Assembly (NCBI GenBank): GCA_903850885.1 | Contig: CAINMU010000010.1 | Location: 43,218-107,217, forward strand | Reading direction: 5' to 3' | From: an uncultured Opitutia bacterium | GTDB lineage: Bacteria; Verrucomicrobiota; Verrucomicrobiia; Opitutales; UBA953 | DNA length: 64,000 nt | Shown: in pieces, positions 1 to 64,000 of the stretch | Layout: the number at the start of each line of letters is the position of its first letter | Position numbering within the stretch: the stretch's first letter is position 1 | Made by a program: the position numbers and the translations under genes | Notes under the pieces: model-generated | The model's database searches: none | Told to the model about the DNA's origin: nothing | Seen by the model: the letters and a program-made list of their open reading frames with translations, nothing else

Positions 1-1272
1 ACGGTCGCAATTTTTCCGATACCAAACCGGGATGCGATGACCCCACCAGAGCTGCCTGCTAACGCACCAATCTTGGATATTATCCAGCCAATGAAGGTAG
101 GTCTTGGTCCAGCGTTCGGGGTGAAAGCGAATGATACCACTCGTCACGGCCCGCTTGGCTTCTTCGATCTTGGGGTAGCGGATGAACCATTGTTCGCTTA
201 AGCGGGGCTCGATTGGAACATCTGCCCGCTCCGAATAACCGACGGTATTTTCGTAAGGCTCGACCTTAACCAAGGCACCTAATTCGTCTAAAAGTTTGGC
301 GGCAGCGTCGCGGGCTTTAAAGCGCTCAAGCCCGGCAAGCGGTCCGGCATCGGCACTCATGGTGCCGTCCGGATTCATGACGTCGAGGACGGTGAGGCCG
401 TGGCGCTTACCAATATCAAAGTCTGTCCGATCGTGCGCCGGAGTGACCTTCAGCACACCGGTACCGAAAGCTGGGTCGACCGCGCTATCGCCCACGATAA
501 GAATCGGGGCGCGAGGGAAGGGGCGCCAAACATGCTTGCCGATCAGATGCTGATAACGTTCATCTCCCGGATGGACGGCGACGGCCATGTCTCCGGGAAT
601 AGTCTCCGGACGAGTCGTGGAGATTTCCAAGAAAGTACCGGGCAGTTCCACGACTTCATAGCGCATCCGGAAGAGCGAACCCTTCGAGGGCTTCATAATT
701 ACTTCTTCATCTGAAAGACCGGTCTGGGAAACGGGGCACCAATTGACCATGCGTTTGCCGCGGTAGACGTACCCGCGCTCATAAAGGGTGACGAAAGCCT
801 GCAAGACCGCTTGCGAATAACCGTCGTCGAGCGTGTGCACCGTTCGATCCCAATCACACGAGGCGCCTAACTTGCGTAACTGGCCTAAGATGATGCCGCC
901 GTGTTTATCTCGCCACTCAGAAGCCGTTTCGATGAATTTTTCGCGACCTAAATCATGACGGGTCTTGCCTTGTTTTTGGCGTAACTCTTTTTCAACCCGC
1001 GATTGCGTGGCAATACCAGCGTGATCGGTACCCGCTAACCATAAAGCGGACTTTCCTTCCTGACGGGCCCGACGCACCATGATGTCTTGCAGGGTGTTGT
1101 TGAGCAGGTGCCCCATATGTAGCACGCCCGTGACGTTCGGGGGCGGAATCATGACGGCGAAAGATTCGCGCTTCGGGTCCACTTTGCCTTTAAAGCAACC
1201 AGCAGCTAACCAACGGTCGTACCAGACGGATTCGACGCCTTGGGGGTCATAAGATTTGGGGATTTCGGCCAT
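1..1272 (-). CDS. valS: Valyl-tRNA synthetase, 3' end truncated by the window edge
   Basis: Own translation of the minus strand from ATG at 1272: MAEIPKSYDPQGVESVWYDRWLAAGCFKGKVDPKRESFAVMIPPPNVTGVLHMGHLLNNTLQDIMVRRARQEGKSALWLAGTDHAGIATQ..., with PPPNVTG and the HMGH (HIGH-type) motif. Not in the ORF track because the stop lies outside the window. Confidence 0.95.
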   Translation of the reverse strand, partial: MAEIPKSYDPQGVESVWYDRWLAAGCFKGKVDPKRESFAVMIPPPNVTGVLHMGHLLNNTLQDIMVRRARQEGKSALWLAGTDHAGIATQSRVEKELRQKQGKTRHDLGREKFIETASEWRDKHGGIILGQLRKLGASCDWDRTVHTLDDGYSQAVLQAFVTLYERGYVYRGKRMVNWCPVSQTGLSDEEVIMKPSKGSLFRMRYEVVELPGTFLEISTTRPETIPGDMAVAVHPGDERYQHLIGKHVWRPFPRAPILIVGDSAVDPAFGTGVLKVTPAHDRTDFDIGKRHGLTVLDVMNPDGTMSADAGPLAGLERFKARDAAAKLLDELGALVKVEPYENTVGYSERADVPIEPRLSEQWFIRYPKIEEAKRAVTSGIIRFHPERWTKTYLHWLDNIQDWCVSRQLWWGHRIPVWYRKNCDR

Positions 1273-1337
1273 CGGGAAATTGATTAATTAGGGGGTAAGT
1301 TGGAGATTGAAAAGAGCGGATTGCCCCCCCATGAATA

Positions 1338-1442
1338 TAGGTAAGCCAGGCCCCATGCAACGGGTAGCCGACGAATCCCGCCAGGTCCGGAAGGAAGCAA
1401 CGGCAGTCAGTTTACTCGTGTGCCGTGGCAAGCCTGGCCCCT
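1338..1442 (+). ncRNA. ffs: Bacterial signal recognition particle RNA (4.5S type)
   Basis: Diagnostic domain IV core CCAGGTCCGGAAGGAAGCAACGGCAG, flanked by complementary arms (GCCAGGC near 1346 and GCCTGGC near 1432). Confidence 0.92.
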
Positions 1443-1492
1443 TTCGCCTTTTCTCTAGTACTTACCGGAGTTTAAATGGGTGATTTCGTGCG

Positions 1493-1984
1493 TTACCTCG
1501 GACCTTCAGGTTCTTTGAAACGTTCTTCGGGCGACTCGTAATTTTCAGCCTTAAAGGAGTCATCTACATGTTGGGTCAACCACCAGCGAACGTAATGCTG
1601 GTTGGTGCAAAACCCAAGATCATGACCGTCGTGAAGAATGGTGATCCCAACATCGGTCTGGCGTTGGCAGATCATACACCCGGCCGGGACGGACACCCGT
1701 GGTTCGACCGCATCGTGCCAGGGAATACGAACATACCCTTCGTAAAGACCGCTGCTGGTAATCGAGCCAACGACCGCTTCGTCAACGTTGCGGGTCTCAG
1801 GCTTTTTTCCGTAACTGAAATTTTCGCAATAGGTCCAGAAAGGGTGGGAAAGGGCGACCTGACGTAACGTGCAAAAAGATATAAGTCGGAACTTTTCGCG
1901 GTCCGATGGGTGGGGGTGAGCCATCTCTTGCACGGCCCGATTATGAGAGCAATTACCGCAACAATCGGGTCCGCCGTTCGGCAT
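1493..1984 (-). CDS. Hypothetical Cys/His-rich, putative metal-binding protein
   Basis: 163 aa ORF starting 3 nt after the lpd stop. Contains CCGNCSHN, CMICQ and GFCTNQHYVRWW motifs. Confidence 0.7.
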   Translation of the reverse strand: MPNGGPDCCGNCSHNRAVQEMAHPHPSDREKFRLISFCTLRQVALSHPFWTYCENFSYGKKPETRNVDEAVVGSITSSGLYEGYVRIPWHDAVEPRVSVPAGCMICQRQTDVGITILHDGHDLGFCTNQHYVRWWLTQHVDDSFKAENYESPEERFKEPEGPR

Positions 1985-1987
1985 GAC

Positions 1988-3388
1988 TCAAAGAGAGTGG
2001 ATACTCATCTTACTCACGGCCATGGCGGCCTCCTTGAATGACTCGCTGATGGTAGGATGGGCGAAGCACGTCCGGGCGACATCTTCGGCACTGCCGCCGT
2101 ATTCCATGTGGGCGCACGCAGCGGCAATCATCTCCGAAGCACCTTTGGCTACCATCTGCACGCCCAGGATCTTATCGGACTTCGCGCAAGCGATGACCTT
2201 AATCATACCCGCGGTGCCATCACTGGCGATTGCCCGCCCGTTGCCAGTCAGCTGGAATTTTCCAATTTTAATTTCGATATTCTTGGCTTTGGCATCGGCT
2301 TCGGAAAGTCCGACAGAAGCAACCTCGGGGTCGGTATAAATCACGCCGGGAATGATCGCATAATTCACATGACCATGCTTACCCGCGATATTCTCCGCAA
2401 CCGCGACGCCTTCCTCTTCGGCTTTATGCGCGAGCATAGGACCGGCGACGACGTCGCCAATGGCGTAAACTCCGGGAAGATTAGTCAGAAAATGCCCATC
2501 GATGATGACGCGGCCACGTTCATCGAGCTTTAGACCCGCTTCGACGGCTCCAAGACCGGTCGTATTGGCCTTCCGACCAACGGCGACCAAGATCTTATCC
2601 GCGGGGAATTCCAGCACCTTACCCTCCCGCTCAGCCGTGAGGGCAAAACCGGCGGGGCTCTTTTTAACGCCAGTCACCTTCGCACCTAATTCAAATTTAA
2701 TACCTTGTTTTTCGAAGGCGGTCTGAGCGGCTTTGGCGATATCTGCATCATAGGAAGGTCCGCCGATGGTGGTGAGCATTTCCACCACCGTAACTTGTGA
2801 GCCGAGTCGTGACCAAACCGAACCGAGTTCCAAACCGATCGCACCCGCACCCACGACGACCATCTTTTCGGGGACGCTCTTTAAGGCGATTCCATGGTCC
2901 GACGAAATGACGGCTTCACCGTCAAATTTCATGAAGGGTAATTCGATCGGAACCGACCCGGTCGCGATGAGGATATTCTTAGTGGTCAGGATACGCTCGC
3001 CAGCGGAACTGCGGACCAGGACTTCGCCAGGCTTGCCCAAGCGACCGAGACCACGCACGACTTCGACGCCGCGTTTGGTGACCAGAAATTCCACCCCTTT
3101 ATTGAGCTGACCAACCACCTTATCCTTGTTGGCCATCATGGCCGAAACATCAAAAGTCAGCTTATCGGTACCGACGATACCATGCTTTTTGCCTTCCCGT
3201 GCGTGCTGCCAGACTTCCGTGGAATGAAGCAAAGCCTTGGAAGGAATGCAGCCAATGTTCAGGCAGGTGCCGCCTAAGCTTTGGTCTTTTTCAACCAGCA
3301 CGACCTTAAGGCCTAATTGGGCAGCCTTGATGGCAGCCACATAACCGCCGGGACCGGAGCCGATGATGACGAGATCGAGTTGAGACAT
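1988..3388 (-). CDS. lpdA: Dihydrolipoyl dehydrogenase (E3)
   Basis: N-terminal FAD motif GSGPGGYVAAIKAAQLG, redox GGTCLNIGCIPSKALL, C-terminal HAHPTISE-like dimerisation motif (CFAHPTISE). Confidence 0.97.
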   Translation of the reverse strand: MSQLDLVIIGSGPGGYVAAIKAAQLGLKVVLVEKDQSLGGTCLNIGCIPSKALLHSTEVWQHAREGKKHGIVGTDKLTFDVSAMMANKDKVVGQLNKGVEFLVTKRGVEVVRGLGRLGKPGEVLVRSSAGERILTTKNILIATGSVPIELPFMKFDGEAVISSDHGIALKSVPEKMVVVGAGAIGLELGSVWSRLGSQVTVVEMLTTIGGPSYDADIAKAAQTAFEKQGIKFELGAKVTGVKKSPAGFALTAEREGKVLEFPADKILVAVGRKANTTGLGAVEAGLKLDERGRVIIDGHFLTNLPGVYAIGDVVAGPMLAHKAEEEGVAVAENIAGKHGHVNYAIIPGVIYTDPEVASVGLSEADAKAKNIEIKIGKFQLTGNGRAIASDGTAGMIKVIACAKSDKILGVQMVAKGASEMIAAACAHMEYGGSAEDVARTCFAHPTISESFKEAAMAVSKMSIHSL

Positions 3389-3409
3389 TGAGGTAGAAAA
3401 TAGAGAATG

Positions 3410-4702
3410 TTAGACGCCGAAGAGGAGGCGTTGGGGGTCTTCGATCAATTGGCGCACCTTGACCAGGAAAGTCACGGCTTCCTTGCCGTCGATGATGCGG
3501 TGATCGTACGAAAGGGCCAGATACATGATAGGCCGGATGACCACCTGGCCGTTCTCGGCGACGGGACGTTCGACGATATTGTGCAAGCCCATGATCGCCG
3601 CCTGCGGGTGGTTAAGGATCGGGGTCGAAAGCATGGAACCGTAGATGCCGCCGTTGGAAATGGTAAAAATGCCGCCCTGTAATTCGGCTAATTGGATCTT
3701 ACCGTCACGCGCGCGTTTACCGTAATCGCCGATATTTTTCTCGATTGCCGCAAAAGAAAGCAGATCGCAATCCCGGACTACGGGGACCATCAGGCCCTTG
3801 TCGGTGCCGACGGCGACGCCAATATCGTAGAAGTGATTTTCGACGATTTCTTCGCCATCAAGTTGGGCGTTGATGGCTGGAACCTCTTTCATGGCCTGGA
3901 CCGCGGCCTTGACGAAGAAGGACATGAAGCCGAGTTTAACGCCGTATTTCTTGAGGAATTCCTCACCATGACGCTTACGTAACTCCATCACCGGAGCCAT
4001 ATTGACCTCATTGAAAGTCGTCAGCATCGCCGTCTCTGACTTCGCCTGAACGAGTCTTTCCGCGATCTTTCGGCGCAGGGGAGACATTTTCTTGCGAGAA
4101 GTCCGCCCATCGCGCGAAGGAATAATAGCCACGACCGTTGCCGCGGGAGCGGCCGCCGGAGAGTTGATAACCGGGACAGGAGTGTGGGCCGTAGGTGCCA
4201 AGGTTGGGTCGACTGCCAGGATAGGAGACTGACCAGCCAGCGCCGCCAACATATCGCCTTTGGTGACCCGTCCGGCTTTGCCGCTGCCTTCGAGCGAGGC
4301 TGGATTTAATCCCGTTTCAGCCGCGAGACGACGGACGGCCGGAGAAATCTCGGCGGCCGCTCCCGATTTATTTAAAATAATAACCTCTGGCGGCGCGACG
4401 CGCGCGACGGGGGGCCGGGTCACCTGGGCAACCGGGGCGGACGTCGGCGCGGAAACCAAACCCGCGGTGCCGGCTGCAATGCTGGCGACGATCTGCCCGA
4501 CAAGAACTTCCGTTCCAGCCGGGACGGAGATTGTCAGCTGACCATCGATCTCGGCCGTACCTTCGGAGGTAACCTTATCGGTTTCGTAGGAGAAGAGAGG
4601 TTGGCCCTTGCGGACCGTATCCCCAGATTTAACCAACCAAGCGGCTAAAAGCCCACCGGTGATAGATTCTCCCATGGGAGGGATTTTGACGTCGACAGCC
4701 AT
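3410..4702 (-). CDS. sucB: Dihydrolipoyllysine-residue succinyltransferase (2-oxoglutarate dehydrogenase E2)
   Basis: Lipoyl domain ([10 protein letters not shown]), E3-binding domain, catalytic [13 protein letters not shown]. Start chosen at [13 protein letters not shown]; the ORF track extends to 4747. Confidence 0.95.
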
Positions 4703-4838
4703 GTAAAGTAAGTAGGTAACCTTGGAACTCCTTGCGGACTGTTTCAACGGGGAAATCGCCGTATAATTGACACCAGATGCCTGTTTTCAGGGTAGTAGCG
4801 GGACATAGTGACCCAGCAAGGAAATCTACTGAGCCTGA

Positions 4839-7565
4839 TTAGCGACTGAAAGCCTGCCGGATGACATCCGCTTGCTCGATCTTATGAACTGCAAGCGAAC
4901 CAACCGCAGGGGAGGCAGCGGCGTCGCGACCGGCATAGAGCGCGCGAATACCTGTGCATTCCTCAATCAGTGGAGCGACGAAAGACCAGCCGCCCATATT
5001 CTTGGGCTCATCTTGAGCCCAAATAATTTTAGCAGGCGAACCGAGTTGCTGATAGAGCTTCTTAAGGGTCGCGGCATCAAAAGGGTAGAATTGCTCAAGA
5101 CGCAGGATACTCGTATCCGCATCCTTCTTTGCCAGACGTTCGGCCTCGAGTTCATAGAAGATTTTTCCGGAGCAAATAATCAATCTCGACGTCTTGGGCG
5201 CGGGCGTCGCGTCGGTCATCACCGTATGGAATTTCCCGGAGCTAAAGTCAGCCAGCGCGCTGACGCAGGCCTTGTGTCGCAACAAGCTCTTGGGAGTTAA
5301 GACGACCAGGGGCTTGCGAAGTTCAGCTTTAACCTGCCGACGTAAGGCGTGGAAAATCTGGGCCGGCGTGGAGGGCTGAATGACCTGAAGGTTATTTTCA
5401 GCGCACAACTGGAGGAATCGCTCGAGGCGAGCCGAAGAGTGTTCAGGACCTTGTCCTTCGTACCCGTGAGGTAAAAGAAGGGTAAGGCCGCTGGTCTGAC
5501 CCCATTTGGATTCGGCCGAAGCCAGGAATTGATCGATAATAATCTGAGCGCCATTGGCGAAATCGCCGAATTGAGCCTCCCAGATAACGAGGGCGTCTGG
5601 CGCTTCTAGCGAATAACCATAGTCGAACCCGAGGACGGCATATTCCGAAAGCGATGAATTAACCAACTCGATCTTCGCGCTGCCAATGGAAGACAACGGA
5701 CAATACTCCGCATCATTGGAAGGATCGTGCAAAACGGCATGACGATGCGAAAAAGTACCGCGCTCGCAATCTTGGCCGGAAAGACGTATCGGGTGTCCTT
5801 CGGCCAGTAAAGTGGCGAAAGCAAGCCCTTCGCCCAGACTCCAGTCGAAATGAATGCCGGATTTGAAAGCCTCGGCTTTGATATCCAGCAAGCGTTTCAA
5901 TTTCGGGTGTGGGCTGAAATCTGGGGGCATCTGCCATAAAGCAGGAGCAACCTGGTCAAGCAGCGAGGCGGCTACGGAAGTATCCGTTTTAAAATCGTAA
6001 GGCGAATTAAACGGGCGCAGTTCAGCGGGGTGTTTCTGGCGCGCCTCGATTTCTAACGTCAGAGCGGCCTGGGCCCGGTCTTGGGCGGCGTTCAGCAGCA
6101 CGTCGCACTCCGTGCGAAGCGCCATCAGCAGGCCGTCGGCAGTCGTGCCGGACTCGGTCAGCCGTGAAGCATAGAGTTCGGCGACCGAAGGGTGTGAAGT
6201 AATATTACGGTAGAGGACGGGCTGGGTAAAAGCAGGCTCGTCGGTTTCGTTGTGTCCGTAACGGCGGTAGCAAACGATATCAACGACGGCATCCGCGCCA
6301 AATTTCTGCCGATACTCCAAAGCGATTTCGGCAGCCAAGACAACGGCATCGGGATCGTCTCCATTGGCGTGCAGAATGGGCGACTCGGTGAACTTGGCGA
6401 TTTCCGTGCAATGACGGCCGGTGCGAGCTTCATCAGGATTCGTGGTGAAGCCGACCTGATTATTACTTACCAGGTGAAGGGTGCCACCGACCGAGTAACC
6501 CTTCAGGCCGGCGAGATTTAAAGTTTCCATCACCACTCCTTGGCCGGCAAAAGCGCCGTCACCGTGAATCAGGATGGGGAGGGCGGCGGCCCTACTGACA
6601 CCCACTTGTAAGTCGATGCGGGCGCGGGTGCGTCCAAGGGCGACAGGATTGACGGCTTCAAGGTGACTCGGATTAAAGGCCAATGTGAGAGCGATTTTTT
6701 TGCCACTGACGGTTCTTTCACCCTCATAACCTAGGTGATATTTGACATCGCCGTCGCCGGTGGAGGTATCGGGAAGATGGTGCTCAGAGAAAGCAGCAAA
6801 GAGTTGCTCGGGTTTCTTACCGCAGATGTTGACCATAACATTTAGCCGGCCGCGATGGGCCATGCCCAACACGATATCCGTGATCTTAAGCCCGGGTGAA
6901 CGGTATAAAAGTTGCTCCAAGGCGGCCATGATGACTTCGCCACCCTCCACCGAAAAACGTTTCGCACCGACGAAAGTCCGATGCAAAAAACGCTCGAATT
7001 GTTCGGCTTGGACGATGGCGTGCAAGAAACGCTTCCGGGCATCCGCATCGTATGCCGGCCGCAGACCGGACGACTCGATACGCTCCTGGAGCCACCGGCG
7101 ACGTTCGCCGTCTTGAATATGGGTGTATTCGACGCCGATGGGTCCACAGTAAATGGATTTTAGTTTGGCAATAATCTCGGAAAGGGGTAACAATTTACCG
7201 CCCAAGAAATCCCCGGTATTAAAAACCTTATCGGGTGCGATACTGTCCAGACCCAGCGCCTTATCGGTGAGCTCGAAGTGAGGCGTAGGATCAAAGAGCG
7301 GATTAAGCCGGGCTTGAAGATGCCCGAGCAACCTATAGGCATTGATCGCCGCCAAGACTTTCCACTGCGCCGCGGCATCGATGGGGGAGCTTACCGAGCT
7401 GCTGCCTTTCGCCGAAACTTTCGGTGGTAGGCTAAGGCCCAATTCAAAACCTTCGAAGAAAGTGCGCCATTCGGCATCGACGGAGGCCGGGTCAGCCGTC
7501 CAGCGCTCATGATAAGTGGCGACGAGGTCGGCATTCCAACGGGTTCCTACACTAAGATGTTTCAT
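4839..7565 (-). CDS. sucA: 2-oxoglutarate dehydrogenase E1 component
   Basis: 908 aa with GMAHRGRLNVM, HGDGAFAGQGVVMETLNL and RRYGHNETDEPAFTQP motifs typical of SucA. Confidence 0.97.
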   Translation of the reverse strand: MKHLSVGTRWNADLVATYHERWTADPASVDAEWRTFFEGFELGLSLPPKVSAKGSSSVSSPIDAAAQWKVLAAINAYRLLGHLQARLNPLFDPTPHFELTDKALGLDSIAPDKVFNTGDFLGGKLLPLSEIIAKLKSIYCGPIGVEYTHIQDGERRRWLQERIESSGLRPAYDADARKRFLHAIVQAEQFERFLHRTFVGAKRFSVEGGEVIMAALEQLLYRSPGLKITDIVLGMAHRGRLNVMVNICGKKPEQLFAAFSEHHLPDTSTGDGDVKYHLGYEGERTVSGKKIALTLAFNPSHLEAVNPVALGRTRARIDLQVGVSRAAALPILIHGDGAFAGQGVVMETLNLAGLKGYSVGGTLHLVSNNQVGFTTNPDEARTGRHCTEIAKFTESPILHANGDDPDAVVLAAEIALEYRQKFGADAVVDIVCYRRYGHNETDEPAFTQPVLYRNITSHPSVAELYASRLTESGTTADGLLMALRTECDVLLNAAQDRAQAALTLEIEARQKHPAELRPFNSPYDFKTDTSVAASLLDQVAPALWQMPPDFSPHPKLKRLLDIKAEAFKSGIHFDWSLGEGLAFATLLAEGHPIRLSGQDCERGTFSHRHAVLHDPSNDAEYCPLSSIGSAKIELVNSSLSEYAVLGFDYGYSLEAPDALVIWEAQFGDFANGAQIIIDQFLASAESKWGQTSGLTLLLPHGYEGQGPEHSSARLERFLQLCAENNLQVIQPSTPAQIFHALRRQVKAELRKPLVVLTPKSLLRHKACVSALADFSSGKFHTVMTDATPAPKTSRLIICSGKIFYELEAERLAKKDADTSILRLEQFYPFDAATLKKLYQQLGSPAKIIWAQDEPKNMGGWSFVAPLIEECTGIRALYAGRDAAASPAVGSLAVHKIEQADVIRQAFSR

Positions 7566-7697
7566 TTAAGTGACGAATAAAGGAGGAAGAAACTTAGCCA
7601 TTATGTCTTTTATTAACAAGCCCAGACGCTGGCCAAAAAATGCCAGACTTTGAGGGTTGAAACCACATTAATATGGAGGTTTAATTCACTTTCGTCG

Positions 7698-10211
7698 ATG
7701 TCCTCCCCAAGACCGGCTAATCGCTCCTATTCCACGGAAGCCTTGGAAAGGTGGTTTGCGTCGATTCCCGAAGAATGGGAGGCGTCCTTTGAAGCGGCGG
7801 ACCTGGAAGAAGGACGAAGAATCTACACGGAAGGTCTCGTCCGGTCGCTTGAATTGAAAATCGATTCGGCGGAGGCGGTTACCCGCATGGAAGATCAAAC
7901 CGTTAGGGCCGTCATCGAACTTGGGGAGAACCAACTGGAATGGCGCACGTCGCTGCCCGAGGAGGAAAACGGCGCCCCTTACGTCGTGGCCGCTCTCTAC
8001 GAGGTCGAAGAATTACTGGCAGATGAAATCACACCGATCGATGAGGCTGCCGCTGCGATCGAACCCGAAGCCATCATCGAACCACAGCCGAAAGATACTA
8101 ATCTGCGTTCGGCCCTAAAACTTCAGGTCTCCTTTGATCTCACTTCGGAAGGCCTGACAACTTCCGCTTCGTGGGGAGGGAAGGGTGGACACGCTTGGAA
8201 TTGCTTCGGCCCCGGGGCCATCCCAGGCGACGAGCTTTCGGACGAACAGCGCCAGACCCTTTTCCGGTTCTCCACCGTGGCACACCGCGCGGGCTTCAGT
8301 TACAGCAAGACGGCCGGCACTTGGGCGATGGATAATATTGGGCGAATCGAAAGGTTCGTCCGGGAAGAATTAAGCGAGTGGCGCAAGCGCTTCAAACTCT
8401 TGGGCGAGGAGGCTTTGAACATATTCCGCAACGAGCAATTACAAGTCGCCGTGGACGCGGAAGCGGAATCTACCGGCGACGGCAAATCTTTCCGTCTAAA
8501 CTGGCGGCTTAAAGCCGGCAGTCACCGTCTCTTGGCCGACGAGCAGAAACTCTTACTCAAAGCCGGCGGGCGCCCCGTGATCCTACCTGGCAAAGGGGTG
8601 GTGGCCTATAATGCGGCGGTCGCAGATTTTTCCGAAGATTGGCGAACGAAAGACGGTGAAGTGCCACGCTACCTACTACTTTCGCTTTTCGATCATGCCG
8701 CCGTCGGAGCGCTGAAATTAAACGACGATTTGAAGGTCTGGAAAGATCAACTCTTACAGGAGCCGTCGCCGCCGGATAATCTTCCGGCGCACCTGCGACC
8801 TTACCAAGCCAAAGGCGTGGCATGGCTCGGCCGTCTTTGCGACTTGGGCTCCCACCCATTGCTGGCCGATGAAATGGGCTTAGGTAAAACGGTCCAAGTA
8901 CTGGCCCTCCTGGCCACCCGGCCGGTCGGCGAACGTTTGCTCATCGTCTGTCCGGCCAGCGTCATTCCCGTCTGGCTGGGGGAAATCAAACGCTTTCACC
9001 CTGAACTCGTCGCGTCCGTCCTGACCGCTGACGATGACTTTGAGAAGAATCCGCACGCCAAGATTTGGATTTCAAGCTACACGCAGCTGCGTCGTCACGC
9101 CGCCTTGTTGCCAAAAATAACCTTCGGTTATGCGGTCCTCGATGAAGCCCAAGCCATCAAAAATCCCGAATCAAAAACGACGCAGACCTGTATCGCGATC
9201 CAAGCCCATCATCGTATTGCCATCACCGGTACGCCGTTAGAAAACCGTCCGACAGACCTTTGGACTATCTTCCGCTTCCTCATGCCAGGCTTGCTCGGTA
9301 AGCGTGCTAATTTCGAACGTATGATGTTACGCGACCCCTCGGTAGCCTTAGGTAAGGTACGCCGGCAGGTTTCCCCCTTTATCCTCCGACGTCTGAAACG
9401 TCACGTCGCGTCTGACATTCCACCTAAGATGGAAGTCGTACTTCCTTGTCCGCTAACCCACGAGCAAAGAGCTTTATATCAACACCTGACCCAGGGAAGC
9501 GGCCTTTCCGGAGAACTTGCCGGATTGCTCTCTAAGGACGCGACATCAGTGCTCACATTATTAATGCGCCTGCGCCAAGTTTGTTGTGACCCCGGACTCC
9601 TGCCAGACAACTCGGGCTGCCCGAGCGCGCATTCGGGTAAGATCACGTTGCTCATCTCTAAGCTAACTGAAATCGCCGCCAATGGGTCCAAGGCCGTTGT
9701 CTTCTCCCAGTTTGTCTCCTTGATTGAGCGCGTCAAAACGGCCTTGGCTCGAGACCTGCCTAACCTTCCCATCTTTGAGTTAACCGGCGAAACCAAAGAT
9801 CGCTCCGCCCCGGTCGAAAATTTTAAAGAAACCAAGGGGCCAGCTCTTTTCTTGGCTTCGCTTAAAGCGGGCGGAACGGGTATCACTTTGAATACCGCAG
9901 AGTATGTCTTCTTGATGGATCCTTGGTGGAATCCGGCGGTTGAAGCTCAGGCTGTCGATCGAGTCCATCGGATTGGTCAAAAGAACCCAGTCTTGATTTA
10001 TCGGATGATTGCACCTGGCACCGTCGAAGAGCGGATTGAGGAATTGAAGCAAGAAAAACGCGAACTCTTCTCGACCGTTGTCGGAGATATCCCGGACATG
10101 ACGGATTGGACCCGACACTTCACCTCCTTAGATGCCCTCATTCGTCTGAGCGATTCGCCGGCAGCCGCAGCCTCGGCCGAAATCGCGCCCGAGCGAGAGC
10201 ACGAAGGCTGA
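7698..10211 (+). CDS. SNF2-family DEAD/DEAH-box ATPase
   Basis: ADEMGLGKTVQVLALL (Walker A), DEAQAIKNPES (DExx), ITGTPLENRPTDLWTIFRFLMPG, VDRVHRIGQ (motif VI). Start chosen at MSSPRP. Confidence 0.93.
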   Translation: MSSPRPANRSYSTEALERWFASIPEEWEASFEAADLEEGRRIYTEGLVRSLELKIDSAEAVTRMEDQTVRAVIELGENQLEWRTSLPEEENGAPYVVAALYEVEELLADEITPIDEAAAAIEPEAIIEPQPKDTNLRSALKLQVSFDLTSEGLTTSASWGGKGGHAWNCFGPGAIPGDELSDEQRQTLFRFSTVAHRAGFSYSKTAGTWAMDNIGRIERFVREELSEWRKRFKLLGEEALNIFRNEQLQVAVDAEAESTGDGKSFRLNWRLKAGSHRLLADEQKLLLKAGGRPVILPGKGVVAYNAAVADFSEDWRTKDGEVPRYLLLSLFDHAAVGALKLNDDLKVWKDQLLQEPSPPDNLPAHLRPYQAKGVAWLGRLCDLGSHPLLADEMGLGKTVQVLALLATRPVGERLLIVCPASVIPVWLGEIKRFHPELVASVLTADDDFEKNPHAKIWISSYTQLRRHAALLPKITFGYAVLDEAQAIKNPESKTTQTCIAIQAHHRIAITGTPLENRPTDLWTIFRFLMPGLLGKRANFERMMLRDPSVALGKVRRQVSPFILRRLKRHVASDIPPKMEVVLPCPLTHEQRALYQHLTQGSGLSGELAGLLSKDATSVLTLLMRLRQVCCDPGLLPDNSGCPSAHSGKITLLISKLTEIAANGSKAVVFSQFVSLIERVKTALARDLPNLPIFELTGETKDRSAPVENFKETKGPALFLASLKAGGTGITLNTAEYVFLMDPWWNPAVEAQAVDRVHRIGQKNPVLIYRMIAPGTVEERIEELKQEKRELFSTVVGDIPDMTDWTRHFTSLDALIRLSDSPAAAASAEIAPEREHEG

Positions 10212-10212
10212 C

Positions 10213-11592
10213 CTACTTCGCGATTAAATCGTACTCCGAAGCACCCGTGACGGTGACTTCGGCAAATTCGCCGACCGGCAATTTCTTGGGGACTTGGACG
10301 ATACCGTCGATATCCATCGCATCACCTTGGCTACGCGCGATGCCCGGACGTTCCACCAAAACACGCAATTTACGTCCGATGAATTCTTCGCCGCGTTGCT
10401 TGGAAAGGCCTTGGAGGAGAAGCATCGCCCGGGCGTGACGTTCGGTTTTAACTTCAGCGGCGAGATGGCCTTCCATCTTAGCCCCGCGCGTACCTTCTTC
10501 TTTGGAATACTTAAAGACACCGACGCGGTCAAAGCGGGTATCCGTAAGGAAATCGAGCAACTCACTGAAATCAGCTTCGGTCTCACCCGGGAAGCCGGCA
10601 ATAAAGGTCGTGCGGATAACGATATTAGGGATACCGGCCCGCATACGTTTGATGAGGTCGCGGATATAGGCCCCATCGGTCTCGCGCTGCATGGCGGTCA
10701 ACATCCGGTCGGAAATGTGCTGCAAAGGAATGTCGACATACCGCGCGACATGCTTGGATTGGGCGATGGTTTCGATCAACTCGTCGCTCCAATGGGCAGG
10801 GTGCGTGTAAAGGAGCCTGATCCAGAAATCTCCTTCGATCGTATCCAGCTCACGTAAAAGCGAAGCCAAGGATTCACCTTTGGTTGAGTCGACTTTGCTG
10901 CGGGGATTAGGACGCGCGTCCGTCCAGCGATCCATTCCGAAATAAGTGGTGTCCTGCGAGATGAGGTTAATTTCTTTGACGCCTTCGGCCACCAATTGAC
11001 GGGCCTCCTTGACGACTGACTCGACCGTGCGACTACGATGCCGGCCACGGATACGGGGAATGATGCAGAACGTGCAGGGGTGGTTACAGCCTTCGGCGAT
11101 CTTGATATAGGCCGAATGCTTGGGGGTCAGACGAAAGCGGGGCGTGTCAAAATCTGGGATGAAGGTGGTCGTCTTGGCCAAGAACTCCGTCATGCTGGCT
11201 TCGCCGCCCATGACCTTATGGATGACCGGGACAATATTAGTCACTTGGTCGAGACCGATGTAAGCGTCCACTTTCGGCAATTCGACGTGACCTTTGGCTC
11301 CTTCGACCACGGGCAGGGTACCTTGGTAGCGCTGGGCCATACAGCCTGCTACGATGAGCTTCTGGCCCGGGCGACGAGCCGTCGCCTTGCCGTCGCTCAT
11401 CTCGTAAATGGCCTCGAGGGCTTCGTGTTTCGAAGCGTCGATGAAGGAACAAGTATTCACAATCACGACATCGGCTTCGGAGGCGTCAGCGGTCATCGAC
11501 ATGCCGGCCTTCGCGAGGTGGCCGATCATGATTTCAGAATCAATCAAGTTCTTGGCGCAACCAAGGGAGACGAGGCCTACTTTAACAGACAT
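10213..11592 (-). CDS. rimO: Ribosomal protein uS12 methylthiotransferase
   Basis: Radical SAM motif EGCNHPCTFCIIPRIRGRHRSR, N-terminal GLVSLGCAKNLIDSE, C-terminal TRAM-like domain. Confidence 0.95.
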   Translation of the reverse strand: MSVKVGLVSLGCAKNLIDSEIMIGHLAKAGMSMTADASEADVVIVNTCSFIDASKHEALEAIYEMSDGKATARRPGQKLIVAGCMAQRYQGTLPVVEGAKGHVELPKVDAYIGLDQVTNIVPVIHKVMGGEASMTEFLAKTTTFIPDFDTPRFRLTPKHSAYIKIAEGCNHPCTFCIIPRIRGRHRSRTVESVVKEARQLVAEGVKEINLISQDTTYFGMDRWTDARPNPRSKVDSTKGESLASLLRELDTIEGDFWIRLLYTHPAHWSDELIETIAQSKHVARYVDIPLQHISDRMLTAMQRETDGAYIRDLIKRMRAGIPNIVIRTTFIAGFPGETEADFSELLDFLTDTRFDRVGVFKYSKEEGTRGAKMEGHLAAEVKTERHARAMLLLQGLSKQRGEEFIGRKLRVLVERPGIARSQGDAMDIDGIVQVPKKLPVGEFAEVTVTGASEYDLIAK

Positions 11593-11648
11593 GGGTTGGA
11601 TAGGAGCACGAATTTGCCGAAAAGCAACCCCGGGTCACGATTCCGGCC

Positions 11649-12482
11649 CTACAACGTCAACCAAGCCTCGGCCGGGACATCTTCGGGTCGGCAGAGTGGC
11701 GTTAAGCCAAAGTTAGGCAGGGCCGCGAGCCAAGCAGCCACATCCGCATCACCCTTGAATAGATTCTTAGCCGAGGACCCCACCTGCTTGCGGCGTTGGG
11801 TGAAGAAATTTCGCGCAACCTCGCGGGCGCGTTTACTCAGGCGTTTGGCATCGGTACGACGACGAAGCACCAGCAGGCATGAGTCGACCTTAGGGGGCGG
11901 GTTAAATGATTGGGCTGGTACCGGATGAACTTTGATCTTTTCGAAGGCCAAGTGCACCTGTGCGGTGACGGCGGACCAGTGGCTCGTCCCGACATCGGCG
12001 GTCAATCGCTCCGCAGCTTCTCGTTGCAGCATCAAGACCATCAAGGAAGGGTGCGGACCCGCGCAAATCGCATCCATCCATGGCGTCGAGATGGCGTAGG
12101 GTAGATTAGCAATGACCTTAAAGGAGCCGTCGAGTGGATCTTTCAATCCGGCCCGAGGCAATTTGACGGCATCCCCTTCGGTCAAATGGAAGGTTTTTGG
12201 AAACTGCGGCAGGAGAGATTCTTCGAGATGAAACAACATCGTCCGATCGGCTTCAACGGCAAAGAGCTGAACCCCGGCCCCGAGTAATGTCCGCGTCAAA
12301 GTCCCGAGACCCGGACCAACCTCAACGACCGTATCGCCTGAGACGATTTCACCGAGTTCTAGGGATTTACGGACAATATTACCATCGACCAAGAAATTCT
12401 GGCCCAGCCATTTACGTGGCATATGCGCCAACCTGGCCAGCAAATCACGGGTTTCGGAAAGCGAAAGCGGACCCTCGTTCAT
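11649..12482 (-). CDS. rsmA: 16S rRNA (adenine1518/1519-N6) dimethyltransferase
   Basis: KWLGQNFLVDGNIV, VEVGPGLGTLT, VIANLPYAIST motifs. Confidence 0.95.
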   Translation of the reverse strand: MNEGPLSLSETRDLLARLAHMPRKWLGQNFLVDGNIVRKSLELGEIVSGDTVVEVGPGLGTLTRTLLGAGVQLFAVEADRTMLFHLEESLLPQFPKTFHLTEGDAVKLPRAGLKDPLDGSFKVIANLPYAISTPWMDAICAGPHPSLMVLMLQREAAERLTADVGTSHWSAVTAQVHLAFEKIKVHPVPAQSFNPPPKVDSCLLVLRRRTDAKRLSKRAREVARNFFTQRRKQVGSSAKNLFKGDADVAAWLAALPNFGLTPLCRPEDVPAEAWLTL

Positions 12483-13270
12483 ACGCTTTTAAAGGCTCGG
12501 AGAAGGTGAGCGGGGTTGGCTTCGCGCATCAGAGACTCGCCGACCAACAAAGCGTTAGCACCAGCTGCTCGCATCCTGGCCGCATCGTCCAGGTTCTTGA
12601 TTCCACTTTCAGCGACCTTGAGAACGTGCGAGGGCATATGAGGGATCACGCGTTCTGCAAAAGCGAGATCAATGGCGAAAGTGGAAAGATTACGATTATT
12701 GACGCCGACCATATCAGGTCGATGCGACAAGGCACGGACAAGCTCATCCTCATCGTGAACCTCAAAGAGGACATCCAGACGGGCAAGTTTGGCCGCCCGA
12801 TGCAAAGGACGGATCTCTTCATCAGAGAGCGCCCGGACGATGATCAATATGCAGCGTGCGCCATTCTGTGCCGCTTCGAGCACCTGATAAGGATGGAACA
12901 TGAAGTCCTTACGGATGCAGGGGAGGGGGCGAGTCCGGCGGGCTTGCGAAAGGGTTACCTCCCTGAGATCCTTAAGTTCCCCCTTGAAATAAGTCGTTTC
13001 CGTCAGAACCGAAAGGCAGTCGGCGCCCGCTTCGGCATAAGCTTCAGCCTGAGCAACAGCGTCCACATCCACGCGAATCGTGCCCACGCTCGGGGAGGCC
13101 CGTTTGACCTCGGCGATAACTGTCATGTGACTAGGAGACACCAGAGACTGGCGAAACCCGGGGGCGGGGTGGATGCCGGCAAAAGCCGTTAGCTCGGCGT
13201 CAGCGACAGGTCGCAGCAAGTGGGCGATTTCCTTTCGCTTCGCTTGCATGATTTCTGTTAATTTATCCAC
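12479..13270 (-). CDS. trpC: Indole-3-glycerol phosphate synthase
   Basis: VIAEVKRASPSVG, CIRKDFMFHPYQV, VGVNNRNLSTF, AESGI motifs. Confidence 0.95.
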   Translation of the reverse strand: MDKLTEIMQAKRKEIAHLLRPVADAELTAFAGIHPAPGFRQSLVSPSHMTVIAEVKRASPSVGTIRVDVDAVAQAEAYAEAGADCLSVLTETTYFKGELKDLREVTLSQARRTRPLPCIRKDFMFHPYQVLEAAQNGARCILIIVRALSDEEIRPLHRAAKLARLDVLFEVHDEDELVRALSHRPDMVGVNNRNLSTFAIDLAFAERVIPHMPSHVLKVAESGIKNLDDAARMRAAGANALLVGESLMREANPAHLLRAFKSV

Positions 13271-13345
13271 GAAGCATAACGAAAGACTCTAAGGGCGGCT
13301 GGCAATCGTTTTGACTCCCGACCGTCAGGTCGTCTCGATGAGCGT

Positions 13346-14005
13346 ATGCCCGGCATCGATTACCTGATAGCAACCACCGCCCGATTACGTGCCCCAGATG
13401 GCTGCCCTTGGGATAAAGAGCAAAACCATCGGACCCTCTGCGATTGCCTCATCGAAGAAGTCGCCGAACTTGTCCAAGCCATCGACCGGAATGACCTGGC
13501 GAACCTGCGGGAGGAACTAGGCGACCTGCTTTTTCACATTGTCATGCACGCTCAGATGGCCGCCGAAGAAGGGCATTTTAATTTCGATGACGTAGCCAAA
13601 GAAGTAAACGATAAGATGATCAGAAGGCACCCGCATGTCTTCGGCGAAGGCGTCAAGTTAGGCGACGCTGAAGCCGTCATTAAGCAATGGGAGCAAATTA
13701 AGCTCACGGAAAAAGGACCGAAGAAGCCGACCCTCTTTAAAGAGCTTCCCCCTTCCCTTAACACTGTCCTCACCGCGCGGGAAGTTTGGAAGCAAATCCA
13801 AAAAAAGGGCTACGATGCCGGGCAAACGGTCCATGTACCGACGATCGCCGCCCTCCAAAATAATCTAACTGAAGCTCTGGCCGGACAGAAACTCTTTGAG
13901 ATTATCGCCGCTTGTCGAGATGCGGGAATCGACCCTGATTCCGCCCTTCGCCGCCATACGGCGAAAGTTGTCGAGACGGCCGAGACCAATGTCCATTCGT
14001 CCTGA
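13346..14005 (+). CDS. mazG: Nucleoside triphosphate pyrophosphohydrolase MazG
   Basis: CPWDKEQNHRTL, EEVAELVQAI, REELGDLLFHIVMHAQMA. Confidence 0.94.
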   Translation: MPGIDYLIATTARLRAPDGCPWDKEQNHRTLCDCLIEEVAELVQAIDRNDLANLREELGDLLFHIVMHAQMAAEEGHFNFDDVAKEVNDKMIRRHPHVFGEGVKLGDAEAVIKQWEQIKLTEKGPKKPTLFKELPPSLNTVLTAREVWKQIQKKGYDAGQTVHVPTIAALQNNLTEALAGQKLFEIIAACRDAGIDPDSALRRHTAKVVETAETNVHSS

Positions 14006-14014
14006 GCCGCCCCC

Positions 14015-14737
14015 ATGGAACTTGACCCGATCTTAGTGAAAGTCGCCGGCAAGGAGGTCGAAGTTTGGCCTAAAGTTTCCGCCCGCTCCAATCGCGTCCG
14101 CCTAGCGGTCAAACCTGGCCCCAAAATCATCCTATCTTTTCCACCCCATGCTTCCCTGGCTTCGGCCAAGGCATTTCTGAAGGATAATTTACGCTGGCTT
14201 GAAAAAGTCGTCGCCCGCGCCCGACCCGTCCAGACCTCACTCGTCGATCATCTGACGAAGTTTTCGTGGTTAACTTTAGATGAAAGACACCTCGCGGTAG
14301 AAATTGCAACGGGCACGCGAACCTCGCTCAAAATCTCGAAGGAAGAGGAAGTCGTAAAATTACTTATTCCTGAAGAAAATCGAGAGACGTGTGCCGTCAG
14401 GGCGCTACGTCGTCTGGCCGAAACCGGCTTAAGCCTCGCCGTTGCCCGCCTCAGCGCCCGCGTGGGGGTCACCGTCTCGCAAGTCAGCGTCCGTGATCAA
14501 ACTACCCGCTGGGGCTCTTGCTCGTCCAGCGGCACGCTTTCCTTGAATTGGCGGCTGATCCTGCTTCCACCGATGCTGCACGATCACGTCATTTTACACG
14601 AACTATCTCACCGCAAGCATATGGATCATTCGCCCCGCTTTTGGAATCAGTTGGCAGCGTGGGACCCCGAATGGGAAAAGCATGACCAAGCACTCACGCG
14701 TCGGTGGAATGTTATCATGGATCTCGGCCGCGCATGA
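14015..14737 (+). CDS. YgjP-like/DUF45 zinc metallopeptidase-family protein
   Basis: TRWGSCSSSGTLSLNWRL and HELSHRKHMDHSPRFW (HExxH) signatures. Confidence 0.88.
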   Translation: MELDPILVKVAGKEVEVWPKVSARSNRVRLAVKPGPKIILSFPPHASLASAKAFLKDNLRWLEKVVARARPVQTSLVDHLTKFSWLTLDERHLAVEIATGTRTSLKISKEEEVVKLLIPEENRETCAVRALRRLAETGLSLAVARLSARVGVTVSQVSVRDQTTRWGSCSSSGTLSLNWRLILLPPMLHDHVILHELSHRKHMDHSPRFWNQLAAWDPEWEKHDQALTRRWNVIMDLGRA

Positions 14738-15279
14738 GTAACGAGATCGGCCAATCGCTCGATGAGGTTTTTGACGTCGTCGATGCGGAGGATCGGGTGA
14801 TCAGTTCGAATCATCGCGGTGAAATTCATCGGCTTGGCCTCAGACATCGGGCGATTCATATTTTTTGGCGTCGGACGGACGGTCGCATCTGCTTGCAGCG
14901 CAGATCTTTCGCAAAAGATCATTGCCCTGGCTTGCTGAGTTCATCCTGTGCGGGGCATGTCGATGCCGGCGAAACCTACCAAGACGCCGCCGTTCGTGAA
15001 TTACGCGAAGAGCTTGGGGTGATCTTACCCGCATCCTCGCTTCACGAGATCGACTACGCACCCAGTCATCCGGCTTTAGGCAACGAGTTCGTCCGCTCCT
15101 ATTTCATGGAGGGCGATTTCGCGACTACCTTGGCCAGGGCGGAGGTCGATGCGATCTTGTGGCGTTACCCGCAAGAAATCGACGAATGGATTGACTCAGC
15201 TCGTGACTGGTTCGCACCCCCTTTGGTCCATCTGCTCGCGCGGCCAGCTATTCGAAATAAATTATCCCTTCGCGGATAA
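14734..15279 (+). CDS. NUDIX hydrolase
   Basis: Nudix box GHVDAGETYQDAAVRELREELGV. ATG overlaps the upstream stop (ATGA). Confidence 0.9.
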   Translation: MSNEIGQSLDEVFDVVDAEDRVISSNHRGEIHRLGLRHRAIHIFWRRTDGRICLQRRSFAKDHCPGLLSSSCAGHVDAGETYQDAAVRELREELGVILPASSLHEIDYAPSHPALGNEFVRSYFMEGDFATTLARAEVDAILWRYPQEIDEWIDSARDWFAPPLVHLLARPAIRNKLSLRG

Positions 15280-15323
15280 GTGTTTGAGTTCGCCCCCTTA
15301 CCGGACGATAAGATGCAAGCCCC

Positions 15324-15971
15324 GTGACCACTCCCGACGCCGCCGATAAGCCCGTAACCGTCCCATGGTACCATTGGCTATGGGTGGGACCCTTAGCCGT
15401 CTTCCTGCGCCTCTGGCTGTCGACCTTAAGAATCCGTTGCAACGTCGGGCGTTTTGATGATTCAAACGGACCCTCGATCATCGTCTTGTGGCACGATCGC
15501 CTCTTCGTTTCCGCTTTGATCGCGAACCGATACTTTAGCCGACCGGTGACCGCGTTGATCAGTACCAGCAAAGACGGGTCGTGGTTGGTGGCTTTTTACC
15601 GGCTCATGGGACTACGCGCCGTCCGCGGATCCTCCAACCGACGCGGTGCCGCCGGCCTCATTGCGCTCACCCGTGAAATGAGGCAGGGGAATCATGCGGG
15701 CGTCACCCCCGATGGGCCGAAGGGTCCGCGCCGAGAATTCAAACGGGGCGCCATCGCTTTAGCCAAATTAACCCGCCGGCCTTTCGCACTCGTGGGCATT
15801 AACTACACCCAAGCATGGCACCTAAAAAGCTGGGATACCTTCGCGCTTCCATGGCCCTTCTCCCAAGTGGAAGTCACGCTGGAAACCATCGGCGTGAATC
15901 CGGGAGAAGAAACCGATGAAGATGCTGCGCAACGCATCAGTCATCGCCTGACCGCTTTGTCGGGCGAGTGA
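15324..15971 (+). CDS. Lysophospholipid acyltransferase-like (DUF374) protein
   Basis: VLWHDRLFVSALIA, TSKDGSWLVAFYRLMGLRAVRGSSNRRG, TPDGPKGPRREFKRGAIALAK. Confidence 0.85.
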   Translation: MTTPDAADKPVTVPWYHWLWVGPLAVFLRLWLSTLRIRCNVGRFDDSNGPSIIVLWHDRLFVSALIANRYFSRPVTALISTSKDGSWLVAFYRLMGLRAVRGSSNRRGAAGLIALTREMRQGNHAGVTPDGPKGPRREFKRGAIALAKLTRRPFALVGINYTQAWHLKSWDTFALPWPFSQVEVTLETIGVNPGEETDEDAAQRISHRLTALSGE

Positions 15972-15972
15972 G

Positions 15973-16563
15973 CTAAGCTCGCCCAAGTAAACGGGCAGAA
16001 TATTTGGCTAGCAAATCGGTTTCGATATTCACCTTATCTCCGACTTTCTTCTGGGCTAAATGGGTGACCGTCAGGGTATGAGGAATGATCCAGAGGCTGC
16101 ATCCGCCTGGAATCATTTCCGCGACCGTCAAGGACATGCCATCGACGGAAACGCAGCCTTTCTTGGCAATAAATGCTAAATGTACCTCTGGAATGCTTAA
16201 GTCTAATCTCCAATCCGAGCCGACTTGACCCCAGAAAGTTATCGCAGCCAACGTATCAATATGACCCGTGACAAAATGTCCACCCATGCGATCCGTCGGT
16301 AGAAGACTAGGCTCCAGATTGACGACGGACGCGGCGGCTAAATCTCCGAGGTTCGTGAGCCGAAGAGTCTCCGCAAGGATATCGAATGAGGCATTATCAT
16401 CCACAGGGTCGGTCACCGTCAGGCAGCAACCGTTGATGGCGATGCTGTCACCCGCGCGGGCTTGACGGAGAAGAGGGTGGCGCAGCGTCAATCGAGCACC
16501 CTCCGCGCCACGGGAGATAAGGGAGATAACCTTACCGGTGCCTTGAACTAAGCCGGTGAACAT
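15973..16563 (-). CDS. ribE: Riboflavin synthase
   Basis: N-terminus MFTGLVQGTGKV, duplicated lumazine-binding domains (AINGCCLTV / SVDGMSLTV). Confidence 0.95.
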   Translation of the reverse strand: MFTGLVQGTGKVISLISRGAEGARLTLRHPLLRQARAGDSIAINGCCLTVTDPVDDNASFDILAETLRLTNLGDLAAASVVNLEPSLLPTDRMGGHFVTGHIDTLAAITFWGQVGSDWRLDLSIPEVHLAFIAKKGCVSVDGMSLTVAEMIPGGCSLWIIPHTLTVTHLAQKKVGDKVNIETDLLAKYSARLLGRA

Positions 16564-16566
16564 ACC

Positions 16567-16595
16567 AAAGAAAAAGGGGCCGCTTGACGGCCCCC
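16567..16595 (-). terminator. Intrinsic (Rho-independent) terminator on the minus strand
   Basis: Minus-strand GGGGCCG-TCAAG-CGGCCCC followed by TTTTTCTTT; 7-bp perfect GC stem plus U-tract, between tatA and ribE. Confidence 0.8.
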
Positions 16596-16601
16596 AAGTG
16601 G

Positions 16602-16898
16602 TTAGTTTTGTTTACCTTCTTGAGCTCGCTTGGCCTTTTCTTCGGCTTCGATCTTAGCCCGAACGGCGGCACGCTCTTCCTCTTCGATTTGCGAAAGACG
16701 TACCTTGCGGCGCTCGTCTTCTTCGACGGCGTTACGCACTTCAGTTTCGACCTCTTCCGATGCCTTTTTAAATTCACGCTTTGCTTTGCCGAGGCCACGC
16801 GCAAGCTCGGGAATCTTGGAGCCGCCAAAGAGAAGGAGGGCGACGGCGAGGATGGCCCAGAATACTGGGCCGTCTAGCATGGCGAGAGGGAGATGCAT
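16602..16898 (-). CDS. tatA: Sec-independent protein translocase TatA/E-type subunit
   Basis: [45 protein letters not shown] helix plus amphipathic [14 protein letters not shown]. Start at MHLPLAM or MLDGP preferred over the longer ORF. Confidence 0.9.
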
Positions 16899-16953
16899 AG
16901 GTTTGCGGTTGCTGGGATAGTCTGAGTGGTAAACATTCATGCAAGTTGCCCCC

Positions 16954-17235
16954 ATGTCAACCCATGTCTCTCATCGCGATGTCTGGTATAGTGGCCTCGT
17001 CCAAGGCGTAGGCTTTAGGGCTCAGGTCATGACCGTGGCCAGGGGCTTTGATGTCACCGGTTACGTCCAAAACCTTTCGGACGGCAGGGTTTACCTGCAT
17101 GCGGAAGGAGCGGGTAAAGAGATTGAAAAATTCACCGAACAAATCGCCGTCACGCTTGATGGCCATATAAAGTCGGAAGAAATACGAGGGTTTTCCGACG
17201 TCAGAACCTGTCGCGATTTTAGCATTAAACCATGA
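16954..17235 (+). CDS. acyP: Acylphosphatase
   Basis: [14 protein letters not shown]...[17 protein letters not shown], the acylphosphatase signature. Confidence 0.92.
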
Positions 17236-18083
17236 CCTCCGCCATCTCAGTCCGGCACCTAACCAAAGACTTTAAAATGGGTTTACGGGGGCTTAAATTA
17301 AGGGCGGTAGATGATCTTAGTTTGGAGATCCCCCGCGGACAAGTCTACGGCCTGCTTGGTCCGAACGGTTGTGGAAAAAGTACGACGCTTAAAATCGTCC
17401 TCGGGCTGGTCGCTGGCACGAGCGGCGAAATCAATATTCTTGGATTTCCTTCCGCCACGGCGGAGGCTCGGCGGCGGACCGGCTTCCTGCCCGAAGCTCC
17501 TTATTTTCATAAATTTCTTACGGGACGCGAACTGGTCCGGTACTGCGCGCAACTGAGCGGAGTTTCGGCAATCAAGATGGAGTCCGCCGTCGAAGCGGCC
17601 CTCGGGCTTGCCGCGATGACGGAAGCAGCCAGTCGGCCGATTGGCACTTATTCCAAAGGCATGCTCCAACGGATCGGCTTAGCCCAAGCCATCGTCCATG
17701 ACCCCGAACTGGTCATCTTGGACGAGCCAACCGCCGGCGTCGATCCGGTCGGCGCGGCGGCGATCGGACGCATGATTCGAACGATGCGCGATCAGGGAAA
17801 AACCGTCGTCCTTTGCTCCCACCTCTTAGGCCAAGTCGAACAAGTGTGCGATCGCGTCGCCATCATGGACCACGGACGATTAGTCCTAGAGGGCAGGGTA
17901 GATGACGTCTTGGCACAACGTGACCGGCACCTGATGACCATCGAAGCGCTCACCCCCGATGCACGTGTAGCCGCCGAAAGTGCCCTGGCGGCCCACGGCG
18001 CCAGAGTGCGGTCCGTCACCCATCCACGTCGTTCGTTAGAAGAACTCTTTCGTGAACTGGTGACTGGAAGCCGTGACGCTTAA
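17232..18083 (+). CDS. ABC transporter ATP-binding protein
   Basis: Walker A GPNGCGKST, signature-like YSKGMLQRIGLAQA, Walker B LVILDEPTAGVDP. Confidence 0.93.
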   Translation: MTSAISVRHLTKDFKMGLRGLKLRAVDDLSLEIPRGQVYGLLGPNGCGKSTTLKIVLGLVAGTSGEINILGFPSATAEARRRTGFLPEAPYFHKFLTGRELVRYCAQLSGVSAIKMESAVEAALGLAAMTEAASRPIGTYSKGMLQRIGLAQAIVHDPELVILDEPTAGVDPVGAAAIGRMIRTMRDQGKTVVLCSHLLGQVEQVCDRVAIMDHGRLVLEGRVDDVLAQRDRHLMTIEALTPDARVAAESALAAHGARVRSVTHPRRSLEELFRELVTGSRDA

Positions 18084-18921
18084 CCTCATGAAACCTAGCT
18101 TACTTCGTTGCGGATGGATTGCCCGCATGACTTTCCTCGAAGCCGTTCGGCAAAAGTTTTTCGCTTTCTTAATCGTCCTCGGCGCCGCCATGGTCCTTTC
18201 ATCGGTGGCTTTCCGTTTCCTTGATTTTGGGCACGGTGAGCTCAAATTTATCGCCGATTTTGGCTTCGGTGGCATGTTCCTTTTTGGATCCATCTTAGCC
18301 GTCGTCATGACCGCTCAGCTCTTTTTTGCGGAAATGGATAACCGGACGGCGCTGACTCTCTTAGCGAAACCCCTGAGCCGAGCGGAATTCTTGATTGGGA
18401 AATTCTTTGGCGTCTGGATGATCTTAGGCTTATTTGTCATCATCCTCTCGGCCCTGCTTGGGTTAGTCCTTTGGGGAAGGGCCCAAGAATTAAGCCTTCT
18501 GGCCGAACAATCTGGACGGGTGGCCCCGGACTTCAGCTTCAGAGGCTTGGGTATCTTCGCGGTATTACAATGGCTGCGGCTCAGCGTCGTGGCCGCCATT
18601 GTCTTAGCCATTGCCGCGGCGGCTCGCACGTTTCTTTTCGCCGTCATCCTGGGGGCGTTGACGGTGGTCGCTGGGCAGCTCCAATGGATTGCCCAAGACG
18701 TCTTATTGAAGCCGACCGAGTCGATGCTTTATAAAAGCATCCTTTGGCTCACCTCGCGGATTCTGCCCAACCTCCAGCAATTCAACATTGGGGATGCGCT
18801 GGTGCTGGACTCCGGAACCGTGGCGGCGACTTCGATCGGCTGGGTCATCCTTTCAGGGCTTCTTTACGCGGCGGCTTATCTGTTCCTGGGTGCCCTCGTT
18901 TTCCGGCGCCGCGAAATCTAA
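18073..18921 (+). CDS. ABC transporter permease
   Basis: Overlaps the ATPase gene; several hydrophobic helices; TALTLLAKPLSRAEFLIGKFFG typical of ABC-2 type permeases. Confidence 0.8.
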   Translation: MTLNLMKPSLLRCGWIARMTFLEAVRQKFFAFLIVLGAAMVLSSVAFRFLDFGHGELKFIADFGFGGMFLFGSILAVVMTAQLFFAEMDNRTALTLLAKPLSRAEFLIGKFFGVWMILGLFVIILSALLGLVLWGRAQELSLLAEQSGRVAPDFSFRGLGIFAVLQWLRLSVVAAIVLAIAAAARTFLFAVILGALTVVAGQLQWIAQDVLLKPTESMLYKSILWLTSRILPNLQQFNIGDALVLDSGTVAATSIGWVILSGLLYAAAYLFLGALVFRRREI

Positions 18922-18923
18922 TC

Positions 18924-19694
18924 ATGCGCCTCCGAGGAATATGGATTGCCTGCTTGGCCTTACTGTTGGCCGCCGGGGCGTTGAGCGAAAGGTCCTGGGT
19001 CAGCGTCCGCTCCTGCATTCCCGAAATTGGCCCCAAGCAAATCGAACCGACCATCGGCCAAGGGGTCTTATTAGGAATATTAGGCGGGTTTCGCACCGTG
19101 ATCGCCGACCTGACTTGGATTCGGAGTTACGTGCTATGGGAACGGAAAGACCGGCCGGGTTGCGAAACCCTCATGCGCACCGCCTGTGCGCTCGATCCGC
19201 ATGCGCGTTATTTCTGGGAGAATACTGGCTATGCCCTGGGCTATGATATGGCGCATTGGGAAATTCGGCGGCGGGGTGGCTACGCCAAGGTTCCGAAAGA
19301 AATCCAAGATTACTTGTTCAAATCCTATGCCCAGAAGGGCTTGGACGTATTGGACGAAGGCGTCCGCCTTTCCAAAGCCCGGGCCGCCCTCTTGGTCTTC
19401 GCCGGACAGCTCGCCGAAATGAAACTCGGCGACAAACAACTGGCCGCCGATTATTACCGGCAAGCGGCGAATACAGCCTCCCCGCCTTGGTATGCAGCGC
19501 GTTTCTCCGCCCGCAACGAATGGGATGCCGGCCACCCGATGGAAGCCTACATTTGGTTCAAGAATTACTGGCTAGACCGACTGAGCAAAGATTCAGACCA
19601 CGCACCTGATGACCTGGAACTGATCCGCGACATGGAAACGCACTTGAAGATCAATCTTCTTTCACGGATTCCCCGGCAGGCGTGGGAGAAATAA
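18924..19694 (+). CDS. Hypothetical membrane-anchored, TPR-like protein
   Basis: ORF in tandem with the ABC genes. N-terminal hydrophobic segment MRLRGIWIACLALLLAAGAL, helical repeat-like remainder. Start re-chosen from 18744. Confidence 0.65.
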   Translation: MRLRGIWIACLALLLAAGALSERSWVSVRSCIPEIGPKQIEPTIGQGVLLGILGGFRTVIADLTWIRSYVLWERKDRPGCETLMRTACALDPHARYFWENTGYALGYDMAHWEIRRRGGYAKVPKEIQDYLFKSYAQKGLDVLDEGVRLSKARAALLVFAGQLAEMKLGDKQLAADYYRQAANTASPPWYAARFSARNEWDAGHPMEAYIWFKNYWLDRLSKDSDHAPDDLELIRDMETHLKINLLSRIPRQAWEK

Positions 19695-22442
19695 TCAGAA
19701 CGGCTCGTTACTACTATCGGCCTTCTTCTCCCCCTTAGGGACGCGAGGCTTACGCGGTGGGAATTCGAACCACCAGCCTTTGGCTTTATCGGCGATTAGG
19801 AACGCTTCAAAGGTTCGTCTGGTCCGGTTGGAAACAAATTTCTTCAGCCCCGTCTTTCCCTCGTTTAATAAACGCGAGATATCTTCGGGCGAGATCGGGC
19901 ATTTAAGCATCTCCTGGTTCAGGCTGAAAGTTTTCTTCGCACCCGCCTCTTTGGATTTCTGGGGGCAAACCCGATACCCGGCAGTGGGCGTCTGTTGAAC
20001 CTGCAATCCGCTGACTGGGCAGATGCCGAGCACCGGCCAAGTGGTCTCAAAGGCATCAGGATTGCCGTCAGCGCCCTCGCGTGGCGGGAAGTAGAGGATG
20101 GCCTTCAACTTACCACTCAAAGCCTTGGGCTTGGTCTTACGGGGGGCTTTGGCCGGCTTGGTCTCGTCTTCAGTGCCTTCCGGCTTGGTTTCAGCGGGAG
20201 TTTGGGCCGACTTAGCCTCGGCAGCCTTGTTCGCCTTGATGATATCTTCGTCTACCAGGTCGATGAAGCCGGTGAAATTCTTACCCGATTTCATCGACTT
20301 GAAGTCGCTGAAAGGACCGATGCGACGTTGGTCGACGAGCTCCGCGACTTCCGCCGGGGTAATCGTGTGACCATTCATCGCCACATAGATGGTGAGCTTA
20401 GGCCGATTAGTGGCGCCCGTGGCGTCTTGGGAGAAATATTTTTCACCATTGGTCAGGAGAGGCTTTCCGTCAGTGGGAGAAAGGACTTCCGGCTCCAACG
20501 CGGCGGAGGGCAATTCTTCGGCCCCGGCGGCCACCATGACCTTAACCTGTTCCTTGATCTCGGCGATGAATTCCTTGGCGGTAAGTTTGCCGTGCTCGAT
20601 TTGCTTGAGCTTGTATTCCCATTCGCCGGTGAGCTGGGGTTCGGTGAGGAAGGCCATGCCCTTGGCGTGTAAAAACTGGTGCAGCTGAAATGCCTTGGAT
20701 AAAGGCACGAGTTCCTTGCCCTGGCGCTCGATATAAATCTGGGTGAGAAGCTGTTCGATCGTGGCAGCCCGGGTCGCCGGGGTACCGAGACCGCGCTCTT
20801 TCATGGCTTCGGCTAGAGCCTCGTCGTCGACGAGCTTACCGGCATTCTCCATCGCACCGAGCAAGGAGGCTTCATTATAACGGGCCGGCGGCTTCGTGGC
20901 GTCTTCCTTGACGTTCACTTCGTGCACCTTGGCCTTGGCGGGAGTGCCGTCAGGAGCGGTGAGGGCTGGCAAACTGGCTGCACCTTCTTTGTCCTTATCT
21001 TCTTCGGCTTCGGCTTCTTGACCCCAGACTGCACGCCAACCCGCGATCACCAGAACCTTTCCGGTCGTGCGGAAAGCATGGGAGCCGACCATCGTAGTCC
21101 GGACCGTCTCCTCAAACTCAGCCATCGGGAAAAAGACCCCCACGAAACGCCGCACGACCAAATCGTAGATCTTTTGTTCGACCTCGGTCAGACCGTGAGG
21201 GACCGTACCGGTGGGGATGATGGCAAAGTGATCGCTGACTTTCTTATTATCAAAAACACGGCGACCAGCGGAATCCACCCAACCGTTCCTTAAGGCCTCC
21301 TTGGCATAGATACCAGAAGCGTGGGCACCATCCAGCGACTGTAAGACGGACTTGGCATTAGGCACATAATCCTCAGGTAAGTACTGCGAATCGGTCCGAG
21401 GGTAGGTGAGGGCTTTGTGTTTTTCGTAAAGAGCCTGTGCGACCCCCAGTGTCGTCTTGGCAGAGAAACCAAACCGGCGATTACCTTCACGCTGAAGCGT
21501 CGTCAGGTCGAAAAGACGCGGGGCACTTTCCTTCTTGGGCTTACGTTCGTCGGTGGCGGTACCCTGGCCTAGCTTGAGAGATTCCGCGGCGACCTGCTTC
21601 GCCTGGGCTTCATCATAGAAGCGCTCGGCTTCTTTCCGATCGGCAACACCCGGGACTTGGGCGGCACCTCGATAATTTCCAGCAGACAAGCCGAAGTCGG
21701 CCTCAATCTTCCAAAAAGTCTTGGGAACGAACCCCCGGATTTCCAGTTCGCGCTTCACGATGAGCATCAGGGTAGGGGTCTGGACGCGGCCCACGGAAAA
21801 TACATCACGTTTGGCACCGCCGATACGGATGGTGGCAAAACGACTGCCATTCATGCCCACCAACCAATCGGCTTGGGAGCGCCCGATCGCAGAACCTAAC
21901 AAACCAGCCTTTGCAGACTCGGGGAGTAAATGTTCAAACCCATCCGCGATCGCCGCATTGGTCATGCTCGTCAGCCAAAGTCTTTTCAAGGGCAGTTGGC
22001 ATTTCGCGAGTTGATAGACGTAGTGCAAGATCAGTTCGCCTTCACGACCGGCGTCGCAGGCATTCACCACTTCGCCGACGTCGTCACGTGACAGCAATTT
22101 CTTCAGAAGTTTGAAGCGGTCTCCGTTGTTCCGTTCGCTGACGACCGCTTTCAGAATGTCCGGACTGGCGGAACCATCGAAACCTTCAGGCAAGATTGGC
22201 AGGTCTTTCAGGGTCCAGCGCTTGAGCTTTTCATCCAGGTCCTGCGGATCCTTCAAGCGCACCACGTGGCCGATGGAGGAACTAATCACCCACTTTTCGT
22301 TCTCAAAGATTTCGCCTGACTTTGGCACCTTCAGCACCTTGGCAAGATCTCCGGCGACGGAAGGCTTCTCCGCGATGACCAGGATTTTCGTGCCGGTTTG
22401 AGCGGTAGAGACGTTTTTAGACTGAGGGGATTTCTTGCGCAT
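19695..22442 (-). CDS. topB: Type IA DNA topoisomerase (topoisomerase III type)
   Basis: VIAEKPSVAGDLAKVLKV, NACDAGREGELILHYVYQLA, active-site region ALTYPRTDSQYLPEDY, RYNEASLLGAMENAG, GLGTPATRAATIE. Confidence 0.93.
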   Translation of the reverse strand: MRKKSPQSKNVSTAQTGTKILVIAEKPSVAGDLAKVLKVPKSGEIFENEKWVISSSIGHVVRLKDPQDLDEKLKRWTLKDLPILPEGFDGSASPDILKAVVSERNNGDRFKLLKKLLSRDDVGEVVNACDAGREGELILHYVYQLAKCQLPLKRLWLTSMTNAAIADGFEHLLPESAKAGLLGSAIGRSQADWLVGMNGSRFATIRIGGAKRDVFSVGRVQTPTLMLIVKRELEIRGFVPKTFWKIEADFGLSAGNYRGAAQVPGVADRKEAERFYDEAQAKQVAAESLKLGQGTATDERKPKKESAPRLFDLTTLQREGNRRFGFSAKTTLGVAQALYEKHKALTYPRTDSQYLPEDYVPNAKSVLQSLDGAHASGIYAKEALRNGWVDSAGRRVFDNKKVSDHFAIIPTGTVPHGLTEVEQKIYDLVVRRFVGVFFPMAEFEETVRTTMVGSHAFRTTGKVLVIAGWRAVWGQEAEAEEDKDKEGAASLPALTAPDGTPAKAKVHEVNVKEDATKPPARYNEASLLGAMENAGKLVDDEALAEAMKERGLGTPATRAATIEQLLTQIYIERQGKELVPLSKAFQLHQFLHAKGMAFLTEPQLTGEWEYKLKQIEHGKLTAKEFIAEIKEQVKVMVAAGAEELPSAALEPEVLSPTDGKPLLTNGEKYFSQDATGATNRPKLTIYVAMNGHTITPAEVAELVDQRRIGPFSDFKSMKSGKNFTGFIDLVDEDIIKANKAAEAKSAQTPAETKPEGTEDETKPAKAPRKTKPKALSGKLKAILYFPPREGADGNPDAFETTWPVLGICPVSGLQVQQTPTAGYRVCPQKSKEAGAKKTFSLNQEMLKCPISPEDISRLLNEGKTGLKKFVSNRTRRTFEAFLIADKAKGWWFEFPPRKPRVPKGEKKADSSNEPF

Positions 22443-22473
22443 GCGTGGGATTATAACCGATTGTCAAATTCGG

Positions 22474-23553
22474 TTACATTCCTTGCTCGGCAAGGGAGTC
22501 GTCGAGGGCGGCGATTAAAGTGGTGATGGTCGCGTCGGTCTCGTCGCCCATATTGGAGATCCGGAAAGTCTTACCTTTTAATTTTCCATAACCCCCGTCG
22601 ATGACGAGTTTGTGTTTCGCTTTCAGCGTCTTGTTCAGCAGTTCTAAGTCGGCATTCCGGTCGTTCTTGAAGCAATTAAGCCCACGGGTGCCGAACTGGA
22701 CTTCCGGAAAGAGTGAGAAGCCTTTGGCCGAGCCCCAGGCGCGCATGCGTTCGTTCAAACGCAGGTGACGGGCAAAACGATTTTCCAGCCCCTCGGCTTC
22801 GATTTCGATGAGACGCTGCTGCAAGCCATAAAAGAGGGAGATGCAGGGCGTCGAAGGGGTCATGCCTTTCACGTGATTGTCGTGGAATTCAATCAAATCG
22901 AAGTAATAGCCGCGATCGGGCGATTGTTTGGCGCGGGCGCGGGCGCGCTCACTTACGGCGAAGATTGCCAGACCAGGCGGTAGGGCCAAGGCCTTCTGAG
23001 ATCCGGTAAGAAAGATATCGATGCCGAGTTCGTCTTTCTTGATGGGGAGGGTCGAGAAGGAGCTGACCGTATCCGCAATCGAAATGACATCAGGAAAGTC
23101 GCGGACGACCGCCATGATATCGGCAATCGGGGAGAGCGTACCGGTTGAGGTTTCGGAATGGATAAAAGTAATGCAGTCGAACTTGCCCGTGGAAAGCGCC
23201 TGCCGGACAGCCGCAGGGTCGATCGGCTTGCCCCAGTCGAACTGGAGGGCTTCGGCGTACTTGCCGCAACGCTTGGCGACGTCGTTCCACTTGTCGGAGA
23301 AAGCCCCGTTCATGCAGTTGAGAACGCCCTTGCGGCAGACGTTGCGAAGGGCGCCTTCCATCACGCCCCAGGCCGAACTGGTGGCCAGGTAGACGGGATC
23401 CTGGGTATAGAACATCGACTGCAGCCGGGGCTGCATATCGTTGTAAAGTTTTACGAAATCGCCCGAACGGTGTCCAATCATGGGTTTGCCCATGGCTTGG
23501 ACGATCGAGTCGGAGACGGTCAAAGGACCAGGGATATAAAGACGATAGCTCAT
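22474..23553 (-). CDS. Class V pyridoxal-phosphate aminotransferase (alanine-glyoxylate / serine-pyruvate type)
   Basis: IPGPLTVSDSIVQAMGKPMIGHRSGDF, DTVSS, TGSQKALALPPGLA (PLP lysine). Confidence 0.88.
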   Translation of the reverse strand: MSYRLYIPGPLTVSDSIVQAMGKPMIGHRSGDFVKLYNDMQPRLQSMFYTQDPVYLATSSAWGVMEGALRNVCRKGVLNCMNGAFSDKWNDVAKRCGKYAEALQFDWGKPIDPAAVRQALSTGKFDCITFIHSETSTGTLSPIADIMAVVRDFPDVISIADTVSSFSTLPIKKDELGIDIFLTGSQKALALPPGLAIFAVSERARARAKQSPDRGYYFDLIEFHDNHVKGMTPSTPCISLFYGLQQRLIEIEAEGLENRFARHLRLNERMRAWGSAKGFSLFPEVQFGTRGLNCFKNDRNADLELLNKTLKAKHKLVIDGGYGKLKGKTFRISNMGDETDATITTLIAALDDSLAEQGM

Positions 23554-23951
23554 CGTTGGAAGGTAGTTAAAAGTTCGACGGAGACATCCGGGTTGTCGAT
23601 ACGAACAATTCTGCGGTTGTGCTCGGCCAGGGTCGCCGTCTTAGGCTTCCAGCCCTTGGCTTCTTCGGGACTTAATTCGGCGAAGGTCATCACTACCAGG
23701 AGGTCGCCGGGGCGGCCGAGATGGGCGGTGGCGCCATTAAGACAGACTTCCCGGGTGCCGGCAGGGGCGGGTATGGCGTAGGTCTCAAATCGTTCACCAT
23801 TCGCCAAATTACCCACCAGAATCTTCTCATAAGGCAACATACCGACCAGGGCCATTAGCTCTTGGTCGATGGCTAGGGAGCCCTCATAATCGAGTCTGGC
23901 GCCGGTGACCTCGGCTCGAAGTAATTTGGTGCGCAACAGGTGGAGAAGCAT
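23550..23951 (-). CDS. panD: Aspartate 1-decarboxylase
   Basis: KLLRAEVTGARLDYEGSLAID (G-S self-cleavage site), VCLNGATAHLGRPGDLLVVMTFAE. Confidence 0.93.
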   Translation of the reverse strand: MLLHLLRTKLLRAEVTGARLDYEGSLAIDQELMALVGMLPYEKILVGNLANGERFETYAIPAPAGTREVCLNGATAHLGRPGDLLVVMTFAELSPEEAKGWKPKTATLAEHNRRIVRIDNPDVSVELLTTFQR

Positions 23952-24017
23952 GGCGCTGGGTCGTCCTTCTCAATCGGGATGCTTGCCTGCGTCAAACAAC
24001 TTTGCATCAATTCGTCC

Positions 24018-25220
24018 ATGTCCGCGAAACATCGAGGGTTCTTTTCGTCTCTGGGAGAGGCTATTGCGAGCTATGCCGTGGACGTTGTTTATGAGCGTAA
24101 ACAGGGTGTGGGAGCACGGCTGTTAGGGGGCTTTCTACGGGTTCTTTCATGGGTTTTTGAGGTGATTGTACGTCTGCGCCTCTGGCTCTATCGTAACCGC
24201 CTTTTTAGGGATACCCCCCTGGGCTGTAAGGTCGTCGTGGTCGGGAATTTAACGGTCGGAGGCACTGGCAAGACCCCCGTCGTCCTTAAAATGGCTCAAG
24301 TTCTTGCCCGCAGAGGGCGGAGGGTCGCGATTTTGTCTCGAGGCTATAAAGGCGCCTCAGATTCGATGTTTAAGCGGTTTTGGCGCTGGATCGTGCAAGG
24401 TAACCGTCCGGCACCCTTAGTTGTTTCTGACGGTAAATCGGTCTTGGTGGGCCCAGATGAAGCCGGGGATGAGCCCTATATGTTAGCCCGAAATTTAGCT
24501 GCCGAAGGGGTCGTGATCATTGTCGATCGTGATCGAGTCGAGGGAGGGCGCTTTGCCCTGAGGCAATTCGGGGTTGATACAATCCTGCTTGATGACGGCT
24601 TACAATACCTACCCTTACGGGGTCAGATCAACCTGCTCTTAGTGGATAGTCGCGATCCGTTCGGCAACGGTTCGTTGCTCCCGCGGGGCATTCTGCGAGA
24701 GCCGATTTCTAATCTCAGCCGGGCTTCTTACATCTTCTTGACCAAATCATCTGGCCGACCTGACCCTCAATTAATCGCTTTAATCAAGAAACATAATCCC
24801 AAGGTGGAAATCATCGCCTGTGCCCATAGCCCGCAAGAATTGATTGCGGTCGACCATGGGAAGAGCTCGCCCTTATCCCATCTAGTGGGCCGCCGCGTGA
24901 TGGCTTTCTCCGGTATCGCCACCCCGGAGCGCTTTGAGGAAACGTTAATCGCCCAGGGGGCTGTCCTCGTTTCCAAGCGACGTTTCTTAGACCACCATGA
25001 TTTCAACGATGAAGACTTAGACGAGGTGCTCGAGCAGGCCTTACGTTATAAGGCAGAGATGATCGTCACCACCGAAAAAGATGCGGTGCGACTCCAAGGC
25101 CGTTTTAACCCACCGATCCCGCTGATGTACGTCAGGCTGGAAGTTGAAATCTTAGGCGACCCCGAAGGCTTTAACGCCGCCGTGGAACGGATTTGCTTCG
25201 GTCCTTCTTCGGCGCGGTAA
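24018..25220 (+). CDS. lpxK: Tetraacyldisaccharide 4'-kinase
   Basis: [18 protein letters not shown]-loop, [46 protein letters not shown]. Start moved to 24018 to avoid overlap with panD. Confidence 0.94.
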
Positions 25221-27270
25221 CGACTTCGGCTTGATGATTCCGGGCCAGACGAAGGAAGAAATCCTGGGCGGTCGGAGCGACTCGTCCTTCCGCCGCGCAC
25301 GCGACATAACTGCCATCAGGTTGCAGGCTTTTCGCATCCCCGAAATGAGTGGCGTAGGTCTGGATGATTTCCTGCTCCAAGCGACGACGTAAGATTTTAT
25401 TAGTAATCGGAAAGATGCACTCGACGCGGCGTTCGAAATTACGCGGCATCCAATCGGCACTACCCATCAAGATGATGGGTTCGCCCCCCGTATTCTCGTA
25501 ACGGAACATTCGACTATGTTCGAGGAAGCGACCCAGGAAGCTGCGAACCCTGATGTTTTCACTTTTACCCGGGAGCCCAGGAATCAAACAACAGATTCCG
25601 CGGACGATAATCTCCACTTTCACTCCCGCCTGAGATGCCCGATAGAGTGCGTTGATCACATCCGGGTCGACCAAACTGTTCACCTTGGCGAAGATAGAAG
25701 CTTTCTGGCCGGACTTGGCGGCCGCCGTTTCGGCGTTGATTAGCTCGACCGTCCGGAGCGCGAGGTTAAAGGGCGCGATGAGTAAGTGTTTAAAAACTGG
25801 ACGACCCAGGTTGCCCGTGAGCACATTAAATAATAACCCGACCTCGGTGGTGATGGCTTCATCCGCCGTAAACAAAGAGAAGTCGGTGTAGATCCGGGCG
25901 GTCTTGGGGTTATAATTGCCCGTCCCTAAGTGCGCATACCGACGCAATCCGCCCTTTTCCTGCCGCACGACCAAGCAGGCCTTGCAGTGCGTCTTAAGTC
26001 CGGCGAGCCCGTAAACCACATGCGCACCAGCTTCCTCCAGCTGACGGGCCCATTCGATGTTATTCAGTTCATCAAAGCGGGCGCGCAATTCGACGAGAGC
26101 GGTCACTTGCTTGCCATTGCGGGCAGCCTCCTTGAGCGCTTCGACGACCGGCGAATCGCCACTCGTCCGATACAGGGTCAATTTAATCGCCACGACTGCT
26201 TCATCGCGGGCGGCCTGACGGATAAAATCCACGACAGGCATAAAGGATTCATAAGGGTGATGCAGCAGGTAGTCCTGCTTGGCGATGCGTTGAAAAAGCT
26301 TGGATGCATCGGCTAGTTCAGGTTGCACCACCGCCGCGAAATTAGGGTAGAGCAGGTCCGGGCGGCCGACGAGATCGATCAGACTGGCCAAACGCAGCAT
26401 ATTGACCGGGCCGGGGATCTTGAAAGCGTTATCGGCGGATAAGCCGATTGATTTGAGCAACCATGTCATTTCCTCATCGGGAGCTTCACTCTCGATTTCT
26501 AACCTGACTGGGGCACCCTTACGCAGGTTTCTAATTTCTTCCTCAATCGCTTCCAAAATATTTCCCGCCTCGTCCTCGTCCACGTAAAGATCGCTATTTC
26601 GCGTGATCCGGAAAGCCCAAGAGCCTTGGAGTTCTAATCCGGGGAATAGCCGATCAAGGAACGACTGAACAACATGGCTTAAGAGGGTGAAATGCTTTCG
26701 CGATCCATGATTAATCGCGATGATCCGTGGCAACATCCTTGGGATGGGCACGACCGCACGTCGTACCTCGCCATTGACCGGATCCTTCAGCAATACCAAG
26801 AGGTAAAGCCCCTTGTTCGTCAAAACCGGGAAGGGGTGGGAGGGATCGATTGCCAACGGGGTCAAACCCGGAAAAATCTCCCGATCGAACAAATTCGAAA
26901 GCTCCTGGCGATCCTGCACGTCAAGCTCGGCGCGCGACTTTATTAGAATGCCTTGCTCGACCAACGCCGGTAATAATTGCTCCTTCCAGCAATCTTGCTG
27001 GGCATCGACAAGTTCGCGGGTCTTTTGTAAAACCTCCAAGAGGAAGTCGCGGGTCGCCGGGTGGCTTGCGGACTCTTCCTGTTGCATGATGCCGGCGATG
27101 CGAATCTCGAAAAATTCGTCGAGGTTCGAACTAACGATCGAAAGGAACCGGACTCTTTCGAGCAAAGGGACGGAGACGTCTTCGGCCAATTCGAGTACGC
27201 GGCGGTCAAAACTGAGCCAACTGAGCTCGCGATTAAACATGTCCATGACGGCTGGGGATGAAGTTTCCAA
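25171..27270 (-). CDS. ppk: Polyphosphate kinase 1
   Basis: NRELSWLSFDRRVLELA, SSNLDEFFEIRIAG, HPYESFMPVVDFIRQAA, YAHLGTGNYNPKTARIYTDFSLFT. Confidence 0.97.
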   Translation of the reverse strand: METSSPAVMDMFNRELSWLSFDRRVLELAEDVSVPLLERVRFLSIVSSNLDEFFEIRIAGIMQQEESASHPATRDFLLEVLQKTRELVDAQQDCWKEQLLPALVEQGILIKSRAELDVQDRQELSNLFDREIFPGLTPLAIDPSHPFPVLTNKGLYLLVLLKDPVNGEVRRAVVPIPRMLPRIIAINHGSRKHFTLLSHVVQSFLDRLFPGLELQGSWAFRITRNSDLYVDEDEAGNILEAIEEEIRNLRKGAPVRLEIESEAPDEEMTWLLKSIGLSADNAFKIPGPVNMLRLASLIDLVGRPDLLYPNFAAVVQPELADASKLFQRIAKQDYLLHHPYESFMPVVDFIRQAARDEAVVAIKLTLYRTSGDSPVVEALKEAARNGKQVTALVELRARFDELNNIEWARQLEEAGAHVVYGLAGLKTHCKACLVVRQEKGGLRRYAHLGTGNYNPKTARIYTDFSLFTADEAITTEVGLLFNVLTGNLGRPVFKHLLIAPFNLALRTVELINAETAAAKSGQKASIFAKVNSLVDPDVINALYRASQAGVKVEIIVRGICCLIPGLPGKSENIRVRSFLGRFLEHSRMFRYENTGGEPIILMGSADWMPRNFERRVECIFPITNKILRRRLEQEIIQTYATHFGDAKSLQPDGSYVACAAEGRVAPTAQDFFLRLARNHQAEVVTAPKKDRSKSVPRRR

Positions 27271-27302
27271 ACTGTGAGTAGTAGCCGGGGGCGATTAATA
27301 AT

Positions 27303-27346
27303 CCATATTTTATCGTTAATTTCTGCCCAGAAATGGTTAAATATGG
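27303..27346. repeat. Nested inverted repeat upstream of ppk
   Basis: CCATATTT (27303-27310) pairs with AAATATGG (27339-27346); inner ATTTCTG-CC-CAGAAAT (27319-27334). Confidence 0.75.
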
Positions 27347-27375
27347 GCAATCGACGTGTTACGTTCCGGTAAAAA

Positions 27376-28533
27376 TCATCGGGGTGACCAAAAAACCTCG
27401 AAATCACCCGATTTGGCCAGACGTATCTTGGCGGCCGGAGGTTGGTCGTGACGCACGACGTCCCCCCGCCCGAACTGGGCTGCCAATTTCTTGACTTCAT
27501 GCTTTGAGAGGCCGCGGGTCGGCACTTCCACGGCTTCGATCAGACCCTGTCGAACCGTTATGAAACGAAGTAGACCTTTGATGATCTGAACGTCGGAGAC
27601 CAATCGCGCGCATTGCACGGGCAGTGGCGCAACCGTCGCAGAAGTGAAAGCCGCAAAGGCGTATTTAATGTCGCGCAGATCGCGATGCAGCCGGCGATTG
27701 ACGAAATCTGTCGATGCGGGGGTCTTCCAGGCACGGGCTTCGTGATTCCAATGTTCCGCCCCAAGCAACTGAGTGCAGACTTCGTCATCGAGATCGGACC
27801 CTATCCGCGTGAGAACTCCATGGGCACTTATCTCATCGCTTAATCTTTGCAGGCGCTGGGCGGTGACGCGGAGCGCGGGCTCAAGGATCAGAATTAATCC
27901 CCCCGGATTAAGGTGGGCCTTCAATTGATCGACCCAAGCCAGCAGATTCGTCGGATCCAGTTCTGACATCTCATTCATAACAAATCCTGCCACGATGATA
28001 TCATATGCACCCTCTGGCCAGGTTTCGGAGCGGGCGGCATCTCCCACGCGAGAGCGCACTGATACTCCGGCACCCAAGGTGGCGTGGGCAAAACCCTCTG
28101 CTGCGACCAAGGCCATGGGCGACCTATCGACCGCAGTCAGCGTGATCTTAGCGTCCGTCAGCTGAGTCAGACAATGAGCGGCGGCGACCCCGCAAGAGCC
28201 AGGACCAGAGCCAAGGTCGAGGATGGAAATCTCCCCTCCGGCGGGTCGCCAATGCCGGAGCTCATACGCATGCGCCAAGGTAAAAGACGTACGGACGAAG
28301 CTTTGAGGAAGAAAGAATATCCCGTAGCCGGCCAACAACTCCGCATCGGCGAAGTATTCGGGAAATTTGTGCTTCGGACGCTCGATGGTAAAGAGATCCG
28401 AAAGTCGACCGACCGCGGGGGTGATTTTTTCCAACGCCTCATCGCCGCTCCGGCCAGTCGCCCGTTCGACTTGATCCAGCCAGAATGCTTCCGCCGCGGC
28501 CGGGTAATCTCCCCAGGCTTTAAATTCCGACAT
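27376..28533 (-). CDS. Rsm22-like small ribosomal subunit methyltransferase-family protein
   Basis: Class I SAM motif ISILDLGSGPGSCGVAA, AGFVMNEMSEL, GLILILEPALRVTAQRL; Rsm22-like N-terminal ELLAGYGIFFLPQSFVRTSFTLAHAYEL. Start chosen at MSEFKAWG. Confidence 0.75.
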   Translation of the reverse strand: MSEFKAWGDYPAAAEAFWLDQVERATGRSGDEALEKITPAVGRLSDLFTIERPKHKFPEYFADAELLAGYGIFFLPQSFVRTSFTLAHAYELRHWRPAGGEISILDLGSGPGSCGVAAAHCLTQLTDAKITLTAVDRSPMALVAAEGFAHATLGAGVSVRSRVGDAARSETWPEGAYDIIVAGFVMNEMSELDPTNLLAWVDQLKAHLNPGGLILILEPALRVTAQRLQRLSDEISAHGVLTRIGSDLDDEVCTQLLGAEHWNHEARAWKTPASTDFVNRRLHRDLRDIKYAFAAFTSATVAPLPVQCARLVSDVQIIKGLLRFITVRQGLIEAVEVPTRGLSKHEVKKLAAQFGRGDVVRHDQPPAAKIRLAKSGDFEVFWSPR

Positions 28534-29122
28534 CTCTTCGGCCCTCAAGGGCGCTCCGTAAGGTCGCGGGGTCAGCAAAAGTCAAACCGCTCCCGCTGGG
28601 CAAACCAAAGCCGATCCGTGAAACCTTAACACTCGGTTTGATGGCGGTGATGCTTTCCCGGATGAAATGACAGGTGGCCTCGCCCTCGATATCATTACCT
28701 AAAGCCAGGACCACTTCCGTGATTGGCTCATCTTTAAGCCGACGCTCGAAGGTCGCTAAATTAAGCTCTTCGGGGCCGATGCCATTAATGGGTGAAAGCC
28801 GGCCATGTAAGACGTGATAGGTCCCGCGGTAAGCGGAAGAGCGCTCGATCGACATTACATCTGGGACTTGTTCGACGACACAGATCGATCCGGCATCGCG
28901 CTTGGGATCGAGGCAAACCTCACAGGAATCTGACTCCGCCAAGCTGCCGCAACGCGAACAACGGCGAACGGCGAGAGCGGCGGCCTGAAGAGCGGACAGC
29001 AAAGGCTCCAGCTTTGCCGGGCGCTCAACGAGTAGGTGCAACGCGATTCTTTCCGCCGAACGATGACCCAGACCAGGCAAAAGCTTCAGCAACTGGCGGA
29101 CTTTGTCGAAAGAAGGCGTCAC
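28520..29122 (-). CDS. recR: Recombination protein RecR
   Basis: LLKLLPGLGHRSAERIALHLL, CSRCGSLAESDSCEVC zinc finger, Toprim VVEQVPDVMSIE; GTG start. Confidence 0.95.
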   Translation of the reverse strand: MTPSFDKVRQLLKLLPGLGHRSAERIALHLLVERPAKLEPLLSALQAAALAVRRCSRCGSLAESDSCEVCLDPKRDAGSICVVEQVPDVMSIERSSAYRGTYHVLHGRLSPINGIGPEELNLATFERRLKDEPITEVVLALGNDIEGEATCHFIRESITAIKPSVKVSRIGFGLPSGSGLTFADPATLRSALEGRRDVGI

Positions 29123-29258
29123 GAATGGTCCCGGAGTTAAGTTTGTTGGCGAAATTTACCAGCTTCTGAGATGGTTGTAATCAGAGTTCGGAACAGGGCG
29201 GGGGAGTCAAGGTTTGCTCACGGCTTGCACCTGAGGCCAGCCTGTTCAATTTAGGAGC

Positions 29259-29564
29259 ATGCGCGCACCGCGGGATCTACAAATCGTCGGAGACTTTGTG
29301 GCCATCTCTTGGGACGATGGCGCCCAAGACATCATCTCTGGTGAAAAGCTACGTGAGCTTTCGCCCAGCGCGGAAAATATGGGCGAAGTTGATATTCTTG
29401 GCCAACGTTGGGGCGGGGACGGTCCTCGCCAGTTTCCGGGAGTGTCCGTGCAAAGCCTAACACTAATAGGTAACTATGCGGTGACTTTTGTGTTTAGCGA
29501 TGGTCATCGAACGGGAATTTACAGTTGGGAATACCTGCAGAAGATCGCCCGAGAGTCAGAATAA
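29259..29564 (+). CDS. DUF971 / gamma-butyrobetaine-hydroxylase-like N-terminal domain protein
   Basis: ISWDDGAQDIISGEKLRELSPSAEN...VSVQSLTLIGNYAVTFVFSDGHRTGIYSWEYL. Confidence 0.85.
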   Translation: MRAPRDLQIVGDFVAISWDDGAQDIISGEKLRELSPSAENMGEVDILGQRWGGDGPRQFPGVSVQSLTLIGNYAVTFVFSDGHRTGIYSWEYLQKIARESE

Positions 29565-29610
29565 ACTTTTACGGATTGCCCCTTCTTAAATAGCCGTCAC
29601 ATTTTGGAAC

Positions 29611-31146
29611 GTGAAAAAGACTTACGTTCTGGATACCAACGTTCTCATTCATGACCCCGAATCGCTTTTTAAGTTTGATGAGCATATCGTGGCGGTGCCC
29701 GTGGAAGTCTTATCCGAACTGGATCGGCTAAAGACGCAGCCGGGACAACTCGGTGCCAGTGCCCGACGCGTTAACCGCTCGATCCGAAGCCTCTTCGAAA
29801 ATCGCCCACTGAAAGAAATTGCCGAAGGCGACCCGACTAAGCCCGGCGCCCTGCATGCCACCCTCCGCGACGGCGGAGAACTGAGGGTCGTCGTCAACGA
29901 ATCGCTGATTCGCGATCACTTTAACGGAACCCGTTCCGACCGTCTCCGCGCCGTTTTCATGCAGGTTGATGCGCCGGACCACCGTATCATCGCATCCGCT
30001 CTCTATTTGCGCGACACGGCGGACGGGCCTGTCGTCCTTGTCACCAAAGACGCCTGCATGGCGCTCAAGGCCCAAGCGCTCGGCTTAGAAGTACAAGACT
30101 ATCGGAACGATCGGATCGAAACCAGCGACGTAGGCGAATATAAGACCCTAACGATTTCCGCTTCGGCGATGCATGATTTCCGCGATTTGGCTCAAGTTGC
30201 GATTAAACTGAAAGATGAAGACTTACCCGTAATCAACGAGTATGTCATGCTCGCTTCCGATTCATGGAGCGAACCAGCCCGGCACGTCGCTGAGGGTGCC
30301 TTCGTGCCCTTGGGGCTTTATCGCGAGTTTCTTTCGACGCAAAGCGGGGCTCGTAAAGGACTGCAGATGCCCCGCGGCATGCGGGTCATTCCTAAGAATT
30401 TCGAACAGTGGATCTTCCTGGATGCCCTCCTGAACCCCGATATCAAATTAGTGACCTGTTTCGGTCGTGCCGGCACCGGCAAGACCTTTCTCTCCATCGC
30501 CGCCGCTCTTTCTCAAGTGTTGAGCGATTTCTCACCTTATAAGAAGCTCTACGTCTCGCGGCCAGTCGTGCAAATCGGCAAAGACATCGGCGCGTTACCT
30601 GGAACCAAAGAAGAAAAGCTCTCGCCTTATATTCAACCCTACTTCGATAACCTTGAAGTATTATTTTCCAAGAACGGCGCCCCGCCGGTGCCGACGGTAG
30701 CCAAGGACACCGTGGCGACCGACTCCCAACGAAAACAAAAAAAGGCCCAAGCACTCAAAGCCGCCCCGCCGATTTTTGGTTCCCAGTTCCAACAAGTTAA
30801 TCAACCGCGGAAGCCCTACCAATGGTTGATCGATTCTGGCTTGATCGAAATCGAAGCGATGACCTTTATTCGCGGACGATCCATCGGGCACGCCTTCATG
30901 ATCGTCGACGAAGCACAAAACATGACGCCCCATGAGGCTAAGACCGTCATTACACGTATCGGCGAAGGTTCTAAGGTCGTGCTCATTGGAGACCTTGACC
31001 AAGTCGACACCCCCTACTTAGACGGTAAATCCAACGGTCTGATTCATACCCATGAACGGATGAAAGGCTATGCGATTACAGCCAATGTAAGGCTATTACA
31101 TGGCGTACGTAGTGCACTCTCGGAGTTGGCGGCCAAGGCAATGTGA
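29611..31146 (+). CDS. PIN domain-containing PhoH-family ATPase
   Basis: N-terminal PIN (KKTYVLDTNVLIHDP), C-terminal PhoH (GRAGTGKTFLSIAAAL, RSIGHAFMIVDEAQNMTPHEAKTVITRIGEGSKVVLIGD); GTG start. Confidence 0.93.
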   Translation: MKKTYVLDTNVLIHDPESLFKFDEHIVAVPVEVLSELDRLKTQPGQLGASARRVNRSIRSLFENRPLKEIAEGDPTKPGALHATLRDGGELRVVVNESLIRDHFNGTRSDRLRAVFMQVDAPDHRIIASALYLRDTADGPVVLVTKDACMALKAQALGLEVQDYRNDRIETSDVGEYKTLTISASAMHDFRDLAQVAIKLKDEDLPVINEYVMLASDSWSEPARHVAEGAFVPLGLYREFLSTQSGARKGLQMPRGMRVIPKNFEQWIFLDALLNPDIKLVTCFGRAGTGKTFLSIAAALSQVLSDFSPYKKLYVSRPVVQIGKDIGALPGTKEEKLSPYIQPYFDNLEVLFSKNGAPPVPTVAKDTVATDSQRKQKKAQALKAAPPIFGSQFQQVNQPRKPYQWLIDSGLIEIEAMTFIRGRSIGHAFMIVDEAQNMTPHEAKTVITRIGEGSKVVLIGDLDQVDTPYLDGKSNGLIHTHERMKGYAITANVRLLHGVRSALSELAAKAM

Positions 31147-31194
31147 GCAACTTCCACGGTCTTTGACGGATGGGGGCTAACTCCATCCTTGCCG

Positions 31195-33765
31195 ATGGAT
31201 GTGGGGCAAGTTTCCCTCAGTCACGTGGAGAAAGAAACGCCGATGCAGAAGCAGTACCGCGAGATTCGAGAGAAGCTCGCACCGGGTACGCTGCTGCTTT
31301 TTAGGCTCGGTGATTTTTATGAAGTCTTTGGCGAAGATGCCGAAATCGCTTCCAAGGTCCTCGGTCTGACCCTCACGAAAAGGCATGAGACGCCGATGGC
31401 TGGCTTGCCACACCACGCGGCGACTACCTATGTGAATCGTTTGCTCGCCGCGGGCTGGAAAGTCGCCATTTGCGATCAGATGGAAGCGCCGGTGGCCGGC
31501 AAGCTAGTCCGCCGAGGCCTTTCTCGTATCCTCACGCCCGGCACCGCCCTGGAGGATGCCCAATTAGATTCACGCCGGGGCAATTACCTGGCCGCCATCC
31601 ACTGGGACAAGCATGGGTGGCACGCCGCATGGTTAGACGTTTCGACCGCGGACTTTAGGTTGGCTACTGACACCACGCCCCATCGGCTCTTACCGCTCCT
31701 TCATTCGGTTTCGCCTCGTGAAATCATCCTCCCGGAGGGTCTTGAAGTCTCTGCGGAATATCGCGAAGCCTTGGAAGTGTTTCTGCAAGGCCGAGCGACC
31801 TCACGCCTGCCAGGTTGGAATTTCGATATCGAAGCGGGCGCTCGCCTTGTTTCGCAGACGCTATCCGTCCATGGTCTGGCCGGTTTCGGTCTCACGGATC
31901 AGCACCCAGCGCTCGGAGCAGCCGGGGCCGTCTTAGGCTACGTCACCGATTCGCTCTGCGATCGTCCGAAGAACCTCTTCAGGATCATTGAAACAAAATT
32001 AGGCTCCTCAGTCCTGCTGGACGCCGCCTCCTCCCGCAACCTTGAGTTATTCGCTACCTCCAACGGCGTCAGAGAGGGATCGCTGCTCGCGGCCATCGAT
32101 CGCACGGAAACTCCAGCGGGTGCCCGTCAATTAGCCCTCTGGCTGGCGGAGCCATCGACTGAACTATCCGTCATCCATGCCCGGCAAGCGGCGATCGGCG
32201 AGCTCGTCAAACACCCCGGCGCCTCCGCCCGGATCGGCGAATCATTACGGGGTATCCGTGACATTCCGCGCATACTCGCCCGCCTGCAGAACCGCTTAAG
32301 GAACCCGCGCGAGCTGGGCGGCATCCGGGATACGCTTAAGAGCATGCCGGCAATTAAGGAGGAACTTGTCGCCTTGCCTGGCAAAGCCATGGAAGGCTAT
32401 CACGTCAGGATCAATCTACAAACGGAGCTTCTCCAAAAGCTCGCCCAAGCCCTCGCCGAAGAACTGCCAGTTGATCTGACCGAAGGCGGTGCCTTGCGGA
32501 CTGGCTATGACGCCGAGCTTGACCGGCTTCGGGCCTTGGCTTCGGACAGCAAGAGCTGGATCGCCGATTTCGAACGCAACGAACAGACCCGCACTGGCAT
32601 CAAATCTCTGAAAGTTAGATATAACGGTAACTTCGGCTACGCAATCGAGATCACCAAGGCCAATCTGCCATCCATTCCGGCGGACTACATCCGCAAGCAA
32701 ACGATGGTCAATGCGGAGCGTTTTACGACCGAGGAATTACGGACCAAAGAACGCGAAGTGCTGCGTGCCGATGAGCAGGCCTTGTCACGCGAGACTGAAC
32801 TCTTCCAAGCCCTCCTTGCTAAGGTGATCGAACACACGGAAGAACTCCTACTTACCGCCGGTACCTTGGCCGAAATTGATGTTCTCCGGGGCTGGGCCGA
32901 GCTTGCTCGGGAAGCCAAATGGACGCGGCCGGACGTAGATGATTCCGACACACTGGAAATCGAACAGGGGCGGCACCCCGTCGTGGAGCAAATGTTAAAC
33001 GCCCGACCTGGTGCCGGCTCCTTCGTCCCTAATGACACGCGGCTCAGCAGTTCCGGGGAGCAAATCGCATTACTAACGGGACCTAACATGGCCGGTAAGT
33101 CTACTTACATCCGCCAAGTCGCCCTGATCTCCCTGCTGGCTCACCTCGGTGCATGGGTGCCGGCACTATCCGCGCGAATCGGCTTGATCGATCGTATCTT
33201 TTGTCGTGTCGGCGCATCGGATGAACTCTCGCGGGGCAATTCCACCTTCATGGTCGAAATGAACGAGACCTCGAACATCCTTAATAATGCCACGGTACGA
33301 TCCCTCGTTGTACTGGATGAAATCGGTAGAGGTACGAGCACCTACGACGGCATCAGCATCGCATGGGCTGTTGCCGAACATCTGCACGGAGCAGGGGCAG
33401 AGGGACCTCGTACCCTTTTTGCCACCCACTATCATGAGCTCACCAAGCTCTCCGGCTCCCTCCCGCGTCTGCGCAATTGGTCCGTAGCGGTCAAAGAATG
33501 GAAAGATGAAATCGTCTTTGTTCGTCGGGTCGTGCCAGGGGCTGCGGACCGTTCTTACGGCATTCAAGTGGCCAGACTTGCCGGCATGCCGCCCTCCGTC
33601 GTCACACGGGCACGCGAAATCTTGGCCGGACTTGAAGTAGGGGAGGGCCTGCCCGATACTTCGAATGCAAAGCATAAGGCGGGACCCGTAAAGACAACGA
33701 AAGAAAACAGCACTCCGAACCTACCCCCCAAAACCGAGGGTCCGCAGTTAGATTTATTCGCTTAG
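31195..33765 (+). CDS. mutS: DNA mismatch repair protein MutS
   Basis: LLFRLGDFYEVFGEDAEIAS (mismatch-binding FYE), TGPNMAGKSTYIRQVALI, DEIGRGTSTYDGISIAWAVAEHL. Confidence 0.97.
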   Translation: MDVGQVSLSHVEKETPMQKQYREIREKLAPGTLLLFRLGDFYEVFGEDAEIASKVLGLTLTKRHETPMAGLPHHAATTYVNRLLAAGWKVAICDQMEAPVAGKLVRRGLSRILTPGTALEDAQLDSRRGNYLAAIHWDKHGWHAAWLDVSTADFRLATDTTPHRLLPLLHSVSPREIILPEGLEVSAEYREALEVFLQGRATSRLPGWNFDIEAGARLVSQTLSVHGLAGFGLTDQHPALGAAGAVLGYVTDSLCDRPKNLFRIIETKLGSSVLLDAASSRNLELFATSNGVREGSLLAAIDRTETPAGARQLALWLAEPSTELSVIHARQAAIGELVKHPGASARIGESLRGIRDIPRILARLQNRLRNPRELGGIRDTLKSMPAIKEELVALPGKAMEGYHVRINLQTELLQKLAQALAEELPVDLTEGGALRTGYDAELDRLRALASDSKSWIADFERNEQTRTGIKSLKVRYNGNFGYAIEITKANLPSIPADYIRKQTMVNAERFTTEELRTKEREVLRADEQALSRETELFQALLAKVIEHTEELLLTAGTLAEIDVLRGWAELAREAKWTRPDVDDSDTLEIEQGRHPVVEQMLNARPGAGSFVPNDTRLSSSGEQIALLTGPNMAGKSTYIRQVALISLLAHLGAWVPALSARIGLIDRIFCRVGASDELSRGNSTFMVEMNETSNILNNATVRSLVVLDEIGRGTSTYDGISIAWAVAEHLHGAGAEGPRTLFATHYHELTKLSGSLPRLRNWSVAVKEWKDEIVFVRRVVPGAADRSYGIQVARLAGMPPSVVTRAREILAGLEVGEGLPDTSNAKHKAGPVKTTKENSTPNLPPKTEGPQLDLFA

Positions 33766-34457
33766 ATCCTTTGGTTCCATTCCTGGGATGCGAATTTCGC
33801 CCAGCTTCCTTCGTGATCAAACTGATTATAGATCGGCTCGGGAACAGCCACGGGGGAACTACCCAGAGAGCGACCGAGCGCGTCGGTGAAATCTTTTTCG
33901 AATCGTAACCAATTGCATTCCGGCAAGAAGGGTTGCCAAACATAACCTTCGATCAGAAGCCCATGTCGGTTGCGCTTTTGGGCTGCCCCAGCGACTTTTT
34001 TACCATTATCGGTCCGCATGAGGTCGTTCGGTTCAGCTCGCTGAGCACAATCATCAGGCGCAAAAAAATCCCGGCAGCCCTTTGGCGCAGCCACCAAGGC
34101 CACCGGCAGCCCTTGGGCTTTCAGGGCCTCAGCTAAGGCTTGGTGAACTAACGCATAACTCGCCATAGCATCGGCTTGGCTCAACGGATGTGTCGCCGGG
34201 ATGACCAGCGCGAACGTCCAATCTTTCAAATGCGAAACCAAGCCCCCTCCGGTACAACGTCGAACAAGCGAGTACTCCGCGGGGACTTGCGCGCGATACT
34301 TGGCCCAAGACTGAGAAACGCCAAAGGTAAAAGCCGGCTCGGACCACGCAAAAGGACGAAACCTGATATGATTCGGCTGAGGATAATTCTCCAAAAGCAG
34401 CAAGTCGGCCGACATGTTATCAATCGCATCGGCGGACTGGCGGGGAAGGACGTCCAT
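33762..34457 (-). CDS. lplA: Lipoate-protein ligase A family protein
   Basis: Biotin/lipoate ligase fold signatures: YSLVRRCTGGGLVSHLKDWTFALVIP, KVAGAAQKRNRHGLLIEGYV. Start chosen at MDVLPRQ. Confidence 0.82.
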   Translation of the reverse strand: MDVLPRQSADAIDNMSADLLLLENYPQPNHIRFRPFAWSEPAFTFGVSQSWAKYRAQVPAEYSLVRRCTGGGLVSHLKDWTFALVIPATHPLSQADAMASYALVHQALAEALKAQGLPVALVAAPKGCRDFFAPDDCAQRAEPNDLMRTDNGKKVAGAAQKRNRHGLLIEGYVWQPFLPECNWLRFEKDFTDALGRSLGSSPVAVPEPIYNQFDHEGSWAKFASQEWNQRI

Positions 34458-34459
34458 AA

Positions 34460-35425
34460 CTAGTAATCTATCCCTTTTTCTAACAAACGCACGACCTTTC
34501 GGCCGGTTTCCTTTTCGTACCAATCTTCGCATCCACGGGGGACACGTAATTCGCCGAGTTGCTCGTTGAAAGCTTGAACGGGCGTCCTTAATTTTCCGGC
34601 CAAGGGATGAAGCTGCAGGCTCAAATCGCGCGGTCTTAAGCCTAAGTTAGGAGCGGATGAACGGAGCGAAGCTGAGACGAATTTATCTGCAGCCAGGCCG
34701 AAATGTTGTGCGATCCGCACGCCCATCTCATGACGACTGAGCGCGTCGGCTCCCGCCCAGTGATAAACCCCCGAAAGATTTGGTCGTTCGCAAAGTTCGA
34801 TGGCGACATCGGCCAGATTACTGAGCGCCACAGGTTGGCGGATTTCATCCGTGAAAAGAAGAGTCGGTCGACCCGCGGCCCAATCGCGGAAAAGTCTTTC
34901 GTGCAACCCCCGATCGCCCTGGGGTGAATTGCCGTTAAGCAATGTCGTCCGGATCACGGCCGCGTGCTCTCGGCCATATTTCAAGACCGCGACTTCACCG
35001 GCGGCCTTAGTCATACCATAAAGGTGCAACGGGGAAGGCATGTCTGTGTGCTGATACCTTCCGGTTTCACCATTAAAGACCATATCTGTCGAAAAATGGA
35101 TAATTTTAGCTCCAACATGAAAAGCCAGTTGGGCTAACTGCCGGGGCAATAAGTGATTAATCTTATCGGCTGACTTCGGGTTTTGCGCACAACCGTCGAT
35201 CGTCGCCAAGGCCGCACAATTGATGATGGCCTGGGGAAACTCCTCCAGAATCAGTGCCTCGAGTTTGACCTCATCGGTCAGATCAAGGACTAAAGCTTGT
35301 TGCACCCCTTCAATCGCCGGGAGCCGCGTTCCGCCAAGCGCGATGACCTGATGCCCCCGCCGAAGCGCAGAGAGAACAACTTCTCGGCCGAGAAACCCCG
35401 TCGCACCTGTGACCACAATTTTCAT
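34460..35425 (-). CDS. SDR family oxidoreductase, RmlD (dTDP-4-dehydrorhamnose reductase) type
   Basis: MKIVVTGATGFLGREVV, IINCAALATIDGCAQNP, HFSTDMVFNGETGRY, YGMTKAAGE. Confidence 0.85.
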   Translation of the reverse strand: MKIVVTGATGFLGREVVLSALRRGHQVIALGGTRLPAIEGVQQALVLDLTDEVKLEALILEEFPQAIINCAALATIDGCAQNPKSADKINHLLPRQLAQLAFHVGAKIIHFSTDMVFNGETGRYQHTDMPSPLHLYGMTKAAGEVAVLKYGREHAAVIRTTLLNGNSPQGDRGLHERLFRDWAAGRPTLLFTDEIRQPVALSNLADVAIELCERPNLSGVYHWAGADALSRHEMGVRIAQHFGLAADKFVSASLRSSAPNLGLRPRDLSLQLHPLAGKLRTPVQAFNEQLGELRVPRGCEDWYEKETGRKVVRLLEKGIDY

Positions 35426-35524
35426 GGGTCGTTTTATGACTTCATCGACCGATCTGGCAAGCGGGGACAAGCTTTCGCCCACGCTTGCCAAAACCATGCG
35501 AAGTCACATTGATTAGGCTTATCC

Positions 35525-36622
35525 ATGGGTTCATACTCTGATTTAGCAAACCGTCCGGTACTGACCCAACCCGTCTACGAGGCTGGGCGCCCAATCGAAG
35601 TGGTCGCTCGTGAGTTTGGCTTAGATCCGGCTTCGGTGATCAAATTAGCGTCCAACGAAAACCCCCTTGGGCCATCCCCGCTTGGGCTCACGGCAGCCCG
35701 CAAAGCTCTTGAAGTCTGTCACCTTTATCCTGATGGGGGCTCCACTTTCCTTCGCGAAAAATTAGCTAAAAAATGGAATCTGACACCGAATAATTTTGTC
35801 ATCGGTAATGGCTCCAACGAAGTCATGATCTTACTCGCCCAAGCGTTCTTACGCCCAGGGGATGAAGTTGTCTTCGGCTCTCAGGCTTTCATCGTCTATA
35901 AGCTTGCGACCATGCTGTTTGGAGCGACGGCTGTCGAGGTGCCGATGCCCGGTTTTAGGCATGACCTCAAAGCCATGCGTGCGGCGGTCACCAGCCGCAC
36001 CCGAATCCTATTCTTGGCCAGCCCGAACAACCCCACGGGTGGAACGGATGAGCCCGCTGATATCCTGGCGCTCGCCGACTCCCTTCCCGAAGACGTGATT
36101 TTCTGCTTAGACGAGGCTTACGCGGAATACCTTGAGCATTCTGCCGACCTGCGGCCCCTGATGGCTTCGGGTCGCAAGGTCGTGGTCAGTCGCACCTTTT
36201 CCAAGGCATACGGTTTGGCTGGCCTACGCGTAGGTTACCTCATGGGTTCGGCGGAAGTATGCGGGTTACTGAATCGCGTCCGCCAACCGTTCAACGTCAA
36301 CTTGCCCGCCTTGGCCGCCGCAGAAGCCGCGCTGGATGACGTCGCTTTCGTCACCCGCACCAAGGAAGTTAACGCCCAAGGCTTAAGTCAGGTGGGTGCG
36401 GGACTAAAGGCCCTAGGTTGCGAATTCATTGAAGGAAAAGCCAATTTCTTAGCAGCCAAGATACCCCAAGCCGACGAGGCCTTCATGCATCTTCAGAGGG
36501 CTGGAGTAATCGTCCGTCCGCTCAAGGGCTACGGCATGACGGGATGGTTAAGACTCACCGTCGGCACCTCCGCCCAGAATGAGCGCCTGTTAAGCGAACT
36601 CACCAAACTTATCTCCCGATGA
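35525..36622 (+). CDS. hisC: Histidinol-phosphate aminotransferase
   Basis: KLASNENPLGPSP, SPNNPTGG, VVSRTFSKAYGLAGLRVGYL. Confidence 0.93.
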   Translation: MGSYSDLANRPVLTQPVYEAGRPIEVVAREFGLDPASVIKLASNENPLGPSPLGLTAARKALEVCHLYPDGGSTFLREKLAKKWNLTPNNFVIGNGSNEVMILLAQAFLRPGDEVVFGSQAFIVYKLATMLFGATAVEVPMPGFRHDLKAMRAAVTSRTRILFLASPNNPTGGTDEPADILALADSLPEDVIFCLDEAYAEYLEHSADLRPLMASGRKVVVSRTFSKAYGLAGLRVGYLMGSAEVCGLLNRVRQPFNVNLPALAAAEAALDDVAFVTRTKEVNAQGLSQVGAGLKALGCEFIEGKANFLAAKIPQADEAFMHLQRAGVIVRPLKGYGMTGWLRLTVGTSAQNERLLSELTKLISR

Positions 36623-37014
36623 ATTTCGACGAAGCCGTCCGCCTCATCCGAGCCAAGGATTCCCGTTATCAGGCGCAAGCCTACGACCTCGTTAGAGTCG
36701 GCTTGGATCACGCCCAAAAAATAGTCTACGGCGAAGCCAAGAAAGGGAAGAGTTTGGTCAACCGCCATGTTACAGGGCCTCAGCTCTTGGAGGGGTTTCG
36801 ATTGCACGTACTTACGACCTACGGACCGATGTCTTACCCCTTACTCCAAAACTGGGGCCTAAAGAAGTCCAGCGACGTCGGTAACATCGTTTTTAATATC
36901 ATTGAGACCGGTATGTTCGGACGTTCTCCCGAAGATAACTTGGAGGACTTTGAAGCAGTCTATGACTTTAAAGAGACCTTCCATAAGCCGTTTGACCCCG
37001 GTAACTCTAACTAA
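36619..37014 (+). CDS. Conserved hypothetical protein (Minf_1886-type family)
   Basis: 131 aa with ATGA overlap to hisC; LLEGFRLHVLTTYGPMSYPLLQNWGLKKSSDVGNIVFNIIE resembles the Minf_1886 family as I recall it. Confidence 0.75.
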   Translation: MNFDEAVRLIRAKDSRYQAQAYDLVRVGLDHAQKIVYGEAKKGKSLVNRHVTGPQLLEGFRLHVLTTYGPMSYPLLQNWGLKKSSDVGNIVFNIIETGMFGRSPEDNLEDFEAVYDFKETFHKPFDPGNSN

Positions 37015-38066
37015 GCATTCACGAGGCTGATCAGGCGAACGTCCTGACAACCCCGCAGCAGTCGGATCTTGGCCAGCATCGAGCGTTCATGAAAACGGAC
37101 TTCGGATTTAATGACGGCATTTTCGCATTGGATCACAAGTTTTCCGCCTTCAAGGACGCGCACGGGGGCGCAACGCTTCGCAAGTTTAAGCGGTAAAAGT
37201 TCATGCCAATGCGCAATGATCGCGTCCTCCGGAACCGGCCGCCCTAACCGTAGTTTCTTGAAAGCCTCAGCCATTGCATCGTCCATCGACTTCAGCGGTC
37301 GATCGGTTGAGCGGCCCCGATCTTCGGGCAAGCCGCTGAGATTAGCCAAAAGGTTGAGTACGGTACGGGAAAATTTCCCCTTTTGCTTTCCCTCGGTGAC
37401 TAAGGCGCGGATTAAATAAGGTAGCTCGATGAGCTTCTCGGCCCGCAAGCAACGCTCGGGAGCATAGGCGCCGCCGACGATAACACCCGTCGCTCCTGAC
37501 TCTCTGGCCGCTTCCCCGTCGAGCAATGGGTCGTTACCGATATGGACTAATGCGGAGGTGGCGACGCCGAGCTGCCGGGCGGCATGCGAAAAGAACTTCG
37601 CGTCCGGCTTGGCCAGGGCGATTTCTGAAGAGAGGAATATTCCGTCCAGATGCTTGGTTAAGCCCTTAGCCTCCAGGACTTGCCGCATCCTCGTATCGGC
37701 ATTGGAGAGAATTCCGACCTTGATGCCCAAAAACCTGATTGCGGTAAGCGCATTGATCGCACCTGGCTGCAGCCGCCAATTCTTTTCATCTGCAAAGGCA
37801 TGCCAGCATTCCTGAAAAACGGGTTCAAGCTTTGCGGCCGGCAGGGAAGGGCCGAAACAACGCTGCACGACCTCCCGCCAAAAAACTTCTGGCTTCGACC
37901 TTTGGGGCCCCCCTTTGAAGGCGAGCGGAAAGGCGGCCTCAAGGAACGCCGGTTGCACTTCCACGCCATGCTTCTGGGCGCAGCGCGCATAAATCGTTCC
38001 GACGGAAGGATGGGGTACGACCAAGGTTCCGGCTAAATCAAAGGTGACTGCTTGGACGATTGCCAT
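37011..38066 (-). CDS. HAD-like hydrolase fused to a C-terminal DciA/DUF721-like domain
   Basis: N-terminal HAD signatures (FDLAGTLV, GILSNADTRM, KPDAKFFSHAARQLG, HIGNDPLLDGEAARESGATGV). C-terminal about 110 aa (FSRTVLNLLANLSG...MDDAMAEAFKKLRLGRPVPEDAIIAHWHELLPLKLAKRCAPVRVLEGGKLVIQCENAVIKSEVRFHERSMLAKI) reads as DUF721. Confidence 0.8.
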   Translation of the reverse strand: MAIVQAVTFDLAGTLVVPHPSVGTIYARCAQKHGVEVQPAFLEAAFPLAFKGGPQRSKPEVFWREVVQRCFGPSLPAAKLEPVFQECWHAFADEKNWRLQPGAINALTAIRFLGIKVGILSNADTRMRQVLEAKGLTKHLDGIFLSSEIALAKPDAKFFSHAARQLGVATSALVHIGNDPLLDGEAARESGATGVIVGGAYAPERCLRAEKLIELPYLIRALVTEGKQKGKFSRTVLNLLANLSGLPEDRGRSTDRPLKSMDDAMAEAFKKLRLGRPVPEDAIIAHWHELLPLKLAKRCAPVRVLEGGKLVIQCENAVIKSEVRFHERSMLAKIRLLRGCQDVRLISLVNA

Positions 38067-38232
38067 GGGGGTTATGAGATCAGTCGGAATCTCCGATAAG
38101 GCGGAGGTAACGTTTGTGACAGAATTGATAAAATCCTCAAAATATAAAGGGAAAGGTTCAAGTTATCGGGGTCAATTTCTCCTCTATGATGTCCCGGCTT
38201 GTCTATTCGCAAGAACGAGTAATAAACAAGTT

Positions 38233-38709
38233 ATGAACCTTCCCCGTCTCGGCCAAATAGCCCTCGCAGCACTCTTTGCCGTTATTTCGGTCGCCTGCAG
38301 CACGAGCGCGACCTCCTCCGCCGATCTTAAATCCGTCAGTAAAATCTTCGTGGCCGACACCGCGGCTTCGAACACGCTCGAGACAAACGCGCTCAATAAC
38401 GCCGTCCACGACGCGGCCGTCAGGGAACTCCAGCGCTTGGGCTATGCGATTACTTCCAACAGCAATGAAGCCAACGCCACCCTCCGAAGCTCTTGGCGCA
38501 CCCGCAAGGGCGAAGGCGTTCGCAATGATTCGGAGTCCATCTCTCTTTCTTTGTCGCTCTTCAGCAAGTCCGGTCAGCGGCTCTTTGACGCTGACTCCGG
38601 TCCGGCCGTTTTGGCCAACTTCTGGAATGAATCCCGAGCCAACACGGAAGTCATCGCGATGCTTGCCCGCCTACCTCACGCGGAGTTAGCTGCGGGTTCT
38701 CATAAATAA
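38233..38709 (+). CDS. Putative lipoprotein of unknown function
   Basis: Signal peptide with lipobox-like ISVAC|S in MNLPRLGQIALAALFAVISVACSTSATSS. Start re-chosen from 38044. Confidence 0.7.
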   Translation: MNLPRLGQIALAALFAVISVACSTSATSSADLKSVSKIFVADTAASNTLETNALNNAVHDAAVRELQRLGYAITSNSNEANATLRSSWRTRKGEGVRNDSESISLSLSLFSKSGQRLFDADSGPAVLANFWNESRANTEVIAMLARLPHAELAAGSHK

Positions 38710-38711
38710 CC

Positions 38712-39629
38712 TTACGCAGTTCGCAAGGTCAGCTTAGCCAGGATTTCGGCTTTCAATGCCTGAAGTTCTGGCATCGCGATTCCTGCCGCTTCACCGCGGC
38801 GGAGTGGTTCGCCCCAAATCCCTTCCACCTCGACCTCACGTCCCTCCTGATAGTCAATCAAGCTGGAAGGGCGATAGGCTCCCATCGTCGCTGTTACCTT
38901 AAATTGCGACGGTATATGATTCGGGTGAAAAGGGTGACCACAGGCGGCCGCGGCCGCACCAACCTCCGACATGAGCTTAAGGGCACGCTCGGCCAGCACC
39001 GGGGACTCCAAGATCTTATCCGTGGTCACTCCTCCAGCCGCGATGGAAAGTCCGTTAAAAGGGATATTCCAGCAGAGTTTGCGCCATAAAATAGCGTCGA
39101 AGGATTCATCGGAGGCACACTCGACGCCGGCGTCCTTGAACAAACTCACGCAAGTCTCCACGGGTGCATGGCTCAGGCCCTGCGCTGCTGCCATCCGAAC
39201 ATATCCAGCGAGTTGAGCATCGATGACGCCGGGGGCGATGCGATTGATGCAAACAAAACAAAGTCCACCGACAATCAGTGAAGACGAGTGGATTTTCGCC
39301 AGCGATTCCACATTGCCCATACCATTTTGCAAAGTGAGCAAGATCGTCTTAGGACCTAAGACCGGGCGCAACAGGACCGGCAGCACTCCGTTGGCGGTAG
39401 ATTTAGTTGCGACGATAACTAGATCACAAGGGCCGACCGGCAGGGTGGTCGTAACCGCCGAAGCCACCCGGACGAGCTTAGAGGAATCGCGTGTCTTAAG
39501 CGTCAAGCCATTTGCCGTGATGAAAGCCGCATCACGGCGAGTCACCAAATGGACTTCATGGCCACGTTGCGCTAACAAACCGCCATACCAACCGCCGATG
39601 GCACCCGCGCCTACGATGACGATCTTCAT
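38712..39629 (-). CDS. panE: 2-dehydropantoate 2-reductase
   Basis: MKIVIVGAGAIGGWYGGLLAQRGHEVHLVTR, LTLQNGMGNVE, LCWNIPFNGLSI. Confidence 0.9.
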   Translation of the reverse strand: MKIVIVGAGAIGGWYGGLLAQRGHEVHLVTRRDAAFITANGLTLKTRDSSKLVRVASAVTTTLPVGPCDLVIVATKSTANGVLPVLLRPVLGPKTILLTLQNGMGNVESLAKIHSSSLIVGGLCFVCINRIAPGVIDAQLAGYVRMAAAQGLSHAPVETCVSLFKDAGVECASDESFDAILWRKLCWNIPFNGLSIAAGGVTTDKILESPVLAERALKLMSEVGAAAAACGHPFHPNHIPSQFKVTATMGAYRPSSLIDYQEGREVEVEGIWGEPLRRGEAAGIAMPELQALKAEILAKLTLRTA

Positions 39630-41242
39630 GGCTGAAGATTTTTTCGCTGAACGCTCGAATGCTGGGCCAAAAGTAATTTGGCCGGATAATCTAACGTGTA
39701 ATGGAGCCCACGGCTTTCATGCCGCTGTAAGGCGCATTCGATGATGAGTTGAGCAACTTGAATAAGATTTCGCAACTCGAGCAAACGAGGTTCCACCCGG
39801 AAATTCCAGTAATACTCACGGACTTCATCCGCTAACATACTGATTCTCGTCTGGGCACGCTGTAGGCGCTTCGTCGAGCGGACGATCCCGACGTAATCCC
39901 ACATCGTCCGGCGAAGCTCATCCCAATTATGGATTAACACGACGCGTTCATCAGGGTCGCCTGCCGATCCATCAATCCATTCGGAAAGTTGGGGGGGGGC
40001 CGACTGAGGCCGCCGTGCTATTTCCTCAAAGACTGCATTCGCTCCGTCGTGAGCCAAGACCACGGCCTCCAGCAAGGAATTGGAAGCTAATCGATTAGCT
40101 CCATGCAGACCGGTGCAGGCCACCTCTCCGACCGCATAAAGACCAGGAAGGGAAGTTCGTCCGGATAAATCCGTCGCAACGCCGCCGCAAAGATAATGGG
40201 CGGCCGGGACGACCGGAATGGGCTCCTTAGTCAGGTCGAAGCCAGCCTTACGGCAAGTTTCATAGATGTGGGGGAAACGTTCAGGAAGGTGGCCCAAAGC
40301 CACCTGCGTGGCATCCAGTAGGACATGCGGTGAACCATCGCGTTTCATGACCGAATCGATCGCCCGAGCCACGATGTCGCGAGGGGCCAAATCGCCCAGG
40401 GGGTGAAAATCTTTCATGAAGGCCCGACCATTAATATCTTTTAAAATAGCCCCTTCGCCTCTGACCGCTTCTGAAATCAAAGCCCGGCTGCCATCCGGCG
40501 CCTTGAGCGCAGTCGGGTGGAATTGCACCATTTCCATATCATGAATCTGGGCGCCGGCTCGATAAGCCATCGCAACTCCATCGCCCGTGGCGATATCCGG
40601 GTTAGTCGTAAACTGGTAGACCTGTCCAATACCCCCGGTCGCCAGAATCACCGTATGAGCAGCCAAGGTTTCTACCTTCGACGCCCGGGTATTCAAGACA
40701 TGTAAACCTAAGACGCGATCTTCGCCACTACTTGGGGCGATGGTGGCTTCGTATTTAGCCCGGGTGATTAGGTCAATCACCAGATGGTGCTCCATCATGA
40801 CCACCTTAGGTGCGTGGGCGACCGCTCGCAGCAGCGCCGATTCTATCGCACGGCCAGTCATGTCGCGGGCGTGTAAGATTCTTCGTTTCGAATGCCCGCC
40901 TTCGCGGCCTAAATCCGGTCGGCCATCGGTACCGTTTTCAAATTGGACACCCCAGCTGATCAGTTCGGCCACACGGGCGGGACCCGCTTCGATGATATGC
41001 TTTACGACATTAATGTCACAGAGCCCATCGCCGGCCATCAAGGTATCCTGCACATGACTTGCGAAATCATCGGTCTTATCCGTCACGCAAGCGATCCCAC
41101 CTTGAGCCCAATTCGTATTGGATTCCGAACGGGTTTTCTTCGTCACAATAGCGACAGAGAGCCCTCGGTTGGCTAAATTGAGCGCGAAGCTCAAGCCACC
41201 GATTCCACTGCCAACCACGATTGCGTCGTAATAAGTCGCCAT
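39626..41242 (-). CDS. nadB: L-aspartate oxidase
   Basis: AIVVGSGIGGLSFALNLA, TNWAQGGIACV, EGGHSKRRILHARDMTGRAIE, MVQFHPTAL, GLHGANRLASNSLLEAVV. Confidence 0.95.
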   Translation of the reverse strand: MATYYDAIVVGSGIGGLSFALNLANRGLSVAIVTKKTRSESNTNWAQGGIACVTDKTDDFASHVQDTLMAGDGLCDINVVKHIIEAGPARVAELISWGVQFENGTDGRPDLGREGGHSKRRILHARDMTGRAIESALLRAVAHAPKVVMMEHHLVIDLITRAKYEATIAPSSGEDRVLGLHVLNTRASKVETLAAHTVILATGGIGQVYQFTTNPDIATGDGVAMAYRAGAQIHDMEMVQFHPTALKAPDGSRALISEAVRGEGAILKDINGRAFMKDFHPLGDLAPRDIVARAIDSVMKRDGSPHVLLDATQVALGHLPERFPHIYETCRKAGFDLTKEPIPVVPAAHYLCGGVATDLSGRTSLPGLYAVGEVACTGLHGANRLASNSLLEAVVLAHDGANAVFEEIARRPQSAPPQLSEWIDGSAGDPDERVVLIHNWDELRRTMWDYVGIVRSTKRLQRAQTRISMLADEVREYYWNFRVEPRLLELRNLIQVAQLIIECALQRHESRGLHYTLDYPAKLLLAQHSSVQRKNLQP

Positions 41243-41322
41243 TCAGGCTAAAACCTAAGGCAGGGCAGGCCGGCAACAAGCGGATTTGACGAAATAGTCT
41301 TCAACGTCATAACCATCAGGCA

Positions 41323-42636
41323 GTGGAAATCATCCTTATAGCCGCCTGTCTCCTAATCACGGCCTTCTTTGTTTTGGCGGAAATGGCCTTAGTCTCGGCT
41401 AATCGTCGTCGTTTAGCGAAAATGGCCGAAGGTGGCGATAAAGGGGCGAAGGTCGCACTTGCCTTGCTGGCCGACCCTTCGAAGTTCCTCTCAACCGTTC
41501 AGGTTGGCATGACTTTCGGCAGTATCGTAGCGGCCATCTATGGTGGGACCCCCCTGACCAATCGTCTCACACCCATTCTCACGCAACTTCCTTGGACATG
41601 GGGAGCAGCACACGCCCACGCCTTAGCGGGCGGTATCGTCTCTTTTTTTATCGGCGCCCTCACCGTGATTTTTGCGGAGATTGTCCCCAAGCGACTTGCG
41701 CTGATCAAACCCGAAGGCCTAGCCGCGAACTTCTCCCGGCCCATGGCTTTTGTCGCCGCCATTTCTTCTCCGCTCGTCAACGCCATGAGCGCCTGTGCGG
41801 ACGTGGTCATGTTTATATTCGGCAAGAAACGCGCGCCCGAAGACACCATGTCTGAAGACGAACTACGCATGATGGTGGACCAGGGCATGGCCTCCGGGGT
41901 TTTACACGCGTCCGAACATCGGATGGTCCACGGCGCCTTATCCTTGGACCTGATTACCGCCGAACAACTCATGACGCCAAGCAATCGGGTCGTCTGGCTT
42001 AATCTTGATGACACCGAAGAAGTAAATTGGCGAAAAGTAGTAGCCTCAGGACATACTTGGTTTCCGGTATTCAAGGGAACAACCGACCGGCATCTCGGGG
42101 TTATCTCGGTGAAAAGACTTTGGGCTAATTTAGCCCTGACCGGTAGCGCTTCCATCAAAGATCTCCTTACCGAATCTCCGACAATACCCCAACAGAGTAC
42201 GGGAACTCAGCTCTTGGAGCGGTTTCGGAAAGATAAGATCCATCTGGCTTTAGTTACCGATGAATTCGGGCGAGTGCGCGGGGTAGTATCCCTCAACGAT
42301 GTTCTGGAATCAATCGTCGGCGAACTACCGAATGAGGGCTCGCCCGTCACCCAACCCAAGCCCGTGCGTCGCCGCGACGACGGCAGCTGGGTAGTCGATG
42401 CCGTGGTTTCACTTGATGATTTCCGGGAAGCGACCGGGATTATTGGCCGCTTTCCCGGCGAAGGGTCGGGGCGCTTCACCGCCATCTCGGGCTTCATCAT
42501 GCGTTCCTTAGGGCGTATCCCCAATGAAGGCGATAGGGTCGAAGCTCTCGGCCATATCTTCGAGGTTATCGACATGGATGGACATCGACTCGATAAGGTC
42601 TTGGTCATGCCCAAGGCAACGCCCGTACCCGCTTAA
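41323..42636 (+). CDS. Hemolysin/CorC-like transporter (CNNM/DUF21 domain, CBS pair, CorC_HlyC domain)
   Basis: N-terminal multi-TM DUF21 segment, MSEDELRMMVDQGMASGVLHASEHRMVHGALSL, TDEFGRVRGVVSLNDVLESIVGEL. GTG start. Confidence 0.92.
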   Translation: MEIILIAACLLITAFFVLAEMALVSANRRRLAKMAEGGDKGAKVALALLADPSKFLSTVQVGMTFGSIVAAIYGGTPLTNRLTPILTQLPWTWGAAHAHALAGGIVSFFIGALTVIFAEIVPKRLALIKPEGLAANFSRPMAFVAAISSPLVNAMSACADVVMFIFGKKRAPEDTMSEDELRMMVDQGMASGVLHASEHRMVHGALSLDLITAEQLMTPSNRVVWLNLDDTEEVNWRKVVASGHTWFPVFKGTTDRHLGVISVKRLWANLALTGSASIKDLLTESPTIPQQSTGTQLLERFRKDKIHLALVTDEFGRVRGVVSLNDVLESIVGELPNEGSPVTQPKPVRRRDDGSWVVDAVVSLDDFREATGIIGRFPGEGSGRFTAISGFIMRSLGRIPNEGDRVEALGHIFEVIDMDGHRLDKVLVMPKATPVPA

Positions 42637-42640
42637 ATAC

Positions 42641-43411
42641 TTAGAGGCGAACCGGTAGACCGACAGACCTTAAGTGCTCTTTTGCTTGGCGAACAGTAAA
42701 GGTGCCAAAGTGAAAAATACTCGCGACTAAAACAGCGCTGGCTCCGCCAGCTTTTAAAACCTCGGCCAAATGATCGAGGGTTCCAGCCCCGCCAGAGGCT
42801 ATCACAGGCACTTCCACCGCGGACGAGACGGCGAGGTTAAGCGGTACGTCATAGCCAGCCGACGTTCCGTCACGATCCATACTCGTCAGTAAAATTTCGC
42901 CAGCTCCCAGGGAATGGACTTTCTTAGCCCAGGCGACCGCGTCGATGCCGGTTGGTTTTCTTCCGCCATGGGTAAAAACTTCCCATTGCCCTGGCGCCAC
43001 GCACTTGGCGTCAATTGCCACGACGATGCATTGACTACCGAACTTGCGGGCCGCTTCCAAGATGAGCTCTGGATGCTGGATGGCAGCGGTATTCAGCGAA
43101 ACCTTATCCGCGCCTGCATTCAACATGATGCGGATATCGGCGACCGAGCGCAGGCCACCGCCGACGGTCAAAGGCATGAAGACCTGATCCGCAGTTCTTT
43201 CGACGACATCTACGAGGGTCTTACGTTCATCACTTGATGCGGTAATATCCAAGAAGACCAGTTCGTCGGCTCCTTGTTTTTCGTAGGCGGCGGCGATCGC
43301 CACTGGGTCGCCGGCATCGCGCAATTCCTCAAATTTAATACCTTTGACGACCCGTCCGCCATGGACGTCGAGACAAGGGATGATGCGGACAGAAAGCATG
43401 ATGCTAACCAA
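42641..43411 (-). CDS. hisF: Imidazole glycerol phosphate synthase subunit HisF
   Basis: [52 protein letters not shown]. Confidence 0.96.
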
Positions 43412-43447
43412 GCGTTAGATTATCCGAGGCGGGAAGCAAAGATTAAA

Positions 43448-43885
43448 CTAGGTAAGGACGACCGTCACCGGGCCGTCGTTGATCAGGGCGACTTTCATAT
43501 CTGCCCCAAAAACACCGGTCGGGATTTTTTGTCCAATAAGCATGGATAGTTCCCGAACGAATTGGTCAAAAAGGGGCTCGGCAACCTCGGGACGAGCGGC
43601 GTCATGGAAGGAAGGCCGGTTGCCTTTCGCAAAACTCGCTAAGAGGGTAAATTGACTGACTGCCAGTACCTCTCCCTGTGCATCCTGCAGCGTCCGGCCC
43701 ATCTTGCCTTGTTCGTCTTCCATCAATCGCACTTTGGAAACCTCAGTGGCCAATCGCTTGACCTCGGCCGTTGTATCCGTGGCCGCGAGACCGATGAGTA
43801 GCAAATAACCTCGTCCGATTTTGGCCACGCATGTTCCGTCCACATCCACCGCAGCTGATAAAACCCTTTGCAAGACGATTACCAT
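43448..43885 (-). CDS. dtd: D-aminoacyl-tRNA deacylase
   Basis: VLQRVLSAAVDVDG, LAVSQFTLLASFAKGNRPSFHDAA, FGADMKVALINDGPVTVVL. Confidence 0.95.
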   Translation of the reverse strand: MVIVLQRVLSAAVDVDGTCVAKIGRGYLLLIGLAATDTTAEVKRLATEVSKVRLMEDEQGKMGRTLQDAQGEVLAVSQFTLLASFAKGNRPSFHDAARPEVAEPLFDQFVRELSMLIGQKIPTGVFGADMKVALINDGPVTVVLT

Positions 43886-45229
43886 CTAGATCAAAGCCTC
43901 CAAAATCGTCCGGAGTTTCATTTCTGTCTCCCTAGATTCGGCCTCTGGATCTGAACCTGCAACGATCCCCGCACCGGCAAAGGCCCGGGCTTCCGACCCG
44001 CGAAGACGCGCGCAACGCAGGGCCACAAAAAGCTTACCGGTCATGCCATCGAGATTAACCCAGCCGACAGCACCGGTATACAAGCCGCGATCGTGGGGTT
44101 CAAAACCAGGAATATGAGGCAAAGCAAGTTCGCGCGGTTTACCACCGACCGCTGGGGTCGGATGTAACTCGCCCGCCACTTCGAGAAAACGTCGGTCCGC
44201 TGGCATCCGTCCGACAATCGGAGAACGTAAATGCATGACGTTACCTAACCGTAAAAGTTCTTGATTGCGCGTTGTGGCAGCGACGACGCCCACCATACGA
44301 AGACGTCGGAGGATCGAAGCCGTCACAGCGGTATGCTCACGGATATCTTTATCACTCGAGAGCAAAGCTTCGGCCAAGCTGGCGTCTTCCGAAGCCGATT
44401 CGCCGCGACGCGTGGTTCCCGCCACAGATTCGGTACGCACTTCGCCATCAAAAACCGAAAGGAGTGTCTCTGGAGTCGAACCGATGAGAACCCCGTCAGG
44501 TTCATCGACCAGGAAAGTGTGGCAAGCGGAGTTAGCACGACGTAAACGGTGTAGGGTAGCGTAAGTGCTGAACACTTCATTACGCCGCCAAATAAAGGCC
44601 CTCGAAAGTACGATTTTTTCGAAAGCCCCTTGCTTGATGAGTTCCGTGGCTCGTTGGACTGCAGCTGGAAACCACGTCCCACCGACCTCACTTAAAACGG
44701 TAGGAATAGGCGCCCGGGAGGCCGGAGGGTCAGAACGGTAAGTAAATTTACGAAATTGTTCGGCGCGCCCCATCAAACGCTGAGCGCACCCCGCAGAGGC
44801 AACCTCGGCTAAGGTCACCAAAGTCAGTTCATTTTCCGTGACCACCTGCCATGCGGGTAAGAAAAGTTTGGCATCCATCCCAGCCTTGTCGTCACCGGGG
44901 TAGAAAGGGAAAGTGGCGATGATGCGCGGTGAGCCGCCGACCGAAGAAATCTGCGATTTGATCTTACCAAGCCATTGATCGGCAGCCTGAAAACGCCGGG
45001 AGCCCCGCCCTTGCCACTCGATGACGGGCTTACCCGCGGCGTGGGCGCGTTTACGGGATGGATTTTCGAAATACCCGCGCGGGGCCGGCTCATCGAGTGT
45101 TTCCAAGACCGCCAGCGGATCCAACGGAGCAGTCGCAAAGGTATAGGTAAGCCAACCGGAACCATCGCGAACGGCTTCTGCCTCGGTCAGTAGCTTCCAT
45201 GCTTCATCGGTATCGTGCACGGTGTTCAA
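43886..45229 (-). CDS. menF: Isochorismate synthase (chorismate-binding family)
   Basis: FEKIVLSRAF, GVLIGSTPETLLSV, ESVAGTTRRG, ELHPTPAVGGKPRELAL, AGAGIVAGSDPEAESRETEMKL. Confidence 0.88.
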   Translation of the reverse strand: MNTVHDTDEAWKLLTEAEAVRDGSGWLTYTFATAPLDPLAVLETLDEPAPRGYFENPSRKRAHAAGKPVIEWQGRGSRRFQAADQWLGKIKSQISSVGGSPRIIATFPFYPGDDKAGMDAKLFLPAWQVVTENELTLVTLAEVASAGCAQRLMGRAEQFRKFTYRSDPPASRAPIPTVLSEVGGTWFPAAVQRATELIKQGAFEKIVLSRAFIWRRNEVFSTYATLHRLRRANSACHTFLVDEPDGVLIGSTPETLLSVFDGEVRTESVAGTTRRGESASEDASLAEALLSSDKDIREHTAVTASILRRLRMVGVVAATTRNQELLRLGNVMHLRSPIVGRMPADRRFLEVAGELHPTPAVGGKPRELALPHIPGFEPHDRGLYTGAVGWVNLDGMTGKLFVALRCARLRGSEARAFAGAGIVAGSDPEAESRETEMKLRTILEALI

Positions 45230-45255
45230 GAGTTACGGACCGTTTGATATCCCGA

Positions 45256-46797
45256 TTAAACCGACGCGGGCGCGGCCGGGAGATCGACGGGGGGAAAAAG
45301 AATGCAGGCATCTGCCACCTTGGAGAGCGTGCAAACTTGCGACCACTGTAACTGTCCCGCAAACGACCCAGGGACAGGGCGGCCGATGTTTACCAGCAAC
45401 TTGGCACAAGCGACCGGCATCACGGGTAAAAGAACGGTCGCCACCAAACGAAGACCTTCGGCGACATGCGCCAAACACGAATCCAATCGGGCGCGATCGG
45501 CCGCCTCTGGCGATTTGGCCAACTTCCAGGGGGCTCGTGCTTCGATATAAGCGTTCATGGCACTGATAAAAACCCAGAGGGTCTCCAAGGCGTGGCTGAT
45601 CTGATAATCGTCCAACGCGGTTTGCAGCTTGGCTTCGGTCTCCGTCCACAAAGCGCGCAGCCCTTGTTCCAAAGGTTCGTCGGCCGCGGCGGCCGGTATC
45701 GAACCCGCATAATTACGCCCCACCATATTTAACAAACGATTGACGAGGTTACCCAGATTATTGCCGAGGTCGGCCTTGTAACGATTAACAAAACTTTCGG
45801 CCGAGAAATCTGCATCTTGGCCGACTACCATTTCCCGACAAAGGTAATAGCGGAAAGCATCCGCACCGTGCGTCGAGACGTAGCTTAAGGTGCTACCGGC
45901 ATTGCCGGCGCTCTTGGAGGCTTTCTGATTATTAATCGTCCACCAGCCATGGACGAGCAGCTGGCGCGGGGGCTCGATGCCGAGGGCCTTGAGCATGCAA
46001 GGCCAATAGACCGCGTGGGGCGGCGAAAGGATGTCCTTGCCGATGACATGGACGTCTGCCGGCCAAAGCCCGCGATCAACGACGGCTGAATAATAATTGG
46101 TCAATGCGTCGAACCAGACGTAGGTAACATAATTCTGATCGAACGGTAATTCGATGCCCCAAGTCAGGCGCGTCTTCGGACGAGAAATACAAAGATCGTT
46201 CATCGGCTCCTTCAGGAATTCAAGGACCTGTTTCTGCCGAAAGCGGGGGTTGATGAAATCCGGATGAGCCGCGAGGTGATCCACCAGCCAAGGTTGAAAT
46301 TGCGAAAGTTTAAAATAATAATTCTCTTCGGTCGTCTGCGTGACTTCGCCGTAGATGTCGGGCCAAGATCCATCGGGGTTCCGATCCTTATCGGTTAGAA
46401 ATTGCTCCTGACGGGTAGAATACCAATCCGTCTTCTTGCCCAGATAGATCAGGCCTTGGTCGTGCAGCCGTTGTAAGAAATCTTGAACGATCTTTTTATG
46501 GCGGGGCTCCGTCGTCCGGATATAATCATCATTCGAAATCGCGAGATCGACGAGCATCTGGCGAAATCCTACGGCAATCTCATCGACGAACACCTGGGGC
46601 TCGATATTCCGCTGCTGGGCCGTCTGTTGGACTTTCTGGCCGTGTTCATCCAACCCGGTAAGGAAGTGGACCTGGCAACCTTGCATCCGACGATAACGGG
46701 CAATGACATCGGCCAGAACTTTTTCGTAAGCATGGCCGAGATGGGGAGCACCATTAGCATAATCAATGGCGGTGGTGATATAAAACGAGCGAGGCAT
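45256..46797 (-). CDS. metG: Methionyl-tRNA synthetase
   Basis: MPRSFYITTAIDYANGAPHLGHAYEKVLADVIARY (HLGH), FLTGLDEHGQKVQ, VWFDALTNYYSAV, KASKS in place of KMSKS. Start re-chosen from 46863. Confidence 0.94.
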   Translation of the reverse strand: MPRSFYITTAIDYANGAPHLGHAYEKVLADVIARYRRMQGCQVHFLTGLDEHGQKVQQTAQQRNIEPQVFVDEIAVGFRQMLVDLAISNDDYIRTTEPRHKKIVQDFLQRLHDQGLIYLGKKTDWYSTRQEQFLTDKDRNPDGSWPDIYGEVTQTTEENYYFKLSQFQPWLVDHLAAHPDFINPRFRQKQVLEFLKEPMNDLCISRPKTRLTWGIELPFDQNYVTYVWFDALTNYYSAVVDRGLWPADVHVIGKDILSPPHAVYWPCMLKALGIEPPRQLLVHGWWTINNQKASKSAGNAGSTLSYVSTHGADAFRYYLCREMVVGQDADFSAESFVNRYKADLGNNLGNLVNRLLNMVGRNYAGSIPAAAADEPLEQGLRALWTETEAKLQTALDDYQISHALETLWVFISAMNAYIEARAPWKLAKSPEAADRARLDSCLAHVAEGLRLVATVLLPVMPVACAKLLVNIGRPVPGSFAGQLQWSQVCTLSKVADACILFPPVDLPAAPASV

Positions 46798-46922
46798 GAA
46801 TACTTGGTCAAGGGATAGCGGGGAGCTTGGGGGGAGGACAACCCCGAAGGCGCAACAAACCATTAAAGGCTTGGTGAACTCACCCGGACCGCCTGATTTT
46901 GCTCAATTACCGCAACGACCGG

Positions 46923-48701
46923 TCAGCCGCTGGCTGGCACGATATGGGGCTGGTAAGCGATTTCTAAGGTGTAGCTCATACCTGCCCGGAGAGCCATCGG
47001 CTTATCGCGCTCTAAAACTTGATAGAAATGGACCTTACCCCAACAGGTGCGGTGGCGAGGATCTTCACTGACAACCTTGGTCTCGGCCCAGGCGGCATGA
47101 AAATCGTCCTTCAAAACTTCGCAACGATGCGATTCTGGCCCCAGCACCCAAGCGTTGCCCGGAGTCATCCGCGAATGCGTCGAAGCAATGGGAAGGACCA
47201 AGCGTAATTCCTCCAAGACAAGGGCGGATTTAGCCGTGAGCGTAAAACGACCAACCATCCGGCCACCCGTAAACTCCCAGTCGACCTTCATGGATGCTAA
47301 ATTAACTGAAAGTTTTTCTTCGCGATCGATGATATCAGGCTGTTCGTAACGGAAATGATAAGTACCGGACTTGGTTCCCATGGCGACTTGGGCGTTCTTA
47401 CCATAATAGGAAGGGGTAAAGATCTTTCCGCCGAAGGTGAATTCCGGAATAAAAGGGGAGGTCACCTGATTGGATGGCCAATCCATCACTCCAGGCATAT
47501 GCGGGAAAGCCAAGGAATCGGAATAACGGTGCGAACCAGCCGCAACCAAAGGAAGCAGGACATGTAAACCTGACGTCGGATCCTGATAAGAGAGCAAGCC
47601 CTGCTCCTTACGTGGCGATTTATCGAAAGAGAAATAACGGCAAACGGGGAGACGTGTTACTGGCTTCACGACATCAAGCGAACCGCCGATCGTCTTAGCC
47701 AAACGGGACCACTGGGAGAGGTACCGGGCGGCATCAAAATTGGCCATCCGGGTCGTATGTCCGGGAATCGTGTCCCGCTCCTGATCGCGAATCACAATCA
47801 AGCCGTGTTCAGCATCAAAGAAAGTCGTGAAGAAATTTGTGTAAAGCCGACGGACTAGGTCGCGGGCCTGCGGCTCCTTATCGACGGCGATCCAACGGTC
47901 ACGGAGCGCCTGCAGCAACAAGGTGGTACAATGCATCTGGCCATAGGCACCGATGCCGCGCCCGAAGCACCAACCCATGCCATCTTCGCGGACGATATCC
48001 ATAATCACCCGGACATACTTTTCGGAGAGGGTACGAAGCTTGGGTAACTTAGCATCACGGACTTGGATGTTCGCGTGAAGCTGCAGCGCTTGACGGATGA
48101 AGATCAGGGCGACGATCCCGTAGAGATCAAAGACGCCGCCAAAATTTTCCGCGTGGGTGGCACGGGAAGCTTCGTCATGAAAACCACCGGTCGAATTCGC
48201 CGTGATGCGTTCGATGAAACGATCGACCAGCGGGCCGGTTTCATCTTTCTTCGTGAGACCAAAAGAGAAGCGGCATACCGCTTTCGCGATATCAAAAGCC
48301 TGAACATGATCAGGGTGGTCGTGAACAATCGCCAGACGCTCCTCAATCGATTTGCGGGTCGATTCGTCCAACTGTTCCCAGACCGGATTACGCTCCCGGG
48401 TCGGCCCGAAAGCCAGCAAGCCAAGGCAAGCGAAAGCCATCCCGTTATCCGAACCCTTGCTCAACCTGACCTGCGCTGTGATGGTCCGGGTGACGATCTC
48501 GACGATATTCTGACGTTCCAAAGTCAGTTCACCCGTGGCGCGATAGTATTCACCGCAGGCCAAGGCGGCATGACCAGGCTCATCGGCGCGAGAAACCTCT
48601 CCGGGGACTGGGATGATGGAGCCATCCGCTGCGATGGAACTGAAGTTGAGTTTTAGGAGTGCCTTTGTTTGGTCCAGACACTGGCTCGCGAAATTCTGCA
48701 T
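46923..48701 (-). CDS. Hypothetical large protein, possibly an alpha/alpha-toroid plus beta-sandwich enzyme
   Basis: 592 aa intact ORF. Helical N-terminal half with GMGWCFGRGIGAYGQMHCTTLLLQALRDRW; beta-rich C-terminal half. No family recognised with confidence. Confidence 0.6.
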   Translation of the reverse strand: MQNFASQCLDQTKALLKLNFSSIAADGSIIPVPGEVSRADEPGHAALACGEYYRATGELTLERQNIVEIVTRTITAQVRLSKGSDNGMAFACLGLLAFGPTRERNPVWEQLDESTRKSIEERLAIVHDHPDHVQAFDIAKAVCRFSFGLTKKDETGPLVDRFIERITANSTGGFHDEASRATHAENFGGVFDLYGIVALIFIRQALQLHANIQVRDAKLPKLRTLSEKYVRVIMDIVREDGMGWCFGRGIGAYGQMHCTTLLLQALRDRWIAVDKEPQARDLVRRLYTNFFTTFFDAEHGLIVIRDQERDTIPGHTTRMANFDAARYLSQWSRLAKTIGGSLDVVKPVTRLPVCRYFSFDKSPRKEQGLLSYQDPTSGLHVLLPLVAAGSHRYSDSLAFPHMPGVMDWPSNQVTSPFIPEFTFGGKIFTPSYYGKNAQVAMGTKSGTYHFRYEQPDIIDREEKLSVNLASMKVDWEFTGGRMVGRFTLTAKSALVLEELRLVLPIASTHSRMTPGNAWVLGPESHRCEVLKDDFHAAWAETKVVSEDPRHRTCWGKVHFYQVLERDKPMALRAGMSYTLEIAYQPHIVPASG

Positions 48702-48813
48702 TGCTTAAGCTCTTGGGATTGCGGGACTCCCTCACACTGTCAATGCATCATCGTAAAAAAGTCGTAAGAAAGCATATTTCTCACCGTTTGACCCCGAGAC
48801 GGCCAACGGAAGA

Positions 48814-49347
48814 CTAAGACTCGAAAATCACCTCGACCGGGCAGATGGCAAGGCGCTTTTGAAGCCCTCGCAGACGATGGAGAGGCCACCAGCGGTAGAG
48901 GAGGAGATCGATGGGCTTCCATAGGCCGACCCAGCCGCAAATCGTCAATCCTTCCCGAATCCATGTATTGAACGCCCAAGTCTCGTTGGGGACTAGGCTG
49001 CGTAAGGCTAAGGTTAAGGCTAAGAAAACGACCCCCATCGCCAAGGCCGTCCGACCCTCCCGGAACAGCTCAAGCAAGTCGCTGCGGGTAACTTTAGCCC
49101 GGTAGCTAAAATAGTGCCGAATTGACTCCTGGATAAGCCCCGTGACGGAAGGATCGAACTTCTGTCTTAACGTGACTTTGATGCGAAGTTGGGCGCCATC
49201 AGCGTGCTCGCGGGCCCAGCCAACGATAAATTCTTCCGCATCGTGGTCGAGATCACGCTCGTGGAACGGCGAAGTATCCAGGGTATTGAAAAGTTGTCCG
49301 ACGTGACCAATGCGGAGCTCGATTAAGCCGGGCGAGAGTAGGGCCAT
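48814..49347 (-). CDS. Hypothetical protein with C-terminal hydrophobic segments
   Basis: 177 aa ORF 3 nt from the S9 peptidase gene in the same directon; TALAMGVVFLALTLALRSLV segment. Confidence 0.6.
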   Translation of the reverse strand: MALLSPGLIELRIGHVGQLFNTLDTSPFHERDLDHDAEEFIVGWAREHADGAQLRIKVTLRQKFDPSVTGLIQESIRHYFSYRAKVTRSDLLELFREGRTALAMGVVFLALTLALRSLVPNETWAFNTWIREGLTICGWVGLWKPIDLLLYRWWPLHRLRGLQKRLAICPVEVIFES

Positions 49348-49350
49348 AAA

Positions 49351-51588
49351 TTAACGAGGTAAGCCTAAGGTATTTATGAAAAATTGCATTCTTTTCTCGC
49401 GCATGGGATCCGTTTCGCCGGCCCCATGATTAGCGCCAGGCACAACCTCCAGCTGAAAAAGATCTTTCTTCCCTGCTGCCAATAAAGCATCACGGAAATC
49501 ATACGTACATGTGACATCCACATTAGTGTCCGATTCCCCGACGGTCAGGAAAAGTTTGCCGGTCAGGCGAGACGCATAGGTGGCGCAAGAATTTTCCGAA
49601 TACCACGGACCAAGCGGGTAGCCCAACCATTGCTCGTTCCACCAAAGCTTATCGATGCGATTATCATAACAGCCGCAATCGGCCGCACCCGCTTTATAGA
49701 AATCTCCGAAAAGGAGCATTGCATGGGCGGTATTCTGTCCGCCTGCGGAGCCACCAAAAATACCTACCCTCGAGATATCCATGTTCTTTTCGACCTGGGC
49801 CGCGGCTTTGATCCATTTGATACGATCAGGAAATCCGCCGTCTTTCAGGTTGCGCCAAATTTGCTGCTGGAACTCTTTGCCGCGATTATAAGTACCGCGA
49901 CCGTCCATCTGCACGACATAGAAGCCGCTCAGAGAAGCCTCATAGAAACTTCGGTTAAAGAGACTGAAGTTGTAGGGCGCGAAAGAGCCGTGGGGACCGG
50001 CGTAGATGCGCTCCAAAACTGGGTATTTCTTCTGCGGATCAAAAGGATAGGGGCGAAGAATGACGCCCCAGATGTCGTATTTTCCTTCGCGGTCTTTAGT
50101 GCGAAAGGGGATTAAGGGTTGCCAACTGGTCTTCGCCAACGGCGCCACCGTAGCAGCCTCAAGTTGGACAATAGCGCGGCCATTCTCTCCGCTTCTTAGG
50201 GTAATAACAGGCGGCTGGTTCACCCGCGAGGCCGTATCGATCAGGTAGCGACGGTTCGGTTCGAATTCAACGGAATGATCCGCGTCGCCCGGCGTCAGGT
50301 CGATGACCTTACTCCCGTTAAACGGAGCCTTACAAAAATGCTGTTGGTAAGGGTTTTCGCTGGGCTGGCGACCTAAGGCGACAAAACCGACTTCCTGGGC
50401 CTTGGTATCGACATACTTGACCTGTTTCATCACCCAATTTCCCGAAGTGACGGCATTGAGGGTCGCTCCCGACCTTAGGTCGACGTGATAAAGATGAAGG
50501 AAGCCGCTGCGTTCGGATGCCCATAACGTGCTATTTTCGTCGAGGTCGTAACGAAAACGACTGCCCGAGGTAAAAACAAACTTGGGATCATGCTCGTTGA
50601 GCAACGTTCGCCATTGCTTCGTCGTCACGTCATATTCGATGACACCATGTCCGGTGAAGCCGCGTTCGGTATACTGCGAACGAAGACGGGTCGAATCTGC
50701 CGTCCAATCCAGTCGGCTATTTTCGTACGATCGCGGCAAGACTTCCAGGGAAGGGCGGGGCGATGCTTCCGCCTTGAAAACGGAAAAGACCAGCGGCGTA
50801 CGCTCCAAAATATCATCGCCCGGGCGAGCGTAGGGAACGTTTTTTTTGCTTTTGGTGAGCGAATTGACCACGTTATACATTCGCGGGGAAGCCACCTGTT
50901 CGCGCCAAAGAGCGAAGTGGGTGCTGTCAGGCGACCATGAAACTGGCCCGACATAGCGATGGGTAGCCTGACCATCGGAGGTCATCACGAGGACATTACT
51001 CGGATGAGCCACCTCGGTTAAAAGAACATTACCCTCCCAGAAAGAAACTTTCCATTTTTCATCCGGGGAAATTTCGGAAAGCTTACCGGAGTTAGCATAA
51101 TTATCCGCAAGAGAAGAACGGCTGCGATTGGAATTCGCATTAGCTCGGGCGGACGCCGTGGCCAAGACTTTGCTTGGAGTAACCCGCCCATCCAACTCAA
51201 CGGTCCAAGACTGTTTTTCCCCGACAAGAATGATTCGGCCATCATCCAACGGCTCGATATACCTGAATGGTAGGTTTCGAGGAGAGACCCTTTGGTTCAA
51301 TACGAGCGAAAGTTGATCAACTAATTTGACCTGATCATACGCCGGGCGCACCTGGCCTTTGCCGCAATCGACGAGCTTCCATGTCATACGGCCCTCAGCA
51401 TCCGCAACGGCATAGACCATTCTTTGTCCGTTCGCGGACCATTTAACGTTCTGGAGTCGAACGATGGGGGCCAGCCTTCCCCAGGTATCCATTTGTTTTG
51501 ACCAATCGCTGACCAAAGTTGTCTGACCGAAGACCAGAAGCGGAGAGAGCAACAGGAAACGAAGCAGCATGCATGCATTCCAAGCCAA
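49351..51588 (-). CDS. S9-family prolyl oligopeptidase / dipeptidyl peptidase IV-like exported serine peptidase
   Basis: N-terminal signal-like MLLRFLLLSPLLVFGQT, beta-propeller region, catalytic VGIFGGSAGGQNTAHAML, ESDTNVDVTCTYDFRDAL, VPGANHGAGE. Confidence 0.9.
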   Translation of the reverse strand: MAWNACMLLRFLLLSPLLVFGQTTLVSDWSKQMDTWGRLAPIVRLQNVKWSANGQRMVYAVADAEGRMTWKLVDCGKGQVRPAYDQVKLVDQLSLVLNQRVSPRNLPFRYIEPLDDGRIILVGEKQSWTVELDGRVTPSKVLATASARANANSNRSRSSLADNYANSGKLSEISPDEKWKVSFWEGNVLLTEVAHPSNVLVMTSDGQATHRYVGPVSWSPDSTHFALWREQVASPRMYNVVNSLTKSKKNVPYARPGDDILERTPLVFSVFKAEASPRPSLEVLPRSYENSRLDWTADSTRLRSQYTERGFTGHGVIEYDVTTKQWRTLLNEHDPKFVFTSGSRFRYDLDENSTLWASERSGFLHLYHVDLRSGATLNAVTSGNWVMKQVKYVDTKAQEVGFVALGRQPSENPYQQHFCKAPFNGSKVIDLTPGDADHSVEFEPNRRYLIDTASRVNQPPVITLRSGENGRAIVQLEAATVAPLAKTSWQPLIPFRTKDREGKYDIWGVILRPYPFDPQKKYPVLERIYAGPHGSFAPYNFSLFNRSFYEASLSGFYVVQMDGRGTYNRGKEFQQQIWRNLKDGGFPDRIKWIKAAAQVEKNMDISRVGIFGGSAGGQNTAHAMLLFGDFYKAGAADCGCYDNRIDKLWWNEQWLGYPLGPWYSENSCATYASRLTGKLFLTVGESDTNVDVTCTYDFRDALLAAGKKDLFQLEVVPGANHGAGETDPMREKRMQFFINTLGLPR

Positions 51589-51615
51589 TGACTGGAAGAC
51601 TCAACCCCACATTGG

Positions 51616-54600
51616 CTATTTTTTGACTTTATCCGACTTGGTTTTAGGTGTTTTAGGCTTCAATCCCGAAAGGTAGGCCACGACATCGCGAATTTCTTCT
51701 GGGGCAAGAATCCCGAGCATAGGGGGCATCATGGAAATGGGCGGGGTGCGCGAGGCAATCAGGGTAAGCGATATTTTTTGAATCTTTCCGTCCGTTAGCT
51801 TGAAATCAAGGGTCTTGGAATTTTCCGTCAGCACGCTACCGACAAGAGTAATCCCATCCTTTAGTACGATGGTCCCGATACCAAAACCTTGGACTATTTT
51901 GGCGGAAGGTTCGACCAATGATTCAGCGATTTCATCCTTGGTTCGTTGCAGGCCTACCTGGCGGAGGCTAGGTCCGACCTCACTGCCCTCATCTGATTCG
52001 ACACGATGACAAGCGATGCAGTTGGCACCTAGGTGTCCATTGATCAGGGCTTTTCCGCGGCTCGCATCGCCCCCGTCGGTCAGGAACTCATAAGGAATCT
52101 CGGGTGATGCCATCTTCAGGCCACCTTTTGGCCCGGCTTCGACATATTTTTGGAGCAACTTGTGGACTTCCGACGAGGTCGCTTGTCGGGCAAGCGTATA
52201 CACATCGAGCTTCAATCCAGAATCCAATTTTCGGGCGACCAGCCGGGTGACAAGTTCTTGGATAAGCTTGGAAGATTCGGGATCATTTCTCCCCCGAAGT
52301 AACGTCACCATGGCTTGCTTTTCGGGAATCTTGGCGGATTTCGAATTAATAATTAAGCGAGCCATGGCCATGGCAGCAGAGGCATCACGGACAAAGAGCT
52401 GATTAACGGCTTCGATGCGAACTTCGGAAGGATTACCTTCACCGGCGGCGTTACAAAGAGTACGAATAATGATATCGGGCTTTTCATTTTTTCGGCTCAG
52501 CAATCGCAGACCCTGAAGTCGGACGCTTGGGGCGGCTTTAAGGTCTGCGGCGAGGGCGAGCAGGACAGGGAAGGGGAGGTCTAATTCATATTTGACCATC
52601 AATTCGAGCACAGCGGCGCGTTCATCGGATTTCTGAAGGCCAAGAAGTTCATCTTGGTGAGTCTGTAAGAGCCGTCCGATTTCAATTTTATCACGTGGCA
52701 AGTATTTCTTGGCCGTACCGTCAACGCGATCAAGCATGGGAGGCTGATCGAACACAATAAGCGCCTGCAAGGCTTCCATGCGCAGGGGCGCGCCAGCGGG
52801 TTGCGCCAAGGTCCACTCAAGCAAGCGGACTAAAGCAACGGTATCACCCTGACGCAGGTTGGCGTTGAGCGCACGACGAGCAGTCTGATACGGCAGACCG
52901 GGAGCCATGAAGATTTCGGCAAGCGCGCTACGGGAGGATGGTACGCCCTCATCATCATGTATCGCCCGGGCGGCTTCATTGACCACATCAGGATTAATAT
53001 GATGCAAAAGTTTTCCGAGTAGCGGTGACTTCTGACGTACCAGCCCTAGGGTCGCAAAAACAGCTTCCGCACCTGACTTAGTCTGGGCAATAGCGAGAAG
53101 ACCATCAGCCGATTGAGTACCCGCGATGCCAGTGACAAGACCGTGGCGCAACCAAGGCAAGCGCAGGTCGGCTTCCGCGTCGTGGATAAATGTGTCGAAC
53201 GAAACCTGACCGCCCATTTTACCAAGGGTGAGGCCGGCCTGAGTCCGGACGCGTAAATCTGACTGACCCAGCTGTCTTCCAACTGATGCGATGAGTGATG
53301 GGTCCGCCTTAGCTTCGCTTAACACCTTGAGCGCCTGCACCCGAATCTCGAGATCCGCGTCTTCAAGCAAGGACAACGAAGCGGAGACATCGGCCACCTT
53401 GCCGTGGCGGACGCCCATCCCATATCCCCAGATTGCATGGATGCGGGCGAAACGGCTAGCTTGAGGGTTTTTCGCGACGGTGAGCATCTCAGCCCAAGCA
53501 CCCAGTCGATCCAAGCGTATCGAGGCATTGACCCGAACGCGTTGATCGCGATGACCGAGCAAACCAAGAAGTTCGGCTTGGGGAATCGAGACTGAAAATG
53601 GCTTGGAAAGAAAGGCCTCGGATGACGTATCGACATTAGGAGCGACATCGAATCGCCAGACCGCGCCTTTGCCGTCAAGCGGGTATCCACCTATCCAATC
53701 AGCGAAATAAGCTTTACCATCAACGCCCCAGGCCATGCCGATACCCATGATACCGCTACTTATCGTCCGGAGATTTGTCTGCCGAAAAGAATCCTGCTCA
53801 GGCTCCAAGGTAAAGGCGTCCATCTTTCCCTTAGGAAATTGATCGAGGAAGAAGTGACCGCGTAGCTCTCCGTCGAGGGCGTGACCTGGTTCGTGAAGGA
53901 AGCCGGCTGGCCCGTCGGAATAATTGGCGATGGGCGGCGTGATGTAGAGCGGCTGATCCGTCGCTCCCTTCGGCATCCACATGTTTTCCGTTATCCAACG
54001 GCTCTGCAGTTTCATGTACTGGTTCTGGCATCGCCAGCCAGAGTCGGAACCTTCCAGCAAGTAGACGAGACGCTCCCGCTCCTTCGGTTGATCCGAATCG
54101 TTGTCCACGCCGATGACGTTACCGTAATCATCAAACGCTATTTCTTGGATGTTACGTACGCCGTGGGCGAAGACCTCGAAGTTTGCGCCGTCGGGTTCGC
54201 AACGCAGCACGGCACCGCGATGGGGGTAATAGAACTTTTTACCTTCCTTACTGGTGACGTTCAGACCCTTGTCGCCAATGCTCCAATAGATACGTCCGTC
54301 TGGGCCGAGGCGAAGTCCATGCATATCATGCCCGGCGTAGGCGATATGGCCGCCGAAGCCCGTAGCGACGAGTTCTTTGATGTCGGCGACACCGTCGCCA
54401 TCGTTATCCTTCAGTCGCCAGACGTCTGGGATAGCGGTGACGTAGACCCAACCGTCAAAATACATCACGCCGGCGGCGATGCCGGAGATGGGCGAGTTGA
54501 AGCCGTCCGCGAAGACCGTGATCTTATCGGCGATTCCATCATGATCCGTATCGGTCAGCTTATAAATGGATTCCTTTGGAAATGTCAGGTCCTTCCAATC

Positions 54601-54927
54601 GATCGAGCCGTCCTTGTTATGATCTTTGAGTCCACCGCGCGGCGCTTTCAGATTTCCGGGAGCCAGTTCACGCTGATAGAACGCTAGTTTCTCTTCTGGT
54701 GAAGTCAGACCGACATCGTCAGGGATCCACAGTGCATGTTCGCGAATATCGAGGTCGGCTGCTTTACGTCGTGTGGTCGATGAGACATAGACATTGCCTG
54801 CCTCGTCGACCGTGAGGGCGACGGGATCAGGTACGTTGAGATCACCGGACCACCGGACGGGTTTTATCTCTGCGCCGATGCCGGCAATCGTAACGACGAA
54901 GATCGTAACAGATGGAGCCCAGCGCAT
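51616..54927 (-). CDS. PVC-type propeller/HEAT-repeat protein with C-terminal cytochrome c domain
   Basis: 1103 aa: exported N-terminus, glucose-dehydrogenase-like propeller (DHDGIADKITVFADGFNSPISGIA, VTAIPDVWRLKDNDGDGVADIKELVATGFGG), HEAT-like helices, haem motif CIACH in GANCIACHRVESDEGSEVGPSLRQVG. Confidence 0.88.
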   Translation of the reverse strand: MRWAPSVTIFVVTIAGIGAEIKPVRWSGDLNVPDPVALTVDEAGNVYVSSTTRRKAADLDIREHALWIPDDVGLTSPEEKLAFYQRELAPGNLKAPRGGLKDHNKDGSIDWKDLTFPKESIYKLTDTDHDGIADKITVFADGFNSPISGIAAGVMYFDGWVYVTAIPDVWRLKDNDGDGVADIKELVATGFGGHIAYAGHDMHGLRLGPDGRIYWSIGDKGLNVTSKEGKKFYYPHRGAVLRCEPDGANFEVFAHGVRNIQEIAFDDYGNVIGVDNDSDQPKERERLVYLLEGSDSGWRCQNQYMKLQSRWITENMWMPKGATDQPLYITPPIANYSDGPAGFLHEPGHALDGELRGHFFLDQFPKGKMDAFTLEPEQDSFRQTNLRTISSGIMGIGMAWGVDGKAYFADWIGGYPLDGKGAVWRFDVAPNVDTSSEAFLSKPFSVSIPQAELLGLLGHRDQRVRVNASIRLDRLGAWAEMLTVAKNPQASRFARIHAIWGYGMGVRHGKVADVSASLSLLEDADLEIRVQALKVLSEAKADPSLIASVGRQLGQSDLRVRTQAGLTLGKMGGQVSFDTFIHDAEADLRLPWLRHGLVTGIAGTQSADGLLAIAQTKSGAEAVFATLGLVRQKSPLLGKLLHHINPDVVNEAARAIHDDEGVPSSRSALAEIFMAPGLPYQTARRALNANLRQGDTVALVRLLEWTLAQPAGAPLRMEALQALIVFDQPPMLDRVDGTAKKYLPRDKIEIGRLLQTHQDELLGLQKSDERAAVLELMVKYELDLPFPVLLALAADLKAAPSVRLQGLRLLSRKNEKPDIIIRTLCNAAGEGNPSEVRIEAVNQLFVRDASAAMAMARLIINSKSAKIPEKQAMVTLLRGRNDPESSKLIQELVTRLVARKLDSGLKLDVYTLARQATSSEVHKLLQKYVEAGPKGGLKMASPEIPYEFLTDGGDASRGKALINGHLGANCIACHRVESDEGSEVGPSLRQVGLQRTKDEIAESLVEPSAKIVQGFGIGTIVLKDGITLVGSVLTENSKTLDFKLTDGKIQKISLTLIASRTPPISMMPPMLGILAPEEIRDVVAYLSGLKPKTPKTKSDKVKK

Positions 54928-54932
54928 TTTAA

Positions 54933-55605
54933 TTAGCCAATAAGGATGAGATAAAGTTCCTTCGGTCCATGGGCACCAAGGACCAGGATTCGTTCGATAT
55001 CGCCGGTGCGACTAGGTCCGGTGATGAAAGACAGCATACTTGGCATCTGGTCACCATGGCGGGCCTTAGCCAAGGCCAAGGCGGCGCCGAGATCTGGGAC
55101 GATCTGGGAGCTTTCTGCAACGACAACGTGGACGTGGGGAAGGATGGAAAGGGCGCGTCCGCCAGAACTAGCACTGGAGACGAGGATGGAGCCGAGTTGC
55201 GCGACAATGGATTCGCAAGTGGTGATACCGGCATCGCAACCTTCCAGACGCTGCTTGTCGAAAGAGGTATCCGCTTCCCAAGTTTCGCAAGTCAGAGCGG
55301 CGACGACAGGACGGAGCAAGTCATGGCCGTGGTAGGCGACTTTTTTCCAGTTCTTAGAAGCGGAGAGTTCGGCGACAGCCTTGGCGGCAGAGGCGTGATC
55401 CGGTACGCGGATGAGTACGGCTTTCAGCTTGGCCAATTGCTCGGCGAGGATGGTCAGGCTGTCTTCGGCGGTCTCGCCGCCGTCCGGTAGCCAAGGCTTG
55501 GCCACGGTGGAGGTCTTACCGGCGGCGCCGTCTCCCTTGAGGTGCGGCTTCGGGGCCTTGACCTTGAGCGCCTCGCGGATGCGGGCGAAGATATCAGAGC
55601 GAGCG

Positions 55606-55613
<8 letters not shown>
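54933..55613 (-). CDS. lutC: LUD-domain lactate utilization protein LutC
   Basis: Position directly after lutB; ARSDIFARIREALKV N-terminus and LSFITGPSRTGDIERILVLGAHGPKELYLILI C-terminus typical of LUD proteins. Confidence 0.9.
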
Positions 55614-56994
<1,381 letters not shown>

Positions 56995-56996
56995 GA

Positions 56997-57716
56997 TCAG
57001 GCGTCGTTGGCCAGAACTTCGGCGATGTGCAATGGGAGGATCGGCTTACCCTCGCGAGAGAGCCAGCCGCCAATCTGCAGAAGACAAGAGGGGTCCGCGG
57101 AAACCACGTAATCGGCACCCGTCCGGGCCAGGGCGCCGCCTTTGACTTGGGCCATGGCGGTCGAGATCATCGGGAACTTGGCGGAGAAGAGCCCGCCAAA
57201 CCCGCAACAGGTCTCGCCTTCTTCGGCCTCGATGAATTCCAGACCTTTGACCGCCCTCAGCAATTGCCGCGGTTCTTCCTTGAGGCGCAGTTCGCGCAAA
57301 GCGTGGCATCCATCATGGTAGGTCACCTTCTTCGCAAACTTCGCGCCAACGTCGGTGACCCCGAGCTTCTTAACCAGGAACTCGGAGAACTCGAAGGTGC
57401 GCGCAGCCAGGTCATCGGCTTCGGCGGCATGGGGCGTACCCTTGAGCAGCTCGGGATAGAAGTTGCGCATCATCGCGACGCAAGAGCCCGAGGGGCCGAC
57501 GACGACTTCAGCGCCCCGGAAGACGCCGAGCGCGCGGATGGCACCCTCGCGGGCGACGTCCCACTGTCCGGAATTAAAGGAAGGTTGGCCGCAGCAGGTC
57601 TGGGCCGAGTTGAACTCCACCTGGTGGCCGAGGCGCTTCAATACCTTGGCCGTCGCCATGCCGACCCTGGGGGTCAGCTGGTCGACGAAGCAAGGGACGA
57701 AGAGTGAGACGCGCAC
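56997..57716 (-). CDS. lutA: CCG-domain lactate utilization protein LutA
   Basis: SLFVPCFVDQLTPRVGMA, QTCCGQPSFNSG, YHDGCHALREL, GETCCGFGGLFSAKFP. Confidence 0.95.
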   Translation of the reverse strand: MRVSLFVPCFVDQLTPRVGMATAKVLKRLGHQVEFNSAQTCCGQPSFNSGQWDVAREGAIRALGVFRGAEVVVGPSGSCVAMMRNFYPELLKGTPHAAEADDLAARTFEFSEFLVKKLGVTDVGAKFAKKVTYHDGCHALRELRLKEEPRQLLRAVKGLEFIEAEEGETCCGFGGLFSAKFPMISTAMAQVKGGALARTGADYVVSADPSCLLQIGGWLSREGKPILPLHIAEVLANDA

Positions 57717-57720
57717 GGGA

Positions 57721-59913
57721 TCAGCGCAGGAACGCTTCGTGGAGGCCGCCGTCGACGGTGATGACCTGTCCGGTCGTCTTGCTGAGGCGATTTGTCACGA
57801 GAAGGAAGTAGGCTTCGGCCTGGTCGGCGGGGGTAATGGGGTTCTTGGTCAGGGTGCGATCGGCGTAGAAGCGGGAGAGCTTCGTGGTCAGCGAATCGGT
57901 CGCCTCATCATCGGTGTAGGGAATATTGTACTTCGCAAGCGAAGCGATCACTCGGTCGCGCGGGAACATTGCCGACCCCTGGACGACGGTGGCCGGCGCC
58001 ACGCCGTTGACACGGATCAGAGGCGAGAGCTCCATGGCCATCTCGCGGACGAGGTGATTGGCAGCAGCCTTCGAGGTATCGTAGGCGACGGAACCCTTCT
58101 TGGCCACGGCAGCATTAGCGCTCGTGGTCAGCACCAGATTGCCCCGGAGTCCTTGTTCCTTCCAGGTCTTGAAGGCTTCGTCAGCGACCAGGTAGCTTCC
58201 GGTAACATTAAGGGCGAAAGTCAGCGCCCACTTATCGTCAGGAATATGTCCGGTGGTATCCGGCGAGACGAAAATACCCGCGGTGACGCAGATGGAGTCG
58301 AAGCCACCGTAGGCGAGCGCGACTTGGTCGAGCATCACGCGGATGGAGGCGCGTTCGAGGATGTCGCCCGAAAGACCGATGGCGGGACCGCAATTCGAAA
58401 GACCCGTGCCGGCGACGCCGATACCCGATCCAATCTTGTCGGTGATTTCCTTAGCGGTGGCCTGGGCAGCCTCGACGTTCTTGTCGACGCAGACGATATG
58501 GGCACCTTCCTTGACCAGACGATGGGCGGTTTCCTTACCGATGCCTGAACCGGCACCGACGACGATGATTACCTGACGGGCGAGTTCTTTCTCGGCGGGC
58601 ATCCGCTTGAGTTTGGCTTCTTCGAGCAACCAATATTCGATGTCGAAGGCTTCTTGCTGGGGCAGGGCGATATACTCGTCGATGGCCTCGGCGCCGCGCA
58701 TGACTTCGACGGCACAATTATAAAACTCAGCGGTGACGCGAGATTCGGACTTATCCTTACCCCAGGCAATCATGCCCAATCCAGGAATGAGCACGACGGT
58801 CGGGTTCGGATCGCGCATGGCGGGCGAGTTCGGGCGTTTGCAGGCGGCGTAATAAGCAGCGTAGTCTTTGCGATACTGCGCTAAGGCAGCCGTCAGCTTA
58901 GACTTAAGCGCCGCGACGTCTTCGGCCTGAGGATTCCAATTCACATACAGTGGCTTGATCTTGGTGCGGAGGAAATGGTCCGGACAAGAGGTCCCGAGTT
59001 CGGCAAGACGAGGCGCGTCCTTGGAATTGACGAAACGGAGGATTTTTTCGTCATCTTGGATCGTGCCGATGAAACGCTTTTCCTGGGAGACTTGACCTCG
59101 AAGCCAGGGGAGAATCGCGGCGAAAGCGGCCTGGCGTTTTTCCGTATCGAGTGTCTGAAAAAGGGTTCCGCCGAAAGCCTTGGCATCCCCGCCCTTAGCT
59201 TGGAATTTTGCATCGATGTAGGCGCCGGCCTGTTCGATCATCGCCAGCGTCAGCTCGTAACAAGCCTTGTCGTCGTCTGCCCATGAAATGAAACCATGCT
59301 GGCCCATCATGATCGCACGGATGTCCGGCTGCTGCTTGGCGATATCCTGCATGGCCAAGCCTAATTCAAAGCCTGGGCGCATCCATTTGACGTAGGCCAT
59401 CTTGCCGGCAAAAATTTGCTGCGTTAGGGCGGCGCAGTTCTTCGAGGCGGCAATCGAGATGATCGCATTAGGATGCATGTGGTCGACATGCATGCCGGGA
59501 AGGAAACTGTGCAGAGGCGTGTCGATGGACGATGCCCGCGGATTCAGATTGAACGTGGTGTGGTTATACATCCCGACCATGTCATCTTCGGCTTGGGACT
59601 TGAGGCCCTTGTCCGTCCGGGCGGCATAGGAGGCCTGGAGGCCCATCAGCTTATCTTGGTAAAGCGACGAGAAGTTCTCGCGATTACTGGTACGGAGGTC
59701 GCCACCGGAGCCCTTAACCCAGAGGACCTGGGTATCGCGCCCGGTGAGGGGGTCTTTCTCGAGGATCTTAGAGGAGGTATTGCCGCCGCCGGTGTTCGTG
59801 ATGCGCTGGTCCGCTCCAAGTTTATTGGAGCGATAGACCAGACGGCCGACCGGATCGAGCTTCGCGGCTTCGGCATCGTTCCAGAGATTTGAGACGTACT
59901 TATAGTTGGACAT
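57721..59913 (-). CDS. Bifunctional rhamnulose-1-phosphate aldolase / short-chain (lactaldehyde) dehydrogenase
   Basis: N-terminal class II aldolase (ITNTGGGNTSSK, VDHMHPNAIISIAA, MMGQHGFISWADD); C-terminal SDR (IIVVGAGSGIGKETAHRLVKEGA, YDTSKAAANHLVREMAMEL). Confidence 0.92.
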   Translation of the reverse strand: MSNYKYVSNLWNDAEAAKLDPVGRLVYRSNKLGADQRITNTGGGNTSSKILEKDPLTGRDTQVLWVKGSGGDLRTSNRENFSSLYQDKLMGLQASYAARTDKGLKSQAEDDMVGMYNHTTFNLNPRASSIDTPLHSFLPGMHVDHMHPNAIISIAASKNCAALTQQIFAGKMAYVKWMRPGFELGLAMQDIAKQQPDIRAIMMGQHGFISWADDDKACYELTLAMIEQAGAYIDAKFQAKGGDAKAFGGTLFQTLDTEKRQAAFAAILPWLRGQVSQEKRFIGTIQDDEKILRFVNSKDAPRLAELGTSCPDHFLRTKIKPLYVNWNPQAEDVAALKSKLTAALAQYRKDYAAYYAACKRPNSPAMRDPNPTVVLIPGLGMIAWGKDKSESRVTAEFYNCAVEVMRGAEAIDEYIALPQQEAFDIEYWLLEEAKLKRMPAEKELARQVIIVVGAGSGIGKETAHRLVKEGAHIVCVDKNVEAAQATAKEITDKIGSGIGVAGTGLSNCGPAIGLSGDILERASIRVMLDQVALAYGGFDSICVTAGIFVSPDTTGHIPDDKWALTFALNVTGSYLVADEAFKTWKEQGLRGNLVLTTSANAAVAKKGSVAYDTSKAAANHLVREMAMELSPLIRVNGVAPATVVQGSAMFPRDRVIASLAKYNIPYTDDEATDSLTTKLSRFYADRTLTKNPITPADQAEAYFLLVTNRLSKTTGQVITVDGGLHEAFLR

Positions 59914-59952
59914 GGGATTTTACGTGGAAAAGTGGATGTGGATTAAGAGGTT

Positions 59953-61422
59953 TTATGCACTCTTTAAATCATTAAACTTAATTAATGCAGCCGTCCAATC
60001 GGCAGAGGGCTTGGGAGCATAAGTCACTACGTCGAACGACTTTCGAACGATTTGTCGTAAATCATCCAAGTTCGTGACTTCTTTCATCGCAATCGCTTGG
60101 ACTAAAATATTTCCCACCGCCGTGGCTTCGACTGGACCGGCAATAACCGTCCGTCCGGTTGCATCGGCGGTAGCCTGATTTAATAATGCATTACGGCAAC
60201 CGCCGCCGACGATATGGAGGCGTTTCAACTTTCGACCGGTAAGTTGTTCGATGCCGTCCATTTCGATTCGATAAAGCAATGCGAGGGACTCCAAGATACA
60301 GCGGGCAATCTCGCCATGGGACTTCGGCACGGGCTGCTTGGTCTCGCGGCAGAAAGCTTGGACCTTCGCAACCATGTCCCCGCGCTTGGCGAAACGAATA
60401 TCGTCCGGGCGGATCAACGAACGCAACGAAGGGGCTTTCAGCGCGAAATTGACGATCTGACCATAATCCGAGACTTCGCCTTTCTCCATCCACTCCCTTC
60501 GGCACTCTTGGAGCACCCAAAGCCCCACCAGATTCTTCAGGAAGCGGGAGGTACCGCCGAAACCTACTTCGTTCGTGTACTTGGCCTTGCGGACGGTCTC
60601 GTTGACAAGCGGCTTGTCGAGTTCGACGCCGAGGAGCGACCAGGTGCCGGAAGAGAGGTAAGCCCAGTCATCGCCCTTGGTGGCGGGAACAGCGGCAACG
60701 GCCGCAGCGGTGTCGTGCGCGCAGGTGGTGACGACTTCGGTCTTGGCCAAGCCGGTCTCCTTGGCGAGGTACGGCAACATCTTACCCAATTTCACGCCCG
60801 GCTTTACGGCCTTGGGAAAAATATGCTTAGGGATGCCGAGTTTCTTGATGACCGGCCAGGCCCAGTCCCGTTTTCGCGTATCCCAACACTGACTGCCAGA
60901 AATCAAGGTTTCTTCCGCTCGCGCCTTACCCGTCAGCAGCCAGGTAATATAATCGCCGATGAGTAGGAATTTATCTGAAAAATTCAGGATCTCCGGGCGA
61001 TTCAACGCATCATCAAAAAGTTGATACAGGGTGTTGATGGAAATTGAAGCAATACCCGTGCCTTCGAAGATTTCCCGCTGCGAAAAACGCTTCATCGCGT
61101 TTTCATAAGATTTGAAACTTCTTTCGTCGCGATAAGTGAAAGGCAAAGAGAGCAACGGACCATCTCCCTTGAGCAACACGTAGTCCACGCCCCAGGAATC
61201 GCAGGCGACCGACTTGATCGGTCCGAATTTAGACCCCTTGGCCAAGCCGATGCGGATTTCGCGAAAGATACGAATGATATCCCATCGGAGGGTGCCATTA
61301 GCCGTAATGGCCCCGTTAGAGAAACGATGGATTTCCTTCATCTTAAACTTACCGGATTTCAAGGTCCCGAGGATGATACGACCGGATTCGGCTCCGAGAT
61401 CAATGGCGAGGTAATTGGACAT
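59953..61422 (-). CDS. rhaB: Rhamnulokinase-family sugar kinase (FGGY)
   Basis: YLAIDLGAESGRIILGTL, DSWGVDYVLL, TCAHDTAAAVAAVP, YLSSGTWSLLGVELDKP, LHIVGGGCRNALLNQATADATG. Confidence 0.92.
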   Translation of the reverse strand: MSNYLAIDLGAESGRIILGTLKSGKFKMKEIHRFSNGAITANGTLRWDIIRIFREIRIGLAKGSKFGPIKSVACDSWGVDYVLLKGDGPLLSLPFTYRDERSFKSYENAMKRFSQREIFEGTGIASISINTLYQLFDDALNRPEILNFSDKFLLIGDYITWLLTGKARAEETLISGSQCWDTRKRDWAWPVIKKLGIPKHIFPKAVKPGVKLGKMLPYLAKETGLAKTEVVTTCAHDTAAAVAAVPATKGDDWAYLSSGTWSLLGVELDKPLVNETVRKAKYTNEVGFGGTSRFLKNLVGLWVLQECRREWMEKGEVSDYGQIVNFALKAPSLRSLIRPDDIRFAKRGDMVAKVQAFCRETKQPVPKSHGEIARCILESLALLYRIEMDGIEQLTGRKLKRLHIVGGGCRNALLNQATADATGRTVIAGPVEATAVGNILVQAIAMKEVTNLDDLRQIVRKSFDVVTYAPKPSADWTAALIKFNDLKSA

Positions 61423-61449
61423 AGGGAAAGAGGGGAGGGGGTCAAAGGA

Positions 61450-62205
61450 TCACAAACCAAGCATTTTTTGGCGATAATGCTCATCAGGGCGGCCGGCAAT
61501 TCGTTCGCACTGAGCAGAGGTAAGGAAAACCGGGCCGCCTAAGGCAGCAGCACCCACGAAGACTTCGGCGGCCTTTTCCGCCATCAGGAGCGAACCAAGG
61601 ACAGCCTTGGGCGAAGGACCGACGGCGACGATGCCATGGTTCTGTAATAAGATGATCTTTGGGTCGCGACCCGTGCGCTTGACGAAAGCCAAGACCTCTT
61701 GGCGGATGCTCTGGGAAAGCCCCAGTCCAGGGTCGGCATAAGGCACGAAGACCGATTCGATCCCGCACATCACAATCTCATCCGGACAGGCTCGCTTCTC
61801 GGCAAAATCTCGTGCCCTTGTTGAACATAAAATCTGATTCACGGCGATGGCGTGGACGTGGCCGATGCAGTTAACTCCCGGCAAGGTCAACAAGTAGGCG
61901 TGAAACAGTGCCTCGATCGATGGCTTCTTCGTCGATGCATCGATCCGCGAAGCAAATAATGCCGCATCAACTTCGGCATCGGTAGCTCCTTGGGATTCAA
62001 TCAAAGGTAACAATCGATCGAAACGACAGGTGGTCACATCACCGGCCTTTAACGAAGCCAAGTTAGAACCCGAGGCCTTGACGGCGAAAGTATCGGCATC
62101 AAGGCGGATGGAAGTGTTCCCTTCACCGAGGATTGCCATACGGAGACGGTCGCCGCCCAATTGATGGGAGAGTTCGAGCAGACTTTGGATAGCTTCGGCG
62201 GACAT
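61450..62205 (-). CDS. Class II aldolase/adducin family protein
   Basis: AILGEGNTSIRLDADTFAVKASGSNL, NCIGHVHAIAVNQIL, LLQNHGIVAVGPSPKA. Confidence 0.88.
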   Translation of the reverse strand: MSAEAIQSLLELSHQLGGDRLRMAILGEGNTSIRLDADTFAVKASGSNLASLKAGDVTTCRFDRLLPLIESQGATDAEVDAALFASRIDASTKKPSIEALFHAYLLTLPGVNCIGHVHAIAVNQILCSTRARDFAEKRACPDEIVMCGIESVFVPYADPGLGLSQSIRQEVLAFVKRTGRDPKIILLQNHGIVAVGPSPKAVLGSLLMAEKAAEVFVGAAALGGPVFLTSAQCERIAGRPDEHYRQKMLGL

Positions 62206-62207
62206 CT

Positions 62208-63827
62208 TCAGGATTTTGACTTTCCGCAGAGGGAAACATTCAGACCCAACTCGGCGAAGGCGGCAGCCTTAGCTGCCAAGCCTCGACGCGCAGCCTCATG
62301 CGAGGGCGCATACACGACTTGGATGTGATTGGAAGGATGGCGTGCCATCATCTCATCTCGGGAAATGCCTGGTAAGACCACATGCATGATTGGCCACTGC
62401 GAAGTCGTAAGTTTCCAACGCTCATCGGTCTCCGCCTGCGGGAGTTCGACAACCTCACCGAGCCCGAGATCAGCGTGCAATTTACCATTCATGACATAAA
62501 TACGAGACCAGACAATCCAACCGGGTTTGGAAATACCTTTGAGCGTACCACCGCCGAGACGGAAATACATGGAAGGCTGACGCTCGGAACGGGCGCCCTT
62601 GTAACCTCCGATAAAATGCTTGGCGGGTGCGGCACCGGAAATCAGAAATACCCAGACATATTCATCGATCATCCCCCGACCCGATTCACCCTTATATTGG
62701 CGACCCCAGCGTAAGTCGTGGAGCGTGTTCTCTGGATCATAACCAAGTTCCTTCCAAAGTTCATAGGTGATTATACCATCCAAACCGGCACATTCATCGA
62801 CCTCATTAAAGTGGGGGAGGGCGTCGCCCTTGAACAACTCTTGGCCACTTTGGGCATGAAACACGGGCGGACGCTCTCGATTATTGAGCAAGCCTTCGAC
62901 CAGATCCGAAGCTGGCGCGAGATCTTTAAGCCCTTGCTGATATTGGATACCGATCGTCGCGCAGCCGAACTCGTCGGCCAGACGCACGGCCGCGATATAC
63001 ATCTTTAATTGGGTCAAGGTCTGCTGGCGGGTGAGTTCGGTCTTTTCGTCCTTACCCCAGTCAAACGTCAAACCCTTGCTAACCAGCCAGCGCAAAGCAT
63101 CTGAGGCCTCCGAGTCCTTTACGGTCAGCATCGCAGCGTAGAGACTTGATTGACTCATCCGCTCCTTAAAAACGCCGGTCGGATGCAAGATCTCGTCGGG
63201 AATAATGGCATTATACATCCCCATGCAGCCTTCATCAAAAACCCCCATGATTGATTTGCGGCGTCTGAATTCCTGTGCGAAACGTCGACCCAAGATTGCA
63301 TCCTTAGAAGATGCTTTGCCAAGTTTACGGACGTGAGGAGTAGGGTGGCTAACTTTACCGACCTTCAACCAAGTACGTAAACCCTTAAGGAATTTCGCAT
63401 CGGTAAACTCTTCACTCCAAAGCGTCGAAAAACGCACCCCGGCTTTCAGCAGGGAGCCGTTCAAATTCAGCATTCCGACCAGACCAGGCCAAGTGCCTGA
63501 CCAGTTAGCGACGGTTAGAATCGGGCCACGATGAGTCAGAAGACCAGGCAAAAGGTGATGCGAGTATTGCCAGACAGCCTCGGCGACGATGAGGGGCGCA
63601 TCGTTGGGAATTTTACGAAAAACTTCCATACCATACTTCTGCGAATCAATGAAGCTGTGTCCGACTTCAGGACGAAAACCATGAGCTCGTCTGACCTTGC
63701 GACTTTCACGACGCAAGGCATCGCAAAGCAAACCTTCCATGGCCAATTGAGCGCTTTCGCACTTTTGATTAGCCGAGGCGCGCAGGTCGCCATTCGCCAA
63801 CAAATAGATGGTGGAATTTTTCTTCAC
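62208..63827 (-). CDS. L-fucose/L-arabinose isomerase superfamily protein
   Basis: [98 protein letters not shown]; 539 aa. Confidence 0.82.
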
Positions 63828-63841
63828 AGAGAGGGTCTAAC

Positions 63842-64000
63842 TTAGACGGCGGTCAGGACATGGTCCGCAGCCAACTTAACCTTGGCACGCTGGACTGTGG
63901 CGGCATCAGCATCGGTGACCAAAAAAAGTGAAGTAACATCGCGGGTAACCGCGCAAGGTCCGCCTCGACCGAGCTTAATCTTGTTCATGCAAATTAAGAC
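63842..64000 (-). CDS. C-terminus of a probable DeoR-type transcriptional regulator, 5' end beyond the window
   Basis: Own translation in frame to the window edge: VLICMNKIKLGRGGPCAVTRDVTSLFLVTDADAATVQRAKVKLAADHVLTAV*. Resembles the DeoR sensor-domain tail (xKxGR...VTDxxA); position upstream of the sugar genes fits. Confidence 0.5.
   Translation of the reverse strand, partial: VLICMNKIKLGRGGPCAVTRDVTSLFLVTDADAATVQRAKVKLAADHVLTAV

Follow-up and report, generated by a model that had tools for sequence, protein, structure and literature searches.

A HAD domain fused to the helicase loader DciA as a stable trait of one family of freshwater Verrucomicrobiota

DciA is more widespread than any other helicase loader of bacteria, and throughout one freshwater family of Verrucomicrobiota (UBA953, order Opitutales) it is stably fused to a HAD domain. 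We examined it starting from the window, a 64,000-nucleotide stretch of DNA from an uncultured Opitutia bacterium, in which a single reading frame encodes both parts. From sequence comparison, we favor, with moderate confidence, a reading in which the HAD half became an accessory, structural, and partly pseudoenzymatic domain of the helicase loader after a single fusion. The gene and its parts occupy the following window positions:

37011..38066, minus strand: HAD-DciA fusion gene, an uninterrupted frame of 351 codons plus stop
37392..38066, minus strand: HAD hydrolase half, residues 1-225 (PF00702, AF2 model, and HDHD3 match), with an alpha-helical C1 cap at about residues 20-95
38025..38039, minus strand: HAD motif I, D10-L-A-G-T14, with the nucleophile Asp kept and the second Asp replaced by Ala
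37518..37544, minus strand: HAD motif IV, H175-I-G-N-D-P-L-L-D183
37011..37376, minus strand: complete DciA half, residues 231-351 plus stop, delimited by comparison with split relatives
37299..37376, minus strand: native N-terminal motif of DciA, KFSRTVxNLLANLxGLPEDRGR, residues 231-256, conserved in stand-alone DciA of the order
37284..37286, minus strand: internal ATG (M261), a proposed alternative start judged not to be real
37029..37283, minus strand: PF05258 (KH-like) DciA domain, residues 262-346, including Trp287
37206..37208, minus strand: codon of Trp287, invariant across all aligned DciA rows

The initial annotation had read this frame as a HAD hydrolase followed by a DUF721-like domain, and Pfam bears out both halves with matches above the curated cut-offs. 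Hydrolase (PF00702) covers residues 5-191 (E 4.6e-20), and the DUF721 similarity is that of DciA (PF05258) over residues 262-346 (E 1.3e-12; 48.1 bits against a curated cut-off of 24). Alignment with split dciA genes places the own N-terminus of DciA at about residue 231 rather than at the start of PF05258 (residue 262), because the fused proteins retain KFSRxxxNLLANLxGLPED, the motif found at the N-terminus when DciA stands alone in these bacteria. Within this segment, F232, R234, N238, A241, L243, G245, P247, and R256 are invariant (alignment A1). The DciA half is basic (pI 9.94), and the protein stops right behind the KH-like domain.

The AF2 model, built from an alignment of 47 fused sequences (mean pLDDT 83.9), contains two confident domains, a HAD domain at about residues 1-220, where pLDDT stays at about 80-96 as far as residue 220, and a KH-like domain at about residues 279-350. 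Between them lies a low-confidence linker (residues 226-278) that takes in the region of the DciA N-terminal motif. Human HDHD3 (3k1z) is the top PDB match of the HAD half by both sequence and fold (fold E 6.9e-16), and the DciA half has a single PDB match, a DciA DUF721 domain (7ykm). By domain match and fold, the HAD half belongs with the C1-capped proteins of HAD subfamily IA. The best NCBIfam match of the HAD half is TIGR02252 (DREG-2), with scores of 147.4 and 149.2 bits that do not reach the cut-off of 155.2 bits. HDHD3 resembles the present proteins in lacking the second motif I Asp (DVKDTL), whereas fusion to DciA and decay to a cap-less, noncatalytic core set the latter apart from REG-2/HDHD3-like HADs.

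The survey of fused and split forms in relatives suggested alongside the initial annotation gave a clear division: the two parts are fused across family UBA953 and split elsewhere in the order. Within the family, direct reading of the sequence gave the fused frame at 45 loci (44 genomes), which represent all five genera sampled, and no stand-alone dciA was found. Exceptions comprise two genomes in which the gene is cut at a contig end (G023 and G458) and others in which it was not found (e.g., G016, G572, and G574). Across 20 further families of the order, dciA occupies stand-alone frames of 120-241 amino acids, and the HAD gene is common as a separate gene, often away from dciA. Looking more widely for DciA fusions in a 289-genome sample of the phylum, we found PF05258 alone in ten that were among the longest remaining dciA frames, so these ten are just long open frames. 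An apparent second fusion in one genome (G371, a 438-amino acid frame) consists of two ORFs with stops between them. Phage records gave no match that would point to a phage origin. DciA and haloacid dehalogenase never occurred together in one paper in our literature search, whose scope did not extend to the survey of DciA domain architectures reportedly made by Blaine et al. (J Bacteriol 2022).

At least five other families (f5, f8, f15, f18, and f20) carry a split HAD gene of this type with dciA directly downstream of it in the same orientation. In G040, the HAD stop and the dciA start overlap by 4 bases as ATGA, while in G281 the two ORFs share a frame and are separated by one TAA. On a tree of the concatenated proteins, the distribution of split and fused forms requires one change. 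Together with the adjacency in other families, this comparison shows that neighboring HAD and dciA frames fused once, before the genera of family UBA953 split. The ancestors of these Opitutales carried a REG-2/HDHD3-like HAD gene directly upstream of dciA, and the two reading frames were joined ahead of genus divergence.

The window genome (2.34 Mb, 96% complete, in a fragmented assembly of 152 contigs) contains one DnaB and one DciA match, the fusion protein, and no second, canonical dciA was found in it. Nor was a DnaC/DnaI-like loader found in this genome, where the sole PF01695 match over the cut-off is DnaA; a weaker match to the same profile falls in a 528-amino acid frame. Since dciA and dnaC/dnaI are reported to be mutually exclusive (PMC5109545), the fusion protein very probably carries out helicase loading, and its C-terminal half is the only recognizable DnaB loader of the cell. 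The half shares with DciA (PF05258, DUF721), the ancestral replicative helicase operator or loader (PMC5109545), the KH-like domain, the invariant Trp, and a basic character (pI about 9.9), whereas the HAD domain in front is a feature of the fusion only. Characterized DciA proteins make use of sequence on both sides of DUF721. In Caulobacter, DnaB is bound by a C-terminal extension that has conserved leucines (PMC9825169); the N-terminal extension there binds single-stranded DNA and is required for helicase loading (PMC12547741). In Mycobacterium tuberculosis, both ends of DciA bind DnaB, and the conserved DUF721 Trp (W113) is important (PMC5720831). Unlike Caulobacter DciA, the fusion protein lacks a leucine-containing, DnaB-binding C-terminal extension, so any extra contacts would have to be N-terminal, through the motif at residues 231-256 and possibly the HAD half. 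The Caulobacter and Mycobacterium proteins both carry only short sequence before DUF721; here, that place is taken by a folded HAD domain and the conserved KFSR...GLPED motif.

The catalytic residues of the HAD half are conserved to different degrees. In the window protein, the nucleophile D10, S121 of motif II, and K153 of motif III are present, and all catalytically intact fused proteins keep D10, T14, K153, and D183 along with Ser or Thr at position 121. The DxD pattern of motif I is incomplete, the second Asp being missing in every protein, split relatives included; the position holds Ala in the window, and the remaining rows with an intact active site have Ala, Thr, Gly, Phe, or Val there. 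The acidic pair of motif IV reads N178-D179...D183 in the window, and nearly all relatives have D178, while D183 is conserved in all. Asn occurs at position 178 in the window species and in two close relatives (loci L025 and L087), and the near relative L026 has Asp; the substitution is possibly the beginning of active-site loss in that lineage. Within the window's genus, median dN/dS values of about 0.11 (HAD half) and about 0.06 (DciA half) place both halves under strong purifying selection. Given the conservation of the nucleophile Asp, the Ser/Thr, the Lys, and the motif IV Asp, catalysis is probably still selected in most of family UBA953. In the window lineage, where the active site is largely intact, the HAD half may retain its old activity. 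The HAD halves of fused proteins mostly have a pI of 7-9, rising to 11 in decayed ones, and three of five split relatives have a HAD pI of 5.6-6.1; fused HADs thus tend to be more basic in this small sample.

The decayed proteins belong to genus g171, in which the HAD half is intact in three genomes (loci L166, L170, and L192) and decayed in four (L172 in G553, L173 in G485, L174 in G509, and L194 in G586). The decayed HADs have lost D10, S121, K153, and D178, three of the four have also lost T14, and the cap is deleted. On the tree of concatenated proteins, these four rows, drawn from four MAGs with a completeness of 75-94%, cluster together inside the fused clade (support 94/85). Their HAD residues 103-225 average 51% identity, against 38% for their DciA halves, and differences within the clade are about twice as frequent at third codon positions as at the first two. 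Core identity and codon pattern indicate that the decayed remnant is translated and constrained, although it cannot work as an ordinary HAD enzyme. A search of three decayed genomes (G485, G509, and G553) found no other intact REG-2-like HAD. Such decay may be peculiar to g171, and the four loci form a natural pseudoenzyme series in which the fusion and the core are conserved.

Two further g171 genomes, G572 and G574, have no DciA detected by PF05258 or by family-specific profiles, and their PF01695 matches are DnaA-sized only. Either contigs are missing from these assemblies or the loader has been lost or replaced, and helicase loading in g171 may itself be changing. As for replacement by DnaC/DnaI, a strong IstB-like match was found in one of nine g171 genomes scanned (G524), in a frame with an internal TAG. 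This IstB-like ATPase frame (L239, G524:C229:6172-6873), with its one internal TAG, is probably a broken IS21 element.

A remnant that is catalytically dead yet still constrained points to a structural or binding role and speaks against catalysis being why the two parts are fused. In the reading that we consider the probable one, the HAD half would ride as an N-terminal accessory domain attached through a flexible linker. Catalysis would not be what maintains the fusion, inasmuch as one lineage has lost the catalytic residues and the cap while the core stayed under selection. The contribution of the HAD half to replication would most likely be noncatalytic, by contact with DnaB, DnaA, or DNA, or by stabilization of the loader. 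A more specific version is plausible but held more tentatively: a HAD phosphatase would have been recruited as a nonenzymatic accessory of the loader, in place of the DnaB- or DNA-binding extensions of other DciA proteins, and in one lineage would have become a cap-less pseudoenzyme whose core is more conserved than the loader domain. The progression from split operon to catalytically intact fusion to pseudoenzyme fusion provides a natural set of variants for studying which regions of DciA beyond DUF721 contribute to DnaB loading, and it bears on whether the replication machinery can take up an enzyme as a structural component.

Two other functional accounts of the HAD half must be weighed against this accessory role. 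It is conceivable, if rather unlikely, that the two halves of the chain work independently of each other. The HAD would then be a metabolic enzyme unrelated to replication, and the fusion would only fix the ratio of the two products or would have followed when overlapping genes of an operon lost the stop codon between them. A fixed-ratio effect is possible in itself; moreover, the separate HAD gene is widespread in the order, often not adjoining dciA, and the split neighbors described above are only one stop codon or a 4-base overlap short of fusion. A pure metabolic passenger, however, would not be expected to persist as a noncatalytic remnant with the identity seen over residues 103-225 in the decayed clade. 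Still less probable is an enzymatic coupling in which the HAD half hydrolyzes or senses a phosphorylated metabolite and so regulates loading by the attached DciA. In its favor are the strong purifying selection on the HAD half and the retention of D10, T14, K153, D183, and a Ser or Thr at 121 by every fused protein that is catalytically intact. Yet the second motif I Asp is missing throughout, in split relatives as well, D178 has become Asn in the window species, and outside family UBA953 HAD and DciA are often unlinked. The g171 subclade, moreover, remains fused although its nucleophile, motifs II and III, first motif IV Asp, and cap are gone, with no separate HAD of the same kind in the three genomes scanned. 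As a general mechanism, the metabolite-coupled helicase loading put forward in the initial annotation is thus not upheld.

The proposal that a DciA-only protein is also made from an internal start at 37286 fares worse and is very improbable. In the window species, the in-frame ATG does lie where it had been reported, as M261, at the edge of PF05258. Codon 261, however, varies, with Met in the window and in some relatives but Ile or Leu in many others, and no convincing ribosome-binding site immediately precedes 37286. Initiation there would also remove the invariant motif at residues 231-256, that is, the conserved N-terminus of DciA, and we therefore rejected M261 as an alternative start. Finally, that a frameshift or an error of sequencing or assembly joins two genes, a concern given the 152 contigs of the window assembly, is a negligible prospect in view of the identical in-frame junction at all 45 loci.

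The fusion gene shares its upstream region with a divergent ORF at 38233-38709 that encodes a small lipoprotein-like product (MNLPRLGQIALAALFAVISVACS...) and has no match in NCBIfam. On the other side, at 36619-37014, a gene of the Minf_1886 family (TIGR04138), to which no function is assigned, converges on the fusion gene, their stop codons overlapping by 4 bases (37011-37014).
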